Below are positions 1 to 64,000 of a DNA stretch of 64,000 bases, one piece after another (position 1 is the first letter of the stretch; each line of letters starts with the position of its first letter). Origin of the DNA: Azospirillaceae bacterium (GTDB lineage: Bacteria; Pseudomonadota; Alphaproteobacteria; Azospirillales; Azospirillaceae). The position numbers and the translations under genes were made by a program. The DNA is taken from assembly GCA_031291675.1 (NCBI GenBank), contig JARLIO010000076.1, forward strand, positions 62,001 to 126,000. Direction: 5' to 3'. The notes under the pieces are model-generated. The model had not been told where the DNA came from. It saw nothing but the letters and a program-made list of their open reading frames with translations, and searched no databases.

Positions 1-825
1 CTGGGGCGTCAGGACCTGCGGGTCAACGAACGGGGCGATGGCATTTCGGTGTGGAATGCCGCCGGCGCCCGGGCCGAGGACAACGACGTCCGCTACGGCC
101 GTGATGGCATCCGCAGCACCTCCAGCCGGGATAACGTGTTTGCCGGCAACCGGTTTCACCAGCTTCGTTATGCAATCCATTACATGTGGACCGATGGTGG
201 CACCGTCAGCAACAACCTTTCCGAAGGCAATGACGCCGGTTTCGTCATCATGTTTTCGCGTAACCTGACGATCACCGGCAATGTCTCCCGCCACGACCAC
301 GACCATGGATTGCTCTTGAATTTCGCCAACGGCGCCCGGATCGAGGACAACGACGTCGTCGACGGCGGCACCGAATGCGTCTTCATCTACAACGCCAACG
401 ACAATGTCCTGAGACGAAACTGGTTCGAGGGCTGCCCGATCGGCGTCCATTTCACCGCGGGCTCCGAGCGCAACCGCTTCAGCGAAAACGCTTTCGTCAA
501 CAACCAGACCCAGGTGATGTATGTTGGGACGCGGTCGCTCGACTGGGCCACCGATGGTCGCGGCAATTACTGGAGTGATAATCCGGCCTTTGACCTGAAC
601 GGCACCGGCATTGCGGATATGCCCTACCGCCCCAATGACATCGTCGATCGGGTGGTCTGGGCGGTGCCGCTGGCCAAGCTGCTGCTCAACAGCCCGGCCG
701 TGCAACTGGTCCGTTGGGCGCAGGCCGAGTTTCCGGCGCTCACGCCCGGCGGCATCATCGATACCGCGCCCTTGATCCGGCCACCACCTCGCTCCCCGCT
801 GGCGCTGGAGTCCGCCCCGCCATGA
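1..825 (+). CDS. nosD: NosD, periplasmic copper-maturation protein for nitrous oxide reductase (5' end outside window)
   Basis: Open from the first base, so the N-terminus and signal peptide lie outside the window; 274 residues are visible. The sequence is a run of parallel beta-helix repeats with recurring N-D/N-x-F and G-I/G-V spacing, for example EDNDV twice and a DNVLRRNWFEG turn. This is the carbohydrate-binding/sugar-hydrolase-like repeat of NosD. In the family, NosD works in the periplasm with the NosFY transporter to build the copper-sulfide CuZ centre of NosZ. Its stop overlaps the nosF start (ATGA at 822-825), so the two are translationally coupled. nosR and nosZ would be expected upstream. 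The family call is secure because of both the fold and the nosDFYLX gene order. Confidence 0.95.
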   Translation: MGRQDLRVNERGDGISVWNAAGARAEDNDVRYGRDGIRSTSSRDNVFAGNRFHQLRYAIHYMWTDGGTVSNNLSEGNDAGFVIMFSRNLTITGNVSRHDHDHGLLLNFANGARIEDNDVVDGGTECVFIYNANDNVLRRNWFEGCPIGVHFTAGSERNRFSENAFVNNQTQVMYVGTRSLDWATDGRGNYWSDNPAFDLNGTGIADMPYRPNDIVDRVVWAVPLAKLLLNSPAVQLVRWAQAEFPALTPGGIIDTAPLIRPPPRSPLALESAPP

Positions 826-1772
826 ATGCCGTCCCTGCCACGGAGACAGCGAATGCCGTCACGCTTTCCGGCATCGGCAAGCGATATGGCCGCTATTGGG
901 CGGTTGACCAAGTCAGCCTGGCCCTCCGGCCCGGCGAGCGGCTGGCCCTGCTCGGACACAACGGCGCCGGGAAGACGACGCTGATGAAGCTGATGCTGGG
1001 ATTGATCCGGCCGGACGTCGGCACCATCGCGGTGTTGGGTGAACCGCCCGGCGACGCGGCCTCGCCCACCCGGCGTGCGATCGGTTTCCTGCCGGAGAAC
1101 GTTACGTTCCACGATGCCATGACCGGCCGCGAGACCTTGCGTTTCTATGCCCGCCTCAAACATCGGCCGGATCGGGAATGCCGGACCCTGCTTGATCGCG
1201 TCGGCCTGAGTGCCGCGGCCGACCACCGTGTCGGCACCTACTCCAAGGGAATGCGCCAGCGCCTTGGCCTCGCGCAGGCGCTGCTGGGTGACCCCCGGCT
1301 GCTCCTGCTCGACGAGCCGACCACGGGTCTCGACCCGGCGCTGCGCGAGGCGTTCTATGCAATCATCAGCGATCTGGCGGCCGGGGGATCGGCGGTTTTG
1401 CTGTCGTCCCACCTGCTGACCGAGTTGGAGGAGCGTACCGACCGTATCGCCGTGATGAACCAGGGGCGCCTGGTGGCTGCCGGCACGCTGGACCAATTAC
1501 GTGCTGATGCCGGCTTGCCGATCGAATTTCGCCTGCGGATCGCGGAAGGGCGGCTGGCCCCGGTGGCCGACGCCCTTGCCGCACTGGCACCACGCCGTGG
1601 TGGGCCGCTCGAACTGGTGGTGGCCTGCGCACCGGCCGACAAGATGGCGGTGTTGCGCATTGTCACAGGTTTGGGCGCCGATATCGGGGATCTTGAAATT
1701 GTTCTCCCTGGTCTTGATGCGATCTATACGCGCTTTACCGCCGATGCGATTCCCGGTGAGGTGACATCGTGA
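822..1772 (+). CDS. nosF: NosF, ABC transporter ATP-binding subunit for CuZ maturation
   Basis: 316-residue cytoplasmic ABC ATPase. Walker A GHNGAGKT is at residues 45-52, the signature YSKGMRQR at 140-147, Walker B LLLLDEP at about 160-166 and the H-loop His at 197. The Y-S-K-G-M-x-Q-R signature is typical of the NosF/DrrA group rather than of importers. It partners the NosY membrane subunit and NosD to supply sulfur species for the NosZ copper cluster. The ATG at 822 overlaps the nosD stop. An in-frame upstream start at 714 was rejected because it would lie inside nosD. The stop overlaps the nosY GTG by four bases. Confidence 0.96.
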   Translation: MNAVPATETANAVTLSGIGKRYGRYWAVDQVSLALRPGERLALLGHNGAGKTTLMKLMLGLIRPDVGTIAVLGEPPGDAASPTRRAIGFLPENVTFHDAMTGRETLRFYARLKHRPDRECRTLLDRVGLSAAADHRVGTYSKGMRQRLGLAQALLGDPRLLLLDEPTTGLDPALREAFYAIISDLAAGGSAVLLSSHLLTELEERTDRIAVMNQGRLVAAGTLDQLRADAGLPIEFRLRIAEGRLAPVADALAALAPRRGGPLELVVACAPADKMAVLRIVTGLGADIGDLEIVLPGLDAIYTRFTADAIPGEVTS

Positions 1773-2599
1773 CGGCCCTTGTGACCATTGCGGTCAAAGA
1801 GCTGCGCGACGGCCTGCGCAACCGCTGGGCCGTGACCGCCACCTTCGTCCTGGCGGGATTGGCCCTGGCTTTGGCATTCCTCGGCAGCGCCCCGACCGGG
1901 CATGTCGGTGTGCCCCCCTTGGCGGTCACCGTGGTGAGCTTGGCCAGCCTGACAGTGTTCCTGGTGCCCCTGATCGCCATCATCCTGTCCTATGACAGCC
2001 TGGTCGGTGAAGTTGAGCGGGGGACCATGCTGTTGCTGCTGACCTATCCGGTCCGCCGATGGGAGGTGGTGATCGGAAAGTTCGTCGGCCATACCGCCTT
2101 GCTGGGGCTGGCGATTACCGCCGGTTACGGTACGGCCGGGCTAGCCATCACCGCGACCGGTGGGACGGCTGTCGCCGGTCAGTGGCCGGCTTTTGTCACC
2201 CTGATTGTAACCTCGGTGGCGCTGGGTACTGCGTTCCTGGCCTTGGGTTATTTCATCAGCAGCCTAGTGCGCGAACGGGCCACAGCAGCCGGGATCGCGC
2301 TGGCGGTGTGGCTGATGTTGGTCCTTTTGTTCGACTTGGGACTGCTCGGCTTCCTGGCGGCCACCGAAGGCCGGGGCATCGCGCCCGGTCTGTTCCGCTG
2401 GGTGCTGATGCTCGACCCAGCCGACATATTTCGCCTGATCAATCTGGCGAGTTTTGCCGAAGTACGAAAATACTCCGGGATGGCCGGTTTGCCCGCCCTG
2501 GCCCAGGTCCCGACACCAGTATTGCTGGCGGGTTTGGGAGCCTGGATCGCGGTGCCGCTGGCACTGACGATCGCTGTATTTTCCCGGAGATCGTTATGA
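1769..2599 (+). CDS. nosY: NosY, ABC transporter permease for CuZ maturation
   Basis: 276-residue ABC-2 type membrane protein. It opens with the family motif AVKELRDGLRNRW just after a GTG start that overlaps the nosF stop (GTGA). Hydrophobic segments lie at roughly residues 20-40, 50-75, 105-130, 140-165, 175-195 and 248-270, consistent with six transmembrane helices. A cytoplasmic stretch DSLVGEVERGTMLLLLTYP follows the second helix and is characteristic of NosY-like permeases. It forms the transporter with NosF and docks NosD on the periplasmic side. It overlaps nosL by four bases (ATGA at 2596-2599), so nosDFYL forms one tightly coupled unit. Confidence 0.95.
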   Translation: MTALVTIAVKELRDGLRNRWAVTATFVLAGLALALAFLGSAPTGHVGVPPLAVTVVSLASLTVFLVPLIAIILSYDSLVGEVERGTMLLLLTYPVRRWEVVIGKFVGHTALLGLAITAGYGTAGLAITATGGTAVAGQWPAFVTLIVTSVALGTAFLALGYFISSLVRERATAAGIALAVWLMLVLLFDLGLLGFLAATEGRGIAPGLFRWVLMLDPADIFRLINLASFAEVRKYSGMAGLPALAQVPTPVLLAGLGAWIAVPLALTIAVFSRRSL

Positions 2600-3132
2600 C
2601 ACGCACCGCCACCCTTCTTCTCGTCCCGATCCTGTTCGCCCTGGTCGCCTGCGGTCCGGCCAAAACCGCCGATATTCCGCGCCCGGCGCCCTATGATGCC
2701 CAAGCCAAGGCCCATTTCTGCGGCATGGCGCTGGGCGAACATGACGGCCCCAAGGCGCAGGCCTGGGTCGAGGGACAGGACAAGCCCTATTGGTTCAGCT
2801 CGGTCCATGATCTGATTGCCTTCACATTGCTTCCCGAAGAACCGAAGAGCATCCAGGCCCTCTATGTCACCGATATGACCCGGGCACCCGACTGGGCACA
2901 CGCCCAGGATGGCGGTTGGGTCGATGCGCGCAAGGCGGTCTATGTCATCGACAGCGACATCACGGCCACGATGGGCATGGTCGAGGAGGTCCCTTTCGGC
3001 GACCGCAACGCGGCCGATGTCTTTGCCCGTCAGCATGGCGGCCGGGTCGTCGGTTTCGACCAAATTCCGACGGACAATATCCTGGGGTCGGCAACCGCCG
3101 ACCCGATCGCGCCGTCGAATCCCACTCCATAA
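2596..3132 (+). CDS. nosL: NosL, copper-binding outer-membrane/periplasmic lipoprotein
   Basis: 178-residue lipoprotein. A short signal peptide ends in the lipobox LVAC with the lipidated Cys at residue 19. The mature protein carries the diagnostic NosL motif HFCGMALGEHDGPKAQAW, in which Cys42 and Met44 are the likely Cu(I) ligands. NosL delivers copper to apo-NosZ in cooperation with NosDFY. The second half matches the NosL ferredoxin-like repeat (LYVTDMTRAPDW, AVYVIDSD). The start at 2596 is fixed by the overlap with nosY and by the signal peptide. A longer in-frame reading from 2059 lies entirely inside nosY and was rejected. Confidence 0.95.
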   Translation: MTRTATLLLVPILFALVACGPAKTADIPRPAPYDAQAKAHFCGMALGEHDGPKAQAWVEGQDKPYWFSSVHDLIAFTLLPEEPKSIQALYVTDMTRAPDWAHAQDGGWVDARKAVYVIDSDITATMGMVEEVPFGDRNAADVFARQHGGRVVGFDQIPTDNILGSATADPIAPSNPTP

Positions 3133-3152
3133 AGCGAGGGAGAACCGCCGCC

Positions 3153-4157
3153 ATGCCGTCCTTGATCAGCCGCCGCCGGGCCATCAGCATTCTTGCCGCC
3201 GCCGCCGGTCTCCCGATCCTCATCGGCGACCCGCGTCGCGCCAGGACCGCCGCCGCCGAGCTGTTCGAATGGCGGGGCACAGCGATGGGCGCAGCCTCCA
3301 GCATCGCGCTCTATCACCCCGATCGCAACGCCGCGCGCGCCCTGATCGCCGATTGCGTCGCCGAGATCGATCGATTGGAAGACATCCTGAGCCTGTATCG
3401 GCCCGGTTCGGCGCTGTGTCGCCTGAACCGGGTCGGGCGGCTGGACAACCCACCGCTGGAGCTGGTGGAATTGCTGGCCGAGGCCCGGACCTTCAGTCTT
3501 GCCAGCGATGGTGCCTTCGATTTCACGGTCCAACCGTTGTGGGTGCTCTATGCCGGGCATTTCGGAACCCGGGGCGCCGACCCCAACGGTCCCGCTGAAG
3601 CGGCCATTGCCGCCGCGCGGGCGCGGATCGACTATCGCAAGGTCGGCTTCGACACCACCCGGGTCGAACTGTTGGGCCCCGATATGGCACTGACCTTCAA
3701 TGGCATCGCCCAGGGGTTTGTCACCGACAAGGTCACCGCTCTGCTGCGCGCCCGCGGCGTGCAGCATGTTCTGGTTCACCTCGACAAGGCCCGGGCGATC
3801 GGACCCCATGCCGATGGCCGGCCGTGGCAGGTCGGTATCGCCGATCCCACCGCATCCGAGCGATCCCTGGTCACCCTTGATGTTGTCGACCAGGCCGTCG
3901 GAACCTCGGGCGGGTATGGCACTGTTTTCGACCCGGCGGGCCGCTTCACCCATTTGTTCGTACCGGCCACGGGCCATTGTGCTCATTTCAACGCCGAGGT
4001 GACGGCGGTGACCGCCACGGCGGTTCGTGCCGACGCCTTGTCGACCACGCTGTCCGTCGTGCCATGGGAGCGCGCCGCGGCGATCGTCAAGGCCGTCGGC
4101 GGCGCGACCGTCTATTTCGTCGACTTTGAAAATCGCGTCACCCGGATGACGGCGTAA
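3153..4157 (+). CDS. nosX: NosX, ApbE-family FAD:protein FMN transferase
   Basis: 334-residue periplasmic flavin transferase. The N-terminus has a twin-arginine signal (SRRRAIS at residues 6-12, then an Ala-rich h-region), as usual for NosX. ApbE-type motifs follow: FEWRGTAMGA near the start, EIDRLEDILSLYRP.S, SDGAFDFTV, TFNGIAQGFVTD, TSGGYG and ADALSTTLSV. NosX attaches FMN covalently to a Thr of NosR, which feeds electrons to N2O reduction. It lies 20 bp after nosL, with GAGGGAGAA upstream as ribosome-binding site. The motif that usually has a Gly pair before the R-A-x-G turn reads HLDKARAIG here, a deviation worth checking. It is the last visible nos gene. Confidence 0.92.
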   Translation: MPSLISRRRAISILAAAAGLPILIGDPRRARTAAAELFEWRGTAMGAASSIALYHPDRNAARALIADCVAEIDRLEDILSLYRPGSALCRLNRVGRLDNPPLELVELLAEARTFSLASDGAFDFTVQPLWVLYAGHFGTRGADPNGPAEAAIAAARARIDYRKVGFDTTRVELLGPDMALTFNGIAQGFVTDKVTALLRARGVQHVLVHLDKARAIGPHADGRPWQVGIADPTASERSLVTLDVVDQAVGTSGGYGTVFDPAGRFTHLFVPATGHCAHFNAEVTAVTATAVRADALSTTLSVVPWERAAAIVKAVGGATVYFVDFENRVTRMTA

Positions 4158-4165
4158 CGTCGGCG

Positions 4166-4230
4166 CTAGAGCATTTTCCGACCAAGCGGGTACTGGTTGG
4201 GCGTAGAAGATGCGTTGAAACATAAGGGCT
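4166..4230. repeat. Alphaproteobacterial intergenic repeat, left part
   Basis: The stretch beginning GCTAGAGCATTTTCCGACC and ending near GCGTTGAAACATAAGGGCT resembles, from memory, a dispersed non-coding repeat common in Rhizobiales and Rhodospirillales genomes. It sits between the convergent nosX and modC genes and runs straight into the perfect palindrome at 4231-4268. It has no coding potential. Confidence 0.45.
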
Positions 4231-4268
4231 AGAGCCGTTTCCGATCCAACGTGATCGGAAACGGCTCT
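4231..4268. repeat. Perfect 16-bp palindromic hairpin between convergent nosX and modC
   Basis: Arms AGAGCCGTTTCCGATC (4231-4246) and its exact reverse complement (4253-4268) are separated by the six bases CAACGT. It lies between two convergent operons and could act as a bidirectional terminator or mRNA 3' stabiliser, although no long T run follows. The hairpin at 63451-63482 has the same loop-proximal core (TTTC-T/C-GATCCAAC), so this is a dispersed element rather than a private terminator. Confidence 0.7.
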
Positions 4269-4312
4269 GGTCATTTGGCTTTGACCTCGCGCACTCGACG
4301 CCTCGCCCTGTC

Positions 4313-5440
4313 TCAGAGGGCCGCCATGGTCTCGGGCCCCGGGGCTCGGCCCAGGCTTTCGGCATCAAGGGCCATGGCCTTGAACAGGGCGAATACCGGC
4401 TTGCCCGGGGCGAGGTCAAGGTCATGGGCGGACAAACGGCTGATCCGTGCCACCAGCTGCCAGCGTCCGATCTGAACCAGCACATCGGCATGGGCCTCGC
4501 TCTCGTCTGCGGTATCGGCGATATCGACGACCGTTCCCGGCAGGATGTTGATCAGGCTGACGCCCTGGGGTCGCGTGACGGCGAGCCCGATGTCGCGGTC
4601 GCGGATCGCGACGCGCACCGCGGTGCCGACCGGCAGAGCGAGGTACGGAACCTGAAGCACGCCACCGTCGAAGGTCAGCCGGGTCAGACCAAAACGCGTG
4701 TCATGGTCCTCAATGCGGGTGTCAATGACGGTACGCGGATGGTCTTGCCCGGTCAGGCGCCGCACGTCGAGCCGCCGCATCACATCGGCCACCGGGCCCG
4801 CGGCGACGACACGGCCGGACTCCAGCAGAACCAGGGTTCCGGCCAGCCGGATCACTTCGTCCAGGGCGTGGCTGACATAGACGATCGGCAGCTTCAACTC
4901 GTCGCGCAGGCGTTCGATATAGGGCAGGATTTCGGCCTTGCGATCGGCGTCGAGTGAAGCCAGCGGTTCGTCCATCAACAACAGTCGGGGGCTGGCCAAC
5001 AGGGCCCGGCCGATCGCAACCCGTTGTTTTTCACCACCTGACAAGGTCGACGGCCGGCGCTGCAGCAGATCGCCGATCCCCAACAGCTCGACGATCGGGG
5101 CGAATTGGGCCCAGCGCTCGCCGGCCGGGGTGAACCACCGGCCATAGAGCAGGTTGTTGCGCACCGACAGATGCGGAAACAGCCGGGCGTCCTGGAACAC
5201 ATAACTGATACGGCGCCGGTTCGGCGGCAGATGGATGTGGTGCTTCGAATCGAACAGGGCCCGGCCGTCAAGGGTGATATGGCCGCGGTCAGGGCGCAGC
5301 AAGCCGCCGATCATATTGACCAGGGAACTTTTGCCCGCGCCCGAATGGCCGAACAGCGCGGTGACGCCGCCGGCGCCGGTGAATTGCGCGTCGACCGTGA
5401 AGGCACCCAGACGGCACGTGATATCAACATCCAGAATCAT
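4313..5440 (-). CDS. modC: ModC, molybdate ABC transporter ATP-binding protein
   Basis: 375-residue ATPase. Walker A GHSGAGKSS is at residues 31-39, the signature LSGGEKQR at 133-140 and Walker B LLLMDEP at 153-159. A SYVFQDARLFPHLSVRNNLLYG segment is typical of ModC. The C-terminal third (about 290-360) is a Mop-like oligobinding domain (GVSLINILPGTVVDI) that binds molybdate and can feed back on transport. The ATG at 5440 follows modB by 19 bp. As the last gene of modABC it powers uptake of molybdate, the metal needed by nitrate reductases, formate dehydrogenases and other molybdoenzymes. Confidence 0.96.
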   Translation of the reverse strand: MILDVDITCRLGAFTVDAQFTGAGGVTALFGHSGAGKSSLVNMIGGLLRPDRGHITLDGRALFDSKHHIHLPPNRRRISYVFQDARLFPHLSVRNNLLYGRWFTPAGERWAQFAPIVELLGIGDLLQRRPSTLSGGEKQRVAIGRALLASPRLLLMDEPLASLDADRKAEILPYIERLRDELKLPIVYVSHALDEVIRLAGTLVLLESGRVVAAGPVADVMRRLDVRRLTGQDHPRTVIDTRIEDHDTRFGLTRLTFDGGVLQVPYLALPVGTAVRVAIRDRDIGLAVTRPQGVSLINILPGTVVDIADTADESEAHADVLVQIGRWQLVARISRLSAHDLDLAPGKPVFALFKAMALDAESLGRAPGPETMAAL

Positions 5441-5459
5441 GGGTCGGGGGAGCCTTGGG

Positions 5460-6161
5460 TCAGGCGGTGCGGCCTTGGAGGCGGCGCTTCAGCACCAGCG
5501 ACAAGCGGTTCGACAGCATCAGCGCCGCCAGCGACAGGACCACGGAAATGACAGTCAGCCTTAACGCCGGCACGTCGCCGGTCGGGCTCTGGGTGAAGCT
5601 GTAGATCGCCAGGGGGATGGTCTGCGTTTCGCCCGGGATGTTGGAGACAAAGGTGATCGTGGCCCCGAATTCGCCCAGGCCGCGGGCAAAGGACAGGATC
5701 AGGCCGGCCAGGATGCCGGGCAGGATCAGGGGCAGGGTGACGGTCAGAAAAACCATGGCGCGGTTTGCGCCCAGGGTCGAGGACGCTTCCTCGAGTCGCC
5801 GGTCAACGCCTTCGATCGACAAACGGATCGCCTGGACCATCAGGGGAAAGCCCATCACGGCCGATGCAACCGCGGCGCCGGTCCAGCGAAAGGCGATGAC
5901 GATGCCCAGCACCCGATCCAGCCATTCGCCGATCACGCCGCGCTGACCCAGGGTCAGCAGCAGGATATAGCCCGTGACGACCGGTGGCAGGATCAGCGGC
6001 AGATGGACCAGGCCGTCGACCAGGCTTTTGCCCGGAAAGCTGTGACGGGCGAGGACCACGGCAACGGCGACCGCGATCGGCAGGCTGGTGACGGCACTGC
6101 AGATCGCGACCTTGAGGCTGAGCATCAAGGCGTCATATTCGACGCCGGTCAGAATTCCCAC
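5460..6161 (-). CDS. modB: ModB, molybdate ABC transporter permease
   Basis: About 233 residues with five or more hydrophobic helices. It carries the importer EAA-type loop EASSTLGANRAMVFLTVTLPLILPGILAG followed by FARGLGEFGATITFVSNIPGET, which is diagnostic for ModB. Start choice is uncertain: GTG at 6161, 5 bp after the modA stop, gives the usual family length, while a TTG at 6170 would overlap the modA stop (TTGA). A reading from 6242 would add about 27 residues encoded inside modA and was rejected. It is the inner-membrane channel for molybdate, between modA and modC in one operon. Confidence 0.94.
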   Translation of the reverse strand: MGILTGVEYDALMLSLKVAICSAVTSLPIAVAVAVVLARHSFPGKSLVDGLVHLPLILPPVVTGYILLLTLGQRGVIGEWLDRVLGIVIAFRWTGAAVASAVMGFPLMVQAIRLSIEGVDRRLEEASSTLGANRAMVFLTVTLPLILPGILAGLILSFARGLGEFGATITFVSNIPGETQTIPLAIYSFTQSPTGDVPALRLTVISVVLSLAALMLSNRLSLVLKRRLQGRTA

Positions 6162-6166
6162 GCGCG

Positions 6167-6970
6167 TCAACCGGCCGATGCGGGCGCCGGCGTAAAGCCG
6201 AAACGGGCGAACACCGCCTGGGCGTCGGCGGACTTCAGCCATTCCAGGAACGAAGCGGCATCGGCACTGGTGGTGGTTGCCGTCAGCGCCGCGGGATAGA
6301 TGATCGGCGGATGGCTGTCGGCGGGGAAGGTGTCGACCACCCGGACGCCTTTGTCGGCCATCGCGTCGGTCGCATAGACGATGCCGAACAGGGCCTCGCC
6401 CCGCGACACCAGCGCCAGGGCGGAGCGGACGCTGTCAGCGCGTGCCAGGCGCGGTTCCACCGCGGCCCAGACCCCGAGCTTCTCCAGCGCCGCCTGGGCA
6501 TAAATGCCGGCCGGGACATGCGCGGGGTCGCCGCTGGCGAGGCGGGAGTTGGCGACCAGTTGCGCCAGCGGAAAACCGGGTGCGATATGGATCTGGGTCG
6601 CGTTGCCGGCCTGGGTGATCAGCACCAGGGCATTGCCCAGCAGGTTGAAGCGGCTCTCGGGCTTGATCAGCTTGCGGTCGGCGAGCCAATTCATCCAGTC
6701 GAGATCGGCGGAGATGAACACATCGGCCGGGGCCTTGTTCTCGATTTGCCGGGCCAGGGTCGAACTGGCGGCATAGGAGGCCACGAAGGTTTTGCCGGTC
6801 TTGGTCTGCCAATCCTTGCCCAGGGTATCGAGCGCATCCTTGAGGCTGGCCGCCGCATAAACTGTCACATCCGCGGCGTGGGATGCGAAGGGCATCAGGA
6901 TCAGGGTTGTAGCGACCGCCAGACCACGCAGCCAAGCGCCAACATTTGTGCCACTGAGATTCCGTTTCAT
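6167..6970 (-). CDS. modA: ModA, periplasmic molybdate-binding protein
   Basis: 267 residues with a signal peptide of about 32 residues, probably cleaved after ASHA. The mature protein begins DVTVYAAASLKDAL, the standard ModA opening in which the Ser and nearby residues bind the oxyanion. Further family motifs are SYAASSTLARQIENKAPADVFISAD, GNALVLI, VPAGIYAQAALEKLGVW and GEALFGIVYATDA. It is the first gene of modABC, and a candidate ModE box lies just upstream at 6991-7014. No modE gene is present in the window. The family call is secure. Confidence 0.96.
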   Translation of the reverse strand: MKRNLSGTNVGAWLRGLAVATTLILMPFASHAADVTVYAAASLKDALDTLGKDWQTKTGKTFVASYAASSTLARQIENKAPADVFISADLDWMNWLADRKLIKPESRFNLLGNALVLITQAGNATQIHIAPGFPLAQLVANSRLASGDPAHVPAGIYAQAALEKLGVWAAVEPRLARADSVRSALALVSRGEALFGIVYATDAMADKGVRVVDTFPADSHPPIIYPAALTATTTSADAASFLEWLKSADAQAVFARFGFTPAPASAG

Positions 6971-6990
6971 CTACCGGCTCCGATTTGGAT

Positions 6991-7014
6991 CTTTGTATAT
7001 CGAGGAATATTACG
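6991..7014 (-). promoter_or_regulatory. Candidate ModE (Mo-box) operator upstream of modA
   Basis: On the minus strand the sequence reads CGTAATAT, seven bases, then TATACAAAG. It approximates the known ModE half-sites (CGnTATAT and TATATAACG) with two or three mismatches and a plausible spacing. It lies 20-45 bp upstream of the modA ATG, where molybdate-bound ModE would block transcription. The match is imperfect, so confidence is modest. Confidence 0.35.
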
Positions 7015-7138
7015 AGAAGTCGCAAATGAGAAGGGGTTTTTCAGGGGGCGCGCAATGATGGCTACCGGGGGTTGTGTATCTGTTGGCGCGGGCCGGAGGT
7101 GACATCGTAAGCTATGACGGGTGATCGGGTCCCGCAGG

Positions 7139-7816
7139 TCAGCGCTGATGAACCCGGGCGAGGATCGCAAGCAGATCGCTGAAGCCCCGGCCCTGGCCGC
7201 TGACATGATCGCGGATCGCCTCGGCCGCCCGGTCGGGATCGTGGTCCATGATGGCCTGGAAGACGGCCTGGTGTTCCGCCAGCGAACTTTTCAGCCGGCC
7301 GACCAAGCGCAATTGCAGCCGCCGATAAGGGCGCAGCCGTCGCTGCAAGGTCGTGGCCTGCTCGGCCAGAAAATGATTCTGGCTGGCCTCGTAGAGGGCA
7401 AGATGAAATTTTTCGTTGCAAAAGTAATAGTCGTCGGGGTTCTGGCGTTCGCAGGCCGCGGCGCAGGCGCCATGAGCCGCGGCCAGGGCAACACGATCTG
7501 GCTCCGTCAGGCGGCGTGCCGCCAGCCGGGCGCAGAACGCTTCAAGCTCGGCCATGACCTCGAACATTTCCAGGATCAACTGCGGATCAGCCTGGGGCAC
7601 GATCGCGCCACGCCGCGGCCGGATCTCGATCAGCCCAACCGCGGCCAGGTTATGCAAGGCCTCGCGCACCGGGGTGCGCGATACCTGGTAGCGCTCGGCC
7701 AATTCCATTTCGTCGAGCCGCGTCCCGGGTCGCAACTGCTGGGTGACAATTTCCTCCTCCAGCCGCTGCCGGATGGCCTCGGAAAGCTTGGGTTTGGGCG
7801 ATTCGATCTCTTGCAA
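7139..7816 (-). CDS. mdcY: GntR-family (FadR/FCD) repressor of the malonate operon, MatR/MdcY-like
   Basis: 225 residues. An N-terminal winged helix spans residues 11-73 (LRPGTRLDEMELAERYQVSRTPVREALHNLAAVGLIEIRPRRGAIV), followed by an all-helical FCD ligand-binding domain to about residue 215, with metal/ligand His at EKFHLAL and EHQAVF and a final His in IRDHV. It is transcribed away from mdcA with 264 bp between the coding regions. An operator identical to the one I recall for Rhizobium MatR lies at 7925-7938. By analogy it represses the mdc operon and is released by malonate or malonyl-CoA. The usual Klebsiella and Pseudomonas mdc regulator is LysR-type, so this is the MatR/MdcY variant. 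Confidence 0.85.
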   Translation of the reverse strand: MQEIESPKPKLSEAIRQRLEEEIVTQQLRPGTRLDEMELAERYQVSRTPVREALHNLAAVGLIEIRPRRGAIVPQADPQLILEMFEVMAELEAFCARLAARRLTEPDRVALAAAHGACAAACERQNPDDYYFCNEKFHLALYEASQNHFLAEQATTLQRRLRPYRRLQLRLVGRLKSSLAEHQAVFQAIMDHDPDRAAEAIRDHVSGQGRGFSDLLAILARVHQR

Positions 7817-7908
7817 AACGCGGGGGACTCCTTATCGCGGGGGTCGAGGCTATCACGGTGGCGTCTGCGGGCTCACGCCGAATTTTGCCCGATCGCTGAT
7901 CTGGATCA

Positions 7909-7938
7909 AATACAAGAACTTGAATCGTGTATACAAGA
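7909..7938 (-). promoter_or_regulatory. MatR/MdcY operator region between mdcY and mdcA
   Basis: The minus strand of 7925-7938 reads TCTTGTATACACGA, which matches base for base the MatR operator TCTTGTA/TACACGA as I remember it from Rhizobium work. A second half-site (TTCTTGTATTTG on the minus strand, about 7909-7918) lies 15 bp away. The site is in the shared divergent promoter region, so one repressor could control both its own gene and mdcA. Confidence 0.7.
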
Positions 7939-8033
7939 TAGCCAATGTTGAATGCAGCAAGCGGCGACCCGTGGGTCTCACACGGTCGTCGTCCGCTGCA
8001 GCGGGCGTCACGCGCCACAGCCGGCGAACGCCC

Positions 8034-8055
8034 GTGCGGGGCTCCGGCCCCGCAC
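8034..8055 (+). other. Strong hairpin in the mdcA leader
   Basis: GTGCGGGGC (8034-8042) and its exact complement GCCCCGCAC (8047-8055) enclose a TCCG tetraloop. The hairpin ends 25 bases before the mdcA ATG and has no T run, so it looks like a leader stem (stability or translation control) rather than a terminator. Confidence 0.5.
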
Positions 8056-8080
8056 CCATCGCCTGTTCAAGGATGGACAC

Positions 8081-9739
8081 ATGAACTCTTCTGCCCCGTT
8101 CCCCGCTTCCCGCCCCTGGACGGCCAAGCATGACGAAAAGTGCCGTCGCCTCCAGGCGGTGGCCAAGCTCGTCGACGGCAAGGTTCTCCGGCCTCAGCAC
8201 ATCGTCGAGGCTCTGGAAACCCTGATCCGGCCCGGCGACCGGGTCGCCCTGGAAGGCAACAACCAGAAACAGGCCGACTTCCTGTCGCGATCGCTGGTTC
8301 AGGCCAATCCCAAGGTGCTGCACGACATCCACCTGCTGATCTCGACCATCAGCCGGCGCGAGCATCTCGACCTGTTTGAGCGGGGCATCGCCCGCAAGGT
8401 CGATTTTTCCTTTGCCGGCCCCCAGAGCCTGCGCGTGGCTCAGCTTCTGGAGGACGGCAAGCTCGAGATCGGCGCGATCTATACCTATATCGAGCTCTAT
8501 GCCCGGATGTTCATCGACCTGACGCCCCAGGTCGCTCTGGTGTGCGCGGTCCAGGCTGATCGCTTCGGCAACCTTTATACCGGTGCCAACACCGAAGACA
8601 CCCCGGCGATCGTCGAAGCCACGGCGTTTCGGCAAGGCATTGTCATCGCCCAGGTCAACGAGATTGTCGACACCCTGCCGCGGGTCGATATTCCCGCCTC
8701 GTGGGTTGATTTTGTTGTCGCCGCCGACCGCCCGTTCGCGGTCGAGCCGTTGTTCACCCGCGATCCTCGCCATATCGGCGAGCTGCAGATCCTGATGGGC
8801 ATGATGATCATCCGCGGCATCTATGAACGCCACGGTGTCACCACCCTGAACCATGGCATCGGCTTCGATACCGCGGCGATCGAACTGCTCCTGCCGACCT
8901 ATGCCAATTCCCTGGGCCTCAAGGGTAAGATCTGTCGCAATTGGGCCCTCAATCCCCACCCAACGCTGATCCCGGCAATCGAAAGCGGCTGGGTTGACAG
9001 CGTCCACTGCTTCGGCTCGGAAGTCGGGATGGAGGACTATATCCGGGCGCGCTCCGACGTTTTCTTCGTCGGCCATGATGGCAGCCTGCGTTCCAACCGG
9101 GTTTTCTGCCAGCTCGCCGGCCAGTACGGCGTCGATCTGTTCATCGGTTCGACGTTGCAGATGGATGCGGACGGCAACTCATCGACCGTGACCCTGGGAA
9201 GGCTTGCCGGTTTCGGTGGCGCCCCGAATATGGGGCATGATCCGCATGGCCGGCGCCATAGCAGCGCTGCCTGGCTCGACCTGATGACCGCTGTCGACAA
9301 GCCGGTGGCCCGCGGCAAAAAGATCGTGGTCCAGACGGTTGAGACCTTCAAGGCGGGCGGGGAGCCGGCCTTCGTTGAGACGCTTGATGCCGTCGCGGTC
9401 GGCAAGAAAAGCGGCATGGCGATCGCCCCGGTGATGATCTATGGCGACGACGTCAGCCATGTCGTCACCGAGGAAGGCATCGCCTACGTTTACAAGGTCG
9501 AGGGCGAAGAGCGGCGTGAGGCGATCGCCGCGGTCGCGGGTGCCACTGAAATCGGCCGGCGTGCCGATCCCAAGCGGTCGGCCGAATTGCGCAGCCGCGG
9601 TATCGTTGCCTATCCTGAGGACCTCGGCGTCGTCCGCAATCAGGCCAACCGGTCGCTGCTGGCGGCACGCAGCATCGATGATCTCGTCGCCTGGTCGGGG
9701 GGACTCTACAACCCGCCGGCGCAGTTCCGGAGCTGGTAA
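8081..9739 (+). CDS. mdcA: Malonate decarboxylase alpha subunit (acetyl-S-ACP:malonate ACP transferase)
   Basis: 552 residues, the normal MdcA length. ATG at 8081 is preceded by AAGGA at 8069-8073. An in-frame upstream extension to 7952 was rejected because it is low-quality sequence covering the leader hairpin. MdcA belongs to the CoA-transferase superfamily; family motifs include GDRVALEGNNQKQADFL, GFGGAPNMGHDPHGRRH and VSHVVTEEGIAYVYK. It exchanges acetyl on the acyl carrier protein for malonate, giving malonyl-S-ACP and acetate. It is the first gene of a complete cytoplasmic, biotin-independent malonate decarboxylase operon, because mdcC/D/E-type genes follow and no biotin-carrier or sodium-pump gene is present. 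Confidence 0.95.
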   Translation: MNSSAPFPASRPWTAKHDEKCRRLQAVAKLVDGKVLRPQHIVEALETLIRPGDRVALEGNNQKQADFLSRSLVQANPKVLHDIHLLISTISRREHLDLFERGIARKVDFSFAGPQSLRVAQLLEDGKLEIGAIYTYIELYARMFIDLTPQVALVCAVQADRFGNLYTGANTEDTPAIVEATAFRQGIVIAQVNEIVDTLPRVDIPASWVDFVVAADRPFAVEPLFTRDPRHIGELQILMGMMIIRGIYERHGVTTLNHGIGFDTAAIELLLPTYANSLGLKGKICRNWALNPHPTLIPAIESGWVDSVHCFGSEVGMEDYIRARSDVFFVGHDGSLRSNRVFCQLAGQYGVDLFIGSTLQMDADGNSSTVTLGRLAGFGGAPNMGHDPHGRRHSSAAWLDLMTAVDKPVARGKKIVVQTVETFKAGGEPAFVETLDAVAVGKKSGMAIAPVMIYGDDVSHVVTEEGIAYVYKVEGEERREAIAAVAGATEIGRRADPKRSAELRSRGIVAYPEDLGVVRNQANRSLLAARSIDDLVAWSGGLYNPPAQFRSW

Positions 9740-10668
9740 TGGCATTCGCTGTGCGGCACGATCCCGTGCCTTGCGTGGCGGAAACCGGGTGCGATCCCGG
9801 TGCCCGCCGGGCACAGTCCCTGGCGGATGTCGCGGTTTGGGCACTGTGCGCCGAGGCCACGCTGACGCCGAAGCCGGCCCTGGTCGATGGCCGGGGCTCT
9901 GGCGCCCACCGCGATCTGACCCTGGCGTTGCTGTTGCGTTCGGCGTGCAGCTTGCGCCCGGCCTTTGTCGCGATGGCGGAAACCGCCCGGCAGCGTCATC
10001 CCGATCCGGCATTGCGGATGGCGCTCGCCGCGATCGGCCGGGACGGCGAACGCGCGATGATGGCGGCCACAGGGGGCAGCAATGCTCACCGCGGCGCGAT
10101 CTGGGTTCTGGGCCTGTTGACGGCTGCCGCGGCGATGGATCCCGCGGTGATGGATCCATCGGCGATCGCGGCGCGGGCCGCCGCGGTCGCGCGCCACCCC
10201 GATCGCTTCATCCCGGCACCACCCAGCCACGGCCAGGCCGCCGCGGCGCGGTTTGGCGTCACCGGGGCCCGCGGCGAGGCCCAGGCCGGTTTCCCGCATG
10301 TTGTCGCTGTCGGCCTGCCGGCGCTGCGCCACAGCCGGGCCGCCGGCGCGACCGAGACCCAGGCCCGCCTTGATGCCCTGATGGCCATCATGGCCCGGCT
10401 TGACGACACCTGCCTGTTGCACCGCGGCGGGATGGCGGCGCTTCAGGCCGGGCAGCGCGGCGCGGTCGCCGTGCTCGCGGCCGGGGGGGCGGCCACGGCG
10501 GCTGGTCGTGCGGCGCTTGAGGCCCTGCATCAGGCGTTGATGGCTCTCAACGCTTCGCCCGGTGGCGCCGCCGACATGCTGGCTGCTGCCCTGTTCCTCG
10601 ACCGGATCGTGCCCCTGGCCGGGGCACCGGACCGGTCCCAGACGGAGGATTTCTCATGGAAATACTGA
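9739..10668 (+). CDS. mdcB: Triphosphoribosyl-dephospho-CoA synthase MdcB
   Basis: 309 residues. The ATG at 9739 overlaps the mdcA stop by one base (TAATG). CitG/MdcB family features are visible: LCAEATLTPKPALVDGRGSGAHRDL near the N-terminus, a central GGSNAHRGAI motif, and LDDTCLLHRGG further on. The enzyme condenses ATP with dephospho-CoA to make the precursor of the prosthetic group that MdcG then transfers to the carrier protein MdcC. The gene is very GC-rich and Ala-rich like its neighbours. It overlaps mdcC by 13 bp. Confidence 0.92.
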   Translation: MAFAVRHDPVPCVAETGCDPGARRAQSLADVAVWALCAEATLTPKPALVDGRGSGAHRDLTLALLLRSACSLRPAFVAMAETARQRHPDPALRMALAAIGRDGERAMMAATGGSNAHRGAIWVLGLLTAAAAMDPAVMDPSAIAARAAAVARHPDRFIPAPPSHGQAAAARFGVTGARGEAQAGFPHVVAVGLPALRHSRAAGATETQARLDALMAIMARLDDTCLLHRGGMAALQAGQRGAVAVLAAGGAATAAGRAALEALHQALMALNASPGGAADMLAAALFLDRIVPLAGAPDRSQTEDFSWKY

Positions 10669-10952
10669 AATACGACTACCCGGCCGCCACCAAAGCCTTC
10701 AGCCACCGCGCCCATGTCGGCGTCGTCGGTTCGGGCGACCTTGAGGTCCTGATCGAGCCCTCACCGGACCAGGGGGCCCATGTCGTGATCACGACCAGCG
10801 TCAATGGCTTCGGCCCGATCTGGAAAAACGTCATCGATCGCTTCTTCACGCGCTTCGATCAGGCTGCGGCGATCGAGATCAATGATTTCGGGGCGACCCC
10901 CGGCATGGTGGCGCTGCGTCTCGAACAAGCGGTGGAACGGAGCCGGTCATGA
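10656..10952 (+). CDS. mdcC: Malonate decarboxylase acyl carrier protein (delta subunit)
   Basis: 98 residues, the expected size for MdcC. Ser26 in GVVGSGDLEVL is the predicted attachment site for the 2'-(5''-phosphoribosyl)-3'-dephospho-CoA arm, which carries acetyl and malonyl thioesters. The start is inside the end of mdcB, and the coding end overlaps mdcD by four bases (ATGA at 10949-10952). It is the shuttling subunit between MdcA, the MdcDE decarboxylase and MdcH. Confidence 0.95.
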   Translation: MEILKYDYPAATKAFSHRAHVGVVGSGDLEVLIEPSPDQGAHVVITTSVNGFGPIWKNVIDRFFTRFDQAAAIEINDFGATPGMVALRLEQAVERSRS

Positions 10953-11836
10953 CCGATCAGAACAAGACGCCGGCGACAGCTCAGCCGGATTGGGCGCGTT
11001 TCCTGGCGCGCGAAAGCTTCATCGAACTCGACGCGATGGGACGTGCCCGTGCCGTGCTCGACCCCGGAACCTTCCGGATGTTACTCGGCCCGTTCGACCG
11101 GCTGAAATCGCCGTGGCTGCCGCTGCAGAACATTGTGACCCAGGCGGATGACGGTGTTGTCCTGGCCCGGGGGACCATCGATGGTCAGCCCGCGGTCGTC
11201 GCCGCCATCGAGAGCGCGTTCCAGGGCGGCAGCATGGGCGAGGTTTCCGGCGCCAAGATCGCGGCCTCGCTCGAACTCGCCCTGGCCGACAATGAAAAGG
11301 GCATTCCGACCCGGGCGGTCATTCTGTTCGAAACCGGCGGGGTCCGGTTGCAGGAAGCCAATCTGGGCCTGGCGGTGATCGCCGAGATCCATGCCGGCAT
11401 CGTCGCATTGCGTCGTCATGTCCCGGTTGTCGGTGTGATCGCCGGCATGGTTGGCTGCTTCGGCGGCATGTCCCTGGCCGCGTCGCTGTGCTCATCGCTG
11501 ATCGCGACCCGACAGGGCCGGCTGGGCATGAATGGCCCGGAGGTGATCGAGCAGGAGGCCGGTATCGAAGAACTCGATTCCAGCAACAAGCGACTGATCT
11601 GGCAACTGATCGGGGGCGAACAGCGTCAGGCCATTGGCCTGGTCGATACCCTGGTCGATGATGATGCCGCCGCGATTGCGAGCGCCATCCGCGCCGCCTT
11701 CGCCCGCGGTGTGCCAGCCCGGCATCGCAGCGCCCAGGTCGAGGACTATCTCGCCAAACTGGCGGCTATCGACCCGGCAAGCCCCCTGGAGCCGAACGCC
11801 CTGAGGACCTTGTGGGGTAAAGGAGACCACGAATGA
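10949..11836 (+). CDS. mdcD: Malonate decarboxylase beta subunit
   Basis: 295 residues of the carboxyltransferase (crotonase-like) fold. Typical stretches are the GGSMGEVSGAKIAASLELAL loop and FETGGVRLQEANLGL, followed by a GGMSLAASLCSSLI oxyanion region. Together with MdcE it decarboxylates malonyl-S-ACP to acetyl-S-ACP and CO2. It overlaps both mdcC and mdcE by four bases, consistent with fixed stoichiometry through translational coupling. Confidence 0.95.
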   Translation: MTDQNKTPATAQPDWARFLARESFIELDAMGRARAVLDPGTFRMLLGPFDRLKSPWLPLQNIVTQADDGVVLARGTIDGQPAVVAAIESAFQGGSMGEVSGAKIAASLELALADNEKGIPTRAVILFETGGVRLQEANLGLAVIAEIHAGIVALRRHVPVVGVIAGMVGCFGGMSLAASLCSSLIATRQGRLGMNGPEVIEQEAGIEELDSSNKRLIWQLIGGEQRQAIGLVDTLVDDDAAAIASAIRAAFARGVPARHRSAQVEDYLAKLAAIDPASPLEPNALRTLWGKGDHE

Positions 11837-12684
11837 GCGACACCGTCCCGTTCGAAAGCCGCGGCCGGATCTGGCTGCGGGCGCTCGCCGGTACCGAGGG
11901 CAGCCCCAGCTTCGGCAAGGACTCGGTCCTTCAGGCCGACGTCGCGCTGGGGGATCATTCGGCACGGCTGCTGGCCGTTGTGCCCGATCCGCGCAACCGG
12001 TTTCCCCGTGCCCGCAACGGCGAGGTTGGCCTGGAGGAAGGTTGGACCCTGGCCAAGGCCGTCCGCAGCGTGATCGAAAGTGATCATGACGGCGCCCGGC
12101 GGCCGATCATCGCGATCGTCGACGTGACCAGCCAGGCTTATGGTCAGCGTGAGGAACTGCTCGGGATCCATCTGGCCTGTGCGGCCGCTGCGAATGCCTA
12201 TGCCGAGGCGCGCCTGGCCGGGCATCCGGTCGTCGCTCTGCTGGTCGGCAAGGCGATGTCGGGTGCGTTCCTTGCCCATGGTTACCAGGCCAATCGGCTG
12301 GTTGCGCTGGATGCGCCCGGCGTGCTGGTTCATGCGATGGGCAAGGAGGCCGCCGCCCGGATCACCCGCCGCCCGGTCGCCGAACTGGACGCGTTGGGCG
12401 AAAAGATTCCGCCGATGTCCTACGACATCAAGAACTACGCCAAGCTGGGCCTGTTGCATGCCCTGATCGCGGGTGTCAACGCTGACGCGCCGACCCCGGC
12501 CGATGTCGCGGCGGTTCGGCAGGTCCTGATCGATGCCGTCGCCGATATCCTGCTGTCCGGTAAACGCGATCTGTCGACCCGACTGAACTCGCCCGCCGCC
12601 CGCGTGTTGCGGGCGGCATCGATCGAGGTTCGGCGCCGGCTGGCTGAGCAATGGGCCGGGCCAGCGGCGGCATCCGGGACCTGA
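11833..12684 (+). CDS. mdcE: Malonate decarboxylase gamma subunit
   Basis: 283 residues, the partner of MdcD in the decarboxylase core. It carries the family segments PIIAIVDVTSQAYGQREELLGIH, GHPVVALLVGKAMSGAFLAHGYQANR and KIPPMSYDIKNYAKLG. The start overlaps the mdcD stop (ATGA), and a good ribosome-binding site GGTAAAGGAG sits upstream inside mdcD. After its stop there is a 279-bp GC-rich gap containing a hairpin before mdcF, the only long break in the operon. Confidence 0.95.
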   Translation: MSDTVPFESRGRIWLRALAGTEGSPSFGKDSVLQADVALGDHSARLLAVVPDPRNRFPRARNGEVGLEEGWTLAKAVRSVIESDHDGARRPIIAIVDVTSQAYGQREELLGIHLACAAAANAYAEARLAGHPVVALLVGKAMSGAFLAHGYQANRLVALDAPGVLVHAMGKEAAARITRRPVAELDALGEKIPPMSYDIKNYAKLGLLHALIAGVNADAPTPADVAAVRQVLIDAVADILLSGKRDLSTRLNSPAARVLRAASIEVRRRLAEQWAGPAAASGT

Positions 12685-12743
12685 ACGCCGCGGTTCCACC
12701 CGGGCCCCCTCCCCGGCCGGGGGGACCGCGCAACCCCGGGGTT

Positions 12744-12771
12744 CCCCCGGGCCCGCAAGCCCGGCCGGGGG
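12744..12771 (+). other. GC-rich hairpin between mdcE and mdcF
   Basis: CCCCC then GGGC pair with GCCC and GGGGG around a CCGCAA loop, with a four-base bulge (GGCC). It has no T run, so it is more likely an mRNA processing or stability element, or an attenuation point, that lowers expression of mdcFGH relative to mdcA-E. The surrounding 12685-12963 contains no convincing gene. Confidence 0.35.
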
Positions 12772-12963
12772 CAACCGCTCTCCCGAGGGTTCCCCTCGTC
12801 TCCTCGTTCCGATTCGTTCCGGAATCCGCTGTCGAAGCGTGCCGACCTTCGCACCTTGAACGCGCTGGTGGCGCCGCTTTGGCGTCGGATTGTCCGGCGG
12901 CTGTTGGACAAATCCGTGAAGTCAATCTGCCCGGCTCCCGGGTGGAAACGAAGGAATTCGACT

Positions 12964-13908
12964 ATGGGCATGATCGTCGCAACCGCGCTGATCCCCGTTT
13001 TTTTCGTGATGCTGCTGGGCTTTTTCGCCGGCAAGCGCAAGATCGTCGACAACAAGAATGTCGCCTCGATCAATCATTTCCTGATGATGTTCGCCTTGCC
13101 GGCGGCGCTGTTTACGGCCATCGCCCGGACCTCGCGCGAGGTCATCCTGATGAACGCCAACCTGATGCTGGTGTTGGCGCTGTCGCTGCTGATCATCTTT
13201 ACCGTGATGGTGGTGTTGCAAAGCAGGCTGTTCAAGGTCGGCCGCGGCGATGGTGCGGTGCAGAGCCTGACTGTCGCCTTCCCGAACTTCGCCTCGATCG
13301 GCCTGCCGCTGCTCGGCAGCGTCTATGGCAGCCAGGGCGCCCTGCCGGTCGCGGTCGCGATCGCCGTCGGTTCGGTCACGATTTCGCCGTTGACGCTGGC
13401 GTTGCTGGAATTGACCAAGACCGATGCCGGTTCCGCGTCTCCGGTCATGAAGTTCCTGGGCGCATTGCGCAAGTCGGTGTCGAAGCCGATTTTCATCGCC
13501 CCGATGCTGGCCGTCATCGTCGCCCTGTGCGATATCCCGGTACCCGATCTGGCGCTCAAGTCGCTGGGCCTGATCGGCCAGGCCACGGCGGGGGCCGGGT
13601 TGTTCCTGACCGGGCTGGTACTGTCGGCACAACCGATCAAGATCAATCCCAATGTCGTGCTCGGCGTGCTGCTCAAAAATGTGATCCAGCCGATCGTCGC
13701 CTACCTGATTGTCCGGGCGCTCAACGTCCCCGAACCGATTGCCGGTGAAGTTGTGTTGCTGATCTGCATTCCTGCCGGTTTCTTCGGTCTGGTGTTTGGT
13801 GTCGGCTATGGTTTCCGCCCGGCGACGTCGGGATCGACGCTGGTGGTTTCCTCGCTCGCCAGTATCGTCACCCTGACGGTGGCCATCCTGCTGCTGGCTC
13901 CGCAGTAA
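12964..13908 (+). CDS. mdcF: MdcF, auxin-efflux-carrier-family malonate transporter
   Basis: 314-residue AEC-family membrane protein with about ten hydrophobic helices. It has the signature N-terminal segment FFVMLLGFFAGKRKIVDNKNVASINHFLMMFALPAALF and the internal PNFASIGLPLLGSVYG. ATG at 12964 is preceded by AAGGA at 12951-12955; a longer in-frame form from 12856 was rejected. MdcF in this operon position is the malonate importer in Klebsiella-type clusters, and the gene order here (A-B-C-D-E-F-G-H) is the same. Malonate as substrate is inferred from context. Confidence 0.88.
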   Translation: MGMIVATALIPVFFVMLLGFFAGKRKIVDNKNVASINHFLMMFALPAALFTAIARTSREVILMNANLMLVLALSLLIIFTVMVVLQSRLFKVGRGDGAVQSLTVAFPNFASIGLPLLGSVYGSQGALPVAVAIAVGSVTISPLTLALLELTKTDAGSASPVMKFLGALRKSVSKPIFIAPMLAVIVALCDIPVPDLALKSLGLIGQATAGAGLFLTGLVLSAQPIKINPNVVLGVLLKNVIQPIVAYLIVRALNVPEPIAGEVVLLICIPAGFFGLVFGVGYGFRPATSGSTLVVSSLASIVTLTVAILLLAPQ

Positions 13909-13930
13909 GATACGACAGGATCGCATCACG

Positions 13931-14599
13931 ATGGCATGCTCACCGGTTCGGGTTCACGATCTATTGCGGATTGCCGATGCGACGGCCGTGACCGGTGACG
14001 GTGCCTGTCCGGAGTGGGTGCCTGCGGCTCTGGACCGTGCCCCCTGGGTCGTGGTCCGACGTCAGGCGCCCTGCGACGGCCGGATCGCGGTGGGCGTGCG
14101 CGGGGCCGGCCGCGAGCGGCGTTGGGCCGGCTGGCTGAGCCCCGCCGCGATCGTGGAATGCCGGTCGCCGGAACAGCTGCTCGCCGCAGCCGGCAGCGTG
14201 GCGACGATACGCCAGAGCGCGGTACCGGCCCTTCGGTTGCTGGCACCGGTCGCGGCGTTGATGGCGGCGGTCGGCTGGGCCTGGGGGCCCGTTGGCAGCA
14301 TCGGCTTCGAACTCGCAAGCGGACAACCGACGGCCACGGCCACCAGCGATCTCGATCTGATCATCCGCGCTCCGCGGCCGTTGCCGTTGCCCGCCGCGGC
14401 GGGGATCGCTGCGGCGCTGGCCGGACTGGGGGCGCGCACCGATCCCCTGATCGAGGTTCCGGGCGGTGCGGTTTCCCTGATCGAATGGGCCGGATCGGGA
14501 TCCGGGGGCGGCGTCGCGCTGCGTACGACCCGTGGTCCGCGGCTGGTCGCCAACCCCTGGCAACCGGATGCGCCCCTCGAAACGAGGATATCATCATGA
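13931..14599 (+). CDS. mdcG: Phosphoribosyl-dephospho-CoA transferase MdcG
   Basis: 222-residue nucleotidyltransferase that loads the phosphoribosyl-dephospho-CoA prosthetic group onto Ser26 of MdcC. Visible family motifs are WGPVGSIGFELASG (about 118-131) and the catalytic Asp pair in TSDLDLII (Asp140, Asp142). The N-terminal third is variable, as usual. The stop overlaps the mdcH ATG by four bases (ATGA at 14596-14599). Confidence 0.93.
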   Translation: MACSPVRVHDLLRIADATAVTGDGACPEWVPAALDRAPWVVVRRQAPCDGRIAVGVRGAGRERRWAGWLSPAAIVECRSPEQLLAAAGSVATIRQSAVPALRLLAPVAALMAAVGWAWGPVGSIGFELASGQPTATATSDLDLIIRAPRPLPLPAAAGIAAALAGLGARTDPLIEVPGGAVSLIEWAGSGSGGGVALRTTRGPRLVANPWQPDAPLETRISS

Positions 14600-15525
14600 C
14601 GACACTGCTGTTTCCGGGCCAGGGCGCTCAGACCCCCGGTTTCTTGCATCAACTGCCCGATCATCCGGCGGTTGTGGCCACGCTTGCCGAGGCGAGCGCC
14701 GTTCTCGGCTTTGGGGTGCGCGACCTTGATGACGCCGCGGCGCTGCAATCAACCGTTGCCGTCCAGTTGACCGCCGTGATCGCCGGGGTCGCGGTCGCGC
14801 GAGCCCTGGCTGATGTTGGCGTTGCGATCGACGCGGTGGCCGGGTTGTCGGTCGGTTCATTTACCGCCGCGGTGGTTGCCGGGTCGTTGAGCTTTGCGGC
14901 GGCGCTGCCGCTGGTCAAATTGCGCGGCGAATTGATGGCGGCGGCCTATCCGCGCGGCTATGGCATGGCGGTCTTTGTCGGCCTGGGCGAAACCCGGCTC
15001 TCTGATTTGGTCGCGACGATCAACAGCCCGACAACGCCGCTGTTTCTCGCCAATTTCAATGCACCGACCGAGATCGTCGCCACGGGTGCGATCGTGGCGC
15101 TGGATGCCTTGATCGCAGCGGCGACGCAGGCCGGTGCCCGAAAGGCCGAACAGATCGCCGTCAGCGTACCGTCGCACTGCCCGTTGCTATCGGGCGTGTC
15201 GGAGAAACTGGCCCAGGCCCTGGGCGACATCGCGGTCACGGCGCCGCGCCTGACCTATGTCGGCAACCGGCGGGCGCGGGTGCTGGGCGGCGCGGAAGCG
15301 GTGATCGAGGAGCTGGCGACCAACGTTGCGAACCCGATCCGTTGGCACGACCAGACGACCTTGCTCTACGAGCTGGGTGAACGCTTTTTTATCGAACCGC
15401 CGCCCGGCAAGGCCCTGACCGGACTGATCAGCAGTGCGTTCCCCGATGTCACGGCCCGCTGCGCTTGCGAAACGCCGCTGAGCACCCTGGCCTATCTCGC
15501 CCGGCGTTCGATCGCGCCGTCCTGA
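14596..15525 (+). CDS. mdcH: Malonyl-CoA:ACP malonyltransferase MdcH
   Basis: 309-residue FabD-fold enzyme. The opening TLLFPGQGAQ, the nucleophile Ser85 in GLSVGS and the catalytic His194 in VPSHCP are all present. It primes MdcC with malonyl from malonyl-CoA so that the decarboxylase cycle can start. A GAGG ribosome-binding site lies 9 bases before ATG 14596. It is the last gene of the mdc operon and converges with the EF-G-like gene. A longer reading from 14014 overlaps mdcG and was rejected. Confidence 0.94.
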   Translation: MTTLLFPGQGAQTPGFLHQLPDHPAVVATLAEASAVLGFGVRDLDDAAALQSTVAVQLTAVIAGVAVARALADVGVAIDAVAGLSVGSFTAAVVAGSLSFAAALPLVKLRGELMAAAYPRGYGMAVFVGLGETRLSDLVATINSPTTPLFLANFNAPTEIVATGAIVALDALIAAATQAGARKAEQIAVSVPSHCPLLSGVSEKLAQALGDIAVTAPRLTYVGNRRARVLGGAEAVIEELATNVANPIRWHDQTTLLYELGERFFIEPPPGKALTGLISSAFPDVTARCACETPLSTLAYLARRSIAPS

Positions 15526-15581
15526 GCCCCGCCGCACCGACCGTCGATCATGGCTGAGCGATGGCCGGCCGCAGCGGGGCT
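15525..15581. terminator. Possible bidirectional terminator between mdcH and the EF-G-like gene
   Basis: AGCCCCGC (15525-15532) is exactly complementary to GCGGGGCT (15574-15581), with a GGCCGGCC palindrome between them. It lies in the 60-bp convergent gap. No T tract is visible, so the assignment is weak. Confidence 0.3.
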
Positions 15582-15585
15582 GGTA

Positions 15586-17631
15586 TCAGTCGGCGGTGAT
15601 CGCCGCCTGACGCTGTTCAACGACACGTTCGGCGAGGCGCCCCGTCAGTTCGGCGAGATGGTCAAAGGTCGAGACGAAGGTTCCAACACCCTGGGTCAGC
15701 GATCGCAACTCGACGATCAGGTCGTGGATCTCCGCCTGCGGCAACTGGACCTTGACCTCGTCCCAGCCGGCCCAGCCCGGCCGGTCGTCATAGCCCAGGA
15801 TCTGGCCGCGGCGGCTGCTGGCCAGTCGCTGCACCCGGCTGGTGAAGTCCTTGGGGACCGCGATGGTGACCGCCAGGATTGGTTCGAGCAGCACCGGCTC
15901 GCATTTCGGCATCCCCTCGGCCATCGCCATCCGTGCCACGGTCTTGAACGCCATTTCGGAACTGTCGACGGCATGGAACTGGCCGCTGGTCAGGGTGACT
16001 TCGATATCGACGACCGGAAATCCCAACGGACCCTGACCCAGATAGTCGCGAACCCCCACCTCGACCGCCGGAATGAACTGGCGAGGCACAGTTCCGCCCA
16101 CGATCTTGTCGATGAAGCTGAAGCCGGTTCCCCGCGGCCGGGGGGCGATCTCGATATGGATGTCGGCAAACTGGCCATGCCCGCCGGACTGGCGTTTGAA
16201 CCGGGCGTGCTGGGCCGCGGGCTTGCGGATGCTTTCCCGGTAGGGCACCTGCGGCGCACGCCCCTTGACCGGCAGGCTGAACTTGTTGCGCAGCCGGTCG
16301 ATGGCAATCTGGAGATGGATATCGCCCTGACCCCAGAGCACGATCTCGCTGCTTTCGGCCCGTTGCTGGGTGCGGAGCGCCGGATCCTCCTCCAACAGCT
16401 TCTGGATCGCCGCGGTCAGCTTGACCTCGTCCGAGCGCTGCTCGGCAACGATGGCCAGTGCGAAGACCGGCTCGGCCGTGTCGGGCCAGATCGGGCTGCG
16501 GCCGGGTGGGCCCTGTTCGGTCACGATATCGCCCGTTGCGATCTTCTCCATGCGCCCCAACGCGACAATGTCGCCGGCCTCGGCCTGGGTCAGTTTCCGG
16601 GGTTCGTATCCCATCATGCGATAGAGGCCGCTGACCCGTTCGCCGCCCAGGATCATGCCGTCGGTCACGGTACCGCGCCAGATCCGGGCGACGCTGATCT
16701 TGCCGCTATGCATGGCGTGGAAGGTCTTGAAGACCTGGGCCAGCACGGCGGAACCGTTGGGCAGACCCATCCGTTCCGCCGCGACCGGCGCCTCGGGGGT
16801 CTCGTGGCGCAGCGCCTTGAGCAGCCGCCGCACACCATTGTCGCTCTCGGCCGAACCCAGAAAGACCGGAACGATCAGATCGGAGGCGAAGTCCTTGCTG
16901 AGCTGGCGGTACAACTCCTCTTTTTCGGGAGCGATATCCTCAAGCAACTGTTCCAGCAGGGCATCGTCGAAATCGGACAGGGCTTCCAGCAGCTCCTGGC
17001 GCGCCTCGTGCTGGTGGTCGTACACCCGGTCGGGAACCGGGACCAGATCGGAAGGGGCCCCGGCCTGATAATGATAGGCGCGCTCGCTCGCCAGATCGAT
17101 ATAACCGCTGATCTGGTCGCCGTCGCCGATCGGAACTTCGCGCAGCACCAGACGCCGGCTCGACAGCGCCTGCAAGGCCGCCAGCACATCGCGGATGCGC
17201 ACCTTGAGGCCGGGGATCAGATCGACCTTGTTGATAAAGATAATGTGCGGAATCGAATAGTCGTCAAGAAATTTGAACAGCGGCCCCAGCGGCAGCAGCT
17301 TGTCGACGGTGGGCTCGACCACGATGACGGCGGCGTCCACGACCATGAGCGCGTTGCGGGTCTCCGCCGAGAGCTCGACAGACCCCGGGCAGTCGAGGAA
17401 ATTCCAGCGGTCACCGAGATATTCGGTGGTTGCCAGGCCGATCTCGACGCTCATCTGACGGGCCTTGGCTTCCGGGGCGGCGACACCGACCGCGCTGCCG
17501 TCACGAACGGTGCCCTTGCGGGTGATCGCGCCGGTCGCCGACAGCAGGCTCTCAAGTAGACTGGTTTTTCCCGACAGATAGGGCCCGACCAATGCGGCGC
17601 AGCGCGGCGCCGATCTTCTCGCATGGGGCAT
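15586..17631 (-). CDS. EF-G-like translational GTPase paralogue
   Basis: 681 residues with the EF-G domain order: GTPase, beta-barrel, then domains III-V (GGHGQFADIHIEI, GVRDYLGQGPLGFPVVDIEVTLTSGQFHAVDSSEMAF). It is clearly EF-G family, but the G domain departs from canonical EF-G. The P-loop is GPYLSGKT (residues 16-23), the switch II stretch has DCPG rather than DTPGH, and the base-recognition motif is NKVD. These are the marks of the EF-G-like paralogues found beside a true FusA in many bacteria. Start ATG 17631 has a strong GGGAGGA upstream; an extension to 17733 was rejected. Its function is not defined. It follows no operon partner. Confidence 0.85.
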   Translation of the reverse strand: MPHARRSAPRCAALVGPYLSGKTSLLESLLSATGAITRKGTVRDGSAVGVAAPEAKARQMSVEIGLATTEYLGDRWNFLDCPGSVELSAETRNALMVVDAAVIVVEPTVDKLLPLGPLFKFLDDYSIPHIIFINKVDLIPGLKVRIRDVLAALQALSSRRLVLREVPIGDGDQISGYIDLASERAYHYQAGAPSDLVPVPDRVYDHQHEARQELLEALSDFDDALLEQLLEDIAPEKEELYRQLSKDFASDLIVPVFLGSAESDNGVRRLLKALRHETPEAPVAAERMGLPNGSAVLAQVFKTFHAMHSGKISVARIWRGTVTDGMILGGERVSGLYRMMGYEPRKLTQAEAGDIVALGRMEKIATGDIVTEQGPPGRSPIWPDTAEPVFALAIVAEQRSDEVKLTAAIQKLLEEDPALRTQQRAESSEIVLWGQGDIHLQIAIDRLRNKFSLPVKGRAPQVPYRESIRKPAAQHARFKRQSGGHGQFADIHIEIAPRPRGTGFSFIDKIVGGTVPRQFIPAVEVGVRDYLGQGPLGFPVVDIEVTLTSGQFHAVDSSEMAFKTVARMAMAEGMPKCEPVLLEPILAVTIAVPKDFTSRVQRLASSRRGQILGYDDRPGWAGWDEVKVQLPQAEIHDLIVELRSLTQGVGTFVSTFDHLAELTGRLAERVVEQRQAAITAD

Positions 17632-18069
17632 GGTTCCTCCCTTTCGCAAACCGGCCTTTCGCAAAGCGATGGCCGTTCGCGCATTTTTGGCCCGCAGCAG
17701 GGTGCTGCGGAGCGTGCTGGAATGGGTCGGCACCTGCCCGACGCGGTGCCGCCGGTCCTGTGAAAGGGTCCTCCCACCGCGCGTCGATGTCTACGGAAAA
17801 CGCGGTGCCGGGGATTCGGCCACAGTGCCGCGGGGCGCGCTGGACAATGGCTTTCGCCGGGCTGCTGCGGGCGCGGCGTCGGCCAACGGCATCGTACAAA
17901 TATTACAAAATCTATTAAATTAATGGAATTATAGAGATTACTTGATGAAGTCATGGAAAAATAGTGATTCTTTTATGTCAAATTCAAGAGTCCATCGATA
18001 TGTTGCCGGACGTGTTTCATCGAATGCGGCGGCAAGCCTGAAATCATGCAATCAGCAGGGGGCAAGGGA
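17632..18069. other. Intergenic region with AT-rich promoter-like stretch
   Basis: No convincing gene; the open frames here are GC-rich shadow reading. From about 17890 to 18000 the sequence is strongly AT-rich (runs such as CAAATATTACAAAATC and TAAATTAATGGAATTATAG), unlike its surroundings. It separates the EF-G-like gene and the cache-domain gene and could hold divergent promoters, but no specific box was assigned. Confidence 0.4.
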
Positions 18070-18555
18070 ATGACGAATTACTGGCATCGCGCGGTGGTCT
18101 GGCACCTGATGTTGCTTTTTGTCATGGCCGGCCTCGCCTTGGTGCCGTTGGCCGGGCGTGCCGAGGCGGCGGCGTCGCGGGATGAGGTGAAAGCCCTGAC
18201 CCTCAAAGCGGCCGAGATTGTCGCGACCCGGAGCCTTGATGAGGCGCGGCGGATCTTCCACAACGACACCGCCTTCAAGCACGACGAGATCTATGTCAAT
18301 GTCATTGATCTTAACGGTGTTTGGTTGGTCTATCCGCCCCGTCCGGCCGCGGAAGGCCAGAGCGTCATCAATGTCAAGGATGCCGACGGCAAGGCTCTGG
18401 TGCAGGAAATCATCAGGATTGCCCGCGAGCAGGGCGAGGGCTGGGTCGAGTATCGTTGGTTCAATCCTGTGTCAAATCGGATCGAACAGAAGATTACCTT
18501 CGTTGAACGGGTTGCTCACAAGGATATGATCACATATATTGGAATATACAAGTAG
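18070..18555 (+). CDS. Secreted single cache-domain protein
   Basis: 161 residues. A hydrophobic signal peptide or anchor spans residues 8-30 and ends GRAEAAA. The remainder reads as one cache (sCache_2) domain: TLKAAEIVATRSLDEARRIF, VYPPRPAAEGQSVINVKDADGKALVQEII and GWVEYRWFNPVSNRIEQKITFVE. There is no output domain, so it is a periplasmic ligand-binding module acting alone or with a separate partner. ATG 18070 is preceded by AGGGGG; an in-frame ATG at 18046 is an alternative. It converges with the DUF1097 gene. The ligand is unknown. Confidence 0.75.
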   Translation: MTNYWHRAVVWHLMLLFVMAGLALVPLAGRAEAAASRDEVKALTLKAAEIVATRSLDEARRIFHNDTAFKHDEIYVNVIDLNGVWLVYPPRPAAEGQSVINVKDADGKALVQEIIRIAREQGEGWVEYRWFNPVSNRIEQKITFVERVAHKDMITYIGIYK

Positions 18556-18624
18556 ACATTATTTAGATGTTAGTGCGGCAGCCCGCGGTGGGCAGGGAAG
18601 ATCGTCGTCGGCCGCCCTTGCCGA

Positions 18625-19197
18625 TCAGGCACGCCGTTTGGCCGGGAGCTGGGCGTACACCGTGATGATCCCCAACAGAATCCCGAAGACGGCCATCGCG
18701 ACGGTCCAGATTGCGGCGACGATCGGCAGGAAGGCATCCGGGCCGAAATGCGGGAAGCTGTTGGTGAAATAGATCCCGAGCGCCATCGAGATTCCGTTGA
18801 AGAAAGGCAGGGAACCTTCCTGGAAGGCATGCGACCAGGACATCGAATGGACCATGAAGCCCACACCGATGAAGAGCGCCGCGGCAATCCCGAGATCCCC
18901 GGGCGTCAGCAGGCTCGGGACGAAGCTGAACACCGGGATGATGGCCAGGGAAACACCGGTGATGACGGCCGCATAGCCGAAACTCTCGAGAATCATCGGC
19001 ACGACCTGGAGCTTGGCGCCAAGCGCAAAATACTCCGCCCACACGATGAACGAACACCACAGGGCGAAATTGAATTTCCCCAGCCATAGCCCGAAGGGCA
19101 GGGAAAGGACAACGGTCACCGCGACCGCCAACCACAGGGGCACCCTGTTGATCACGACGTCGTGTGGCAGGTCCAGGGCCGGGTTCTGACTGCTCAT
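18625..19197 (-). CDS. DUF1097 integral membrane protein
   Basis: 190 residues with about five hydrophobic helices (WLAVAVTVVLSLPFGLWLG, FALWCSFIVWAEYFALGA and FLPIVAAIWTVAMAVFGILLGII among them), matching the DUF1097 family in size and pattern. Start ATG 19197 has GGGAG about 8 bases upstream; a longer form to 19302 was rejected. It is the third gene of the minus-strand run UPF0261, TIM barrel, DUF1097, with a 149-bp gap after the TIM-barrel gene. A transport or channel role for the pathway is inference only. Confidence 0.8.
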   Translation of the reverse strand: MSSQNPALDLPHDVVINRVPLWLAVAVTVVLSLPFGLWLGKFNFALWCSFIVWAEYFALGAKLQVVPMILESFGYAAVITGVSLAIIPVFSFVPSLLTPGDLGIAAALFIGVGFMVHSMSWSHAFQEGSLPFFNGISMALGIYFTNSFPHFGPDAFLPIVAAIWTVAMAVFGILLGIITVYAQLPAKRRA

Positions 19198-19346
19198 TTT
19201 TGTTTCTCCCTCTTTGCGGATTTGTTCTTGTTGGCGCATGCGCGGCCGTCTTGGCCAGAAAGCGCGGGGGCCGTGCCAGCCGTCGCCGCGTTGCGGCAAC
19301 ATGGCGACGGCTCCCGTTCAGGTGCGGTTCTGTCGAACTTTGGCGA

Positions 19347-20177
19347 TCACCGATGGATTTCTTTGAACCGGCGAGTTTGTTCTGTCAGCGCCCGTTCGGT
19401 TGGCAGCCGCTCCATGCTCGACGCGCCGTAGAAGCCATGGCAGTTCGGGCATGCCTTTAGGATGTCGTTGGCGTCATCCGGTTCGGAGATCGGTCCGCCG
19501 TGACACAGCACGATGATGTCCTTGCGGATCTTCAAGGCCGCGTCGGTCCAGGCATTGATCAGGTCGGGGCATTCCGCCAGCTTGCGTGAGGTTTGCGAGC
19601 CGATCGCGCCGCCGGTAGTCAGGCCCATATGGCAGACGATGATGTCGGCGCCGGCCTTGGCCATCGCCTGCGCCTGGTCGGGATCGAAGACATAGGGGGT
19701 TGTCAGCATCCCCAATTGGTGCGCTTTGCCGATCATGTCGACTTCGAGGCCGTAGCTCATGCCGGTCTCTTCAAGATTGGCGCGGAAAACGCCATCGATC
19801 AGGCCAACCGTTGGGAAGTTCTGGACACCGGCAAATCCGATATCCGACAATTTGCGCAGGAACGGCTCCATCAGGACGAAGGGATCGGTGCCATTGACGC
19901 CGGCCAGGACCGGGGTGTGCTTGACAACCGGCAGAACCTCGCTGGCCATCTCGACCACGATGTCGTTGGCGTTGCCATAGGCCAGCAGGCCCGCCAGCGA
20001 GCCCCGGCCCGCCATGCGATAGCGGCCGGAATTATAGATCACGATCAAATCGATGCCGCCGGCCTCCTCGCATTTGGCCGACAGGCCGGTACCGGCGCCA
20101 CCGCCAACGATGGGCTGGCCGGCGGCGATCATACCGCGGAATTTGTCAAGCAGGGCTTCGCGGGTAAATCTGGCCAT
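19347..20177 (-). CDS. PEP-hydrolase-type (PF09370-like) TIM-barrel protein
   Basis: 276 residues. Family motifs run in order: [16 protein letters not shown] (25-40), GVNGTDPF (93-100), [13 protein letters not shown] (117-129), CHMGLTTGG (182-190), [12 protein letters not shown], and a C-terminal [17 protein letters not shown]. Members of this family have been annotated as phosphoenolpyruvate hydrolase-like, but the reaction is not established in my knowledge. It starts 16 bp after the UPF0261 gene, in the same order as the two domains of plant Tm-1. Two further copies of the fold lie nearby (21657-22409 and the N-terminus of the activator at 22494-24386). Confidence 0.85.
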
Positions 20178-20193
20178 GACAGAAACCTCCTGT

Positions 20194-21399
20194 TCAGATG
20201 AGTTCGAGGAAATTGGCGACCAGAACCTGGCTGAAGGCCGGGTCGTTAAGATGCTCCGGCCGACGTATCAGGCGCCGTTCTGCCGTCTGGTGAATGGTTT
20301 GTTCCAGGGCGTCGAACAGGGCCCGGTCGGCCTCGGGATCGTGGAAGGCCTGGCCCGGCTGATCGAGCATCGACACGCCCCCTTCGGGGATCACGATGCG
20401 AACCGGACCTTCCATGCGGTTGACACGTTCGCCGATCCAACGCCCCATTTGCGTGTTCTCTTCCGCAGTGGTCCGCATCAGGGTCACCTGGGGGTTGTGC
20501 GGGTAGAACCGGCGACCGCGGTAACGGTCCGGTACCGTTTCGGGGGCGGCAAAATTGACCATGTCGAGCGCGCCGCAGGACAGAACGTAGGGGATCCGGG
20601 TCCGGATGATCGCGCCGAAGCGGTCGGCGGTGCAGGCCAGCACGCCGCCCATCAGGAAATCGCAGACCTCCGTCGGGGAGATATCGATCACACCAGCGAG
20701 CAGACGGGAATCCGCCAGTTTTTCCATCGACTGACCGCCGGTGCCGGTGGCATGAAACACGAGGCAATCATAGCGCTCCTCAAGCGCCGCGGTGACGCCC
20801 TGGACGCAGGGTGTTGTGACGCCGAACATCGTCAAGCCGAGCGCGGGCTTGGTGGCAAGGCTCGGGGGACGGTGGTTCTTGATCATCCCGGCCAGGGCAT
20901 GAGCGGCGTTGGACAGCACCTGTTCGGAAATCCGATTGATGCCGGCGACGTCGGTCACCGAATACATCATGCAGATATCCGCGGGCCCGACATAGGGGCG
21001 GACATCACCCGACGCCATCGTCGAGACCATCACCTTGGGAACACCGATTGGCAGGTGGCGCATGGCCGGGGTCGCGAGGGCGGTACCGCCTGACCCCGCG
21101 GCCGAAATGATGCCGCCGAGGTCGGTTCGCGTCGCGATGAACCGTTCGAAGGCGATCGCCATCGCGGCGACGGCCGAACCGCGGTCCCCGGTAAAGACCG
21201 CGGCGCGGCCATCGGGGTGGTGATTGGCAACCTCGTGGGCTGAAATGTCGGTGATCGTTGGGCTATCGCTGGTGCCGAGATCGACGGTCACGGTTTTGAG
21301 ATCAAGACGACGAAGGCAGTCCGCGATGAAGGTCAGTTCACGGCCTTTGGTGTCGAATGTTCCGGCGACATAGGCCGCGCCGGCATCCTGGTTTGTCAT
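20194..21399 (-). CDS. UPF0261 / Tm-1-like ATP-binding domain protein
   Basis: 401 residues of the UPF0261 family, related to the N-terminal half of the tomato Tm-1 antiviral protein. Conserved stretches are [100 protein letters not shown] and the C-terminal [21 protein letters not shown]. Start ATG 21399 has GGGAG upstream; the frame continues to 21459 without a good site. It heads the minus-strand operon that a sigma-54 promoter at 21514-21529 would transcribe. Its substrate is unknown. Confidence 0.88.
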
Positions 21400-21513
21400 G
21401 CGTTTTCTCCCGTGCGATCTGTTCTTGCTTGCAGCCACGCCGGCGTGGCGGGGCGTCATCTTTTTGGTCTTCAGGGCGCAAAAGTTGGTCTTGAGGGCGC
21501 AAAGCGCGTCATT

Positions 21514-21529
21514 GCATCGATCGTGCCAT
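21514..21529 (-). promoter_or_regulatory. Sigma-54 (RpoN) promoter for the UPF0261 operon
   Basis: On the minus strand the bases read TGGCACG, four bases (ATCG), then ATGCA. This has the invariant -24 GG and -12 GC at the canonical spacing of ten bases and only one mismatch to the TGGCACG-N4-TTGC consensus. It points toward the UPF0261 start about 115 bp downstream. A sigma-54 activator is encoded 1 kb away. Confidence 0.75.
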
Positions 21530-21578
21530 TGGCAGCGGCGCGGGAAACGGTGTTCAGTCGCCTTTGGGATTGGGGAAA

Positions 21579-21617
21579 AATCGGTAATTTCCTCGAAATG
21601 ACACGAAATTACCGATT
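21579..21617. promoter_or_regulatory. 13-bp inverted repeat, probable activator-binding (UAS) site
   Basis: AATCGGTAATTTC (21579-21591) and its exact reverse complement (21605-21617) are separated by 13 bases. The centre is about 95 bp upstream of the predicted transcription start of the sigma-54 promoter, a normal enhancer distance. It is also only 40 bp before the divergent gene at 21657. The likely binder is the Fis-type HTH of the activator at 22494-24386. Confidence 0.65.
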
Positions 21618-21656
21618 GTTACCCATTCGGCCGTGTGATCGGGAGGGGGCGGAGCC

Positions 21657-22409
21657 ATGGGACACCGGTTTGCCAAGCGGGGGTCCGCTGCCGGAACGGG
21701 GCGTCGGTTTCACGGCGTGATCGTCGACCGCATTGATGAGGGCGCGGATCGCCCCGGCGAAGATTTCGCGCTGTTATGCCCGCACTATGCCGGCATGGAC
21801 GCCGCGTTGGCCGACCTGATCGGCTCTCTTCCGGTCGGCGACGCCAATGGCGCGATCCTGGCGGCGATCCCGTCCTGTCGGCCCGGGCCGGGGCTTTATG
21901 CCGGTATTCTGGCGGCCGATCCGTTCCGGCCCGGACCCATGCTGCTTGCCGCCTTGAAGGGATGTGGCGTGCGGGCGGTTGTCAACCTGCCGACCGTGGC
22001 GATGCTCGGGCACAGTCTGGGCCTGGCGTTGAGCCATGCCGGCATCGATTATGCCGCCGAACTCCGAACCCTGGCGCACGCGGCGACTCTCGGTCTGGAT
22101 GCCATGGCCGTGGTGTCAACGGCGGCGCAAGCCGCGGCTGCGGCGGCGGTGGGCATTGGCGCGATCATGGTCCATCCGGGGCCGGCGGCGCGCGACCCCG
22201 AGGTCAATCGATCGCGCGTTGCCGCGATCGCCGCCATTGTCGCGGCGGTCCGCGCCATTGATCCGGGTCTTTGCGTCTTGGTGTTTCGGCATCCGGGATT
22301 CGACGGGATCCTTGACCCGGTTGGTGATCAGGCGGACGGCGTCGTCGACTGGGCGATCCGGCCCTATGACGGCGTGCTGGCGCCCGGGTCGACAGCGAAA
22401 TCATTCTGA
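21657..22409 (+). CDS. Divergent PEP-hydrolase-type TIM-barrel paralogue
   Basis: 250 residues, Ala-rich. The middle aligns well with the neighbouring PF09370-like protein: GILAADPF against GVNGTDPF, then GCGVRAVVNLPTVAMLGHSLG against [19 protein letters not shown], followed by a matching L..AGIDYAAEL...A..LG helix and IMVHPG against VCHMGL. It lacks the N-terminal [11 protein letters not shown] loop and the C-terminal GASSMERLP segment, so it may have lost activity. ATG 21657 has GGGAGGG about 9 bases upstream. It is divergent from the operon and convergent with the activator gene. The family call is mine from eye alignment. Confidence 0.7.
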   Translation: MGHRFAKRGSAAGTGRRFHGVIVDRIDEGADRPGEDFALLCPHYAGMDAALADLIGSLPVGDANGAILAAIPSCRPGPGLYAGILAADPFRPGPMLLAALKGCGVRAVVNLPTVAMLGHSLGLALSHAGIDYAAELRTLAHAATLGLDAMAVVSTAAQAAAAAAVGIGAIMVHPGPAARDPEVNRSRVAAIAAIVAAVRAIDPGLCVLVFRHPGFDGILDPVGDQADGVVDWAIRPYDGVLAPGSTAKSF

Positions 22410-22493
22410 CGGTCGGGTGGCGCGCGGTCGCCGTCGCGACCGGGGATCAGCCCGTCCTGAGTCAAGATCACGGCGGGCTGGTATGACATGCGG

Positions 22494-24386
22494 TCACTCG
22501 AGGCCGAAGCGTCGCATCTTGTTGTAAAGGGTCTTGCGCGACAGGCCGAGATAGCGGGCGGTCTCGCCGCGCTTGAACCGGTGCCGCCGCAAGCCGTCGA
22601 GGATCCAGTCGCGTTCAGAACCTGCGTCGGCGGCCACCGGCGGTGCGGCAACCGGTATCGTGGGCATTGCGAGCCGCGCTGTTCCACCGCCGGGGCTGAT
22701 GTTCGGCGTTGCGGCATGGGGATCGGGTGGATCGAGCAGCCGCGACAGATCACCGGCGCCGATCACGTCGGTGTCGGACAGGATGGCGGCCTGCTGAATC
22801 ACGTTGCGCAGCTCCCGGACATTTCCCGGCCAGCGGTGGCTCATCAGGATCTGATAGGCGGCGTTGTCGATAACCTTTGGCCGTGCCTGGCGCTGTGTCG
22901 CCAGGGTGGCGAGGAAGTTCTGGGCCAGCAGGGGGATATCCTCGATCCGCTCGGCAAGGCTGGGGAGCCGTATTTCCAGTCGGTTGAGACGGTAGAATAG
23001 ATCTTCGCGAAATCGGCCGTTGGCGACCATGGATCGAAGATCGCGGTTGGTCGCACAGACAATCCGCGTGTCGAGATGATGGGCCTGATTGCTGCCCAGG
23101 CGTTCAAAGCTTCCGGATTCCAGGACGCGCAACAATTTGCCCTGCAGCGACAGCTCCAGATCACCGATCTCGTCCAGAAACAAGGTGCCGCCATTGGCCT
23201 CTTCGAACCGGCCGATCCGCGCCCGGGTTGCGCCGGTGAATGCGCCGCGCTCGAAGCCGAACAGCTCGCTTTCGAGCAGGTCGTGGGGAATTGCGGCGCA
23301 ATTGACAGCGACGATGGCTCGTTCCCGCCGGCAACTGCCGCGGTGAAGGGCCTGTGCCACCAATTCCTTGCCGGTGCCGCTGGCGCCCTGAATCAAGACC
23401 GCCAGATCGCTATCGGCCAGGCGCTCGATCATCCGCACCACCTGGGCCATCACCGGGGAGCGCCCGATCAGGCCGAACCGCCTGCCATCACCGAGCCACT
23501 CCGTCTCGATCGCCTCGACCTTCCGGGTCAGGCCGGCAATCGCCTTGAACGCCGATGCCGCATCGCACACCGCGGTTTCCAGGGGCAGGCGGTCGATCGT
23601 CGAACTGGCGATATAACCGTCGGCGCGGCCGACCCGGCAGACATTCGCGGCATCCTGCGGGGTCGCGATTGGTCCACCTTCGACAAAACAGAGGATCCCG
23701 GCGCGGCGCCGGCGCAGCTCGGTGAACATCGCGCGGGCTTCGGCGGCGGCGGCCGCTATATCCAGGGTCGCGGGTTCACCACTGATACCGCCCGACGTCC
23801 AGCCGAAATTGAGGCAGATGATGTCGGCGCCGGCGGCCGCCATATCGGTCGCTTCGGCGATCCGGCGGACATAGCCGACGGCCAGCAGGCCGCGGCGGTG
23901 GGCTTCGGCAATCAGGGCGACCTCACGCGGCCAGCCCAGGCCACGCCGCGCCAGGGCGGCACCGGTACCGGGGTCCAGCAGGCTTGTCGTCGGGAAATTG
24001 GCGACGCCGTGGAAACCCCATGATTGGATGCGCCCCAGCAGGTCCGGGATCGCGGTTCGCGGGTCGAGCGTCGAGGCGCCGAACAGGACCGGAACATCGA
24101 CGCGATCAAGGATCTCCGCCCGGGCAAATCCGGCGACGAACGCATTGGTTTCGTGGATCGGGACCATACAGGCGACCGACGGCGCCCCCATCACCCGGAC
24201 CCGTCCGGCGCTGAGCGCCAGAATGAAATCCGCGCCGCCCCGCACCGCCGATTGCGCCACCAAACCCGCCCCGATCGCGGCGCCGATCAGAAAACCGGCC
24301 GCGTCGTCGGCACGGCGACGCCACGCGGCCAGCGCCTGTCCCGGGTCGAGCGGTGCCGTCACCGGCGTTGCGTCGAGAGGCTTCAT
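22494..24386 (-). CDS. Sigma-54-dependent activator with a PEP-hydrolase-type TIM-barrel sensor domain
   Basis: 630 residues in three parts. Residues 20-275 form a PF09370-like TIM barrel (GVANFPTTSLLDPG, LNFGWTSGG, VEGGPIATPQDAA and ASSTIDRLPLE align with the neighbouring enzyme). Residues 305-540 are an AAA+ domain with Walker A GASGTGKE (334-341), the sigma-54 contact loop GAFTGA (381-386) and Walker B TLFLDEIGD (401-409). Residues 591-627 are a Fis-type helix-turn-helix. The protein should activate RpoN promoters when the barrel senses a metabolite related to the pathway. The obvious target is the promoter and inverted repeat at 21514-21617. A GTG start at 24416 is possible; ATG 24386 is preferred. 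Neither has a strong ribosome-binding site. Confidence 0.9.
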   Translation of the reverse strand: MKPLDATPVTAPLDPGQALAAWRRRADDAAGFLIGAAIGAGLVAQSAVRGGADFILALSAGRVRVMGAPSVACMVPIHETNAFVAGFARAEILDRVDVPVLFGASTLDPRTAIPDLLGRIQSWGFHGVANFPTTSLLDPGTGAALARRGLGWPREVALIAEAHRRGLLAVGYVRRIAEATDMAAAGADIICLNFGWTSGGISGEPATLDIAAAAAEARAMFTELRRRRAGILCFVEGGPIATPQDAANVCRVGRADGYIASSTIDRLPLETAVCDAASAFKAIAGLTRKVEAIETEWLGDGRRFGLIGRSPVMAQVVRMIERLADSDLAVLIQGASGTGKELVAQALHRGSCRRERAIVAVNCAAIPHDLLESELFGFERGAFTGATRARIGRFEEANGGTLFLDEIGDLELSLQGKLLRVLESGSFERLGSNQAHHLDTRIVCATNRDLRSMVANGRFREDLFYRLNRLEIRLPSLAERIEDIPLLAQNFLATLATQRQARPKVIDNAAYQILMSHRWPGNVRELRNVIQQAAILSDTDVIGAGDLSRLLDPPDPHAATPNISPGGGTARLAMPTIPVAAPPVAADAGSERDWILDGLRRHRFKRGETARYLGLSRKTLYNKMRRFGLE

Positions 24387-24474
24387 GGGTAACCGACCGC
24401 GCGTCGCTGCCGTCACATCACGACAGCTTATCCGAATTCGATCCGCCTTGGCCAGCAGCGCGCCAACGGGGCAG

Positions 24475-24633
24475 CGGTTCTCATTTTGGCTGTCGGCCCG
24501 CGGGCTGCCGCCCGCACCCGCTCGGGGTGAATCCCGAATCCCCCTCTATTTTGACAAAAACAAAAGGGTCTGGGGCATGGCCCCCGTTGGGTTTGGGCGA
24601 AAGCCCAACGCGTCGTCGTCAAAATGAGAACCG
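24475..24633. repeat. Dispersed intergenic repeat, copy 1, with 14-bp terminal inverted repeats
   Basis: CGGTTCTCATTTTG (24475-24488) and its exact reverse complement (24620-24633) bracket about 130 bp of non-coding sequence. Inside are a TATTTTGACAAAAACAAAA stretch, a GGGGC-ATG-GCCCC hairpin and TTGGGC-GAAA-GCCCAA with a GNRA loop. The body 24477-24610 recurs at 52712-52828. It lies between the activator gene and the DUF6691 gene. It looks like a MITE-like or structured repeat; it carries no gene. Confidence 0.7.
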
Positions 24634-24661
24634 GTGCCAACGGGGATCGGGCCCTCCGGGG

Positions 24662-25105
24662 TCAGCGCGATTCGCGCTTTGGCTGCCACGGCCACCGGCG
24701 CCGCGCGATTTCAAAGATCGCCATCCCCGCGAGCATCGCGCCAACGAAGATCCCGGTCGCGGTGCGGCCCAGGCCGAGCGCGGCGAGCGCGGGACCCGGG
24801 CAATAGCCCACCAAGCCCCAACCGATGCCGAACAGGATCGCACCGGCCACCAGGCTGCGGTCGATCGCGCTGCGGGTTGGCGCCTGGAATTCGCTGGCAC
24901 AGCACGGTGCGGACCGGTGACGGGTCAGGCGGAACCCCAGCATCGCCACGGGAACCGCGCCGGCCATGACAAAGGCCAGCGTCGGATCCCAAATGCCCGC
25001 GACGTCGAGAAAGCCGAGAACCCGGGCGGGGTCGATCATCCCCGATCCGGTCAGGCCCAGACCGAACAGAAGACCCGCGGCCAGCGCGGTCAACAGGGCG
25101 CGCAT
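24662..25105 (-). CDS. DUF6691 / YeeE-YedE-type membrane protein (PmpB-like half)
   Basis: 147-residue membrane protein with four hydrophobic helices. It has GLGLTGSGMIDPARVLGFLD at the N-terminus and GWGLVGYCPGPALAALG near the C-terminus. Both are characteristic of the half-size YeeE/YedE partner that moves sulfur compounds such as thiosulfate or persulfide-related species. Its start shares a base with the stop of the upstream half-transporter gene (25105). With that gene and the BigR-like repressor it makes the pmpAB-bigR arrangement. Confidence 0.85.
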   Translation of the reverse strand: MRALLTALAAGLLFGLGLTGSGMIDPARVLGFLDVAGIWDPTLAFVMAGAVPVAMLGFRLTRHRSAPCCASEFQAPTRSAIDRSLVAGAILFGIGWGLVGYCPGPALAALGLGRTATGIFVGAMLAGMAIFEIARRRWPWQPKRESR

Positions 25106-25539
25106 CAGGACAAAGCTCCGATCAGGTGACGGACCAAAAAGACAGTCGTGGCGGCGGCGGCCATGAACAGGGCCGTGGCGACGATCGAACGCCGTGAGCC
25201 GCGCGCGAGACCGCAGACACCGTGACCACTGGTGCAGCCACCGCCCAGGCGGGTCCCGAAGCCGACCAGCAAGCCGCCCGCGATCAGCAGCCCGGGCGCG
25301 CTTGTGACGGTGATCGTGGGCATGCTCCCGCCCGCCAGCAACAGCAGCGGTGGCGCCGCGATCATCCCGAGCAGAAAGGCGATGCGCCAGGCGATGTCAC
25401 CGCGGCGCGCGGTGGCCAGCCCGCCCAGTATGCCGCTGATGCCGGCGATGCGTCCCAGGCCCGACCAGAGCACCGCGGCGGCCAGGCCGATCGCGATGCC
25501 GCCCAACAGGGCGGAAATCGGGGAAAAATCATGGATCAT
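25105..25539 (-). CDS. YeeE/YedE family sulfur transporter half (PmpA-like)
   Basis: 144 residues, four hydrophobic helices. The defining motif GFGTRLGGGCTSGHGVCGLARGSRRS (about 93-118) contains the Cys residues proposed to relay sulfur through the pore of YeeE-type transporters. SGLGRIAGISGILGGL precedes it. The ATG at 25539 overlaps the end of the repressor gene by four bases. Substrate identity (thiosulfate, sulfide-derived or other) is not determined by the sequence. Confidence 0.88.
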   Translation of the reverse strand: MIHDFSPISALLGGIAIGLAAAVLWSGLGRIAGISGILGGLATARRGDIAWRIAFLLGMIAAPPLLLLAGGSMPTITVTSAPGLLIAGGLLVGFGTRLGGGCTSGHGVCGLARGSRRSIVATALFMAAAATTVFLVRHLIGALS

Positions 25540-25934
25540 GGCGTGGACTCCGGTTCGGCAGGCGGGATGGCGTCCATCGGTTCGGCGCGAGGCGGCGGCG
25601 GCGTTGCGCAGAACAATTGATAAAGCGCGCTCAGCACCGGGCGGACGCGGGTGGAGGCAATGCGATAATGGATCACCGTGCCTTCGCGACGGGTGGCCAC
25701 CAGGCCTTCGTCACGCAGGCTGGCCAGATGACGCGACAGATTCGATTGGCTCAAGCCGAGCCGGGGCAACAGCGCCCCGACGGCCATTTCACCGTCAAGC
25801 AGGGTGCACAGGATCATCAGCCGATGGCGGCTGGCCAGCGAGCGCAGGAAAGCCTCGGCTTCGGCTGCGCGTGCCGCCATCTCGGTGGGATCGAGCGTGA
25901 CGGGGGGGATCGGGGAGGCAGGGGGCGTGTCCAT
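25536..25934 (-). CDS. bigR: ArsR-family persulfide-sensing repressor, BigR/SqrR-like
   Basis: 132-residue winged-helix repressor. The HTH core is LPRLGLSQSNLSRHLASLRDEGLVATRREGTVIHYRI. Cys43 (LMILCTLLDGE) and Cys109 (YQLFCAT) are 66 residues apart, as in BigR (Cys42 and Cys108), where they form a tetrasulfide or disulfide in response to persulfide and release DNA. Metal-binding CxC motifs of ArsR or SmtB are absent. It is the first gene of the three-gene operon, with a perfect AT-rich palindrome just upstream at 25947-25959. The two YeeE/YedE halves downstream are its likely targets. Confidence 0.85.
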   Translation of the reverse strand: MDTPPASPIPPVTLDPTEMAARAAEAEAFLRSLASRHRLMILCTLLDGEMAVGALLPRLGLSQSNLSRHLASLRDEGLVATRREGTVIHYRIASTRVRPVLSALYQLFCATPPPPRAEPMDAIPPAEPESTP

Positions 25935-25946
25935 GCGGAATACATT

Positions 25947-25959
25947 ATGATTTAATCAT
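25947..25959. promoter_or_regulatory. Likely BigR-type operator
   Basis: ATGATTTAATCAT is a perfect palindrome with six-base arms around a central T, 13 bp from the repressor ATG. It is embedded in an AT-rich stretch in an otherwise GC-rich region. It lies between the divergent bigR-like gene and the AhpD-like gene and could control both. Confidence 0.55.
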
Positions 25960-26070
25960 TGATAATTGACTCATATAGCAAGAATGGGTATGTGTGCAAC
26001 AGATGATGCGGGGCGGGCGGCATTTTCTCGCGGCCGCCCGCACGCGTCCCAGCCCCGACAGGATGATGCC

Positions 26071-26433
26071 ATGTACAAGAATTGGACCGAGACCACGACG
26101 GAGCTTTCCGCCGCACTCAAGAAGGTGCGGGCCGGCGCCCCTGACGTGATGAAAGGGTTTTCCGCCCTGGCGCAGGCCGCGTTGCAGGCCAATGCGCTGG
26201 ACACCAAGACCAAGGAGTTGATCGCGCTCGCGGTTGCCGTGGCGACGCGGTGCGATGGCTGCATCGCTTTTCACGCCGAGGCGGCGGTCAAGCAAGGCGC
26301 CAGCCGGGACGAAGTCATGGAGACCATGGGCATGGCGATCTATATGGGTGCCGGTCCCAGCGTGATGTACGCGGCCCAGGTCGTCGAGGCCTATGATCAA
26401 TTCAGCGAACAGAAGGCGCGCAGCGCACCCTGA
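26071..26433 (+). CDS. Carboxymuconolactone decarboxylase/AhpD-like protein
   Basis: 120 residues of the CMD family. The redox/catalytic motif is CDGCIAFH with Cys61, Cys64 and His68, followed by GASRDEVMETMGMAIYMGAGPSVMYA. The CxxC plus His pattern matches AhpD-type alkylhydroperoxidase members rather than true carboxymuconolactone decarboxylase. ATG 26071 has AGGA 8 bases upstream; a longer form from 25966 runs through the operator region and was rejected. Its divergent position next to the persulfide-sensing repressor suggests a role in reactive sulfur or oxygen stress, which is inference. Confidence 0.85.
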   Translation: MYKNWTETTTELSAALKKVRAGAPDVMKGFSALAQAALQANALDTKTKELIALAVAVATRCDGCIAFHAEAAVKQGASRDEVMETMGMAIYMGAGPSVMYAAQVVEAYDQFSEQKARSAP

Positions 26434-26812
26434 GGCGAGACCCGGGGCGCGCCCCTCCTGCGGTGATGACCCGGAGTCGGCGTCACCTGGCCTCGTGGTG
26501 GCCGAAAAGGGTCCCGGAGCGGCGCGTTCGCTTCGGCCTGACCGGGGTGAAACAACGCGAACCGTGACGTCGCCATTCAATGATTCCCGATCCCAGAGCA
26601 CAATTCTTGAGTCTTTGGATCGACCCGCGCACGAGGCTGTTCCCCGGTGCAACAAAAACTTGATATTTCCGAATTTGGGACCGGTTCACGCTTGCTGCTA
26701 CGGTGCGTTTCATTTCAATACCCGGGGTCGGCCCCGGGATCAGGTTGTGTCGGGGCGGTTTTTGGGACCACGGAGCCGATCGCCTGCCGGTCGATAACAA
26801 TGGAGGATCAGG
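26434..26812 (+). other. Intergenic region upstream of the ABC importer
   Basis: 379 bp with no convincing gene. It includes a CCCGGGGTCGGCCCCGGG hairpin at about 26722 and probably the promoter of the transport operon. The ribosome-binding site GGAGGA lies at about 26802, just before the solute-binding protein gene. Confidence 0.4.
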
Positions 26813-27922
26813 ATGAAGCGCGTATTGCTCGGTTTTGTTTCGATGTCGGCCCTGGCCATGGGCATGGTGGGTACCGTTGGTACGGCGTCGGCGGATTCGC
26901 TCGATGCCCTGGTCAAGGCCGCCAAGGCCGAAGGCGAATTGACGGTCATCGCGCTGCCGCGGGACTGGTGCGGTTATGGTCCGATCCTGGACGGCTTCAA
27001 GTCGACCTATGGCATCAAGGTCAATGAGCTGAACCCCGACGCCGGGTCGGGCGACGAAGTCGAGGCGATCAAGGCCAACAAGGGCAACAAGGGCCCGCAG
27101 GCGCCGGACGTCATTGATGTCGGCTTGTCCTTCGGCCCGAAGGCCAAGGCGGACAACCTGCTGATGCCCTACAAGGTTTCGACCTGGGACAGCATCCCCG
27201 ACAACGCCAAGGATGCCGACGGCAGCTGGTTCGGCGATTATTACGGCGTGCTGTCGTTCGAGGTCAACAGCGACATCATCAAAAACCCGCCGGCCGATTG
27301 GGCCGATCTGTTGAAGCCGGAATACAAGAATGCCGTCGCGCTCGCCGGCGATCCCCGCACCTCCAACCAGGCGATCCAGGGCGTATTCGCCGCCGGCCTG
27401 TCGCAAACCAAGGGTGACATTGCCACCGCCGGTGACGCCGCGCTCAAATTCTATTCCGAGCTCAACAAGGCCGGGAATTTTGTTCCGGTGATCGGCAAGG
27501 CGGCCTCGCTCGCCCAGGGCACGACCCCGATTCTGATCCATTGGGACTACAATGCCCTGGCCGATCGCGACACCCTGAAGGGCAACCCGAAGGTTGACGT
27601 GGTTGTGCCCAACAGCGGCGTCGTTGCCGGTGTCTACGTCCAGGCGATCAGCGCGTTCGCCCCGCATCCCAATGCGGCCAAGCTGTGGGAAGAATATCTC
27701 TATTCCGACGCGGGGCAGCTCGCCTGGCTCGCCGGCTATTGCCATCCGATCCGTTTCAACGACCTCGTCGCCCACAACAAGGTGCCGGCGCCGTTGCTTG
27801 ACAAGTTGCCGCCAGCGGCCAGCTATGCCAAGGCGGTGTTCCCGACCTTGGCGCAGCAGGACAGCTACAACACCGCGATCACCAAGCAGTGGGACAAGGT
27901 TGTCGGCGCCAACGTGAAGTAG
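26813..27922 (+). CDS. ABC transporter periplasmic solute-binding protein, family 1 type
   Basis: 369 residues with a signal peptide ending TASA about residue 27. The mature part begins DSLDALVKAAKAEGELTVIALP, a common opening for AfuA/PotD-like family 1 binding proteins. Later segments include GDPRTSNQAIQGVFAAGLSQ, ILIHWDYNAL and FAPHPNAAKLWEEYLYSDAGQ. It starts a four-gene importer (binding protein, two permeases, ATPase). Metal-coordinating Tyr pairs typical of ferric-binding proteins are not obvious, so the substrate could be a polyamine, phosphonate, sugar acid or iron chelate. Confidence 0.9.
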   Translation: MKRVLLGFVSMSALAMGMVGTVGTASADSLDALVKAAKAEGELTVIALPRDWCGYGPILDGFKSTYGIKVNELNPDAGSGDEVEAIKANKGNKGPQAPDVIDVGLSFGPKAKADNLLMPYKVSTWDSIPDNAKDADGSWFGDYYGVLSFEVNSDIIKNPPADWADLLKPEYKNAVALAGDPRTSNQAIQGVFAAGLSQTKGDIATAGDAALKFYSELNKAGNFVPVIGKAASLAQGTTPILIHWDYNALADRDTLKGNPKVDVVVPNSGVVAGVYVQAISAFAPHPNAAKLWEEYLYSDAGQLAWLAGYCHPIRFNDLVAHNKVPAPLLDKLPPAASYAKAVFPTLAQQDSYNTAITKQWDKVVGANVK

Positions 27923-27974
27923 GTCGCGCGCCGGTAACGCCCTGATCCCCGGCGATCCGATCGGGAATGCCGCC

Positions 27975-27992
27975 CCGCCGCGCTTGCGGCGG
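27975..27992 (+). other. Stem-loop between binding-protein gene and permease genes
   Basis: CCGCCGC, loop GCTT, GCGGCGG forms a perfect seven-pair hairpin 53 bases after the solute-binding protein stop. Such hairpins commonly protect the binding-protein mRNA and lower expression of the downstream permeases. No T run follows. Confidence 0.45.
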
Positions 27993-28119
27993 CCGGTATC
28001 CCGGGCGGTGGGTCGGGGATGACGATCGAATTCGGTTCCGCTTTACGCCCGGTTTCCCCTCTGGGGGCACCGGGCTGAAGTGTTTTTCCGGTCCCGGTGG
28101 CTCTTCGGCGAGGAATACC

Positions 28120-29025
28120 ATGGCCCTTTCTGCACAAACCGGGGTGGCCGTCGCCCCTGGCGCCCCGTCATCGATCCTGGATCGGATTTCCTGGTCCTGG
28201 CTCGGCCTGGCGCCGTTCATGATTTTTGCCATCCTGTTCCTGATCGCGCCGACCGCCATTCTGATGATCGGTGCTTTTCAGGATTCGGCTGGCCATTTTA
28301 CGCTGGTCAATATCCAGAACCTGTTTCAACCCAGTGTTCTTGATGCCTATTGGATCAGCATCGAAATCAGCGCGGCGTCCTCGCTGCTCGGCGCCGCGAT
28401 CGGGTTTCTGCTGGCCTGGGCGGTGGTCAAGGGGGCGTTGCCGGGGTGGATCCGGCCGACCGTGTTGACTTTTTCGGGTGTCGCCTCGAATTTCGCCGGC
28501 GTGCCGCTGGCCTTTGCCTTCCTGGCAACGCTGGGGCGGGTGGGTCTGGTGACGATCCTGCTGCGCACTTTCACCGGCTTTGACCTCTATTCCACCGGGT
28601 TCAACATCCTCAGCTTCTGGGGTCTGACCCTGACCTATCTGTATTTCCAGATTCCGCTGATGGTGCTGATCCTGGCGCCGGCGCTCGATGGCTTGCGCAC
28701 CGAATGGCGTGAGGCCTGCGACAGCCTGGGCGGGACCGCCTGGCACTATTGGCGCGACATCGCATTGCCGGTGTTGTGGCCCAGCGTGTTCGGTGCGGCA
28801 CTGCTGCTGTTTGCCAATGCCTTCGGCGCGGTGGCAACGGCCTATGCCCTGACCGGCAGCTCGCTCGATATTGTTCCGATCGTGCTCTATGCCCAGATCC
28901 GGGGCGATGTGCTGCACGATCAGAATCTCGGCTACGCCCTGGCCTTGGGCATGATCATCATCACCGGGGTTTCCAATGCCGGCTATATCTGGCTGCGGGG
29001 ACGTGCCGAGAGGGGGCGGGCATGA
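28120..29025 (+). CDS. ABC transporter permease subunit 1
   Basis: 301-residue inner-membrane protein with six predicted helices. The cytoplasmic EAA loop reads EWREACDSLGGTAWHYWRDIALPVLWPSVFG, which docks to the ATPase. ATG 28120 has GAGGAA at 28110-28115. The longer frame from 27967 covers the hairpin and was rejected. It overlaps the second permease by four bases (ATGA). Confidence 0.92.
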   Translation: MALSAQTGVAVAPGAPSSILDRISWSWLGLAPFMIFAILFLIAPTAILMIGAFQDSAGHFTLVNIQNLFQPSVLDAYWISIEISAASSLLGAAIGFLLAWAVVKGALPGWIRPTVLTFSGVASNFAGVPLAFAFLATLGRVGLVTILLRTFTGFDLYSTGFNILSFWGLTLTYLYFQIPLMVLILAPALDGLRTEWREACDSLGGTAWHYWRDIALPVLWPSVFGAALLLFANAFGAVATAYALTGSSLDIVPIVLYAQIRGDVLHDQNLGYALALGMIIITGVSNAGYIWLRGRAERGRA

Positions 29026-29822
29026 AGTCGTCACGACTGGGCGCCTGGGTCGCCCTGGCCATCGGGGCCATCTATTTTCTGGTCCCGCTGATTGGCACGT
29101 TTGAGTTCTCGCTGAGAATGCGGCGGGACCAGTACAGTTTCGATGCCTATGCCATCGTGTTCGCCGACCCGCGGTTCCAGGCGACCCTGGGTTATTCGGT
29201 GATGATGGCAATCCTGACCATCATTGTCGGCATCGCCCTGGTCGTGCCAACGGCGTACTGGATCGAGCTGCGGATGCCCAAGGCGCGGCCGCTGGTCGAG
29301 TTCATCACCTTGCTGCCGCTGGTGATCCCGGCGATCGTGATCGTGTTCGGCTATCTGCACCTTTACAACAGCAGCTCGTTCCTGCCGTTCACCGCCAATG
29401 AACGGTCGACCGACGTCCTGCTGGTGTGCAGCTATGTCACGCTGTCGCTGCCTTACATGTATCGCTCGGTCGATACCGGGCTGCGAGCGGTCGATGTCCG
29501 CACCCTGACCGAGGCGGCCGAGAGCCTGGGCGCCGGCTGGACGACGATCCTGTTCAAGGTGATCTTCCCCAATGTGCGCTCGGGGATCCTGTCCGGGGCG
29601 TTCCTGACCTTCGCCGTCGTTGTCGGCGAATTCACCATGGCCAGTCTGCTCGATCGGCCGGCCTTCGGCCCCTATCTCCAGCTTGTCGGCGCCAACCGGG
29701 CTTATGAGCCGTCGGCGCTGGCGATCATCGCGTTTATTGTCACCTGGGCCTCGATGGGGCTCATCCAGATCTTTGCGCGGGCGCCCAAGGGGGCGACGGC
29801 CGCGGCAGATCGCACGACCTGA
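29022..29822 (+). CDS. ABC transporter permease subunit 2
   Basis: 266 residues, six predicted helices, with EAA loop LTEAAESLGAGWTTILFKVIFPNVRSGILSG. It resembles the PotC/PhnV-type second permease. The start overlaps the first permease stop. A GGAG ribosome-binding site for the ATPase gene follows 15 bp after its stop. Confidence 0.92.
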   Translation: MKSSRLGAWVALAIGAIYFLVPLIGTFEFSLRMRRDQYSFDAYAIVFADPRFQATLGYSVMMAILTIIVGIALVVPTAYWIELRMPKARPLVEFITLLPLVIPAIVIVFGYLHLYNSSSFLPFTANERSTDVLLVCSYVTLSLPYMYRSVDTGLRAVDVRTLTEAAESLGAGWTTILFKVIFPNVRSGILSGAFLTFAVVVGEFTMASLLDRPAFGPYLQLVGANRAYEPSALAIIAFIVTWASMGLIQIFARAPKGATAAADRTT

Positions 29823-29837
29823 AGGAGTCGGTCAGCC

Positions 29838-30914
29838 ATGCCTTTTCTTGAGATCGAGAGTCTCCAGAAGTCGTTCGGTGCTCAAACCGTCGTCCATCAT
29901 TTCGAGATGACGATCGATCAGGGCGAATTCATCACCTTCCTCGGCCCGTCCGGCTGCGGCAAGACGACGATCCTGCGGATGATCGCCGGATTCGAAATCC
30001 CGAGCGCCGGGATCATCCGCATTGACGGCAAGGACGTCACCCGGTTCCGGCCCAATCAGCGCAATGTCGGCATGGTGTTTCAGTCCTATGCCCTGTTTCC
30101 CAACCTGACGGTGGCCGGCAATATCGGCTTTGCCCTGAAGGTCGCGAAACGGTCGACGGCGGAGATCAAGAGCCGGGTCGAGGAGATGCTCCACCTGATC
30201 AAGCTGCCCCACCTTGCCGATCGCTATCCGCGGCAATTGTCGGGCGGGCAACAGCAGCGTGTCGCCTTGGCGCGGGCCCTGGCCGGCCGGCCCAAGGTGC
30301 TGTTGCTGGACGAACCGCTGTCAGCGCTGGATGCCAAGATCCGCGTGTCGCTGCGCTCCGAGATCCGGGCGTTGCAGCGCCAGTTGGGGATCACCTCGAT
30401 CTTCGTCACCCATGACCAGGAGGAGGCGCTGTCGATCTCCGACCGGATCGTGGTGCTGAGTGAGGGCCGCACGGCGCAGATCGGAACCCCGTTCGAGATC
30501 TACAATTTCCCGAACAATCGTTTCGTGGCGTCGTTCATCGGCACGCTGAGCCTGTTGCCGGCCCTGGTGGTCGACGCGCGCAATGGCCGGCTGTCGGTCG
30601 ATGGTCAGGACGTGGTGACCAACCGGCCGCTGAATGGCGCCGCGGTTGGCGACGCGGTGACGGTCGCGCTGCGGCCGGAGGCGATCACGCTTCAGCCCCA
30701 GTCCGAGAATCGCAACAACCTGGACGCGGTGGTCGAGGAGGTCGGGTTCCTGGGCTCGGTGATCCGGATCCGGGCCCGGCTCAACGATGCGGTGCTGTCG
30801 CTCGATATGTTCAACAACCCGAACCAGCCGCCGCCGGAGCTCGGCGCCCGGGTTGCGCTCAGCTTCTCGCAGGACGATCTGCTGGTGCTCGACGCCGCCG
30901 TCGCGGCGGCGTAA
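29838..30914 (+). CDS. ABC transporter ATP-binding subunit (PotA/FbpC-like)
   Basis: 358 residues. Walker A GPSGCGKTT is at 36-44, then the Q-loop VGMVFQSYALFPNLTV, signature LSGGQQQRVALARAL, Walker B VLLLDEPLSALD and H-loop VTHDQEEAL. A TOBE-type C-terminal domain (VALRPEAITLQ, LGSVIRIRARLNDAVLSLD) follows. It energises the importer and is its last gene, with a strong stem-loop 33 bp downstream. Confidence 0.94.
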   Translation: MPFLEIESLQKSFGAQTVVHHFEMTIDQGEFITFLGPSGCGKTTILRMIAGFEIPSAGIIRIDGKDVTRFRPNQRNVGMVFQSYALFPNLTVAGNIGFALKVAKRSTAEIKSRVEEMLHLIKLPHLADRYPRQLSGGQQQRVALARALAGRPKVLLLDEPLSALDAKIRVSLRSEIRALQRQLGITSIFVTHDQEEALSISDRIVVLSEGRTAQIGTPFEIYNFPNNRFVASFIGTLSLLPALVVDARNGRLSVDGQDVVTNRPLNGAAVGDAVTVALRPEAITLQPQSENRNNLDAVVEEVGFLGSVIRIRARLNDAVLSLDMFNNPNQPPPELGARVALSFSQDDLLVLDAAVAAA

Positions 30915-30946
30915 CCGGGCTGCCAAGCGCTGCCAAGCGTAGGACA

Positions 30947-30981
30947 CCAACCTGCGATGAGTCTTTCTCATCGCAGGTTGG
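30947..30981. terminator. Stem-loop terminator after the ABC importer operon
   Basis: CCAACCTGCGATGAG (30947-30961) pairs perfectly with its complement (30967-30981) around loop TCTTT. The core GATGAG-tttt-CTCATC is shared with the stem-loop at 63344-63378, so this may be a repeated terminator type in this genome. Confidence 0.7.
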
Positions 30982-31099
30982 GGATCGGCGCCCCGACCGG
31001 CGCTCAGGCTCGCGGCTGTCAAAGACCGCTGGGAGTGTTTGGTGTTGTCTGTGCGTCGCGGCAGCCTCTTTGCCTTTTGGGTTCTCTCGCCCATATTGG

Positions 31100-31114
31100 T
31101 GTCAATCATTGACA
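31100..31114 (+). promoter_or_regulatory. Palindromic operator ahead of the parDE pair
   Basis: TGTCAATCATTGACA is a perfect palindrome with seven-base arms around a central C, 12 bp before the antitoxin ATG. It is the expected place for autoregulation by a ribbon-helix-helix antitoxin. Confidence 0.6.
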
Positions 31115-31126
31115 TACGGAGGCGCC

Positions 31127-31378
31127 ATGTCCACCAATGTCCACCTGACCCCCGAGCTGGAGCGCTTCGCCCGCGACTGCGTCGATGGGGGGCGCTACAA
31201 TAATATCAGTGAGGTGGTGCGCTCCGGTCTGCGCCTGCTTCAGGAGGTCGAGGACCGGCGGCGCCAGTTCCAATCCCTGTTGCACGCCGCGGAGACGGAG
31301 GCGGATCGGGAAGGAAGCGTGAGCCTGGACAGCGTGCTGGCCGAGGTTGATTCGATCATCGCTTCCGCCGAATCATGA
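31127..31378 (+). CDS. parD: ParD-type ribbon-helix-helix antitoxin
   Basis: 83 residues. The N-terminal ribbon-helix-helix reads NVHLTPELERFARDCVDGGRYNNISEVVRSGLRLLQEVEDRR, the standard ParD pattern. The acidic C-terminus would wrap the toxin. ATG 31127 has GGAGG at 31118-31122. It overlaps the toxin start by four bases (ATGA at 31375). Confidence 0.9.
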   Translation: MSTNVHLTPELERFARDCVDGGRYNNISEVVRSGLRLLQEVEDRRRQFQSLLHAAETEADREGSVSLDSVLAEVDSIIASAES

Positions 31379-31683
31379 ACGTGGCGGCGCTGTCGCCGGC
31401 AGCGCGGCGTGACCTGCTGGCCGCCGTGCGTTGGATCGCCAGCGACAACCCCGTCGCGGCACGGGCCTTGCGCGACAGCGTGGCCCAGGCGGCAACGCGC
31501 ATCGGCGCGCATGACCAACTCGGGACCTTGCGCCCCGATCTTGCCGCGGCACCTTGTCGCTTTTTGCCCCTGACGGGCTTTCCCTATGTCATCGTCTACA
31601 ATGCCGAGAGACGCCCACCCTTGATCCTCCGCATTCTGCATAGCGCCCGTGATCTTCCCGAGGTATTGCGGACACCGCTGTAA
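31375..31683 (+). CDS. parE: ParE-type RelE-superfamily toxin
   Basis: 102 residues: LSPAARRDLLAAVRWIASDNPVAARALRDSVAQAATRI then GTLRPDLAAAPCRFLPLTGFPYVIVYN and ILRILHSARDLPEVL. This is the ParE fold, with the closing ILRILHSARD motif intact. ParE toxins poison DNA gyrase. It pairs with the overlapping parD. The module sits alone between the ABC importer and a TetR gene, as mobile stabilisation modules often do. Confidence 0.9.
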   Translation: MNVAALSPAARRDLLAAVRWIASDNPVAARALRDSVAQAATRIGAHDQLGTLRPDLAAAPCRFLPLTGFPYVIVYNAERRPPLILRILHSARDLPEVLRTPL

Positions 31684-31749
31684 ACAGGGATGACAAAAAG
31701 CATCGCGCCGATCGCTTGGTGCTTTGGAACCGGCGCCGGCGGAGCCGTG

Positions 31750-32382
31750 TCAGGACGGCGTGTTCATCGCGGGACCGGCGCCGTAGCGTAACCCGTCGAC
31801 GAGCAGGGTGACCATGCGCCGGGTGTGTTCAGGAGCCTGGTTGCAAGCGTGCATGCACAAGCTCGCGACCGCACTCAGAAGTTCCTCGGCGGCGAAATCG
31901 GTGCGGATTTCGCCGACCGCGGTCGCGGACTCAAGAAGTCCCCGAAGTGCGGGCTCCAGTCGCTGGCGAAAATAGGCGGGCAGGCTGTCGAAAGCCGGGT
32001 CCCCTGAATGCAGCGCTGTGGCCAGCCCGCGTTTCGTCGCAATGAAAGTCGCGTATCGCTGCATCCATCGCGCCAGCGCCTCGCCCGGCGGATGCGCCGC
32101 GGCCAGGAGCGGCGCGGCATCGGCGCAGGCGTCGACTTCGTGTTGGAACACCCCGACGATCAGGTCCGAGCGTTGCGGAAAATGGCGATACAGGGTACCG
32201 ACGCCGACGCCCGCCTTGAGAGCGATCTCCCGCACCGGTGCGTCCACGCCTGACGTCGCGAACACCGCCAGCGCCGCTTCCAACAAGGCGTCGGTATTTC
32301 GTTGTGCGTCGGCGCGTAACGGCCGTGCCTTCGCGGCCTCGTGCCCGGCGTCATCGCCGTGCCCGGCCGTCTCGTTGCTCAC
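31750..32382 (-). CDS. TetR-family transcriptional regulator
   Basis: About 210 residues. The N-terminal HTH reads ALLEAALAVFATSGVDAPVREIALKAGVGVGTLYRHFPQRSDLIVGVF. The C-terminal half is a divergent ligand-binding domain (TetR_C-like). Start GTG 32382 lies 9 bases from GAGGAG; TTG 32388 is an alternative but has a too-short spacing. It is divergent from the DUF4062 gene. No target gene is evident next to it. Confidence 0.88.
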   Translation of the reverse strand: MSNETAGHGDDAGHEAAKARPLRADAQRNTDALLEAALAVFATSGVDAPVREIALKAGVGVGTLYRHFPQRSDLIVGVFQHEVDACADAAPLLAAAHPPGEALARWMQRYATFIATKRGLATALHSGDPAFDSLPAYFRQRLEPALRGLLESATAVGEIRTDFAAEELLSAVASLCMHACNQAPEHTRRMVTLLVDGLRYGAGPAMNTPS

Positions 32383-32703
32383 TGTCAATCTCTCCTCTTA
32401 CCGAAATCGAACCACAGCTCCGTTGCGGCCACCGTAGTCCTGCGGGGCGGCATTGACTACAGATCAATGAACCGGAACGGAGATGTCGTCCCGCAGGGAT
32501 TGAGGTCGGCGATGACCTTGATACATCGCTGGCTGACGATCGTCGGTGGGAGGCCGGTCGGCGTCATCGCGATCCAGGAGAACAATTCGCGTTCCCCGAA
32601 CAACCGCAATCGTTGCAAGATCCGCCTGTTTGCGTATCCTCCCGCTCCAACAGCCAATATGGAACCATTGCGGGTAGCCCCCGTTCTGGGCGGGTGGCGC
32701 ATA
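32383..32703. other. Divergent intergenic region, no gene seen
   Basis: About 320 bp between the TetR and DUF4062 genes. Open frames exist in several phases but have no recognisable domain or good start. The region is less GC-rich than its surroundings, like the DUF4062 gene, and may have arrived with it. Confidence 0.35.
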
Positions 32704-33738
32704 ATGCCTAAGCAGCTCACACAATACCGGATCTTCATCGCCTCCCCGAGCGGCCTGGATGCGGAACGGAAGTGTTTCCAGAGCACTCTGCAGAGATTCA
32801 CCATCAAGCGTAGTGAGCCGCGCAAGGTCTTGTTCCATCCGGTGATGTGGGAACAGACGATCGGTGGCGTGGGACGACCACAAGCCCTGATCAACGAAGA
32901 TCTCAAACAGTGCGACTATGCGGTGTTCGTTCTGCATGATCGTTGGGGGTCGTCACTCGGTGGTCCGTACACGTCGGGCTTCGAGGAAGAATTTGCGCTC
33001 ACTGAAGAATTATACAAGGCTAACAAGATCCGAAATATCGCGCTGTTCTTCAAGGCTGTTGGTCCGCGCCAAATGCGTGATCCCGGTCCGCAGCTGATGG
33101 CGGTTCTCTTTTTTAAGAAACGGATCGAAGAGGAGAAAATATATCTCTTCAATTCATATGACGGCATCGATCAATTTGCTGAGACGCTCGAGGAGTATCT
33201 GGAAAGTTGGTTGCGGAATCACGAAAATCTGGCCAGTGGCACTTCGGCCGACGGCCTTGTTTCGAACGCGGTCGCGACGGTGGCTGGTGCCGGAACCGCG
33301 CTTGCGGTTGCGTTGCCTGGATTCGCTTACTGGATCGCGGAGGCAAACGGGCTGTTGAAAGCAGATCCTCCCGATCATGCCGGGGCCGCGTTCTGCGCGG
33401 CGAAAGCGATCGACGCCGCGGGTTCGGATCTTGAATGGGCCGAGAGCAGAACTTTGCTCGCGTACGTCCAGTACTCGATCGGTAAGCTGGATGAAGCGTT
33501 TATCGGTTTTGCATCAATTGCCGAGCGATTTGTAAGGGCCACGGATATCGTTCGCTCCACCTATTGTCTTGTGTCGCTCGTCAACACGGGGGGTACCCTC
33601 CATGCGCTGGGTCGGAGCGCGGAAGCGATCGCGGCCTACGACGATCTGCTTTCCCGATTTGGATCGGCGTCGGAGGAGCCGCTGCGCGGAGTGATTGCAA
33701 AGGCGCGGTCTTTCAGGGATCATTTGCGGGAATCCTGA
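32704..33738 (+). CDS. DUF4062 domain protein with C-terminal TPR-like region
   Basis: 344 residues. Residues 8-115 fit DUF4062: YRIFIASPSGLDAERKCF, VMWEQTIGGVGRPQALINEDLKQCDYAVFVLHDRWGS, followed by the EEFALTEELYKA helix. A middle stretch (about 190-220) is hydrophobic and Ala/Gly-rich. The C-terminal 110 residues are paired helices (GKLDEAFIGFASIAERF, GRSAEAIAAYDDLLSRFG) that read as TPR repeats. DUF4062 commonly sits on STAND/NTPase-type proteins; here no NTPase domain is present. Codon use and base composition are less GC-rich than neighbours, suggesting transfer. Start ATG 32704 is preferred over 32659; neither has a strong site. Confidence 0.65.
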   Translation: MPKQLTQYRIFIASPSGLDAERKCFQSTLQRFTIKRSEPRKVLFHPVMWEQTIGGVGRPQALINEDLKQCDYAVFVLHDRWGSSLGGPYTSGFEEEFALTEELYKANKIRNIALFFKAVGPRQMRDPGPQLMAVLFFKKRIEEEKIYLFNSYDGIDQFAETLEEYLESWLRNHENLASGTSADGLVSNAVATVAGAGTALAVALPGFAYWIAEANGLLKADPPDHAGAAFCAAKAIDAAGSDLEWAESRTLLAYVQYSIGKLDEAFIGFASIAERFVRATDIVRSTYCLVSLVNTGGTLHALGRSAEAIAAYDDLLSRFGSASEEPLRGVIAKARSFRDHLRES

Positions 33739-33871
33739 ATTCGAGATTTGACGAAGTGCCACCCTCCCGAACGCCCTGAACCGGTCCTTTGTCGCAGGGC
33801 GACCTGACCTGACCTCCTGCCCCCCAACCCGCTAAGCCCCATCGCCGAAACCTGCTCAAGGAACGCAATCA

Positions 33872-34606
33872 ATGGTTCTGGACGGTATCGCCGGGATCCT
33901 GTTCGACAAGGACGGCACGCTGATCGATTACGCGGCCAGTTGGGGGCCGGTCAATCGCCGCATCGCCCTGCAGGCCGCCGCCGGGGATGCGGCGCTGGCA
34001 AACCATCTGCTGGTCTCCGGTGGCGCCGATCCGGCAACCGGTGTTGCCGCGGCCGACAGTGTGCTGGCGGCCGGCAATACCATCGAGATCGCCGCGGCCT
34101 GGGTCGCGGCCGGGGCGCCGTGGCGACCGGCGGCGTTGGAGGTTGCGCTCGACGCGGAATTCCTGGCTGCCGCGACCACGGCGGTTCCCGTCACCGATCT
34201 CGCCGCTTTGTTCGGCCGCCTGAACGGCCTGGGGTTGCGTATCGGCATCGCCTCCAGCGACAGCGAGCGGGCGATCCGGCGCATGGTCGCGCATTTCGGC
34301 CTGACCGCGACGGTCGAATTCATCGCCGGCTATGACAGTGGCTTCGGCCACAAGCCCGACCCCGGCATGGTCATGGCTTTTTGTCAGGCCACGGATCTGA
34401 CGGCGGCCCAGGTCATGATGGTCGGCGACAACAATCATGACCTGGTGATGGGTCGTCGTGCTGGCGTCGGGGCGGTGATCGGCGTGTTGACCGGCACCGG
34501 CACGCGCGACTCGCTGGCCCCGCTGGCCGATCTGTGCCTGCCCAGCATCGCCGGGCTCGACGTGATGTTGCAGAACCGGGCGCGGCTGCCGTCATTCCCC
34601 GGATGA
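33872..34606 (+). CDS. HAD-family phosphatase, phosphoglycolate-phosphatase-like
   Basis: 244 residues. Motif I is FDKDGTLID (nucleophile Asp12, acid Asp14), motif II is GIASSDSE, Lys motif GHKPDPGMV and motif IV MVGDNNHDLVMGRRAGV. The helical cap domain lies between motifs I and II. An AAGGA ribosome-binding site lies 9 bases before the ATG. Subfamily is Gph-like, but phosphoglycolate as substrate is not proven. It converges with the helicase gene. Confidence 0.9.
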   Translation: MVLDGIAGILFDKDGTLIDYAASWGPVNRRIALQAAAGDAALANHLLVSGGADPATGVAAADSVLAAGNTIEIAAAWVAAGAPWRPAALEVALDAEFLAAATTAVPVTDLAALFGRLNGLGLRIGIASSDSERAIRRMVAHFGLTATVEFIAGYDSGFGHKPDPGMVMAFCQATDLTAAQVMMVGDNNHDLVMGRRAGVGAVIGVLTGTGTRDSLAPLADLCLPSIAGLDVMLQNRARLPSFPG

Positions 34607-34627
34607 GCGGGGAACGACGGCGTCCGA

Positions 34628-36238
34628 TTACGGCCGGCGGCGGTTGCGCTGTTCGGTCCGCTGCGGTTCCGGTGCGCTGGGCTCGGGTGCCCCGGTATTG
34701 AGCACCGCGACCAGGTCACCAAAGCTGGCCCGGGTTCGACCCGCGGCGCCACGGCCGTCGGCAGGGCGGTGCTCGGCGGTTTTGTGATCACCGGACGGCG
34801 CGTTTTGCGAGACCGGCCGGGGTGCTGCCGCGTTGCGCTCATGGCTCGGGGGCGTGCCGGGGCGGGAGGACCGGTCCTGCGCTTGGGCCGTGCGGGCCGG
34901 GCGGTCGTGATGCGGTTCAGCCGGGCGCGACCGGGCCGCGCCGGGGACGTCGCTGTTCGACCGCGACGGGACGCCGGGGCGGTCGTTGCGCGGACGCCGC
35001 GCCGCCGATGCCGGTGCCGCATTGTGGTGGCGCTGCGGTGCGGCCGTGGGTTGGGCGGTGATCGCGATCGACGGCGGTTGATAGCCGGGGCGGGCCGCCG
35101 GCCGCGGGATCACGGTCAACGGGGTCCGGGTCAGCTTTTCGATATCGCGCAGGAAGACGCGCTCTTCGCCCTGGTCGCAGAACGCGATTGCGATGCCCGA
35201 GGCGCCGGCGCGCGCGGTGCGGCCGATGCGGTGGACATAGCTTTCCGGGACGTTGGGCAGTTCGTAATTGACGACATGCGAAACGCCGTCGACATCGATG
35301 CCGCGGGCGGCGATGTCGGTCGCGATCAGGATTCGCACGGTGCCTTCGCGGAACCCTTCCAGGGCGGCCTGACGGGCGCTCTGTGACTTGTTGCCATGGA
35401 TCGCGGCGGCGGAGACCCCGGCCTTTTCGAGATATTGGGTTAGCTTGTTGGCGCCGTGCTTGGTCCGGCTGAACACGATGACCCGGTTCATCGTCTCGTC
35501 GGCGTCCAGCATCTCGGCCAGCAACTGCCGCTTTTCGCCCGCGGGGACGAAGATGACTTTCTGTTCGACTTTTTCAACGGTGGTGGCGACGGGCGTGACC
35601 TCGATCCGCACCGGGTCGCGCAACAGCTTCATCGCCAGGTCGGAGACCTCGCGCGGCATCGTCGCCGAGAAGAACATGGTCTGGCGCTGCTTGGGCAGAA
35701 CCGCGATGACTCGGCGCACGTCATGGATGAAGCCCATGTCGAGCATCCGGTCGGCCTCGTCGAGCACGAAGACTTCAAGCTGGTCGAGCTTGATATGGCC
35801 CTGGCCCATCAGGTCGAGCATCCGGCCCGGCGTAGCGACCAGGATGTCGAGGCCGCGCTGCACGGCATCGACCTGAGGCTTCTGGCCGACACCGCCAAAG
35901 ATCACGGCGTGGCGGATCTTGAGATTGGCGGCGTAGGAGGCGATGTTTTCGTCGATCTGGATCGCCAGCTCGCGGGTCGGGGTCAGGACCAGGGCGCGGA
36001 ACCGGCCGGCGCGCGGGCCATCGGCGTGAACGCGCGGCAGGGTCGACAGGCGTTGCAGAATCGGCAGGGTGAAGGCTGCGGTCTTGCCGGTGCCGGTCTG
36101 GGCGATGCCCAGAATATCGCGGCCTTCGGTTGCCGGCGGCACGGCCTGGGCCTGGATCGGGGTCGGGTTCTGGTAGCCCTGGGCGGCCAACGCATCGAGA
36201 ATTTCGGGGCGCAGGGGTAGATCAGTAAAAGAAACCAT
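34628..36238 (-). CDS. rhlE: DEAD-box RNA helicase, RhlE-type
   Basis: 536 residues. Q motif and Walker A AQTGTGKT, PTRELAIQI, DEAD in VLDEADRML, SAT in FFSATMP, and HRIGRTARAG are all present. The tail after about residue 375 is basic, low-complexity and Arg/Pro-rich (repeated RP, AP, RN), typical for RhlE. ATG 36238 has AAAGGA upstream; the frame runs on to 36319 but without a site. It acts in ribosome biogenesis or cold adaptation in other bacteria. Confidence 0.93.
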   Translation of the reverse strand: MVSFTDLPLRPEILDALAAQGYQNPTPIQAQAVPPATEGRDILGIAQTGTGKTAAFTLPILQRLSTLPRVHADGPRAGRFRALVLTPTRELAIQIDENIASYAANLKIRHAVIFGGVGQKPQVDAVQRGLDILVATPGRMLDLMGQGHIKLDQLEVFVLDEADRMLDMGFIHDVRRVIAVLPKQRQTMFFSATMPREVSDLAMKLLRDPVRIEVTPVATTVEKVEQKVIFVPAGEKRQLLAEMLDADETMNRVIVFSRTKHGANKLTQYLEKAGVSAAAIHGNKSQSARQAALEGFREGTVRILIATDIAARGIDVDGVSHVVNYELPNVPESYVHRIGRTARAGASGIAIAFCDQGEERVFLRDIEKLTRTPLTVIPRPAARPGYQPPSIAITAQPTAAPQRHHNAAPASAARRPRNDRPGVPSRSNSDVPGAARSRPAEPHHDRPARTAQAQDRSSRPGTPPSHERNAAAPRPVSQNAPSGDHKTAEHRPADGRGAAGRTRASFGDLVAVLNTGAPEPSAPEPQRTEQRNRRRP

Positions 36239-36599
36239 CTTGTCCTTTCGGACGCGCAATCCCTCAACCGTCCGCACGGGTTCCCGGCGACAGCAAGAAA
36301 ACACACCTGACGCAGTCAAGTGCAGCCCGAACCGGCTTCGGTGAAGGTGATCACGCTATGCCCAGTGCTGCGCGTGAGCCGACGGGGCGGTTTAATAGGA
36401 ACGTCCCACGATGCACCGGCGCCGGGCCGCTTGGGCCCCAGACTGCCATTTCGCGCCATCGCGATCCGTCAGAAAACCACCGGTCGCGGTGCGATCCGAT
36501 TGGGTTATCGAGGCTGCATATGGGCTGAAACCATCGCAGGGTCAAGTAATAATCTGTCTGCATTGTCGGAAACGGGGGCCGGGCTGCCATGCTTCAGGG
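36239..36599. other. Intergenic region upstream of rhlE
   Basis: 361 bp between rhlE and the end of the GH13 gene, both on the minus strand. No gene is supported. It should contain the rhlE promoter and 5' leader; cold-shock-type long leaders are common for such helicases, but no specific structure was identified. Confidence 0.35.
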
Positions 36600-38258
36600 T
36601 CACAGCACGCCGAAAAAGGCCCCAAACGGCGGTAATTCGATGCCGTTCCCGGTGACGCGACTGTCGAAGCCGTGGCCGGTCAGCGGCATCGGCACGATGT
36701 TGCGGGCCAGGGGCAGCACGATCGCCGTGGCCCCGAGATTGAACGCGCACAAGATCTGCGCCGTCGCGGTCGTGCGGATCAACAGCAGGCCCGGGTCGGG
36801 CGCGTCGAGAAAGCGGATGGTGCCGGTTTTCAGGGCCGGAAAGCCGCGGCGCCACTGCAGGAAGCTGCGAATCCGCGACAGCGGCGACGCCGGGTCGGCA
36901 GCCTGGACGGCCACGGCGGCGGCGCGATGATCGGCGGGGATCGGCAGCCAGGGCTCGGCGTTGCTGAAGCCGGCTCCCGGATTGCTGTCGGTCCAGGGCA
37001 TCGGCGTCCGGCAGCCGTCGCGTCCCTTGTATTCCGGCCAGAAGGCCTTGCCATAGGGGTCCTGGATCCGCTCGAACGGGACGTCGGCCTCGGTCAGGCC
37101 GAGTTCCTCCCCCTGATACAGGCAGGGGGTGCCGCGCAGGCATGTCAGCAGGGCCACGGCCACCGGTGCGAAGCCGGTGCGATCGGCCTCGTGATGCCAA
37201 CGGGTGACCATTCGCACCGAATCATGGTTGGAAAAGGCCCAGCTCGGCCAGCCGGTGCCGATCCCGGCCTCCATCGCCTCGACCGAGCGGCGCACCACCG
37301 CCGCGCCGGTGAAAGGGCCCAGCAGATCGAAATTATAGGCCATGTGGAGTCGGCACCCGCGCTCGGTATAGGCCGCGGTCAGGGCGTAGACATCGTGGTC
37401 GCTACCGATTTCGCCCACCGACATGGTGCCGGGAAAGGCGTCCATCACGCGTCGCAGCCGTTCGAGAAAGGCCAGGTTCTCCGGCCGGTTCTTGTCATAG
37501 AGGTGAAGCTGATAAGCGTAGGGGTTGACCGGCGCCACCGTTGAGACGTGGGCCCCGGGCGGGGCGGGCGGGTTGTCGCGCAGCGCGGCGTCGTGGAAAT
37601 AGAAGTTGACGGTATCGAGGCGGAAGCCGGCGACACCGCGCGCCAGCCAGAACCGGGCGACGTCGAGGAGGGCATCCTGGACCGCGGGTTCATGGAAGTT
37701 CAGGTCGGGCTGCGAGGTCAGGAAGTTGTGCAGGTAATATTGCCGGCGGCGCGACTCCCAGGCCCAGGCCGAGCCGCCGAACACCGAGAGCCAGTTGCTG
37801 GGCGGCGTTCCGTCCGGCTTGGGATCGGCCCAGACATACCAGTTGGCTTTGGCATTGTCGCGGGATGTCCGGCTGGTGGCAAACCAGGGGTGTTGGTCGG
37901 CGGTGTGGGACAACACCAGATCAATGATGATTTTCAGGCCGTGCCGCTGCGCCGTCGCGACCAGCGTGTCGAAATCGGCGAGCGTTCCGAACAGGGGATC
38001 GACATCGCAATAATCGGCGACGTCATAACCGAAATCCTGCATCGGCGAGGTGAAGAACGGCGACAGCCAGAGGGCGTCGACGCCCAGCGCCGCGATCTCG
38101 TCGATATGGCGGGTGATGCCGGCGAGATCGCCGATGCCGTCACCATTGGTGTCGCAGAAGCTGCGCGGATAGATCTGATAGATCACCGCGCCTTGCCACC
38201 AGTCGGCGCCAGCGGTTTCCCGGGTCGGATCGGCGGTCGTCACGGGCGGAACGGTCAC
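36600..38258 (-). CDS. GH13 alpha-glucosidase
   Basis: 552 residues. GH13 regions are clear: YQIYPRSFCDTNGDGIGDLAGI at the N-terminus, DLVLSHTADQHPWF, GFRLDTVNF (nucleophile Asp), SVGEIGS (acid Glu) and FSNHDSVR (transition-state Asp). The DTNGDGIGDL calcium-type loop and length match the oligo-1,6/alpha-glucosidase (AglA) subfamily. GTG 38258 has GGAGGA about 10 bases upstream; a GTG at 38309 is an alternative. It is the last of three trehalose/glucan genes. Substrate could be maltose, trehalose or sucrose. Confidence 0.9.
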   Translation of the reverse strand: MTVPPVTTADPTRETAGADWWQGAVIYQIYPRSFCDTNGDGIGDLAGITRHIDEIAALGVDALWLSPFFTSPMQDFGYDVADYCDVDPLFGTLADFDTLVATAQRHGLKIIIDLVLSHTADQHPWFATSRTSRDNAKANWYVWADPKPDGTPPSNWLSVFGGSAWAWESRRRQYYLHNFLTSQPDLNFHEPAVQDALLDVARFWLARGVAGFRLDTVNFYFHDAALRDNPPAPPGAHVSTVAPVNPYAYQLHLYDKNRPENLAFLERLRRVMDAFPGTMSVGEIGSDHDVYALTAAYTERGCRLHMAYNFDLLGPFTGAAVVRRSVEAMEAGIGTGWPSWAFSNHDSVRMVTRWHHEADRTGFAPVAVALLTCLRGTPCLYQGEELGLTEADVPFERIQDPYGKAFWPEYKGRDGCRTPMPWTDSNPGAGFSNAEPWLPIPADHRAAAVAVQAADPASPLSRIRSFLQWRRGFPALKTGTIRFLDAPDPGLLLIRTTATAQILCAFNLGATAIVLPLARNIVPMPLTGHGFDSRVTGNGIELPPFGAFFGVL

Positions 38259-38394
38259 GGTGCGAAGTCCTCCGGCTATCACGGCAGCGGCCGGCACGAA
38301 AACGGCCACCTCGGTTGCGGCGCCACAATGCCGCCATGCGCGCGGTTCGGCACGCTTTTTCGGTGAAATCCGGGTTGGTCGGACCGTCGACCCT

Positions 38395-40194
38395 TCAGAC
38401 GGCGTCCTGCCAGGGGATGGACAGGCGCGTGGCGCAGTTGATCAGGCCGACCATCGAATAGGTCTGGGGAAAGTTGCCCCACAGCTCGCCGGTCGCCGGG
38501 TCGATATCCTCGGACAAGAGGCCAAGTGCCGTGCGCCGGGCCAGAACCGTTTCGAACAGGTTTCGCGCCTCCTCACGACGCCCCAGCGCGGCCAGGGCGT
38601 TGATATACCAGAACACGCAGATGATGAAGGCGGTGATCGGACGGCCGAAATCGTCCTCGCTGGTATAGCGGTACAGGAAATCGCCGATCCGCAGGGACTT
38701 GGCCACCGCGGCGACGGTCTCGGCAAACCGCTGATCATCGGCGTCCAGGAAACCGACCTCGTGCAGCAGCAGCAGGGTCGCATCAAGGTCCTGGCCACCA
38801 AAGGTGGCCGTGAAGCTGTTCCGATCCGGATTCCAGGCGCGCTCGCAGATGATGGCGTGCAGCCGGCTGGCTTCGCGCCGCCAATAGCTGGCGCGGTCGG
38901 TGAGGTTGATGTGCCGGGCAACCCGGGCGAGGCGATCGCAGGCCGCCCAGCACATCACCGCCGAAAAGGTGTGGATGGAAGCGGTGTTTCGTAACTCCCA
39001 GGGCCCGGCGTCCGGCTTGTCGAACACCGCGATCGCGCGATTGCCCAGGCGCTCGAGCTGTTCGAACAGCGTTCCCGTGTTGGGATTGATTAATCTCTGG
39101 TCAAAGAAGGCATGGGTCGAGGCCAGGACAACGCTGCCGTAAACATCGTTTTGCACTTGGAGATAAGCCTGGTTGCCGATGCGGACCGGGCCGAAACCGC
39201 GATAGCCGGCGAGGTGGTCCAGAATGACTTCGTCGATCGCGCTGCCGCGGGTGATGCCGTAGGCCGGGCGCAGTTCGCCGTCGATGGCCTCCTCGACGAT
39301 ATCGGTGATGAAGCGGAGATAATCTTCCATGGTCCGGGTCACGCCCAGGCCGTTGAGCGCATGGATCACGAAATAGGCGTCGCGCAGCCAGCAAAAGCGA
39401 TAATCCCAGGTGCGTTGGCTGTCCGGGGCCTCGGGGATCGAGGTGGTCAAGGCCGCGACAATGGCTCCGGTCTCTTCGAAATTACAGAGTTTGAGCGTGA
39501 TTGCGGCGCGGATCACGGCGTCCTGCCATTCGAACGGGATCGACAGCGAGCGCACCCAGTTGCGCCAATACTCCAGGGTTCGCTCGAACAGATCGCGGGC
39601 CGTGGTTTCAATTCCGGCCTGAAGGCCCTCATCGCCGCCCAGCAGGAGGTCGACCGGGCGGTCGAGCACGAAGGGACGTTCCTCGACGATGTAGGAAACC
39701 GGGGCGTTGGTGGTCAGCCGGACCGTCTGCGCCGGGGAAACATAACGCAGATGGTTGCTGCCCCGCGTGATTTGCGGCTTCAACGCACCATGCTCGAAGA
39801 CGGGGTGCAGGCGGACGCGCAGGCGCGGGCGACCTTGGATCGTCCGGATCCGCCTGACGATCAGAGGCGGGCGGAAAATCCGTTCGTACGTCGAAAATCG
39901 AGGGGCAAAGTCGATGACTTCGACGATGCCGCCGTGGTGATCGTACAGGACGGTGCGCAGGATCGCCGTATGGGGCAGATAGGATTGATCGGCGTGCAAC
40001 GGGTCGATCAGCTCCAGGGCGAAAAATCCGTCGGGGCTGGCCGGCGCGGCGGGATCGCGGCTGTTGTTCAGTAAGCTGTGGAAGATCGGGTCGCCATCCA
40101 GTCGTGGATAGCATCCCCAGACGATCGTGCCCTGCTGATCGATCAGGGCGGCGATGTTGCAATTGCCGATGGCGCCAAGTTCAAGAGTGTTCAA
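38395..40194 (-). CDS. GH15 glucoamylase/trehalase-like glycosidase
   Basis: 599 residues, the size of GH15 proteins. N-terminal IGNCNIAALIDQQGTIVWGCYPRLDGDPIF is the usual GH15 opening. The (alpha/alpha)6 barrel has DYRFCWLRDAYF and the C-terminal EDDFGRPITAFIICVFWYINALAALGR. Such proteins hydrolyse trehalose or short alpha-glucans. It starts at a TTG (40194) with GAGGAG upstream, and lies 72 bp after the trehalose-6-phosphate synthase gene, a common pairing. Confidence 0.9.
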   Translation of the reverse strand: MNTLELGAIGNCNIAALIDQQGTIVWGCYPRLDGDPIFHSLLNNSRDPAAPASPDGFFALELIDPLHADQSYLPHTAILRTVLYDHHGGIVEVIDFAPRFSTYERIFRPPLIVRRIRTIQGRPRLRVRLHPVFEHGALKPQITRGSNHLRYVSPAQTVRLTTNAPVSYIVEERPFVLDRPVDLLLGGDEGLQAGIETTARDLFERTLEYWRNWVRSLSIPFEWQDAVIRAAITLKLCNFEETGAIVAALTTSIPEAPDSQRTWDYRFCWLRDAYFVIHALNGLGVTRTMEDYLRFITDIVEEAIDGELRPAYGITRGSAIDEVILDHLAGYRGFGPVRIGNQAYLQVQNDVYGSVVLASTHAFFDQRLINPNTGTLFEQLERLGNRAIAVFDKPDAGPWELRNTASIHTFSAVMCWAACDRLARVARHINLTDRASYWRREASRLHAIICERAWNPDRNSFTATFGGQDLDATLLLLHEVGFLDADDQRFAETVAAVAKSLRIGDFLYRYTSEDDFGRPITAFIICVFWYINALAALGRREEARNLFETVLARRTALGLLSEDIDPATGELWGNFPQTYSMVGLINCATRLSIPWQDAV

Positions 40195-40266
40195 GGCCGA
40201 ATCGCTCCTCAGGATCGGTTTCGGGGTGCGGGATGGGGCGCGCGACGGGGCAACGCCGCGGGTGCC

Positions 40267-42495
40267 TTACGGTCCTGGCGCGGTATCGGGTGACAGGGCC
40301 GCGATCTGCCGTTCGACATGGCGCCGTTTGCGCATCCGGGCGGCGTCCAGCAGCATCTGGCCGGCCCAGCAATAGATGTTGTTTTCGCTGACCATCTCCC
40401 GCATCAGGAGCATGCGTTCACGGCGGTGTTGCGCCGGCATGGTCAGGGCGGCGTGGATCGCCTCGCCCATCGCGTGATGGTCATAGGGATTGACGATCAG
40501 GGCTTCCCGGAGTTCGCGTGATGCCCCGGCGAAGGTCGACAGCAACAGCACGCCGTCCGCATCGTCGCGGGCCGCGACGAATTCCTTGGCCACCAGATTC
40601 ATACCGTCATGGAGGCTGGATACCAGGCACAGATCGGCGGCGCGGAACAGGGTGAACACCGCCTCGGGATCATGGAGCTTGGCCACCAGGATGATCGGCG
40701 CCCCGTGATCGGCGCCGAAGCGGTCATTGACGGCCTGGGCGATGCTCTGCGCTTCCTCCTGGGTCTCGCGATAAGCGGCGAGGCTGCCGCGGGTCGGTGC
40801 CGCAATCTGCAACAGGGTGAAGCGGCCGAGCCATTCCGGGTGTGCCGTCAGCAGGCTTTCGACCGCCCGGAACCGATCGGCAATGCCTTTGGTGTAGTCG
40901 AAGCGTTCGACCCCGACCGCCAGAAGCGCATCTTCGGCCAGGTTGTAGCGGCGGCGCACCGTGTCACGGCAGTCCTTGATTGATGGCTGGCTGGCCAGGG
41001 CGGTCGGCGGCCATTCGATCGAGATCGGATAGGGGCGCACCAGGGTGGCATTGTCGCCGGCCCGGACGATGCTGTGTTCCCGATCGATGTGGCTTTCCAG
41101 GAAGCGGTCAACCGAATCGAGAAAATTGAGGCAGTGAAACTGGATATGAAAGCCCAGGATCGAACTGCCCAGCAGCCCGGTGAGGATTTCCTCTTTCCAG
41201 GGGCAGATGCTGAACACCTCGGGGTTGGGCCAGGGAATGTGCCAGAAGGTAATAATGGTGGCATCGGGCAGGGCTTCCCGGACCATCCGGGGTAGCAGCG
41301 CGAAATGATAGTCCTGGACCAGGACGATCGGGTTCGGGGTCTGCGCCTCCGCGATCACCGCATCGGCAAATTTGCGGTTGACCGCAACATATTGTTCCCA
41401 ATCCGCGGTGCGGAAGGTCGGCCGGACAAAGGCGATATGACACAGCGGCCACAGTCCCTCGTTGGCGAAGCCGTAATAGTAGCCTTCCTGTTCCTCCTCG
41501 CTCAGCCAGACCCGGCGCAGTGAATAGGTCGGTGCCCCGGGTGGCACGGCGAGCCGATCCTGCGCGTCGACCGTCATCCGGTCCGCGGTGCCGCTGCCAT
41601 GCGCGATCCAGGTGCCGCCACAGGACCGCATGATCGGTTCCATCGCGGTGACCAGGCCGCTGGCGGGCCGCTGCAGCACGACCTGGTCGCCTTCCAGATT
41701 ATGGATATAGGGTTCGCGGTTGGAGACCACCAGCACTTCGGCGCCCGGCAGTTCGTGATGGAGCACGCTCCGCAGGCTTTCAGGGGTCCAATCCACGCGA
41801 CCCGTGGGCGATGGCGCACGGGAGAGGTCAAAAGTGCGAAACAGCGACCGCATTTCCTGGACCAGCGGCGCGATCGTCAGCCAGGACCCCTTGTCGTCCT
41901 TGCCACCGACCCGCGGCACCGCTGGGGTCGGTGTGGTGCGGTTCCAGCGCAGCCGCTTGAAGGGTGACCGGCCGAGCGTCAGCGGGACGCCGCCAAAGCT
42001 GAGCAATGCGAGCAGGCGGTTGAAAAAGCTGTCTTTTTGTTGCGCCATCGCGGCACCCTTGCCGAGACCCTGCAATACGACCAGGCGCCCCAGGTCGTTG
42101 TCGGGGCCATGAAGCGTGGCGCTTGCCATCAGGATGGGGCCCGCTTGGCTATTCTCGACAACGGGTGTCGATGATGCCGGCGGGCAGACCCGGTTGCGAG
42201 GCCAATCGGCGGAGCGCCCGGCCACCTGTTGTTGCGGCGTGCACCAGGCTAGCGCCAGAAACTGCTCACGGGCCGCGACATGGTCAAACAGGACATCGAG
42301 GGCCGTGGCGGTTGGTGTCATGGGCGGTTTCGCGACGGCCGCCTCGATCGCGGCGACGGCCCTTTCTGACCGTGCGTCCAGGCTGGCCTGAAACCTTCGC
42401 GTCATGACCGCGTTGCCCACGGCGGCGACACCCCAGCACAGTCCGCCGAGAACGAGGGCGAGCGGCAGGATGAAACGAAATTCGATGCGTGTCAT
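40267..42495 (-). CDS. otsA: Trehalose-6-phosphate synthase with N-terminal membrane/sensor-like extension
   Basis: 742 residues against about 470 for plain OtsA. Residues 8-30 are a transmembrane helix, followed by a region to about 150 with a helical then mixed fold, then a second hydrophobic stretch near 157-172 ([19 protein letters not shown]). The GT20 domain begins about residue 250 ([17 protein letters not shown]) and keeps [40 protein letters not shown] and [17 protein letters not shown]. It makes trehalose-6-phosphate from UDP-glucose and glucose-6-phosphate. ATG 42495 has GGAGG upstream. No trehalose-6-phosphate phosphatase (OtsB) gene is in the window. Confidence 0.92.
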
Positions 42496-43026
42496 GGGGG
42501 GCCTCCACGCGTTATGGACGGGGCAAGTCCCGGGTTTCGCGGCATGTTCGCGGGCGTGCCGCAGGCCGTGAACCGTGGTGATCGTTCGTGGGTTTCGCGG
42601 CGCTCGGGCATCAATGCCGGCTTTGTCTGGTAATCCGTCTTGTCGATTACCGCAGCGTTACGATCAGGTCGTTTCAGACGTCTCTCTGGCGAAGTTCTCA
42701 TCGTGTCGTCGATTGCAGATCATGATGATCCCTATTTGCGCCATGTGTCGTGATAAGAAAGGGGTGTACCCCGAAAGACTTCTAAGCTGATATTTTGTTG
42801 ATGTTGCTGACCATGGTGGCGTTCTATAACGTGTCAGATCGGGGTATGGATCGAGGTCGGCCTTGGCTAGACCGGCTGATGCCGCGGCGGGACGGGCTTT
42901 GTCGCCGTCGCTTTTGTGCATGGCGTCTGTGGTCGCGGCCGCCGGACGAGGTCGGATGCGGAAGGACTGGCGAAATTTTCCTGAAGACACGAGAATGCGC
43001 CGGCCCTCACATCCGGAACCGGCATA
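42496..43026. other. Divergent intergenic region between otsA and coaA
   Basis: 531 bp. No supported gene; short open frames show no domain. It contains a perfect inverted repeat GGTAATC/GATTACC (42629-42651, nine-base spacer) and a GGGGT-GT-ACCCC hairpin around 42765. It should hold promoters for both divergent genes. I looked for a general-stress (EcfG-type GGAAC-N16/17-CGTT) box ahead of otsA and did not find one. Confidence 0.4.
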
Positions 43027-43968
43027 ATGTTACAAAAGTTGGAGCGACTGGAACCCTATCATGTCTTCGGCCGGGAGGAATGGGCGGCACTCCGTGAAAA
43101 CACCCCGCTGACTTTCGCGCAGACCGAGCTGGAAGCCTTGCGCGGATTCAATGACCGGGTCTCATTGGCGGATATCGCCGATGTCTGCCTGCCGCTGTCG
43201 CGTCTGCTCAATCTGCATGTCATGGCGGCGCGCCATCTCAACCGCGTGGTCGAGGGCGCCTTTCTCGGTCGTCCCAGCCGGGCGTCGACCCCCTACATCA
43301 TCGGCATTGCCGGCAGTGTCGCCGTGGGCAAAAGCACCTTCGCCCGGGCGCTGCGGGCCGTGCTGGCCCGATGGCCGGATCATCCCCGGGTGGACCTGAT
43401 CACGACCGATGGCTTCCTGTTGCCCACCGCGGTGCTCGAAGCGCGCGGCCTGATGCGGCGCAAGGGGTTTCCCGAAAGCTATGATCTGCGGCGCATGGTC
43501 TCCTTTCTGGCCGCGGTCAAGGCGCGGATGCCGGCCCTGCAGGTTCCGGTCTACTCGCATGAAGCCTATGACATCGTGCCCGGCGCGTTTCAGAGCGTCG
43601 ATCGCCCCGATATCCTGATTTTTGAGGGGCTCAATGTCCTGCAGGTCGTCGACAGCGCCACCCGGGTCGCTTCGGATTTTTTCGATTTTTCAATCTTCAT
43701 CGATGCCGATGTCTCGGTCATCGAGGAATGGTATGTCGAGCGGTTCCTGTTGCTGCAACGAACCGTGTTCAAGAACCGATCCTGCTATTTCCACCATTAC
43801 AAGGATCTGGACGCCGGCCAGGCCGAGGCGGTGGCCCGGGACATCTGGCAGCAGATCAATTATCCGAACCTGCGCAACAATATCCTGCCGACGCGGGAAC
43901 GGGCCCGGCTGGTGATCCGCAAGGGCGAAAGCCACGCGATCGATGAGGTCTGGTTGCGTCGCGCCTGA
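43027..43968 (+). CDS. coaA: Type I pantothenate kinase
   Basis: 313 residues, standard CoaA length. Walker A GSVAVGKST is at 96-104, with DLITTDGFLLP, RKGFPESYD, PVYSHEAYDIV and FEGLNVLQ as family motifs. The C-terminal NLRNNILPTRERARLVIRKGE... is conserved. It phosphorylates pantothenate as the first step to CoA. The ribosome-binding site before ATG 43027 is weak. CoA supply is also needed for the mdc prosthetic group, but the gene is not in that operon. Confidence 0.95.
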   Translation: MLQKLERLEPYHVFGREEWAALRENTPLTFAQTELEALRGFNDRVSLADIADVCLPLSRLLNLHVMAARHLNRVVEGAFLGRPSRASTPYIIGIAGSVAVGKSTFARALRAVLARWPDHPRVDLITTDGFLLPTAVLEARGLMRRKGFPESYDLRRMVSFLAAVKARMPALQVPVYSHEAYDIVPGAFQSVDRPDILIFEGLNVLQVVDSATRVASDFFDFSIFIDADVSVIEEWYVERFLLLQRTVFKNRSCYFHHYKDLDAGQAEAVARDIWQQINYPNLRNNILPTRERARLVIRKGESHAIDEVWLRRA

Positions 43969-44041
43969 CCTGATATCAACGACGACAGGACGGAAATCGG
44001 CGCCGCCGGTTCACGATGATGTCGTTCAAGGAGCAGTGGCG

Positions 44042-45271
44042 ATGCGGTGGTCAAGGACGGTGGTTGCGGCCGGGTTGGGTGTGGCCCTTCGTGTGGCGCT
44101 CGTGGGGCTGGGGACGGCGCCGTCCCCAGCCATGGCGGACGAAGCCGTCAAGATTGGCGAAATCAACAGCTACACCGGCCTGCCGGCCTTCACGTTGCCT
44201 TATCGCAATGGCTGGCAAATGGCGGTTGAGGAGATCAATGAAGCGGGCGGCGTTCTCGGCGGCCGGCCAATCGAGGTGGTGTCCCGCGACGACGATGGCA
44301 AGCCCGAGGACGCCGTGCGCGCCGCGACCGAGTTGCTGGACAACGAGAAGGTTGTCGCCCTGGCGGGCACCTATTTCTCTCACATCGGTCTGGCGGTTGC
44401 TGACTTCGCGCTGCATCACAAAATCCTGTTCATCGCATCCGAGCCGTTGACCGACGCCCTGACCTGGGACAAGGGCAACCGCTATACCTTCCGGCTGCGG
44501 CCCAATACCTATACCCAGGCCGCGATGCTGGTCGAGGAAGCGGCCAAGCTGCCGGCCCGGCGCTGGGCGACGGTCGCGCCCAACTATGAATATGGCGAAT
44601 CCGCTGTCGCTTCGTTCAAGCAGTTGCTGAAGGCCAAACGGCCGGATGTCGAGTTCGTCGCTGAGCAATGGCCGGTTCAGGGCCGGATCGATGCCGGCCC
44701 GGTCGTCCAGGCCCTGGCCGCCGCCAAACCGGATGCCATCTTCAATGTCACCTTCGGTGCCGATCTGGCGAAATTCGTTCGCGAAGGATCGATCCGCGGT
44801 CTGTTTGATGATCGCAGCGTCGTCAGCCTGTTGACCGCCGAACCGGAATATCTCGACCCGTTGAAGGCCGAAGCCCCGGAAGGCTGGATTGTCACCGGCT
44901 ATCCCTGGGACCAGATCCAGACACCCGCGCACCAGACCTTTCTCGATGCCTATCGCAAGAAGTTCGGCGAGGCGCCCCGGCTTGGCTCCGTGGTCGGTTA
45001 CACGACGTTCAAGGCCATCGCCGCGGCGATCAACAAGGCCGGATCGACCGACAGCGACAAGCTGGCGGAGGCGATGCGCGGCCTCAGCGTCGCCAGCCCG
45101 TTCGGCGATATCACCTTCCGTCCCGGCGATCATCAGTCGACCATGGGCGCCTTCGTCGGCAGGCTGGCCGTCAAAGACGGTCACGGCGTCATGGTCGATT
45201 GGCGCTATGACGATGGCGCCGCCTATCTGCCGCCCGACGACGTCGCGGCAGCCCGCCGGCCGAAGGATTGA
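44042..45271 (+). CDS. livK: Branched-chain-amino-acid-type ABC periplasmic binding protein
   Basis: 409 residues with a signal peptide ending SPAMA about residue 32. The mature part starts DEAVKIGEINSYTG and carries the LivK/periplasmic-binding 6 pattern: INEAGGVLGGRPIEVVSRDDDGKPEDAVRAATELLDNEKVVALAGTYFS, then VAPNYEYGESAVASFKQLL. ATG 44042 has AAGGAG 7 bases upstream; the longer frame from 43943 overlaps coaA and was rejected. The ligand may be leucine-like amino acids, urea or another small molecule. Confidence 0.9.
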   Translation: MRWSRTVVAAGLGVALRVALVGLGTAPSPAMADEAVKIGEINSYTGLPAFTLPYRNGWQMAVEEINEAGGVLGGRPIEVVSRDDDGKPEDAVRAATELLDNEKVVALAGTYFSHIGLAVADFALHHKILFIASEPLTDALTWDKGNRYTFRLRPNTYTQAAMLVEEAAKLPARRWATVAPNYEYGESAVASFKQLLKAKRPDVEFVAEQWPVQGRIDAGPVVQALAAAKPDAIFNVTFGADLAKFVREGSIRGLFDDRSVVSLLTAEPEYLDPLKAEAPEGWIVTGYPWDQIQTPAHQTFLDAYRKKFGEAPRLGSVVGYTTFKAIAAAINKAGSTDSDKLAEAMRGLSVASPFGDITFRPGDHQSTMGAFVGRLAVKDGHGVMVDWRYDDGAAYLPPDDVAAARRPKD

Positions 45272-45371
45272 GATCAACGCTGACGTGTCGGGTTCCGCGT
45301 GGACGTCGGCCACGGCCGCGCAGGGTCGGGGCCTGGGGACCTGACCCGTTCCTTTTTCGGGTAACACCGTG

Positions 45372-47231
45372 ATGGGTTTCTATGTCGCCCAGTTCCTTGG
45401 CGGTCTTGCCCAGGCATCGTCGTTGTTCATTGTCGCGTCGGGGCTGTCGATCATTTTTGGCGTGACCCGGATCGTCAATTTTGCCCACGGCACCTTTTAC
45501 ATGGTCGGTGCCTTTGTCGCCTACAGCATCGCCGACCGGGTCGCTGGAGCCTGGGGTTTCTGGGGGGGGATCGCCACGGCGGCGCTGGTGGCTGGTGGGA
45601 TCGGCGTCGCGCTGGAGCGGCTGTTGCTGCGCCGGCTGTACCAATCGCCGGCGCTGTTTCAGTTGCTGGCGACCTTCGGCGTCGTGCTGGTGGGCCAGGA
45701 CGCGGTTCTCGCGATCTGGGGGCCGGAAGACCGTCTGGGACCCCGCGCGCCGGGTCTGGCCGGCCGGGTCCATCTGCTGGGCCAGGCGATCCCGCATTAT
45801 GACCTGTTCCTGATCGTGCTGGGCCCGGTGGTGCTGGGTCTGTTGTGGCTGTTGTTTCATCGCACCCGCTGGGGCGTGCTGGTGCGCGCGGCGACCGAGG
45901 ATCGTGAGATGACCGCGGCCCTGGGGGTCGATGAGTCGCGGTTGTTCACCACGGTGCTGTTTCTGGGCGCCCTGCTGGCCGGACTGGCCGGGGCCATCCA
46001 GTTGCCGCGTGAGGCGGTCACCCTGCATATGGATGTCGCCGTTGTCGTCGAGGCCTTCGTGGTCGTGGTCGTGGGCGGCATGGGCAGCGTCACCGGCGCG
46101 TTCCTGGCCGCGCTGCTGATCGGACAGCTCCAGGCATTCGGCATCCTGCTGGTGCCGCGGATCACGGTGGTCCTGGCCTTTCTGGTCATGGCGATTGTGC
46201 TGGCGATCCGGCCTTACGGTCTGTTGGGACGGGTGCCGGCACTGCCGCGCGGCACGGCTGACGCCGTCGAACCGCCGCTGCGGCCGGCGTCGCCGGGTCT
46301 GATCGCCGTGGCGCTGGCGCTCACGCTGGTTCTGGCCGCGCTGCCGGTCTTCGCCGGGGACTATGTTCTGGCCCTGGCGTCGGAGACCCTGATCATGGTT
46401 CTGTTTGCCGCCAGCCTGCAATTCATCATGGGCCCGGGGGGCATGATGTCGTTTGGCCATGCCGCCTATTTCGGCCTGGGCGCCTATGGCGCCGGCCTGG
46501 TGGTGAAACATTTCGGGGCGACGATGGTCACCGGGCTGGTCGCGGCGCCGCTGCTGGCCGGGCTGGCGGCCCTGGTGTTCGGCTGGTTCTGCGTCCGCCT
46601 GTCGGGGGTCTATCTGGCGATGCTGACCCTGGCCTTTGCCCAGATCGCCTGGTCTGTGATGTTCGAATGGACCGCGGTCACCGGGGGCGACAACGGCATT
46701 CTGGGTGTCTGGCCGGCGTCGTGGGCCGCGACCGCGGCGCCGTTCTACGAGCTGTGCCTCGGGCTGTCGATCGCGGCGCTGCTGCTGCTGCGCCGGATCG
46801 TGTTTGCGCCGTTCGGCTATGCGGTGCGCGCGGGGCGGGATTCGCCGCTGCGGTGCGAGGCCATCGGCATCGATGTCCAGCGGTTCCAATGGCTGGCCTT
46901 CGTGATCGCCGGGGTCCTGGCCGGTCTCGCCGGCGGCCTGTTCGCCTATGCCAAAGGCAGTGTGTTTCCGACCTATCTCGACGTTCCGGTATCGGTCGAT
47001 GGGCTGGTGATGGTGCTGCTCGGTGGTGTCCAGTCGCTGGTCGGGCCGATCGTCGGCGCCGTGGTGTTCCATGGGCTGGAGACCCAACTGGTGCGACTGA
47101 CCGATTATTGGCGTCTGGTGGTGGGTGTCATCATCATCCTGCTGGTGCTGGCGTTCCCCCAAGGCATCGCCGGTGCGCTGGGCGGGCGGTTGCGGTCCGG
47201 GCGGTCCGGGACCGGCGAGGCGGGGCGTTGA
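45372..47231 (+). CDS. livHM: Fused LivH-LivM branched-chain amino acid ABC permease
   Basis: 619 residues, two permeases in one chain. Residues 1-285 are LivH-like (SGLSIIFGVTRIVNFAHGTFYMVGAF; VVVGGMGSVTGAFLAALLIG). Residues 300-610 are LivM-like (ASLQFIMGPGGMMSFGHAAYFGLGAYGAG; RAGRDSPLRCEAIGIDVQRFQWLAFVIAGVLAGLAGGL; VLLGGVQSLVGPIVGA). A short charged linker near 285-300 joins them. Both membrane subunits of an ordinary livHMGF operon are therefore present as one polypeptide. ATG 45372 is 100 bp after livK; a GTG at 45369 is equally possible. Confidence 0.93.
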   Translation: MGFYVAQFLGGLAQASSLFIVASGLSIIFGVTRIVNFAHGTFYMVGAFVAYSIADRVAGAWGFWGGIATAALVAGGIGVALERLLLRRLYQSPALFQLLATFGVVLVGQDAVLAIWGPEDRLGPRAPGLAGRVHLLGQAIPHYDLFLIVLGPVVLGLLWLLFHRTRWGVLVRAATEDREMTAALGVDESRLFTTVLFLGALLAGLAGAIQLPREAVTLHMDVAVVVEAFVVVVVGGMGSVTGAFLAALLIGQLQAFGILLVPRITVVLAFLVMAIVLAIRPYGLLGRVPALPRGTADAVEPPLRPASPGLIAVALALTLVLAALPVFAGDYVLALASETLIMVLFAASLQFIMGPGGMMSFGHAAYFGLGAYGAGLVVKHFGATMVTGLVAAPLLAGLAALVFGWFCVRLSGVYLAMLTLAFAQIAWSVMFEWTAVTGGDNGILGVWPASWAATAAPFYELCLGLSIAALLLLRRIVFAPFGYAVRAGRDSPLRCEAIGIDVQRFQWLAFVIAGVLAGLAGGLFAYAKGSVFPTYLDVPVSVDGLVMVLLGGVQSLVGPIVGAVVFHGLETQLVRLTDYWRLVVGVIIILLVLAFPQGIAGALGGRLRSGRSGTGEAGR

Positions 47232-48004
47232 CCGTGGTTCTACGGGTCGAGCATCTTGTCAAATCGTTCGGGGGCGTGCGCGCGGTTGATGACGTCGGCT
47301 TCACGGTCGGCGCGGGTGAACGGGTGGCTCTGATCGGCCCCAATGGCGCAGGCAAGACCACGGTTTTCAACATGCTCAATGGTCAGTTGCGCCCGGACCA
47401 CGGGTCGATCCAGATCGACGGGGTCGAGGTCAGGGGCCGCCGGCCCCGGGCGATCTGGCGGCGCGGGGTGGGGCGTACCTTCCAGATCACCGCGACCCTG
47501 CCGTCGATGACGGTGGCCGAGAATGTCCAGATGGTGCTGTTGTCGTTTCACCGCCGCCTGTTTGATATCTGGCGCCCGGCGGCGCCCCGTTATCGCGATC
47601 AGGCTTTGGCGCTGCTGGATCGCGTCGGCATGGCCGATCAGGCGGACCGAGCCAGCGCGACCCTGGCCTATGGCGATCTCAAGCGTCTGGAACTGGCGGT
47701 GGCGTTGGCCAGCCGCCCCCGGCTGCTGCTAATGGACGAACCGACGGCGGGCATGGCCCCGCGCGAACGCGCCGAGCTGATGAATTTGACGGCGGCGCTG
47801 GTCGCGGAAAGTGGTGTGGCCGTGCTGTTTACCGAACATGACATGGATATCGTGTTCGGCCATGCCAGCCGGATCATCGTGATGAACCAGGGAACGATCA
47901 TTGCGTCGGGCCAACCGGCGGACATTCGCGCCGATGCCGAGGTCCAGGCGGTCTATCTGGGCAGTGGCGCGATGTTCGCCCCGCGACCGGGGGGCGCGGC
48001 ATGA
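47228..48004 (+). CDS. livG: LivG-type ABC ATP-binding protein
   Basis: 258 residues. Walker A GPNGAGKTT, a GRTFQITATLPSMTVAENV Q-loop, signature LAYGDLKRLELAVAL (a variant of LSGGQQR as usual in LivG), Walker B LLLMDEPTAGMAP and H-loop TEHDMD. TTG 47228 overlaps the permease stop (TTGA); GTG 47234 is an alternative. The stop overlaps the livF ATG by four bases. It energises branched-chain-amino-acid-type import. Confidence 0.93.
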   Translation: MTVVLRVEHLVKSFGGVRAVDDVGFTVGAGERVALIGPNGAGKTTVFNMLNGQLRPDHGSIQIDGVEVRGRRPRAIWRRGVGRTFQITATLPSMTVAENVQMVLLSFHRRLFDIWRPAAPRYRDQALALLDRVGMADQADRASATLAYGDLKRLELAVALASRPRLLLMDEPTAGMAPRERAELMNLTAALVAESGVAVLFTEHDMDIVFGHASRIIVMNQGTIIASGQPADIRADAEVQAVYLGSGAMFAPRPGGAA

Positions 48005-48720
48005 GCGGTGATAGCCCCTTGCTGACCGTCGAACACCTCAACGCACGCTATGGCCGGGCGCGGATCCTGACCGACATTGATCTCGCGGTCGATCCGGGCC
48101 AGGTGCTGGCGGTGATCGGTCGCAACGGCGCCGGCAAATCGACGATCTTCAAATCGATCATGGGGCTGGTGGCGGATCGCTGGGGCCGCGTGACCTTTGC
48201 CGGGATCGACATCGCGGCCCGGGGGCCGGCGCCGATCGCGCGCCTCGGCCTCGGCTATGTGCCCGAGGACCGGCGCATCTTCAAGGATCTGACGGTGATG
48301 GAGAATCTGGCGGTCGGGCGGCGCCCGGCCCGGCCGGGGCTGCCATGCTGGACGCCGGAGCGGCTGTTCACGCTGTTTCCCAACCTGGCCGAGATGCGCC
48401 ATCGTCCCGGCGGGCGGATGAGCGGCGGGGAGCAGCAAATGCTGACCATTGCCCGAACCCTGATGGGCAATCCCCGGCTGGTCATGCTCGACGAACCGTC
48501 TGAGGGCCTGGCACCGCGCATCGTGGAGATGATGGCGCTGGCGATCCTTGAATTGAAGCGCGAGGGGCTGGCGGTGATGCTGAGCGAACAGAATCTCCAT
48601 TTTGCCGCGCTGGTTTCGGATCGGGCCGTTGTTATTGAGAAAGGCCAGGTTCGCTTTCATGGCGCTATGGCGGCGCTGGTCGACGATGCCGCGGTGCGCC
48701 AAACCTATCTGATGGTGTGA
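48001..48720 (+). CDS. livF: LivF-type ABC ATP-binding protein
   Basis: 239 residues. Walker A GRNGAGKST, LGYVPEDRRIFKDLTVMENLAVG, signature MSGGEQQMLTIARTL and Walker B VMLDEPSEGLAP, then LSEQN in place of the H-loop, as is typical of LivF. It is the last gene of the livK-HM-G-F operon. A short GCGCC-GAAT-GGCGC hairpin begins straight after the stop (48721-48734) and may end the transcript. Confidence 0.94.
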   Translation: MSGDSPLLTVEHLNARYGRARILTDIDLAVDPGQVLAVIGRNGAGKSTIFKSIMGLVADRWGRVTFAGIDIAARGPAPIARLGLGYVPEDRRIFKDLTVMENLAVGRRPARPGLPCWTPERLFTLFPNLAEMRHRPGGRMSGGEQQMLTIARTLMGNPRLVMLDEPSEGLAPRIVEMMALAILELKREGLAVMLSEQNLHFAALVSDRAVVIEKGQVRFHGAMAALVDDAAVRQTYLMV

Positions 48721-48734
48721 GCGCCGAATGGCGC
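48721..48734 (+). terminator. Short hairpin after livF
   Basis: GCGCC, loop GAAT, GGCGC immediately after the livF stop. Only five pairs and no T run, so termination is tentative. Confidence 0.3.
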
Positions 48735-48776
48735 GAGTTCCGTTGTTATGGGGACTTTGGTCGTGCGACGAGCGGC

Positions 48777-49148
48777 TCAACTCAACATGCTGGTGCCATC
48801 GTCAAGGGCGGCAATTGACATGCCGGCGTGGAGGGCTTGTGGCATAAATCGCGAGTCGACGACACGCTGGAGGCAGGCTCGCGCTTCGACAGGAGCGGCG
48901 CCATAACTGGACTTGGCGGCCTGGACGCGGAGCTGCATATTGGAATGGCCATAGAGGCGCATCAGTGCCCGCCGGGCTTCGGGGCCGCGTCGACAAAGCT
49001 CCTCGCTGACTTCGTCCATTTTGGCGTAGAGCCGGTTAAATTTCGCCGTTTTGTCGTCGAAGATCGCCTGGTCCTGGGCGATGCAGATTTCTTCGAAGCG
49101 CCCGACCAACTCGTCAAGGGTCCAGGTCGTGAGATCTCTTCTTTTCAT
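48777..49148 (-). CDS. DUF2019-like helical protein
   Basis: 123 residues, mostly alpha-helical. It begins LTTWTLDELVGRFEEICIAQDQAIFDDKTAKFNRLYAKMDEVSEELCRRG, followed by a HEAT-like repeat (RALMRLYGHSNMQLRVQAAKSSYGAAPVEARACLQRV), the DUF2019 pattern. Ribosome-binding site AGAGGA precedes ATG 49148. Function is not known; members often occur as small immunity- or adaptor-like proteins. It converges with the liv operon. Confidence 0.7.
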   Translation of the reverse strand: MKRRDLTTWTLDELVGRFEEICIAQDQAIFDDKTAKFNRLYAKMDEVSEELCRRGPEARRALMRLYGHSNMQLRVQAAKSSYGAAPVEARACLQRVVDSRFMPQALHAGMSIAALDDGTSMLS

Positions 49149-49778
49149 CGATATTCCTCTCTGTTTCCTGTCAGAAACTCTGCTTTATTGTTGAAAGGCT
49201 TCATATCGAATATCAAGGACCCGAAGGTTTGATCCCAAAGTCGCCGGCCCCGATCTCGACGATCAGCCGCCGCGCTGCATCCGCGGTTCGGTTCAGCATC
49301 GGCCGCGCTCGCTCGATCGGTCGCGATCCGAACCCGACCGAGAAGCCGGGGTGTTCGGGTCCAGGCGTGGGGGCGCAGCGGGACGCCACCGGCGTCCCGG
49401 TTCAAAAGAACCAGAAAATCCTGTCATGATGCGCCACTGCGAAGTGTCTTTCCTCGCGGGGCGGAAGCCCCGGTGGGCGTCCAACGCCGTTCAGGCATCA
49501 TCATGGCGTCACATCAGGGACGTTGCCGTCACGACCTGGCACGCGGAATTCGTTTTTTGGGATGAGCCCAAGGAAAGGAGATCACGGGACGGGATTTTGA
49601 AATTCCAGGCCGAGCCGCCGGGCAGCGTGCCGGTCGCTGGCTCCCGAAGGGCGGGCGGGCTCGGGGCTGTCGGTGATTTTGTCAGTGATGAGAAAATTTC
49701 CGGGAATAACGGCGCCGCCATGCCGGTCTTGGCCTGTGACCGCCCCCCTTGCCGGGGCCTTTCACCGGAGGCCATCGC
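49149..49778. other. Long intergenic region, no gene supported
   Basis: 630 bp between the DUF2019 gene (minus) and the phosphoesterase gene (plus). The longest plus-strand open frame (49351-49782) has no recognisable domain and lacks a good start. It may carry promoters for both genes; nothing specific was identified. Confidence 0.35.
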
Positions 49779-50657
49779 ATGACGCTCGAGATCAATCGCA
49801 AGGATTTCCTCAGACTAGCCGGACTGGGGGGCGTTGTCTTCGCCTTCAGCCTGGGCCCGTGGGGCCGCGCCCTCGCCGCGGCGGGCCAGGACTTCTTTTT
49901 TGTTCAGATGACGGACTCCCATTGGGGCTTCGAGGGCCCGCCCAATCCCGAAGCCAGGAACACCTTGAAGCGCGCCGTCGCCGCGGTGAATGCGCTGGAA
50001 CAGCAGCCCGATTTCATCATGTTCACCGGCGACCTGACCCACGCCGCGGAGGATGACAAGGAACGCCAGCGGCGCATGATGGAATTCAAGTCGATCGTCG
50101 CCGATCTCAAGGTCAAGGATGTGCGCTTCATCCCCGGCGAGAACGACGCGGGGCTCGATAATGGCGAGATGTACAAAAGCCTGTTCGGCGCCGGCAGTTA
50201 CAGTTTCGACCACAAGGGCCTGCATTTTGTCGCCCTCGACAATGTCTCCGACCCCAACGGGGTCCTGGGCGATGATCAACTGCAATGGCTGACTGCCGAT
50301 CTCGCCCGCTACGACAAGGCGCAGCCGATTGTCGTGTTCGCCCATCGCCCGCTGTTTGATCTCTTTCCCCAATGGGATTGGGCGACCCGCGACGGCGCCA
50401 AGGCGCTCACGATCCTGACGTCGTATCAGAACGTGACCGTGTTCTATGGCCATATCCACCAGGAACATCATCAGATGACCGGCAAGATCGCTCATCATGC
50501 CGCGGAATCACTGATCTTCCCGTTCCCGCCCGCTGGCACCCGGCCCAAGCGCCTGCCGGTGCCCTGGGACGCCGGCCATCCTTTCAAGGATCTGGGATTC
50601 ACCGCGGCGCAGACCGGGGGCGACGGCTTCAAGCTCGTCATCCGCCCCATCGCCTGA
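49779..50657 (+). CDS. Exported calcineurin-like metallophosphoesterase
   Basis: 292 residues. N-terminus NRKDFLRLAGLGGVVFAFSLG is a Tat-like signal with RK in place of RR. Metal motifs in order: MTDSH (D-x-H), TGDLTH, GEND (usual GNHD, here Glu for Asn-His), FAHRPLFD and YGHIHQEHH. The catalytic metal ligands are mostly kept, but the third block is altered. ATG 49779 has GGAGG upstream. It is followed 88 bp later by a dihaem cytochrome, a pairing I have seen in other proteobacteria. Substrate unknown. Confidence 0.85.
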   Translation: MTLEINRKDFLRLAGLGGVVFAFSLGPWGRALAAAGQDFFFVQMTDSHWGFEGPPNPEARNTLKRAVAAVNALEQQPDFIMFTGDLTHAAEDDKERQRRMMEFKSIVADLKVKDVRFIPGENDAGLDNGEMYKSLFGAGSYSFDHKGLHFVALDNVSDPNGVLGDDQLQWLTADLARYDKAQPIVVFAHRPLFDLFPQWDWATRDGAKALTILTSYQNVTVFYGHIHQEHHQMTGKIAHHAAESLIFPFPPAGTRPKRLPVPWDAGHPFKDLGFTAAQTGGDGFKLVIRPIA

Positions 50658-50745
50658 ACCGTTCGCCACCATCGCCGTGCGTCCCGGTATCGGCGATGGT
50701 GGCCCTTTGCCTTGCTTGCCCCTTCATAGTTGGAAGGACCCTGCC

Positions 50746-51666
50746 ATGAGATGCCTGCTTCCCCGGGCGCTCGCTCTGGGGCTCTCACTTTGTGTGCCGG
50801 TTGTCGCGACGGTGCTGGTCGCGGCGCCATCCGCCGGGCGGGCCGCTGATGCCGATAGCATCGCGCGCGGCAAATATCTTTTCGACGCGGCGGATTGCGC
50901 CGGCTGTCACGGCGGCGATCGGGCCGGCACGGCGCCATCGGGTGGTTTGGGCCTCGATACCCCGTTCGGTGTTTTCCATGTCCCGAATATCACGCCCGAC
51001 CGGCAATATGGCATTGGCGCCTGGAGCGTGGCGGATTTTCAGGCGGCCCTGCGCACCGGCATTGGCCACAAAGGGGAGTATCTGTTCCCGGTGTTCCCCT
51101 ACACCGCCTTTACCCACATGACCGACGGCGACAGCGCCGATCTCTATGCCTATCTGATGAGCCTGCCGCCGGTGGCGCAGCCCAACAAGCCGCATCAGGT
51201 CAACACCCCCTTTGGCTGGCGCGCGCTGCTGTTTTTCTGGCGCATCCTGTTTTTCAGCGAGGGCGCTCTGGCCGTCGATCCGGCCCGGGGTGATGACTGG
51301 AACCGGGGCAATTATCTGGTTCATGCCGTTGCCCATTGCGAGGAATGCCATACGCCGCGCAACGTTCTGGGCGCGCTGAAACCCAGTATGGCCTTCTCCG
51401 GCAATGTCGGTGGGCCGGACGGACAGAACGCGCCCAACATCACCAGCGATGTCGCGACCGGCATCGGTGACTGGTCGGTCGAGGATATCCAGCGACTGCT
51501 CAAAAGCGGCCTGACGCCCCAATCGGATCAGGTGGGTTCGGGCATGAAGGCGGTGGTGCGTGGCACGTCGAAGCTGACCGATGCCGATCGTCACGCGATT
51601 GCGGTCTATCTCAAGAGCGTTCCGCCGATCCATGTCGACCTGCCACCGCCGAAGCCACCGGCGTGA
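50746..51666 (+). CDS. Exported dihaem cytochrome c
   Basis: 306 residues with a signal peptide ending GRAAD about residue 34. Two haem-binding motifs: CAGCH (Cys51, Cys54, His55) and CEECH (Cys198, Cys201, His202). Likely Met axial ligands lie in the segments around HMTDGDSADLYAYL and GSGMKAVV. The arrangement resembles cytochrome subunits of alcohol or aldehyde dehydrogenases, but no dehydrogenase gene is adjacent. ATG 50746 has AAGGA upstream. It may hand electrons from a periplasmic dehydrogenase to the respiratory chain. Confidence 0.9.
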   Translation: MRCLLPRALALGLSLCVPVVATVLVAAPSAGRAADADSIARGKYLFDAADCAGCHGGDRAGTAPSGGLGLDTPFGVFHVPNITPDRQYGIGAWSVADFQAALRTGIGHKGEYLFPVFPYTAFTHMTDGDSADLYAYLMSLPPVAQPNKPHQVNTPFGWRALLFFWRILFFSEGALAVDPARGDDWNRGNYLVHAVAHCEECHTPRNVLGALKPSMAFSGNVGGPDGQNAPNITSDVATGIGDWSVEDIQRLLKSGLTPQSDQVGSGMKAVVRGTSKLTDADRHAIAVYLKSVPPIHVDLPPPKPPA

Positions 51667-51718
51667 CGTTCGATGGACGCTGTTTTCCCGACCCCATTTC
51701 TCACAGCCAGGGTGCCCC

Positions 51719-52240
51719 ATGGCGTTCGCCTCGCTTCCCTCCATCAGGATCCGCACGCGACTGGTGGCATCGGCCGCGCTTCTTTTGCTGTTCCTGGCCG
51801 CGCTTGGGATCATCTCCGCGATCGCGGTCGAGCGGGTCAGCCGGTCGCTGTCGGCGATGTATGACGGGCCGCTGCGGGTCAGTCGCGCCGTGTTGGCCGC
51901 GGATATCGAGATCATCAGCATCCATCGCTCGATGAAGGATGTCATCCTGGCGCCCGGCGACGCCCAGATCGACGCCGCGGTCGCCGATGTCGCGGCGCGC
52001 GAACAGCGGGCCCTGGCGCAGATCGATCGGGCGCGGGCGGCTTATCGCGGCGACCCGAAGCTGTTGGATCCGTTGCGCCAGGCCCTGGTCGACTGGAAGC
52101 CCCTGCGCGATCGCGCGGAAGAGACCGGACGCGGCGTCGGGCGCGTCTTTGAGGTGGCGTCGGCCTTGTCGCGCCACGGCGACGCCTTGCGCGGCGCCGT
52201 GGCTGGTTTTGTTGGAACGCTGGTTGCCGCGCCGGATTGA
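51719..52240 (+). CDS. Orphan four-helix-bundle (4HB_MCP-like) membrane sensor fragment
   Basis: 173 residues. One transmembrane helix (residues 14-36) is followed by a long helical region (RVSRSLSAMYDGPLRVSRAVLAADIEIISIHRSMKDVILAPGD, then helices to the end), the layout of a chemoreceptor ligand-binding four-helix bundle. There is no second transmembrane helix, HAMP or signalling domain, so it is either a truncated chemoreceptor or a stand-alone module. ATG 51719 has AGGG 8 bases upstream. GC-rich like neighbours, no frameshift remnant seen downstream. Confidence 0.65.
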   Translation: MAFASLPSIRIRTRLVASAALLLLFLAALGIISAIAVERVSRSLSAMYDGPLRVSRAVLAADIEIISIHRSMKDVILAPGDAQIDAAVADVAAREQRALAQIDRARAAYRGDPKLLDPLRQALVDWKPLRDRAEETGRGVGRVFEVASALSRHGDALRGAVAGFVGTLVAAPD

Positions 52241-52267
52241 CGACGGCGGGGCGCGGTATCCGGAAGC

Positions 52268-52570
52268 CTACTCTCCGGACTCCTCGGCGCGCTCGAACGC
52301 CGGCAACATGCCCAGGGCCTGCAGGTACAGGTCCAGCATGGTTTCCTGTTCGTCGCGCTCATCCTTGTCCATTTTCCGGATCCGGATGACCTGGCGCATG
52401 ATCCGGGTGTCGAAACCGGTGCCTTTGGCCTCGGCATAGACATCCTTGACGTCGTCCTGCAGCGCCTTGATCTCTTCCGTCAACCGCTCGATCCGCTCGA
52501 TATATTGTCGAAGATGGTCCCCGGCGATACCGCCAACATTGGCCGGTTGCTCGATTTGGTTGTCAGTCAT
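52268..52570 (-). CDS. gapR: GapR-type nucleoid-associated protein (DUF2312)
   Basis: 100 residues. The core [74 protein letters not shown] is the DUF2312/GapR coiled-coil fold. In Caulobacter, GapR forms a tetrameric clamp on overtwisted AT-rich DNA and helps gyrase and topoisomerase IV. ATG 52570 is the family start. Strong alphaproteobacterial marker. Confidence 0.95.
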
Positions 52571-53002
52571 GGCGCGTCGCTCGAAAAAGGTCACTGACGT
52601 CGCGCCATGCCAGAGGACGGTTCACCCGAACCGGCACGCGCGAGCGTCTTTGGAGGCGGGACCTTATCGAGGCGGCGGCGCCGACGCAAGAGCCGCCGTA
52701 CCCGGGCGGCCGTTCTCATTTTGGCCGTCGGCCCGCGGGCTGCCGCCCGCACCCGCTCCCCCTCTATTTTGACAAAAACAAAGGGGTCTGGGCCATTGCC
52801 CCCGTTGGCTTTGGGCGAAAGCCCAACGGCGGCGGCCTTGGCCGCAGGAATGATGCGCCGGCATCGCGCCAGGGCCCGGAGGCGGCAGGCGATGACGATT
52901 GCGGATTGGAGAGACCGGGTGGCTGGACATCATGTGTTCGGATGCGCTATTCCGGCAGCAACGTTGAAAAGACAAAAATAACCTATCGTTCGAGTGAGAT
53001 TA
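52571..53002. other. Intergenic region containing repeat copy 2
   Basis: 432 bp between gapR and the diguanylate cyclase gene. It holds the dispersed repeat at 52712-52828 and, from about 52970, an AT-rich stretch (AGACAAAAATAACCTATCG) that may include the promoter of the diguanylate cyclase gene. No gene is supported. Confidence 0.5.
52712..52828. repeat. Dispersed intergenic repeat, copy 2
   Basis: Closely matches 24477-24610: GTTCTCATTTTGG, the GGCCCGCGGGCTGCCGCCC block, TATTTTGACAAAAACAAA and the TTGGGC-GAAA-GCCCAA hairpin. Compared with copy 1 it lacks about 17 bases in the middle, and the right-hand inverted repeat is absent. A compensating change keeps the internal GC hairpin (GGGC-CATT-GCCC). 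Confidence 0.65.
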
Positions 53003-54586
53003 ATGGCGCTTGATGCACCGATAATGTTTATTACGATTATCTTAATCTGTTTGACGCTTGCCTTTCCGGTGGCCGTCATGGGATGGCGCGATGACGGGGA
53101 TGGGTTGCGAACTTGGGCGATTGCTCTCTGCCTTCTCTCGGTTGGGGTATCACTCGTCGTATTTCGTGGACATGTTCCTGATTTCTTCTCAATAGTAGTT
53201 GCAAATACGATAATTTCTATTTCTCATTCGATGTTTTTGCGCACAATAAATATTTTTCTTGGCAAAAAGACGAACCTCTTGCAAGTGCTTTTACCGCCAA
53301 TCGTGATAGCGATAACGTTTACGGTGATGCGTGATGCCATGCTCGGTCGTATTATTATTGGTGGTGTCATTCTGTTCGTTCAGTTGCTGTTGGCTATAAT
53401 TTGCCTGTTGGATTTCAAATACGACTTTCCGCGTATTGGAAGAAATATCATTATATTTAGTGTGGTAGTGCTGCTGGTAAGGTCGTTGGCTAGGGTTCTA
53501 ACGGCACTAATATGGCCGTCAGAGTTGGCGAATATATTCGAATCGTCGCAAACGGTCACGATCATGTATTATTCAGGTTTCGTTTTATTGATCCTGATAT
53601 CGAATGGCTTTCTGATCATGGCCAAGGAGCGTTCCGACGAGCGTCTTCGCACTGTGGCGATGCGGGACAAATTAACAGGGTGTTGGAATCGTATCCGGAT
53701 CGAAGAAGTTGCGCAGCAGGAAATGGCGCGTCTCGACCGCTACGGTTACCCGGTGTCGCTGATCATGATCGACCTGGATCATTTCAAGGCCGTCAATGAT
53801 CAATATGGCCATGGTGCTGGCGACGCGATCCTGAGGGGCTTTGCCGATATCGCGCGGGAAACGTTACGCTCGACGGATGTGCTGGGGCGGTGGGGTGGTG
53901 AAGAGTTCATTGTCATTCTACCGTCGAGCAGTTTGCCCGAGGCCGTTCGTATTGCCGAAAGGATCCGTACGAATGTGGAGCGGCACCTGTTTTCGGGGAC
54001 CTGTCGCGTGACCGCCAGCCTGGGCGTTTCCGTGTGTCTGTCCACGGATAGCTGGGATGAATGGTTGGAGCGGGCCGACAGTGCCCTCTATCGTGCGAAA
54101 AACTCAGGGAGAAATCAGACGAAAACAGAGAGTATTGACATTGACTGCCTCGACATCGCGGGTATTGCGGGGTCTATTTCTCATATAAACTGGCAGGACG
54201 ATTATCAAACAGGTCATCATCTGATCGATTGTCAGCACAAGAGGATATTCGAAATATTGGGTGGCATTTTGAGCCTGCGCGAAGACGTAACGAATATCGC
54301 CGGGATCGTCGTGGAATTGAGATCGTTCCTGGATGTTATCGAGAATCATTTTTCTGACGAAGAAATGATATTGTCACAATATAACAATGAGTATATTGAT
54401 CATCATAAGAATATTCACAGGACGCTGATTCAAAGGACGCGCAGTAAAATCAACGACCTTGAAAACGGAAAGATCGGATTTGTTGACGTCATCAACTTCA
54501 TTAGTTATGAAGTTGTTGCGCAGCACATGTTGATTGAAGACCGCAAATGGCATCAGGATTTCGGCATGCAAGACACCGAGGCATGA
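53003..54586 (+). CDS. Membrane diguanylate cyclase with C-terminal bacteriohaemerythrin domain
   Basis: 527 residues. Residues 5-205 hold six or seven hydrophobic helices. The GGDEF domain spans about 215-370 with active site GGEEF (298-302) and an intact inhibitory RxxD site (RSTD, 289-292, five residues upstream). Residues 395-520 are a haemerythrin domain with His412, His449, Glu453, His468, His472, His508 and Asp513 in the di-iron ligand order. It should make cyclic di-GMP in response to oxygen or redox state. Start ATG 53003 is preferred; GTG 52994 is possible. The membrane part is AT-richer than the surrounding genes. Confidence 0.92.
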   Translation: MALDAPIMFITIILICLTLAFPVAVMGWRDDGDGLRTWAIALCLLSVGVSLVVFRGHVPDFFSIVVANTIISISHSMFLRTINIFLGKKTNLLQVLLPPIVIAITFTVMRDAMLGRIIIGGVILFVQLLLAIICLLDFKYDFPRIGRNIIIFSVVVLLVRSLARVLTALIWPSELANIFESSQTVTIMYYSGFVLLILISNGFLIMAKERSDERLRTVAMRDKLTGCWNRIRIEEVAQQEMARLDRYGYPVSLIMIDLDHFKAVNDQYGHGAGDAILRGFADIARETLRSTDVLGRWGGEEFIVILPSSSLPEAVRIAERIRTNVERHLFSGTCRVTASLGVSVCLSTDSWDEWLERADSALYRAKNSGRNQTKTESIDIDCLDIAGIAGSISHINWQDDYQTGHHLIDCQHKRIFEILGGILSLREDVTNIAGIVVELRSFLDVIENHFSDEEMILSQYNNEYIDHHKNIHRTLIQRTRSKINDLENGKIGFVDVINFISYEVVAQHMLIEDRKWHQDFGMQDTEA

Positions 54587-54614
54587 CCATCGCTGACGGC
54601 GGACGGGCCCGCCG

Positions 54615-55145
54615 TCACAGATGTTCCGTCAGACGCGGCATCAGTTCGACGAGGTTGCACGGGCGGTGACGGCTGTCGAGCTGAAAGCGCAGGATCTGTT
54701 CCCAGCCATCGCGGCAGGCACCGGGCGACCCGGGCAGGGCGAACAGATAGGTGCCGTTGGAAACGCCGCCGACAGCCCGCGACTGCATGGTCGAGGTGCC
54801 GATCTTGTCGTAGCTGATCCAGCGGAACAATTCGCCGAAGCCCTCGATCTTTTTCTCCAGCACCTGATTGAAGGCCTCGGGCGTGATGTCGCGCCCGGTG
54901 ACACCGGTTCCGCCGGTCGAAACCACGACGTCGATGGACGGATCGTCGATCCAGTGTCGCAATTGGGCGACAATGGCGTGCAGGTCGTCCTTGAGCAGAT
55001 GGCGTGCCGCCAATTGATGACCGTCGGCGGTCAGAAGCTCGACCAGGGTGTCGCCGGAGCGATCATCGGCCAGCGTGCGACTATCGGAGATCGTCAGGAT
55101 CGCGATGTTAACCGGAATGAAGCGGCGCGACGGGTCGATTGCCAT
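54615..55145 (-). CDS. moaB: Molybdenum cofactor biosynthesis protein MoaB
   Basis: 176 residues of the MoaB/MogA fold: [72 protein letters not shown]. It adenylylates or inserts metal during Moco synthesis. It stands alone here, away from modABC. ATG 55145 opens a short divergent-looking gap. Converges with the diguanylate cyclase gene. Confidence 0.94.
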
Positions 55146-55211
55146 GTGTGATCTTCTCTTCGTAACCGCAATGTGGGGCCGGGCACCAACGTCTCCCGGG
55201 GTCGCTCGACC

Positions 55212-57710
55212 TTATCGGTCGTGCACGGCAACCTGGACCCGTTCGACATCATCCTGAAGCGACGTGATGTGGAGCAGAGTGCCGTCGGGCGTCGATGCCG
55301 TGACAGTGGTGGGCTTATAGACCGGCCATCTGTTCCGGGCAAGATCTGCCAGAGTCGGTGTCTCCTGGCCCAGGCGCTGACAATACATCCAGTAGTTGGT
55401 CAGCACCAGCTGCACGAAGCCCCGCGTCTCCCACGCGGGCAGGATCTCGATGAACAGCAAGGGATCGCGGGTCCGGATCACATCTTTCAGCCAATAGGAC
55501 AGATTGCCGGGGCCCGCATTATAGGCTGCCAGCATCATCACCATGTTGTTGGCGATCTGAGGCTGTTGGGCCAGATAGGCGATATAGCGTTGGCCCAGGG
55601 TGACGTTGGTTTCCGGGTCCAGCAGATCGCTGCTGGTGCCGCCCGCGCGGCCGCGGCCATTGCCGACGGAAAACGCGGTACTCGGGATCAATTGCATCAG
55701 GCCCAGGGCACCGCTTTCGCTGCGGGCGTTGGGCTCGAACCGGCTCTCCTGGCGCATCAAAGCGAACAGCAGCGCGGGATCGGTATTGGCGTCTTCGCGG
55801 GGCGCCCAGGGCGGCAGGGGAAACAGGGCGGCATCATAGGGCGTGCCATCCGGGTCGGTCATGGCGCCGCCCAGGCGCAGGGACAGGCGCGGCATCTTGC
55901 CGATGTCGGCCAGTGTCAGGATGGCCTGCTCAAGAGCCGGGTTCCCGGCGGGGTGCAGCCGGCGCAGCTCCCGTTCCGCCAGATCGCGTTGACCAATCTG
56001 GATCAGATGCACCGCACGCTGGCCCGCCGGCATGCGGGTGACGATACTCAGCTCACGGTCGGTGAGGGCCGGCAGCTCCCACCGGAAACGGGGTGTTTCG
56101 CCCAGTGACTGGGTGGCCAGCAAGCCGTAAAAGGTTCGGGGAAACCGGGCGGCCCGTTCCAGCCAGGTCCGGGCGTTGGCGTTGTGATGGGGCGGGCGAT
56201 CCAGCGCGCGCGCCGCCCAATAGGCGGCCGCGGCGGATTCCCAGGCGCCCTGATCGGGGTTTTCGGCGGCGATCTGGAAATGGTGGCCTGCGGCCTCGGC
56301 ATTGTCGAGATACCAATAAGCCAGCCCGGTGATCCAATGCGCCCGGGGCAGGACAGTTCCCGACCGCTCGGCACTGGCCCGGGCAAAAGCCAGGGCTTGG
56401 TGGGCCTGGCCGTGGTAGAGCAGGGCGGCTGCCACCTCGACGCGCGCCGTATCATAAGCGGTCTGGTCACTGAGGTTGGGGTTGAGCGGCGGGGCCAGCA
56501 TGCGGACGCCGGCGCCCACGCCGTCGCGCTGCAGCACCGCGTCAATCAGCCGGACCGCGGTGGCAATCGCTGTGGATTGATGGGCGCCCCGCGATTGCTG
56601 GCGCGCCGGACGCACATCAAGCCTTGGATCAAAGCTGTAGCCGTCGTCGAGAAAATCATCGGCCGCAACCGGTTCGGGCGGCTTGCGGGCGCCGGGCGGC
56701 AATTGCCGGATCGCCAAGGCGTAAACCCGCTCCGCGCCCGCCAGATCGCGGTAGTGGCTCAGCCAGGCCTGCAGCTCGTCGGCGCTGGCCTTGTAACCCG
56801 TCGTTGCCAGATAGCGCTGCATCAGCACATAGCCGATCAGGCTGGAATTCTTGATCGCCGGGATTTCCCGATCTGCGCTTTCGATATCACCGCGGTTTTG
56901 AAGTTCGAAGATCCGGTGATAGCGGCTTGCATCCTCCTCCGCCAGAAGCATGGGCGCGTTGTCATCGTTGCGCGACAACGCGGTGTTTGCCGATGCGGCG
57001 TGCCCGGCCGTGTCAGGTCGCACCTCGAAGTGCGGCGGTTCCACGGGGGCGATCGCAAGCGGGGCCGGCTGGGGCGAGAACGGATCATCGCCGGCCGCCG
57101 ATATCGCCGTGACCCCGTGATGGGGCTCGTCGTTGCCCATCGCGGGGTTGCGCTCGCGCGCTGGTCCGGGGGGCGGTGCGGGATCCGCGTCGGTTCCGGG
57201 GGCTGTCGCTGCTCCGGGAACCCGGTCGGAAAGGAAAACGACGTTCGAGGCCAGGCGCGCCGTGGTGGCGATCGGGCCGGTGGCCCAGGGCGTGGTTATC
57301 GGGCCGGTGGCCCGGGGCGTGGTTTTGGTGTCGCCGCCGCCGACGATCGGTTCGGTCCCGGCAGGGCCGACCACCAGCGTCGTGTCGTCCAGCAGCCTTT
57401 GGCGCAGCGGTCGATTGCCATCGGCAACCAGCAGCAACCGGGCAGTCGCCTGATTGTCATTGGCGATGTGTTGGATGGCCAGGATCCCGGTCGCACGCCA
57501 CGGTGTCGGCAACAGCAGTTGCCGATTCACTGAACTCTCCCCGCCGCTCAAGCCGAAACCCGGCTGCCAGTGAGTTCTGGTCACCTGCTGCGCCGTACTG
57601 GGGGTTATGACGAAAGAACAGCCCAGTATTACAAATGGCGTAATCAGAGTGCCGAGTAGGGTTCTGCGAAACATCCGTAGCGGACGAACGCTCAAGCCTG
57701 CCTTGCCCAT
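55212..57710 (-). CDS. Soluble lytic murein transglycosylase, Slt-type
   Basis: About 832 residues. N-terminal signal peptide, a Pro/Ala/Asp-rich linker (about 130-215), a helical Slt U-domain (tetratricopeptide-like) to about 620, and a C-terminal lysozyme-like domain: ALMRQESRF (catalytic Glu), SGALGLMQLIPSTA, NVTLGQRYIAYL, AAYNAGPGNLSYW and ETRGFVQLVLTNYWMY. Cleaves peptidoglycan with 1,6-anhydroMurNAc formation. Start ATG 57710 is a compromise: ATG 57674 gives a cleaner signal peptide, ATG 57728 is also in frame. Confidence 0.9.
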   Translation of the reverse strand: MGKAGLSVRPLRMFRRTLLGTLITPFVILGCSFVITPSTAQQVTRTHWQPGFGLSGGESSVNRQLLLPTPWRATGILAIQHIANDNQATARLLLVADGNRPLRQRLLDDTTLVVGPAGTEPIVGGGDTKTTPRATGPITTPWATGPIATTARLASNVVFLSDRVPGAATAPGTDADPAPPPGPARERNPAMGNDEPHHGVTAISAAGDDPFSPQPAPLAIAPVEPPHFEVRPDTAGHAASANTALSRNDDNAPMLLAEEDASRYHRIFELQNRGDIESADREIPAIKNSSLIGYVLMQRYLATTGYKASADELQAWLSHYRDLAGAERVYALAIRQLPPGARKPPEPVAADDFLDDGYSFDPRLDVRPARQQSRGAHQSTAIATAVRLIDAVLQRDGVGAGVRMLAPPLNPNLSDQTAYDTARVEVAAALLYHGQAHQALAFARASAERSGTVLPRAHWITGLAYWYLDNAEAAGHHFQIAAENPDQGAWESAAAAYWAARALDRPPHHNANARTWLERAARFPRTFYGLLATQSLGETPRFRWELPALTDRELSIVTRMPAGQRAVHLIQIGQRDLAERELRRLHPAGNPALEQAILTLADIGKMPRLSLRLGGAMTDPDGTPYDAALFPLPPWAPREDANTDPALLFALMRQESRFEPNARSESGALGLMQLIPSTAFSVGNGRGRAGGTSSDLLDPETNVTLGQRYIAYLAQQPQIANNMVMMLAAYNAGPGNLSYWLKDVIRTRDPLLFIEILPAWETRGFVQLVLTNYWMYCQRLGQETPTLADLARNRWPVYKPTTVTASTPDGTLLHITSLQDDVERVQVAVHDR

Positions 57711-57816
57711 GGCTCGTCCATATGCCATTGCCGGGGCAAAATGCAAGGTTAGAACGTCACCAAATTTTGACTAAAAAGAACGATATTCTATAAGAGGTTG
57801 AGAAATAAGGAACTTA

Positions 57817-58665
57817 TTAGATAAATTTTGCCTTAAATTTCAGCCAGTCGCACCAGGCGTCTCGTTTCTGCAACGGCGAGCGCAGCAGGTAGGCGGGATG
57901 GTAGGTCGGCAGGGCCGGAATGGTATGTCCCAGTCCAGTTGCCGTGTAGTCGAACCATTTTCCGCGGATTCTGGTAATTCCCTCGTTGCGGCCGAGTATG
58001 GTCTTTGCCGCGGTGCCGCCAAGTAAAATCAATACTTTGGGATTCACCAGCTCGATATGGCGGGCGACGAAGGGCAGACAGGTCGCCACCTCCGCCGGCG
58101 TCGGGCTGCGATTGCCCGGCGGCCGCCAGGGCAGGATATTGGTGATGTAGACCCGATCCCGGTCCAGCCCGACTCGCGTCAGGATGAGGTCGAGCAGTTT
58201 TCCGCTGGCTCCGACGAACGGTTTGCCCTGGCGATCCTCGTCTTCTCCGGGGGCCTCTCCGATCAGCATGATGCCGGAGTCCGGATTGCCGTCGCCAAAC
58301 ACCAGATTCATCGCGGTGAATTTGAGGGGACAGTCATTGAAACCGGCGATCGTCTGTGCCAGCGCCTCCAGCGACGGGGCTTGCGCCGCGGCGCTGCGCG
58401 CGTGGCCCTCGATTGCCGCAGGGCCCAGCAAAGGCGGGGGTGGCGCCGCGATCGCCGGTCCGCCCTGCCAGGGCTCCGGAACTTTCGCGGCCCGGGGCTG
58501 CGGCGTCTCCGGGTTTGTGGGCGCACGCAGACCCCGCACCGGCGCACGCAGCGATGGCACCGGCGTGACCTGGGTCCAATCGGTGGGGGTCTCGGCAATC
58601 ACCTCGTCGGCGCCCGCGTCCAGGTGCCAGCGTAGCGCGTCGAGGGGGGCAATCGAATCGGGCAT
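57817..58665 (-). CDS. Uracil-DNA glycosylase, family 4-like (alphaproteobacterial type)
   Basis: 282 residues. Motifs: [55 protein letters not shown], and [20 protein letters not shown]. The N-terminal 100 residues are Pro-rich. Only two of the four Cys expected for the family 4 iron-sulfur cluster are recognisable (in NDCPLK and ATCLPF), so the cluster may be absent, as in many alphaproteobacterial members. ATG 58665 is used; GTG 58692 is an alternative. It removes uracil from DNA. Confidence 0.88.
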
Positions 58666-58939
58666 CGCTTCGGGCCGAATTTTCGTGTTCACCTTAAGTT
58701 CCGATCTTCAGTCCGCCATCCCGGGGCTCGCTGTCAATGGACGTGTGCGAATCGGGTTGCCATGATGGTGCCCGCCCCTGCCCGTCGGGCACAACTCTGT
58801 GCTGGTCTCGGCGCGGCACGCCGCCTATCTTTGCCGGGCCGCGCCGAAAAAAAGACAAGCCAGACCGGGAATTCGCGGGAACAACAGGATACGGGGACAC
58901 GACAATAGAGACGTTCCCCCAGGATGCCAAGACGGGGTG

Positions 58940-60583
58940 ATGGTCATAATGGAACGCGAAAGCATGGAGTACGACGTTGTGATCGTCGGTGCCGGACCGT
59001 CGGGGCTGGCGGCGGCGATCAGAATACGCCAACAGGCCGTTGCCCGGGGGCATGATGTGTCGGTCTGCGTCATCGAAAAAGGGTCCGAGGTTGGCGCGCA
59101 TCTCCTGTCGGGCGCGGTGTTTGAGGTCCGCGCGCTGGATGAGCTGATTCCGGATTGGCAGGATCGCGGCGCACCGCTGCACACCCGCGCAACCGACGAT
59201 GAGTTCCTGTTCCTGACCGAACGCCGGCGTTTCCGGCTGCCGACGCCGCCACAGATGCGTAACCATGGCAATTATATCATCAGCCTGGGCAGCCTGGCGC
59301 GATGGCTGGCACAACAGGCCGAGGCCCTGGGCGTCGAGATCTATCCCGGCTTTGCCGCGGCGGCGGTATTGTATGATGAGCAGGGCGCGGTCCGTGGCGT
59401 CGCGACCGGTGACATGGGCATTGGCAAGGACGGCAAGCCGACCGCCGGTTTTACCCCGGGCGTCGAACTTCATGCGCAACAGACGATCTTTGCCGAGGGC
59501 TGCCGCGGTTCGCTGACCAAGACGCTGTTTGAACGCTTCGCCTTGCGCGACGGCGTTTCGCCGCAGACCTATGGTCTGGGCATCAAGGAGCTGTGGGAGA
59601 TCGATCCGGCGCACCATCGCCAGGGCCATACGACCCACACGATCGGCTGGCCGCTGGACCGACACACCTATGGCGGATCCTGGATCTATCATATGGAGAA
59701 CAATCAGATTTCGGTTGGTCTCGTGGTCGGTCTCGACTACGCCAACCCGTTCCTGTCGCCCTTCGAGGAGTTCCAGCGTTTCAAGCAGCATCCGGCGCTG
59801 CGCCCGTTGTTTGCCGCGGGCCGGCGCATCGCCTATGGCGCGCGTGCGCTGAGCGAAGGGGGCTTGCAGTCGATCCCCAAGCTGACCTTTCCCGGAGGTT
59901 GCATCGTGGGTGATTCTGCCGGATTTCTCAATGTTCCCAAGATAAAGGGTAATCATACCGCGATAAAATCGGGGATCGTCGCCGCGGAAGCGATTTTTGA
60001 TCATCTTGTTGCCGGCAGGGGGCGTGAGGAGGTCAGCGCCTATCCGGCCGCGCTCAAACAGAGCTGGGTCTGGGATGAATTGTCCCGCGTCCGCAATATT
60101 CGCCCGGCCTTTCGTTTCGGGCTCTGGGGCGCCTTGGCCTATTCCGCGGTTGAGACCTATGTGCTGAAGGGCCGGGCGCCCTGGACGATGGGGCATCGCG
60201 CCGATCATCTGGCGCTGAAGCCCGCCGCTGAGGCCCGGCGGATCGACTATCCGAAGCCCGACGGCGTGGTCAGTTTCGATCGCTTGAGTTCGGTTTACCT
60301 CGCAAATACCAATCACGAGGAAAATCAGCCGCCGCATCTGCAAATAAAGGATGCGACGATCCCGATCACGGTCAATCTGGCACGCTATGATGCGCCGGAA
60401 CAGCGCTATTGCCCGGCCGGCGTCTACGAGATTGTGCGCGACGCCGACGGCCGTTCGCCGCGCCTTCAGATCAACGCCCAGAACTGCGTGCACTGCAAGA
60501 GCTGCGATATCAAGGATCCGACCCAGAACATCAATTGGGTTGTGCCCGAGGGTGGCGGCGGACCGAACTATCCCAATATGTGA
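58940..60583 (+). CDS. etfD: Electron transfer flavoprotein-ubiquinone oxidoreductase
   Basis: 547 residues, the usual ETF-QO length. FAD-binding VVIVGAGPSGLAAAIRIRQ at the N-terminus, GAHLLSGAVFEVRAL, GCRGSLTK, GGLQSIPKLTFPGG, GDSAGFLNVPKIKGNHTAIKSG, and a C-terminal ferredoxin-like 4Fe-4S site YCPAGVYEI ... NCVHCKSCDIKDPTQNI, ending GGGGPNYPNM. It moves electrons from ETF (fatty acid and amino acid oxidation) to ubiquinone at the membrane. ATG 58940 preferred; ATG 58949 possible. Confidence 0.96.
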   Translation: MVIMERESMEYDVVIVGAGPSGLAAAIRIRQQAVARGHDVSVCVIEKGSEVGAHLLSGAVFEVRALDELIPDWQDRGAPLHTRATDDEFLFLTERRRFRLPTPPQMRNHGNYIISLGSLARWLAQQAEALGVEIYPGFAAAAVLYDEQGAVRGVATGDMGIGKDGKPTAGFTPGVELHAQQTIFAEGCRGSLTKTLFERFALRDGVSPQTYGLGIKELWEIDPAHHRQGHTTHTIGWPLDRHTYGGSWIYHMENNQISVGLVVGLDYANPFLSPFEEFQRFKQHPALRPLFAAGRRIAYGARALSEGGLQSIPKLTFPGGCIVGDSAGFLNVPKIKGNHTAIKSGIVAAEAIFDHLVAGRGREEVSAYPAALKQSWVWDELSRVRNIRPAFRFGLWGALAYSAVETYVLKGRAPWTMGHRADHLALKPAAEARRIDYPKPDGVVSFDRLSSVYLANTNHEENQPPHLQIKDATIPITVNLARYDAPEQRYCPAGVYEIVRDADGRSPRLQINAQNCVHCKSCDIKDPTQNINWVVPEGGGGPNYPNM

Positions 60584-60686
60584 CAGGCCCAATAGGTGAC
60601 GGGCCCCGGATGGGATCGGTGACGGATACGCCGGGGCCCGGGTGATGGTGCCGATCGCGTTGCCCGCGACGGAAATGTTTGCTGTG

Positions 60687-62459
60687 ATGGACAAGGCGAT
60701 GGATGAACGGTGGCGCAAGGTTATGTGGCGGCAATTGGTCTTGGCGGGTGCGGTGCTGGTCGGGTCGGTCGGCGCCACGGTTGCCGATGATCTCGGGACG
60801 GCCCAAACAGCAGCCGCGCCAGGGGCGACCCCGGCCGCGAATACGTTGCCCCTGACGGGGGTCGGCAGCTACCTTGCGGCCCGATTTGCCGAACATGCTG
60901 AGGACCCGGTGGCGGCGCTGCAGTTCCTGACCCGGGCTTTGGCCGACAGTCCGACCGATCCGTCGCTGCTGGGTACACAATTTGCCCTGCTGCTGGACGA
61001 TGGCCGCACCGACGAGGCGTTGGCGCTGGCCGACCGGGTCACGGGTACCGGGCCTGAACAAATGGTTGCCGTCGTTCTGTTGGCGGCTGCCGACGTCGCC
61101 GCCGGGCGTGATGACGCCGCGGTGGCGCGTCTGACGGCGCTTCCCCGCGATGGCCTGGGGCAGCATCTGGTGCCCTTGATGCTGGCGTGGGCGCAGGCGG
61201 CCGGCAAGCACAATACCGAGGCGCAGGCTGCCCTGGAGCAGGTGGGGACGGAGCCCGGGTTTGTCGTCTTGCGCGCTTTACACAGCGGTATGATTGCGGA
61301 GGTGGCCGGGGACCGGGCCGCCGCCGATCAGGCCTACCAGTCGGCGCTGAGACCGGAGCCGTCGCTTCGGGTCGTGGAGGCGGTCGCCGCCTATGATCGC
61401 CGCACCGGGCGGACCGAACTGGCGCGTCAGGTTTATGACAGCTTCGGGGCTGACCATGACCGTGGCCTGCTGGCGATGGATCTCGATGCCTCGCCTCCGC
61501 CACCACCACCACCGCCTCTGACGGCACGCCAGGGCATGGCCTTCGCCCTCTATGATATTGCCAGCGCCTTGAGCCAGGAAGAGGTCCCGGGCCTGGCGAT
61601 GCTGTACGCCCGCGTCGGTCTGTTCCTGTCACCCGACCTGGATCTGTGTCAGTTGCTGGTGGGTGATATCCTGGCGGCGCGCGGTCGCGATGACGAGGCC
61701 CTGGCCGCCTATCGCAAGGTCGGTGGCGATGCCGGGACCCGGCACAATGGCATTGCCTGGCTGGCGGTGCTGCGGCAGGTTGACGAGTTGAAGAGACTGG
61801 ATCGGCTTCCCGATGCGATCGAACTGCTGCGAACCCTGGTTGCCCAGCGTCCCGAGCGTACCGACTCGATGCTTGAACTCGGGGAGACCTACCGCGATGC
61901 CAACCGTTATGACGAAGCGATCGCGACCTTCCAGAAGGCAATCACGCAGGCGGCGAAAACCGGATCAACGCCGTGGACCCTGTTTTATGCCCGTGGGCTG
62001 ACCTACGACAAGATGGGCGACTGGGCCAGGGCCGAGCCGGATCTTGTCAAGGCCGCCGAGCTCAATCCCGAGCAGCCCTTTCTCCTCAACTATCTCGGTT
62101 ATTCCTGGGTCGATCGCGGGATCAAACTTGACCAGGCGCGCAAGCTGATCGAGCGTGCGGTTGCGCTGCGTCCCGACGATGGCTTCATTATCGACAGTCT
62201 CGGCTGGGCACTCTACAGGCAGGGCGATTTCAACGGTGCCCTGGGACAGCTTGAAAAAGCGGTTCAGCTCAAGCCGCTGGATCCGACGCTCAACGAACAT
62301 CTCGGCGATGTCTACTGGCAGCTTGGACGTCATCGCGAAGCTCGTTATCAATGGCAACGCGCCCTTAAGGAATCTGACGATAAAAAGCAGATCGGCGTGC
62401 TGCAAACCAAGCTCGATCAGGGTTTGCCGAAACGGCAGACCGCCGGTACGCTCAACTGA
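60687..62459 (+). CDS. Exported TPR-repeat protein
   Basis: About 590 residues. A signal peptide or anchor near residues 14-33 is followed by many tetratricopeptide repeats over the whole length, clearest at AAGKHNTEAQAALEQV and, in the second half, DEALAAYRKVGGD, NRYDEAIATFQKAI, GDWARAEPDLVKAAEL, GDFNGALGQLEKAVQL and GRHREARYQWQRAL. A run of eight prolines breaks the middle (about residue 270). It sits between etfD and ispE, a synteny common in alphaproteobacteria, but its partner is unknown. Start is uncertain (60645, 60675 and 60687 are in frame). Confidence 0.85.
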   Translation: MDKAMDERWRKVMWRQLVLAGAVLVGSVGATVADDLGTAQTAAAPGATPAANTLPLTGVGSYLAARFAEHAEDPVAALQFLTRALADSPTDPSLLGTQFALLLDDGRTDEALALADRVTGTGPEQMVAVVLLAAADVAAGRDDAAVARLTALPRDGLGQHLVPLMLAWAQAAGKHNTEAQAALEQVGTEPGFVVLRALHSGMIAEVAGDRAAADQAYQSALRPEPSLRVVEAVAAYDRRTGRTELARQVYDSFGADHDRGLLAMDLDASPPPPPPPPLTARQGMAFALYDIASALSQEEVPGLAMLYARVGLFLSPDLDLCQLLVGDILAARGRDDEALAAYRKVGGDAGTRHNGIAWLAVLRQVDELKRLDRLPDAIELLRTLVAQRPERTDSMLELGETYRDANRYDEAIATFQKAITQAAKTGSTPWTLFYARGLTYDKMGDWARAEPDLVKAAELNPEQPFLLNYLGYSWVDRGIKLDQARKLIERAVALRPDDGFIIDSLGWALYRQGDFNGALGQLEKAVQLKPLDPTLNEHLGDVYWQLGRHREARYQWQRALKESDDKKQIGVLQTKLDQGLPKRQTAGTLN

Positions 62460-62468
62460 CTTTGTTGT

Positions 62469-63341
62469 ATGGCCATGTCCGCGATTTTCCGAGAAGCTGC
62501 TCCCGCAAAGATCAATCTTTACCTTCACGTTCTGGGGGTCCGTCCCGACGGCTATCATGACCTCGACAGCCTGGTCGCCTTTGCCCGCGTGTGTGACACC
62601 GTTGCCGTGACGGTGGCGGAACAACCGGCTTTGACGATCGATGGGCCGTTCGGCGCGCCTCTGGCCGCCGAGCCCCCGACCGGCAATCTGGTCTGGCGGG
62701 CGCTGCACGCCCTGGCCGAGGCTGTCGGCCGGGCGCCCGCTGTTGCGATCCGTTTGACCAAGGAACTGCCCTTGGCGTCGGGGATTGGTGGCGGATCGTC
62801 CGACGCGGCCGCCTGCCTTCGGGCCCTGACCCGGCTCTGGCGGCTGGACCCCCATGACCGCCGGCTGCGTGACGTCGCCGCCGGGCTCGGCGCCGATGTT
62901 CCGGTTTGTCTGGCCGGAGTCTCTGCCTATTTCGGCGGGATCGGTGACCAGGTCGAGGCGGCTCCGGCCTTGCCGTCCTGTCCCGTCGTGGTCGTCAATC
63001 CCGGCGTGCCGTTGTCGACGCCCGCGGTGTTCAAGGCAAGGCGGGGACCGTTTTCGGCGGCGGCACGGCTGATCGAGATCCCCTACGACGTTGTCGCCCT
63101 GGCAACGCTGCTCGAACAACGGCGCAATGACCTCGCCGATGCCGCTCGAGGTCTCGATCCCGCGATCGATCCTGTGCTCGATAGCCTGGACGCGGCGCCC
63201 GGCTGTTTGCTGGCGCGATTGTCGGGAAGCGGTGCGACCTGTTTCGGGTTGTTCCGCGATGCCGATGACGCCGGCCGCGCGGCCGCGCGGATCCACGCCG
63301 AACACCCGGCCTGGTGGGTTCGGGCGACCCGGCTCGGGTAA
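62469..63341 (+). CDS. ispE: 4-diphosphocytidyl-2-C-methyl-D-erythritol kinase
   Basis: 290 residues, standard IspE length. APAKINLYLHVLGVRPDGYHDLDSL at the N-terminus, the GHMP ATP loop PLASGIGGGSSDAAA (101-115), and a C-terminal LARLSGSGATCFGLF. It phosphorylates CDP-methylerythritol in the MEP isoprenoid pathway. ATG 62469 lies 9 bp after the TPR gene stop, so the two are probably co-transcribed. A strong stem-loop begins 3 bp after the stop. Confidence 0.96.
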   Translation: MAMSAIFREAAPAKINLYLHVLGVRPDGYHDLDSLVAFARVCDTVAVTVAEQPALTIDGPFGAPLAAEPPTGNLVWRALHALAEAVGRAPAVAIRLTKELPLASGIGGGSSDAAACLRALTRLWRLDPHDRRLRDVAAGLGADVPVCLAGVSAYFGGIGDQVEAAPALPSCPVVVVNPGVPLSTPAVFKARRGPFSAAARLIEIPYDVVALATLLEQRRNDLADAARGLDPAIDPVLDSLDAAPGCLLARLSGSGATCFGLFRDADDAGRAAARIHAEHPAWWVRATRLG

Positions 63342-63343
63342 CG

Positions 63344-63378
63344 CCCGTCGGTGATGAGCTTTTCTCATCGCCGACGGG
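63344..63378 (+). terminator. Stem-loop terminator after ispE
   Basis: CCCGTCGGTGATGAG (63344-63358) pairs with 63364-63378 around loop CTTTT with a single G-T wobble. The GATGAG-tttt-CTCATC core is the same as in the stem-loop at 30947-30981. Confidence 0.7.
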
Positions 63379-63450
63379 GTCGGGGCTGGCCGTCATCGGT
63401 CCGTCTCGCGGGCCTTGGCTCGCGGGCCTTGGGGCGTCGTGGCGCCGGCG

Positions 63451-63482
63451 GCTGTTTCTGATCCAACCTGATCAGAAACAGC
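63451..63482. repeat. Palindromic hairpin related to the one at 4231-4268
   Basis: GCTGTTTCTGATC (63451-63463) and its exact complement (63470-63482) around CAACCT. The same TTTC-Y-GATCCAAC core occurs at 4239-4250. It lies directly at the 3' end of the Sel1-repeat gene, where it may terminate that transcript. Confidence 0.65.
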
Positions 63483-64000
63483 TCAGGGGCCGAGCTGACG
63501 GTTCAGGAACTCCACCAGTTCGGGCGTGGCCCGCCCGGTAACTTTCTGGTGGGCGCGCTTCTGCATGGTGCGGATGGCTTCGGCGGTTTGCGGGCCCATC
63601 CGGCCGTTGGCTTCGCCGATCGCGAATCCCGCCTTGATCAACTGCTGCTGAACCTGTCGGAGCGAGACCACGGGGCGCACCGCCAGGATGCTGGGCATCG
63701 ACACCGGCACCGCGGTGGCACCGAGCCGCTGCAACGCCGCTGCCGCCTCGGTGTCGCCGGCGCTGGCGGCCTGCCGGTACCACGATATTGCGACCTCCTG
63801 ATCGGGGGCACCGTCGATCCCGCGCTCGAACAGGCGCCCCAAAGCGGTGAGGGCCGGGACCGAGCCGGCATCGGCGGCCGCCTGATACCAGTGCGTGGCC
63901 GCGTCGACATCCGCTGCGACCCCGGAGCCGGTCTCATAGGCTTCGGCCAGGGCCAGCATGGCGTCCGGATAGCCACGATCGGCGGCGATGGCATACCAAT
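63483..64000 (-). CDS. Sel1-repeat protein with C-terminal peptidoglycan-binding-like domain (5' end outside window)
   Basis: The frame stays open to the window edge, so the N-terminus is missing; about 172 residues are visible. Sel1-like repeats with the A..WY..AA..G pattern are seen three times (WYAIAADRGYPDAM, HWYQAAADAGSVPAL, SWYRQAASAGDTEAA). The last 65 residues form a peptidoglycan-binding-1-like three-helix domain (VQQQLIKAGFAIGEANGRMGPQTAEAIRTMQ). Likely a periplasmic scaffold or cell-wall-associated protein. Confidence 0.85.
   Translation of the reverse strand, partial: WYAIAADRGYPDAMLALAEAYETGSGVAADVDAATHWYQAAADAGSVPALTALGRLFERGIDGAPDQEVAISWYRQAASAGDTEAAAALQRLGATAVPVSMPSILAVRPVVSLRQVQQQLIKAGFAIGEANGRMGPQTAEAIRTMQKRAHQKVTGRATPELVEFLNRQLGP

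Follow-up and report, generated by a model that had tools for sequence, protein, structure and literature searches.

Genes and predicted elements of the locus

The window analyzed here is a 64,000-nucleotide (64-kb) stretch of DNA from an Azospirillaceae bacterium, and it carries an operon of three genes on the minus strand. The first gene (20194..21399) encodes a UPF0261 protein equivalent to the N-terminal half of Tm-1-like proteins (Pfam PF06792/PF23189), with 3wry (Tm-1) and 9mpy as its relatives of solved structure in the PDB. Its start codon is more likely the ATG at 21399 than the ATG at 21459 given in the list of open reading frames, because a ribosome-site-like GGGAG precedes the former and homology begins there. 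The second gene (19347..20177) encodes a PEP_hydrolase-family protein (PF09370, which we take to be one family with TBST; PDB relative 2p10), and the third (18625..19302) encodes a small hydrophobic protein that has no match in Pfam or NCBIfam and also occurs in loci L015 and L016. Past the 3' end of the operon lie genes for an EF-G-like protein (15586-17733) and a short Cache-domain protein (18046-18555).

On the plus strand, a divergent gene (21657..22409) encodes a truncated PEP_hydrolase-like barrel, which matches PF09370 in part and, by alignment, is without the GGG and GGPI motifs of the enzyme. A relative of this gene is found near the regulator gene in most loci, and a modulating effect of the partial barrel on the regulator is our guess. 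The regulator itself is encoded on the minus strand at 22494..24416; domain matches and alignment reveal an N-terminal PEP_hydrolase barrel, a sigma-54 AAA+ domain with the GAFTGA loop as well as Walker A and B, and a Fis-type helix-turn-helix (HTH), which together are the marks of a sigma-54 enhancer-binding protein. Its barrel retains much of the enzyme core with some substitutions (for example, the histidine before GGPI is replaced by glutamate). This pattern points to a ligand-sensing role for a relative of the operon's enzyme. Given that the enzyme and the sensor barrel are diverged relatives, the ligand is probably a substrate or product of the former.

The predicted -24/-12 (sigma-54) promoter box of the operon, TGGCACGATCGATGCA, occupies 21513..21528 and is read on the minus strand from 21528 to 21513 as TGGCACG-N4-ATGCA, with GG at -24, GC at -12, and 10 bp between them. 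The sequence-only reading had called this promoter textbook; its letters, strand, and GG-N10-GC spacing are correct, but the adjective is generous for a box that is one base off the TGGCAC-N5-TTGC consensus (ATGC in place of TTGC at -12). The position of the box would place the transcription start of the operon at about 21502. When up to one mismatch is allowed, TGGCACGATCGATGCA is the only place in the window that matches TGGCAC-N5-TTGCA; since window shuffles expect 1.25 such matches, the box taken alone is not significant, and it is the comparison across loci that makes it so. In the whole genome, TGGCACN5TTGCW with at most one mismatch was matched 180 times versus 204 times for a reversed control, so the consensus is no commoner than its control. 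The rpoN gene is encoded in all 15 genomes searched, among them the window's own, and they cover both forms of the regulator described below. Immediately downstream of the expected start, the predicted 5' leader contains a 19-bp direct repeat, TTGGTCTTCAGGGCGCAAA, with copies at 21464-21482 and 21485-21503 (similarity, 95%; 21 bp apart); the Pleomorphomonas relative has a shorter leader. An RNA structure in the leader was considered and rejected, its folding being no better than that of shuffles (z +0.99).

Between the two divergent starts lies a perfect 13-bp inverted repeat (21579..21617), the arms of which, AATCGGTAATTTC and GAAATTACCGATT, are located at 21579-21591 and 21605-21617 and are separated by a 13-bp spacer without any mismatch. 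The center of the repeat (21598) is separated from the expected operon start, which lies downstream of it, by about 96 bp, and the repeat itself ends 40 bp short of the ATG of the divergent gene (21657). The repeat and both of its distances (the first put at about 95 bp) had thus been described accurately from the letters. A count of perfect repeats whose arms reach 13 bp or more and whose spacers do not exceed 30 bp gives six places in the window against a shuffle average of 0.11; the repeat exceeds chance, yet such repeats are no rarity here. The five others are found at 4231-4268, 30947-30981, 44106-44131, 50665-50703, and 63451-63482. The core GGTAATTTC-N13-GAAATTACC is present at a single place in the 5.87-Mb genome, even when three mismatches are allowed.

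Comparison with related loci places this repeat inside a longer predicted enhancer array (21572..21624) of four half-sites, two facing two: GGGGA (21572-21576, outer) and CGGTA (21582-21586, inner) on the plus strand, and CGGTA (21610-21614, inner) and GGGTA (21620-21624, outer) on the minus strand. The 13-bp arms contain only the inner pair. The arm had been proposed as the conserved unit, which did not hold, for related loci share GGGTA-type half-sites and not AATCGGTAATTTC. The array of the window is less canonical than most, with CGGTA at both inner positions and GGGGA at one outer position. GGGTAN5SGGTAA (GGGTANNNNNSGGTAA) has one perfect match in the window's own genome, which is this predicted enhancer, and 26 matches when one mismatch is allowed, one of which is the opposite arm.

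Conservation of the box and the array with the regulator

Ten loci have a regulator that keeps GAFTGA, namely, the window, Pleomorphomonas oryzae, an Ancalomicrobiaceae metagenome-assembled genome, Ancylobacter gelatini, and genomes G032, G606, G672, G729, G734, and G740. All ten carry a -24/-12 box upstream of the operon with a score of at least 14 on an ad hoc scale (maximum, 15) that was built on the sigma-54 consensus. All ten also carry half-sites upstream of the box, mostly in 10-bp steps, at about -96/-86/-76/-66 (forward) and -68/-58/-48 (reverse) from the start of the box. The sequence-only proposal of a sigma-54 promoter with an upstream activator site is therefore backed by these ten equivalent pairs of box and half-sites. 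In Ancylobacter, the element precedes a liv-type transporter operon that includes the UPF0261 and PEP_hydrolase genes.

The motif GGGTA-N5-GGGTA, its second box being allowed to differ by up to one base, was found in 14 of the 15 target regions, which come from 14 genomes; 1,000 dinucleotide shuffles gave a mean of 0.062 regions and at most 2. The spacer length of 5 is distinctive, as there were 17 in-target matches at this spacer and 2 in 222 kb elsewhere, compared with at most 3 in-target matches at the other spacers from 0 to 20 (2 each at 4 and 6, one at 14, and three at 15) and up to 4 for ATGGG, the motif reversed as a control (spacers 4 and 5). The spacer and shuffle counts exclude L072, L080, and nine of the ten genomes of genus g11 as near copies. 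Additional sites of this type lie away from the UPF0261 operon in L078 (16969) and L112 (1208 and 17628), and the regulon may be larger in these genomes.

The presence of the site agrees with that of the regulator in all 19 genomes with named UPF0261 loci. Four of them encode the regulator at E values up to 1e-80, and among the remaining 15 the site occurs at one locus only, that of Labrenzia. At this locus the site was known before the regulator: only afterwards did a diverged query reveal a full-length regulator with an eroded AAA+ domain beside it; the same query gave no full-length match in the other 14 genomes, in which the site search covered the fetched 4 to 11 kb around UPF0261. In G472 the site is located just outside locus L024. 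G082 provides the only target region without the site, and its recognition helix reads STRTLYNK in place of SRKTLYNK.

Relatives with an eroded AAA+ domain

The eroded set comprises genus g11 (10 genomes), G082, G472, G643, G811, and G786. The GAFTGA loop is absent from all 15 of these regulators, from that of Labrenzia, and from the seven regulators of the held-out set described below. In the eroded regulators Walker A is partly kept and Walker B is mostly lost, and the HTH retains SRKTL(Y/F)N(K/R), G082 excepted. No -24/-12 box scoring at least 14 of 15 was found in 16 target regions, drawn from 15 of the genomes with an eroded regulator. The best boxes are those of L079/L080 (TGGCACGGATCTTCC; 13.0 and 12.5), which are without GC at -12, and that of L077 (TGGCTTGGCCTTTGCG; 12.5), in which GG-N10-GC is present and which may be a weak -24/-12 box. 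Since these best scores (12.5 to 13) fall below the 14 of the GAFTGA loci, a good -24/-12 box was rejected for the eroded loci.

The operator GGGTA-N5-GGGTA usually remains in the eroded loci (it is missing in G082, locus L076) and faces the operon as TACCC-N5-TACCC, with TTCCC in L078. A TTG follows 20 bp after the site in all ten g11 genomes; with g11 counted as one representative, a -35-like TTG at 19 to 20 bp is present in four of five lineages, and L079 has CTG instead. The -10-like hexamers of these relatives are variable. An unrooted tree of the regulators separates the intact from the eroded forms (support, 95/93). In a tree of the barrels rooted on the enzymes, which used 16 of the 26 regulators, the 8 intact rows form a clade (87/90) and the eroded ones an unresolved fan; erosion of the AAA+ domain may have happened more than once.

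The site and the TTG spacing were followed in a held-out set. When the whole class was searched with one of the eroded regulators as the query, 9 of 385 genomes gave a match: Labrenzia, G822 (taken as the same genome as G082 because of identical match values), and seven new ones. The strict site is present in all seven held-out loci, for which larger regions were used, with 13 sites in total; 11 were examined, and two that look coding (L110 13504 and L116 7776) were left out. A TTG at 19 to 20 bp accompanies 5 of the 11 sites and is missing from the other 6. The five are exactly the sites within 500 bp of a livH match of more than 50% identity (5/5 versus 0/6; shuffle expectation for these five, 0.15, with 0 of 20,000 shuffles as high), a split that was made after the TTG result was known; when a weak livH-like match (25%) beside L112 1208 is counted, 5 of 6 proximal sites have the TTG. 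The regulators of the held-out set are similar to each other, so that the cases are not independent, and two of the five TTG-bearing sites (L115 and L116) had been looked at before as L103 and L106. Such a livH-proximal TTG is as expected for a housekeeping promoter before the transporter operon with the regulator bound in a fixed position, but the -10 element is loose and the genomes share ancestry.

Proposed activation, alternatives, and relation to known systems

Comparison of the loci thus shows the predicted box, the array, their conservation with a GAFTGA-bearing regulator, and a link of that regulator to the array, and with high confidence we propose the following mode of activation. 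The regulator would bind the GGGTA half-site array at 21572-21624 and sense a ligand through its PEP_hydrolase-type barrel; DNA looping would bring the bound regulator to the sigma-54 polymerase, which the AAA+ domain would open at 21513-21528, and the operon of UPF0261, PEP_hydrolase, and small-protein genes would be switched on. Array binding, looping, and opening of sigma-54 polymerase by the AAA+ domain are established for this class of proteins, and for the window we infer them. Array binding probably also affects the divergent gene, because the array lies only 33 to 85 bp before its start codon; the sequence-only reading had suggested that the activator might repress this gene, a possibility for which the short distance is the one argument.

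Three other explanations were weighed. The array could belong to some other DNA-binding protein, likewise conserved at the operon, with the regulator acting from elsewhere. What ties the array to the regulator is co-occurrence and HTH conservation only, and a Fis-type HTH does not usually have direct repeats as its site. However, site and regulator agree in all 19 genomes, all seven held-out loci have the site, the site is gone where the recognition helix differs (G082), and the regulator alone has a DNA-binding domain among the five locus proteins mapped across relatives; we therefore consider a different protein unlikely.

Transcription of the operon mainly by the housekeeping polymerase, with the -24/-12 match as a chance occurrence or a relic, would agree with the one such match expected by chance in the window and with the housekeeping-type promoters that relatives with an eroded AAA+ domain seem to use. 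It is nevertheless very improbable, given that all ten GAFTGA loci have the box, that the regulator retains GAFTGA and Walker A, and that a strict scan of 21400-21700 found no sigma-70-like match. The perfect 13-bp arms, and the five other comparable repeats in the window, might also point to an RNA hairpin, that is, a terminator or leader structure. However, the divergent starts flank the repeat, transcription of the operon is expected to begin downstream of it, and relatives preserve the half-sites and their spacing rather than a hairpin, which leaves this explanation with hardly any likelihood.

Activation of a sigma-54 promoter by the array-bound regulator agrees with what is known of NtrC-family enhancer-binding proteins (NtrC, NifA, FleQ, and PspF), which share the AAA+ domain with GAFTGA and Walker A, the Fis-type HTH, and a site upstream of a -24/-12 box; the predicted element of the window is itself of a known kind, an ordinary sigma-54 enhancer and promoter. 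Unlike these proteins, the regulator of the window has an N-terminal PEP_hydrolase-type barrel as putative sensor, and its predicted operator consists of GGGTA half-sites 10 bp apart. NtrC of Rhodobacter capsulatus and Caulobacter as well as TyrR, DhaR, and HupR are reported to be without GAFTGA and to act with sigma-70 (PMC3162934, PMC10274813). The eroded relatives likewise are without GAFTGA; the difference is that here the same operator and operon occur with both forms of the regulator, and the use of sigma-70 is predicted. As for the operon, the UPF0261 protein matches the structures of plant Tm-1, and Tm-1-like proteins are described as joining UPF0261 and a TIM-barrel (TBST) domain (PMC5028733), whereas here two separate bacterial proteins are encoded in one operon. 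Among the matches listed, mainly from the open-access literature, there was no paper on a PEP_hydrolase-type family of sigma-54 regulators and none on one operator in both sigma settings.

We lean toward the view that one regulator family, one operator (GGGTA-N5-GGGTA), and one operon have moved between polymerase types while the DNA site was kept: lineages with GAFTGA would use the -24/-12 box with a distant array, and eroded lineages a housekeeping-type promoter with its -35 element fixed 19 to 20 bp from the site. Against this view speak the CTG of L079, the missing site in L076/G082, and the six held-out sites that have no TTG at 19 to 20 bp. A single operator and operon that can be compared in both sigma settings in many genera would offer a way to see how an enhancer-dependent promoter becomes an ordinary one. 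The inducer of the regulator may in turn provide a handle on the bacterial role of UPF0261 and PEP_hydrolase proteins; with a sensor related to the enzyme of the operon, the regulator should have an inducer that points to the pathway.
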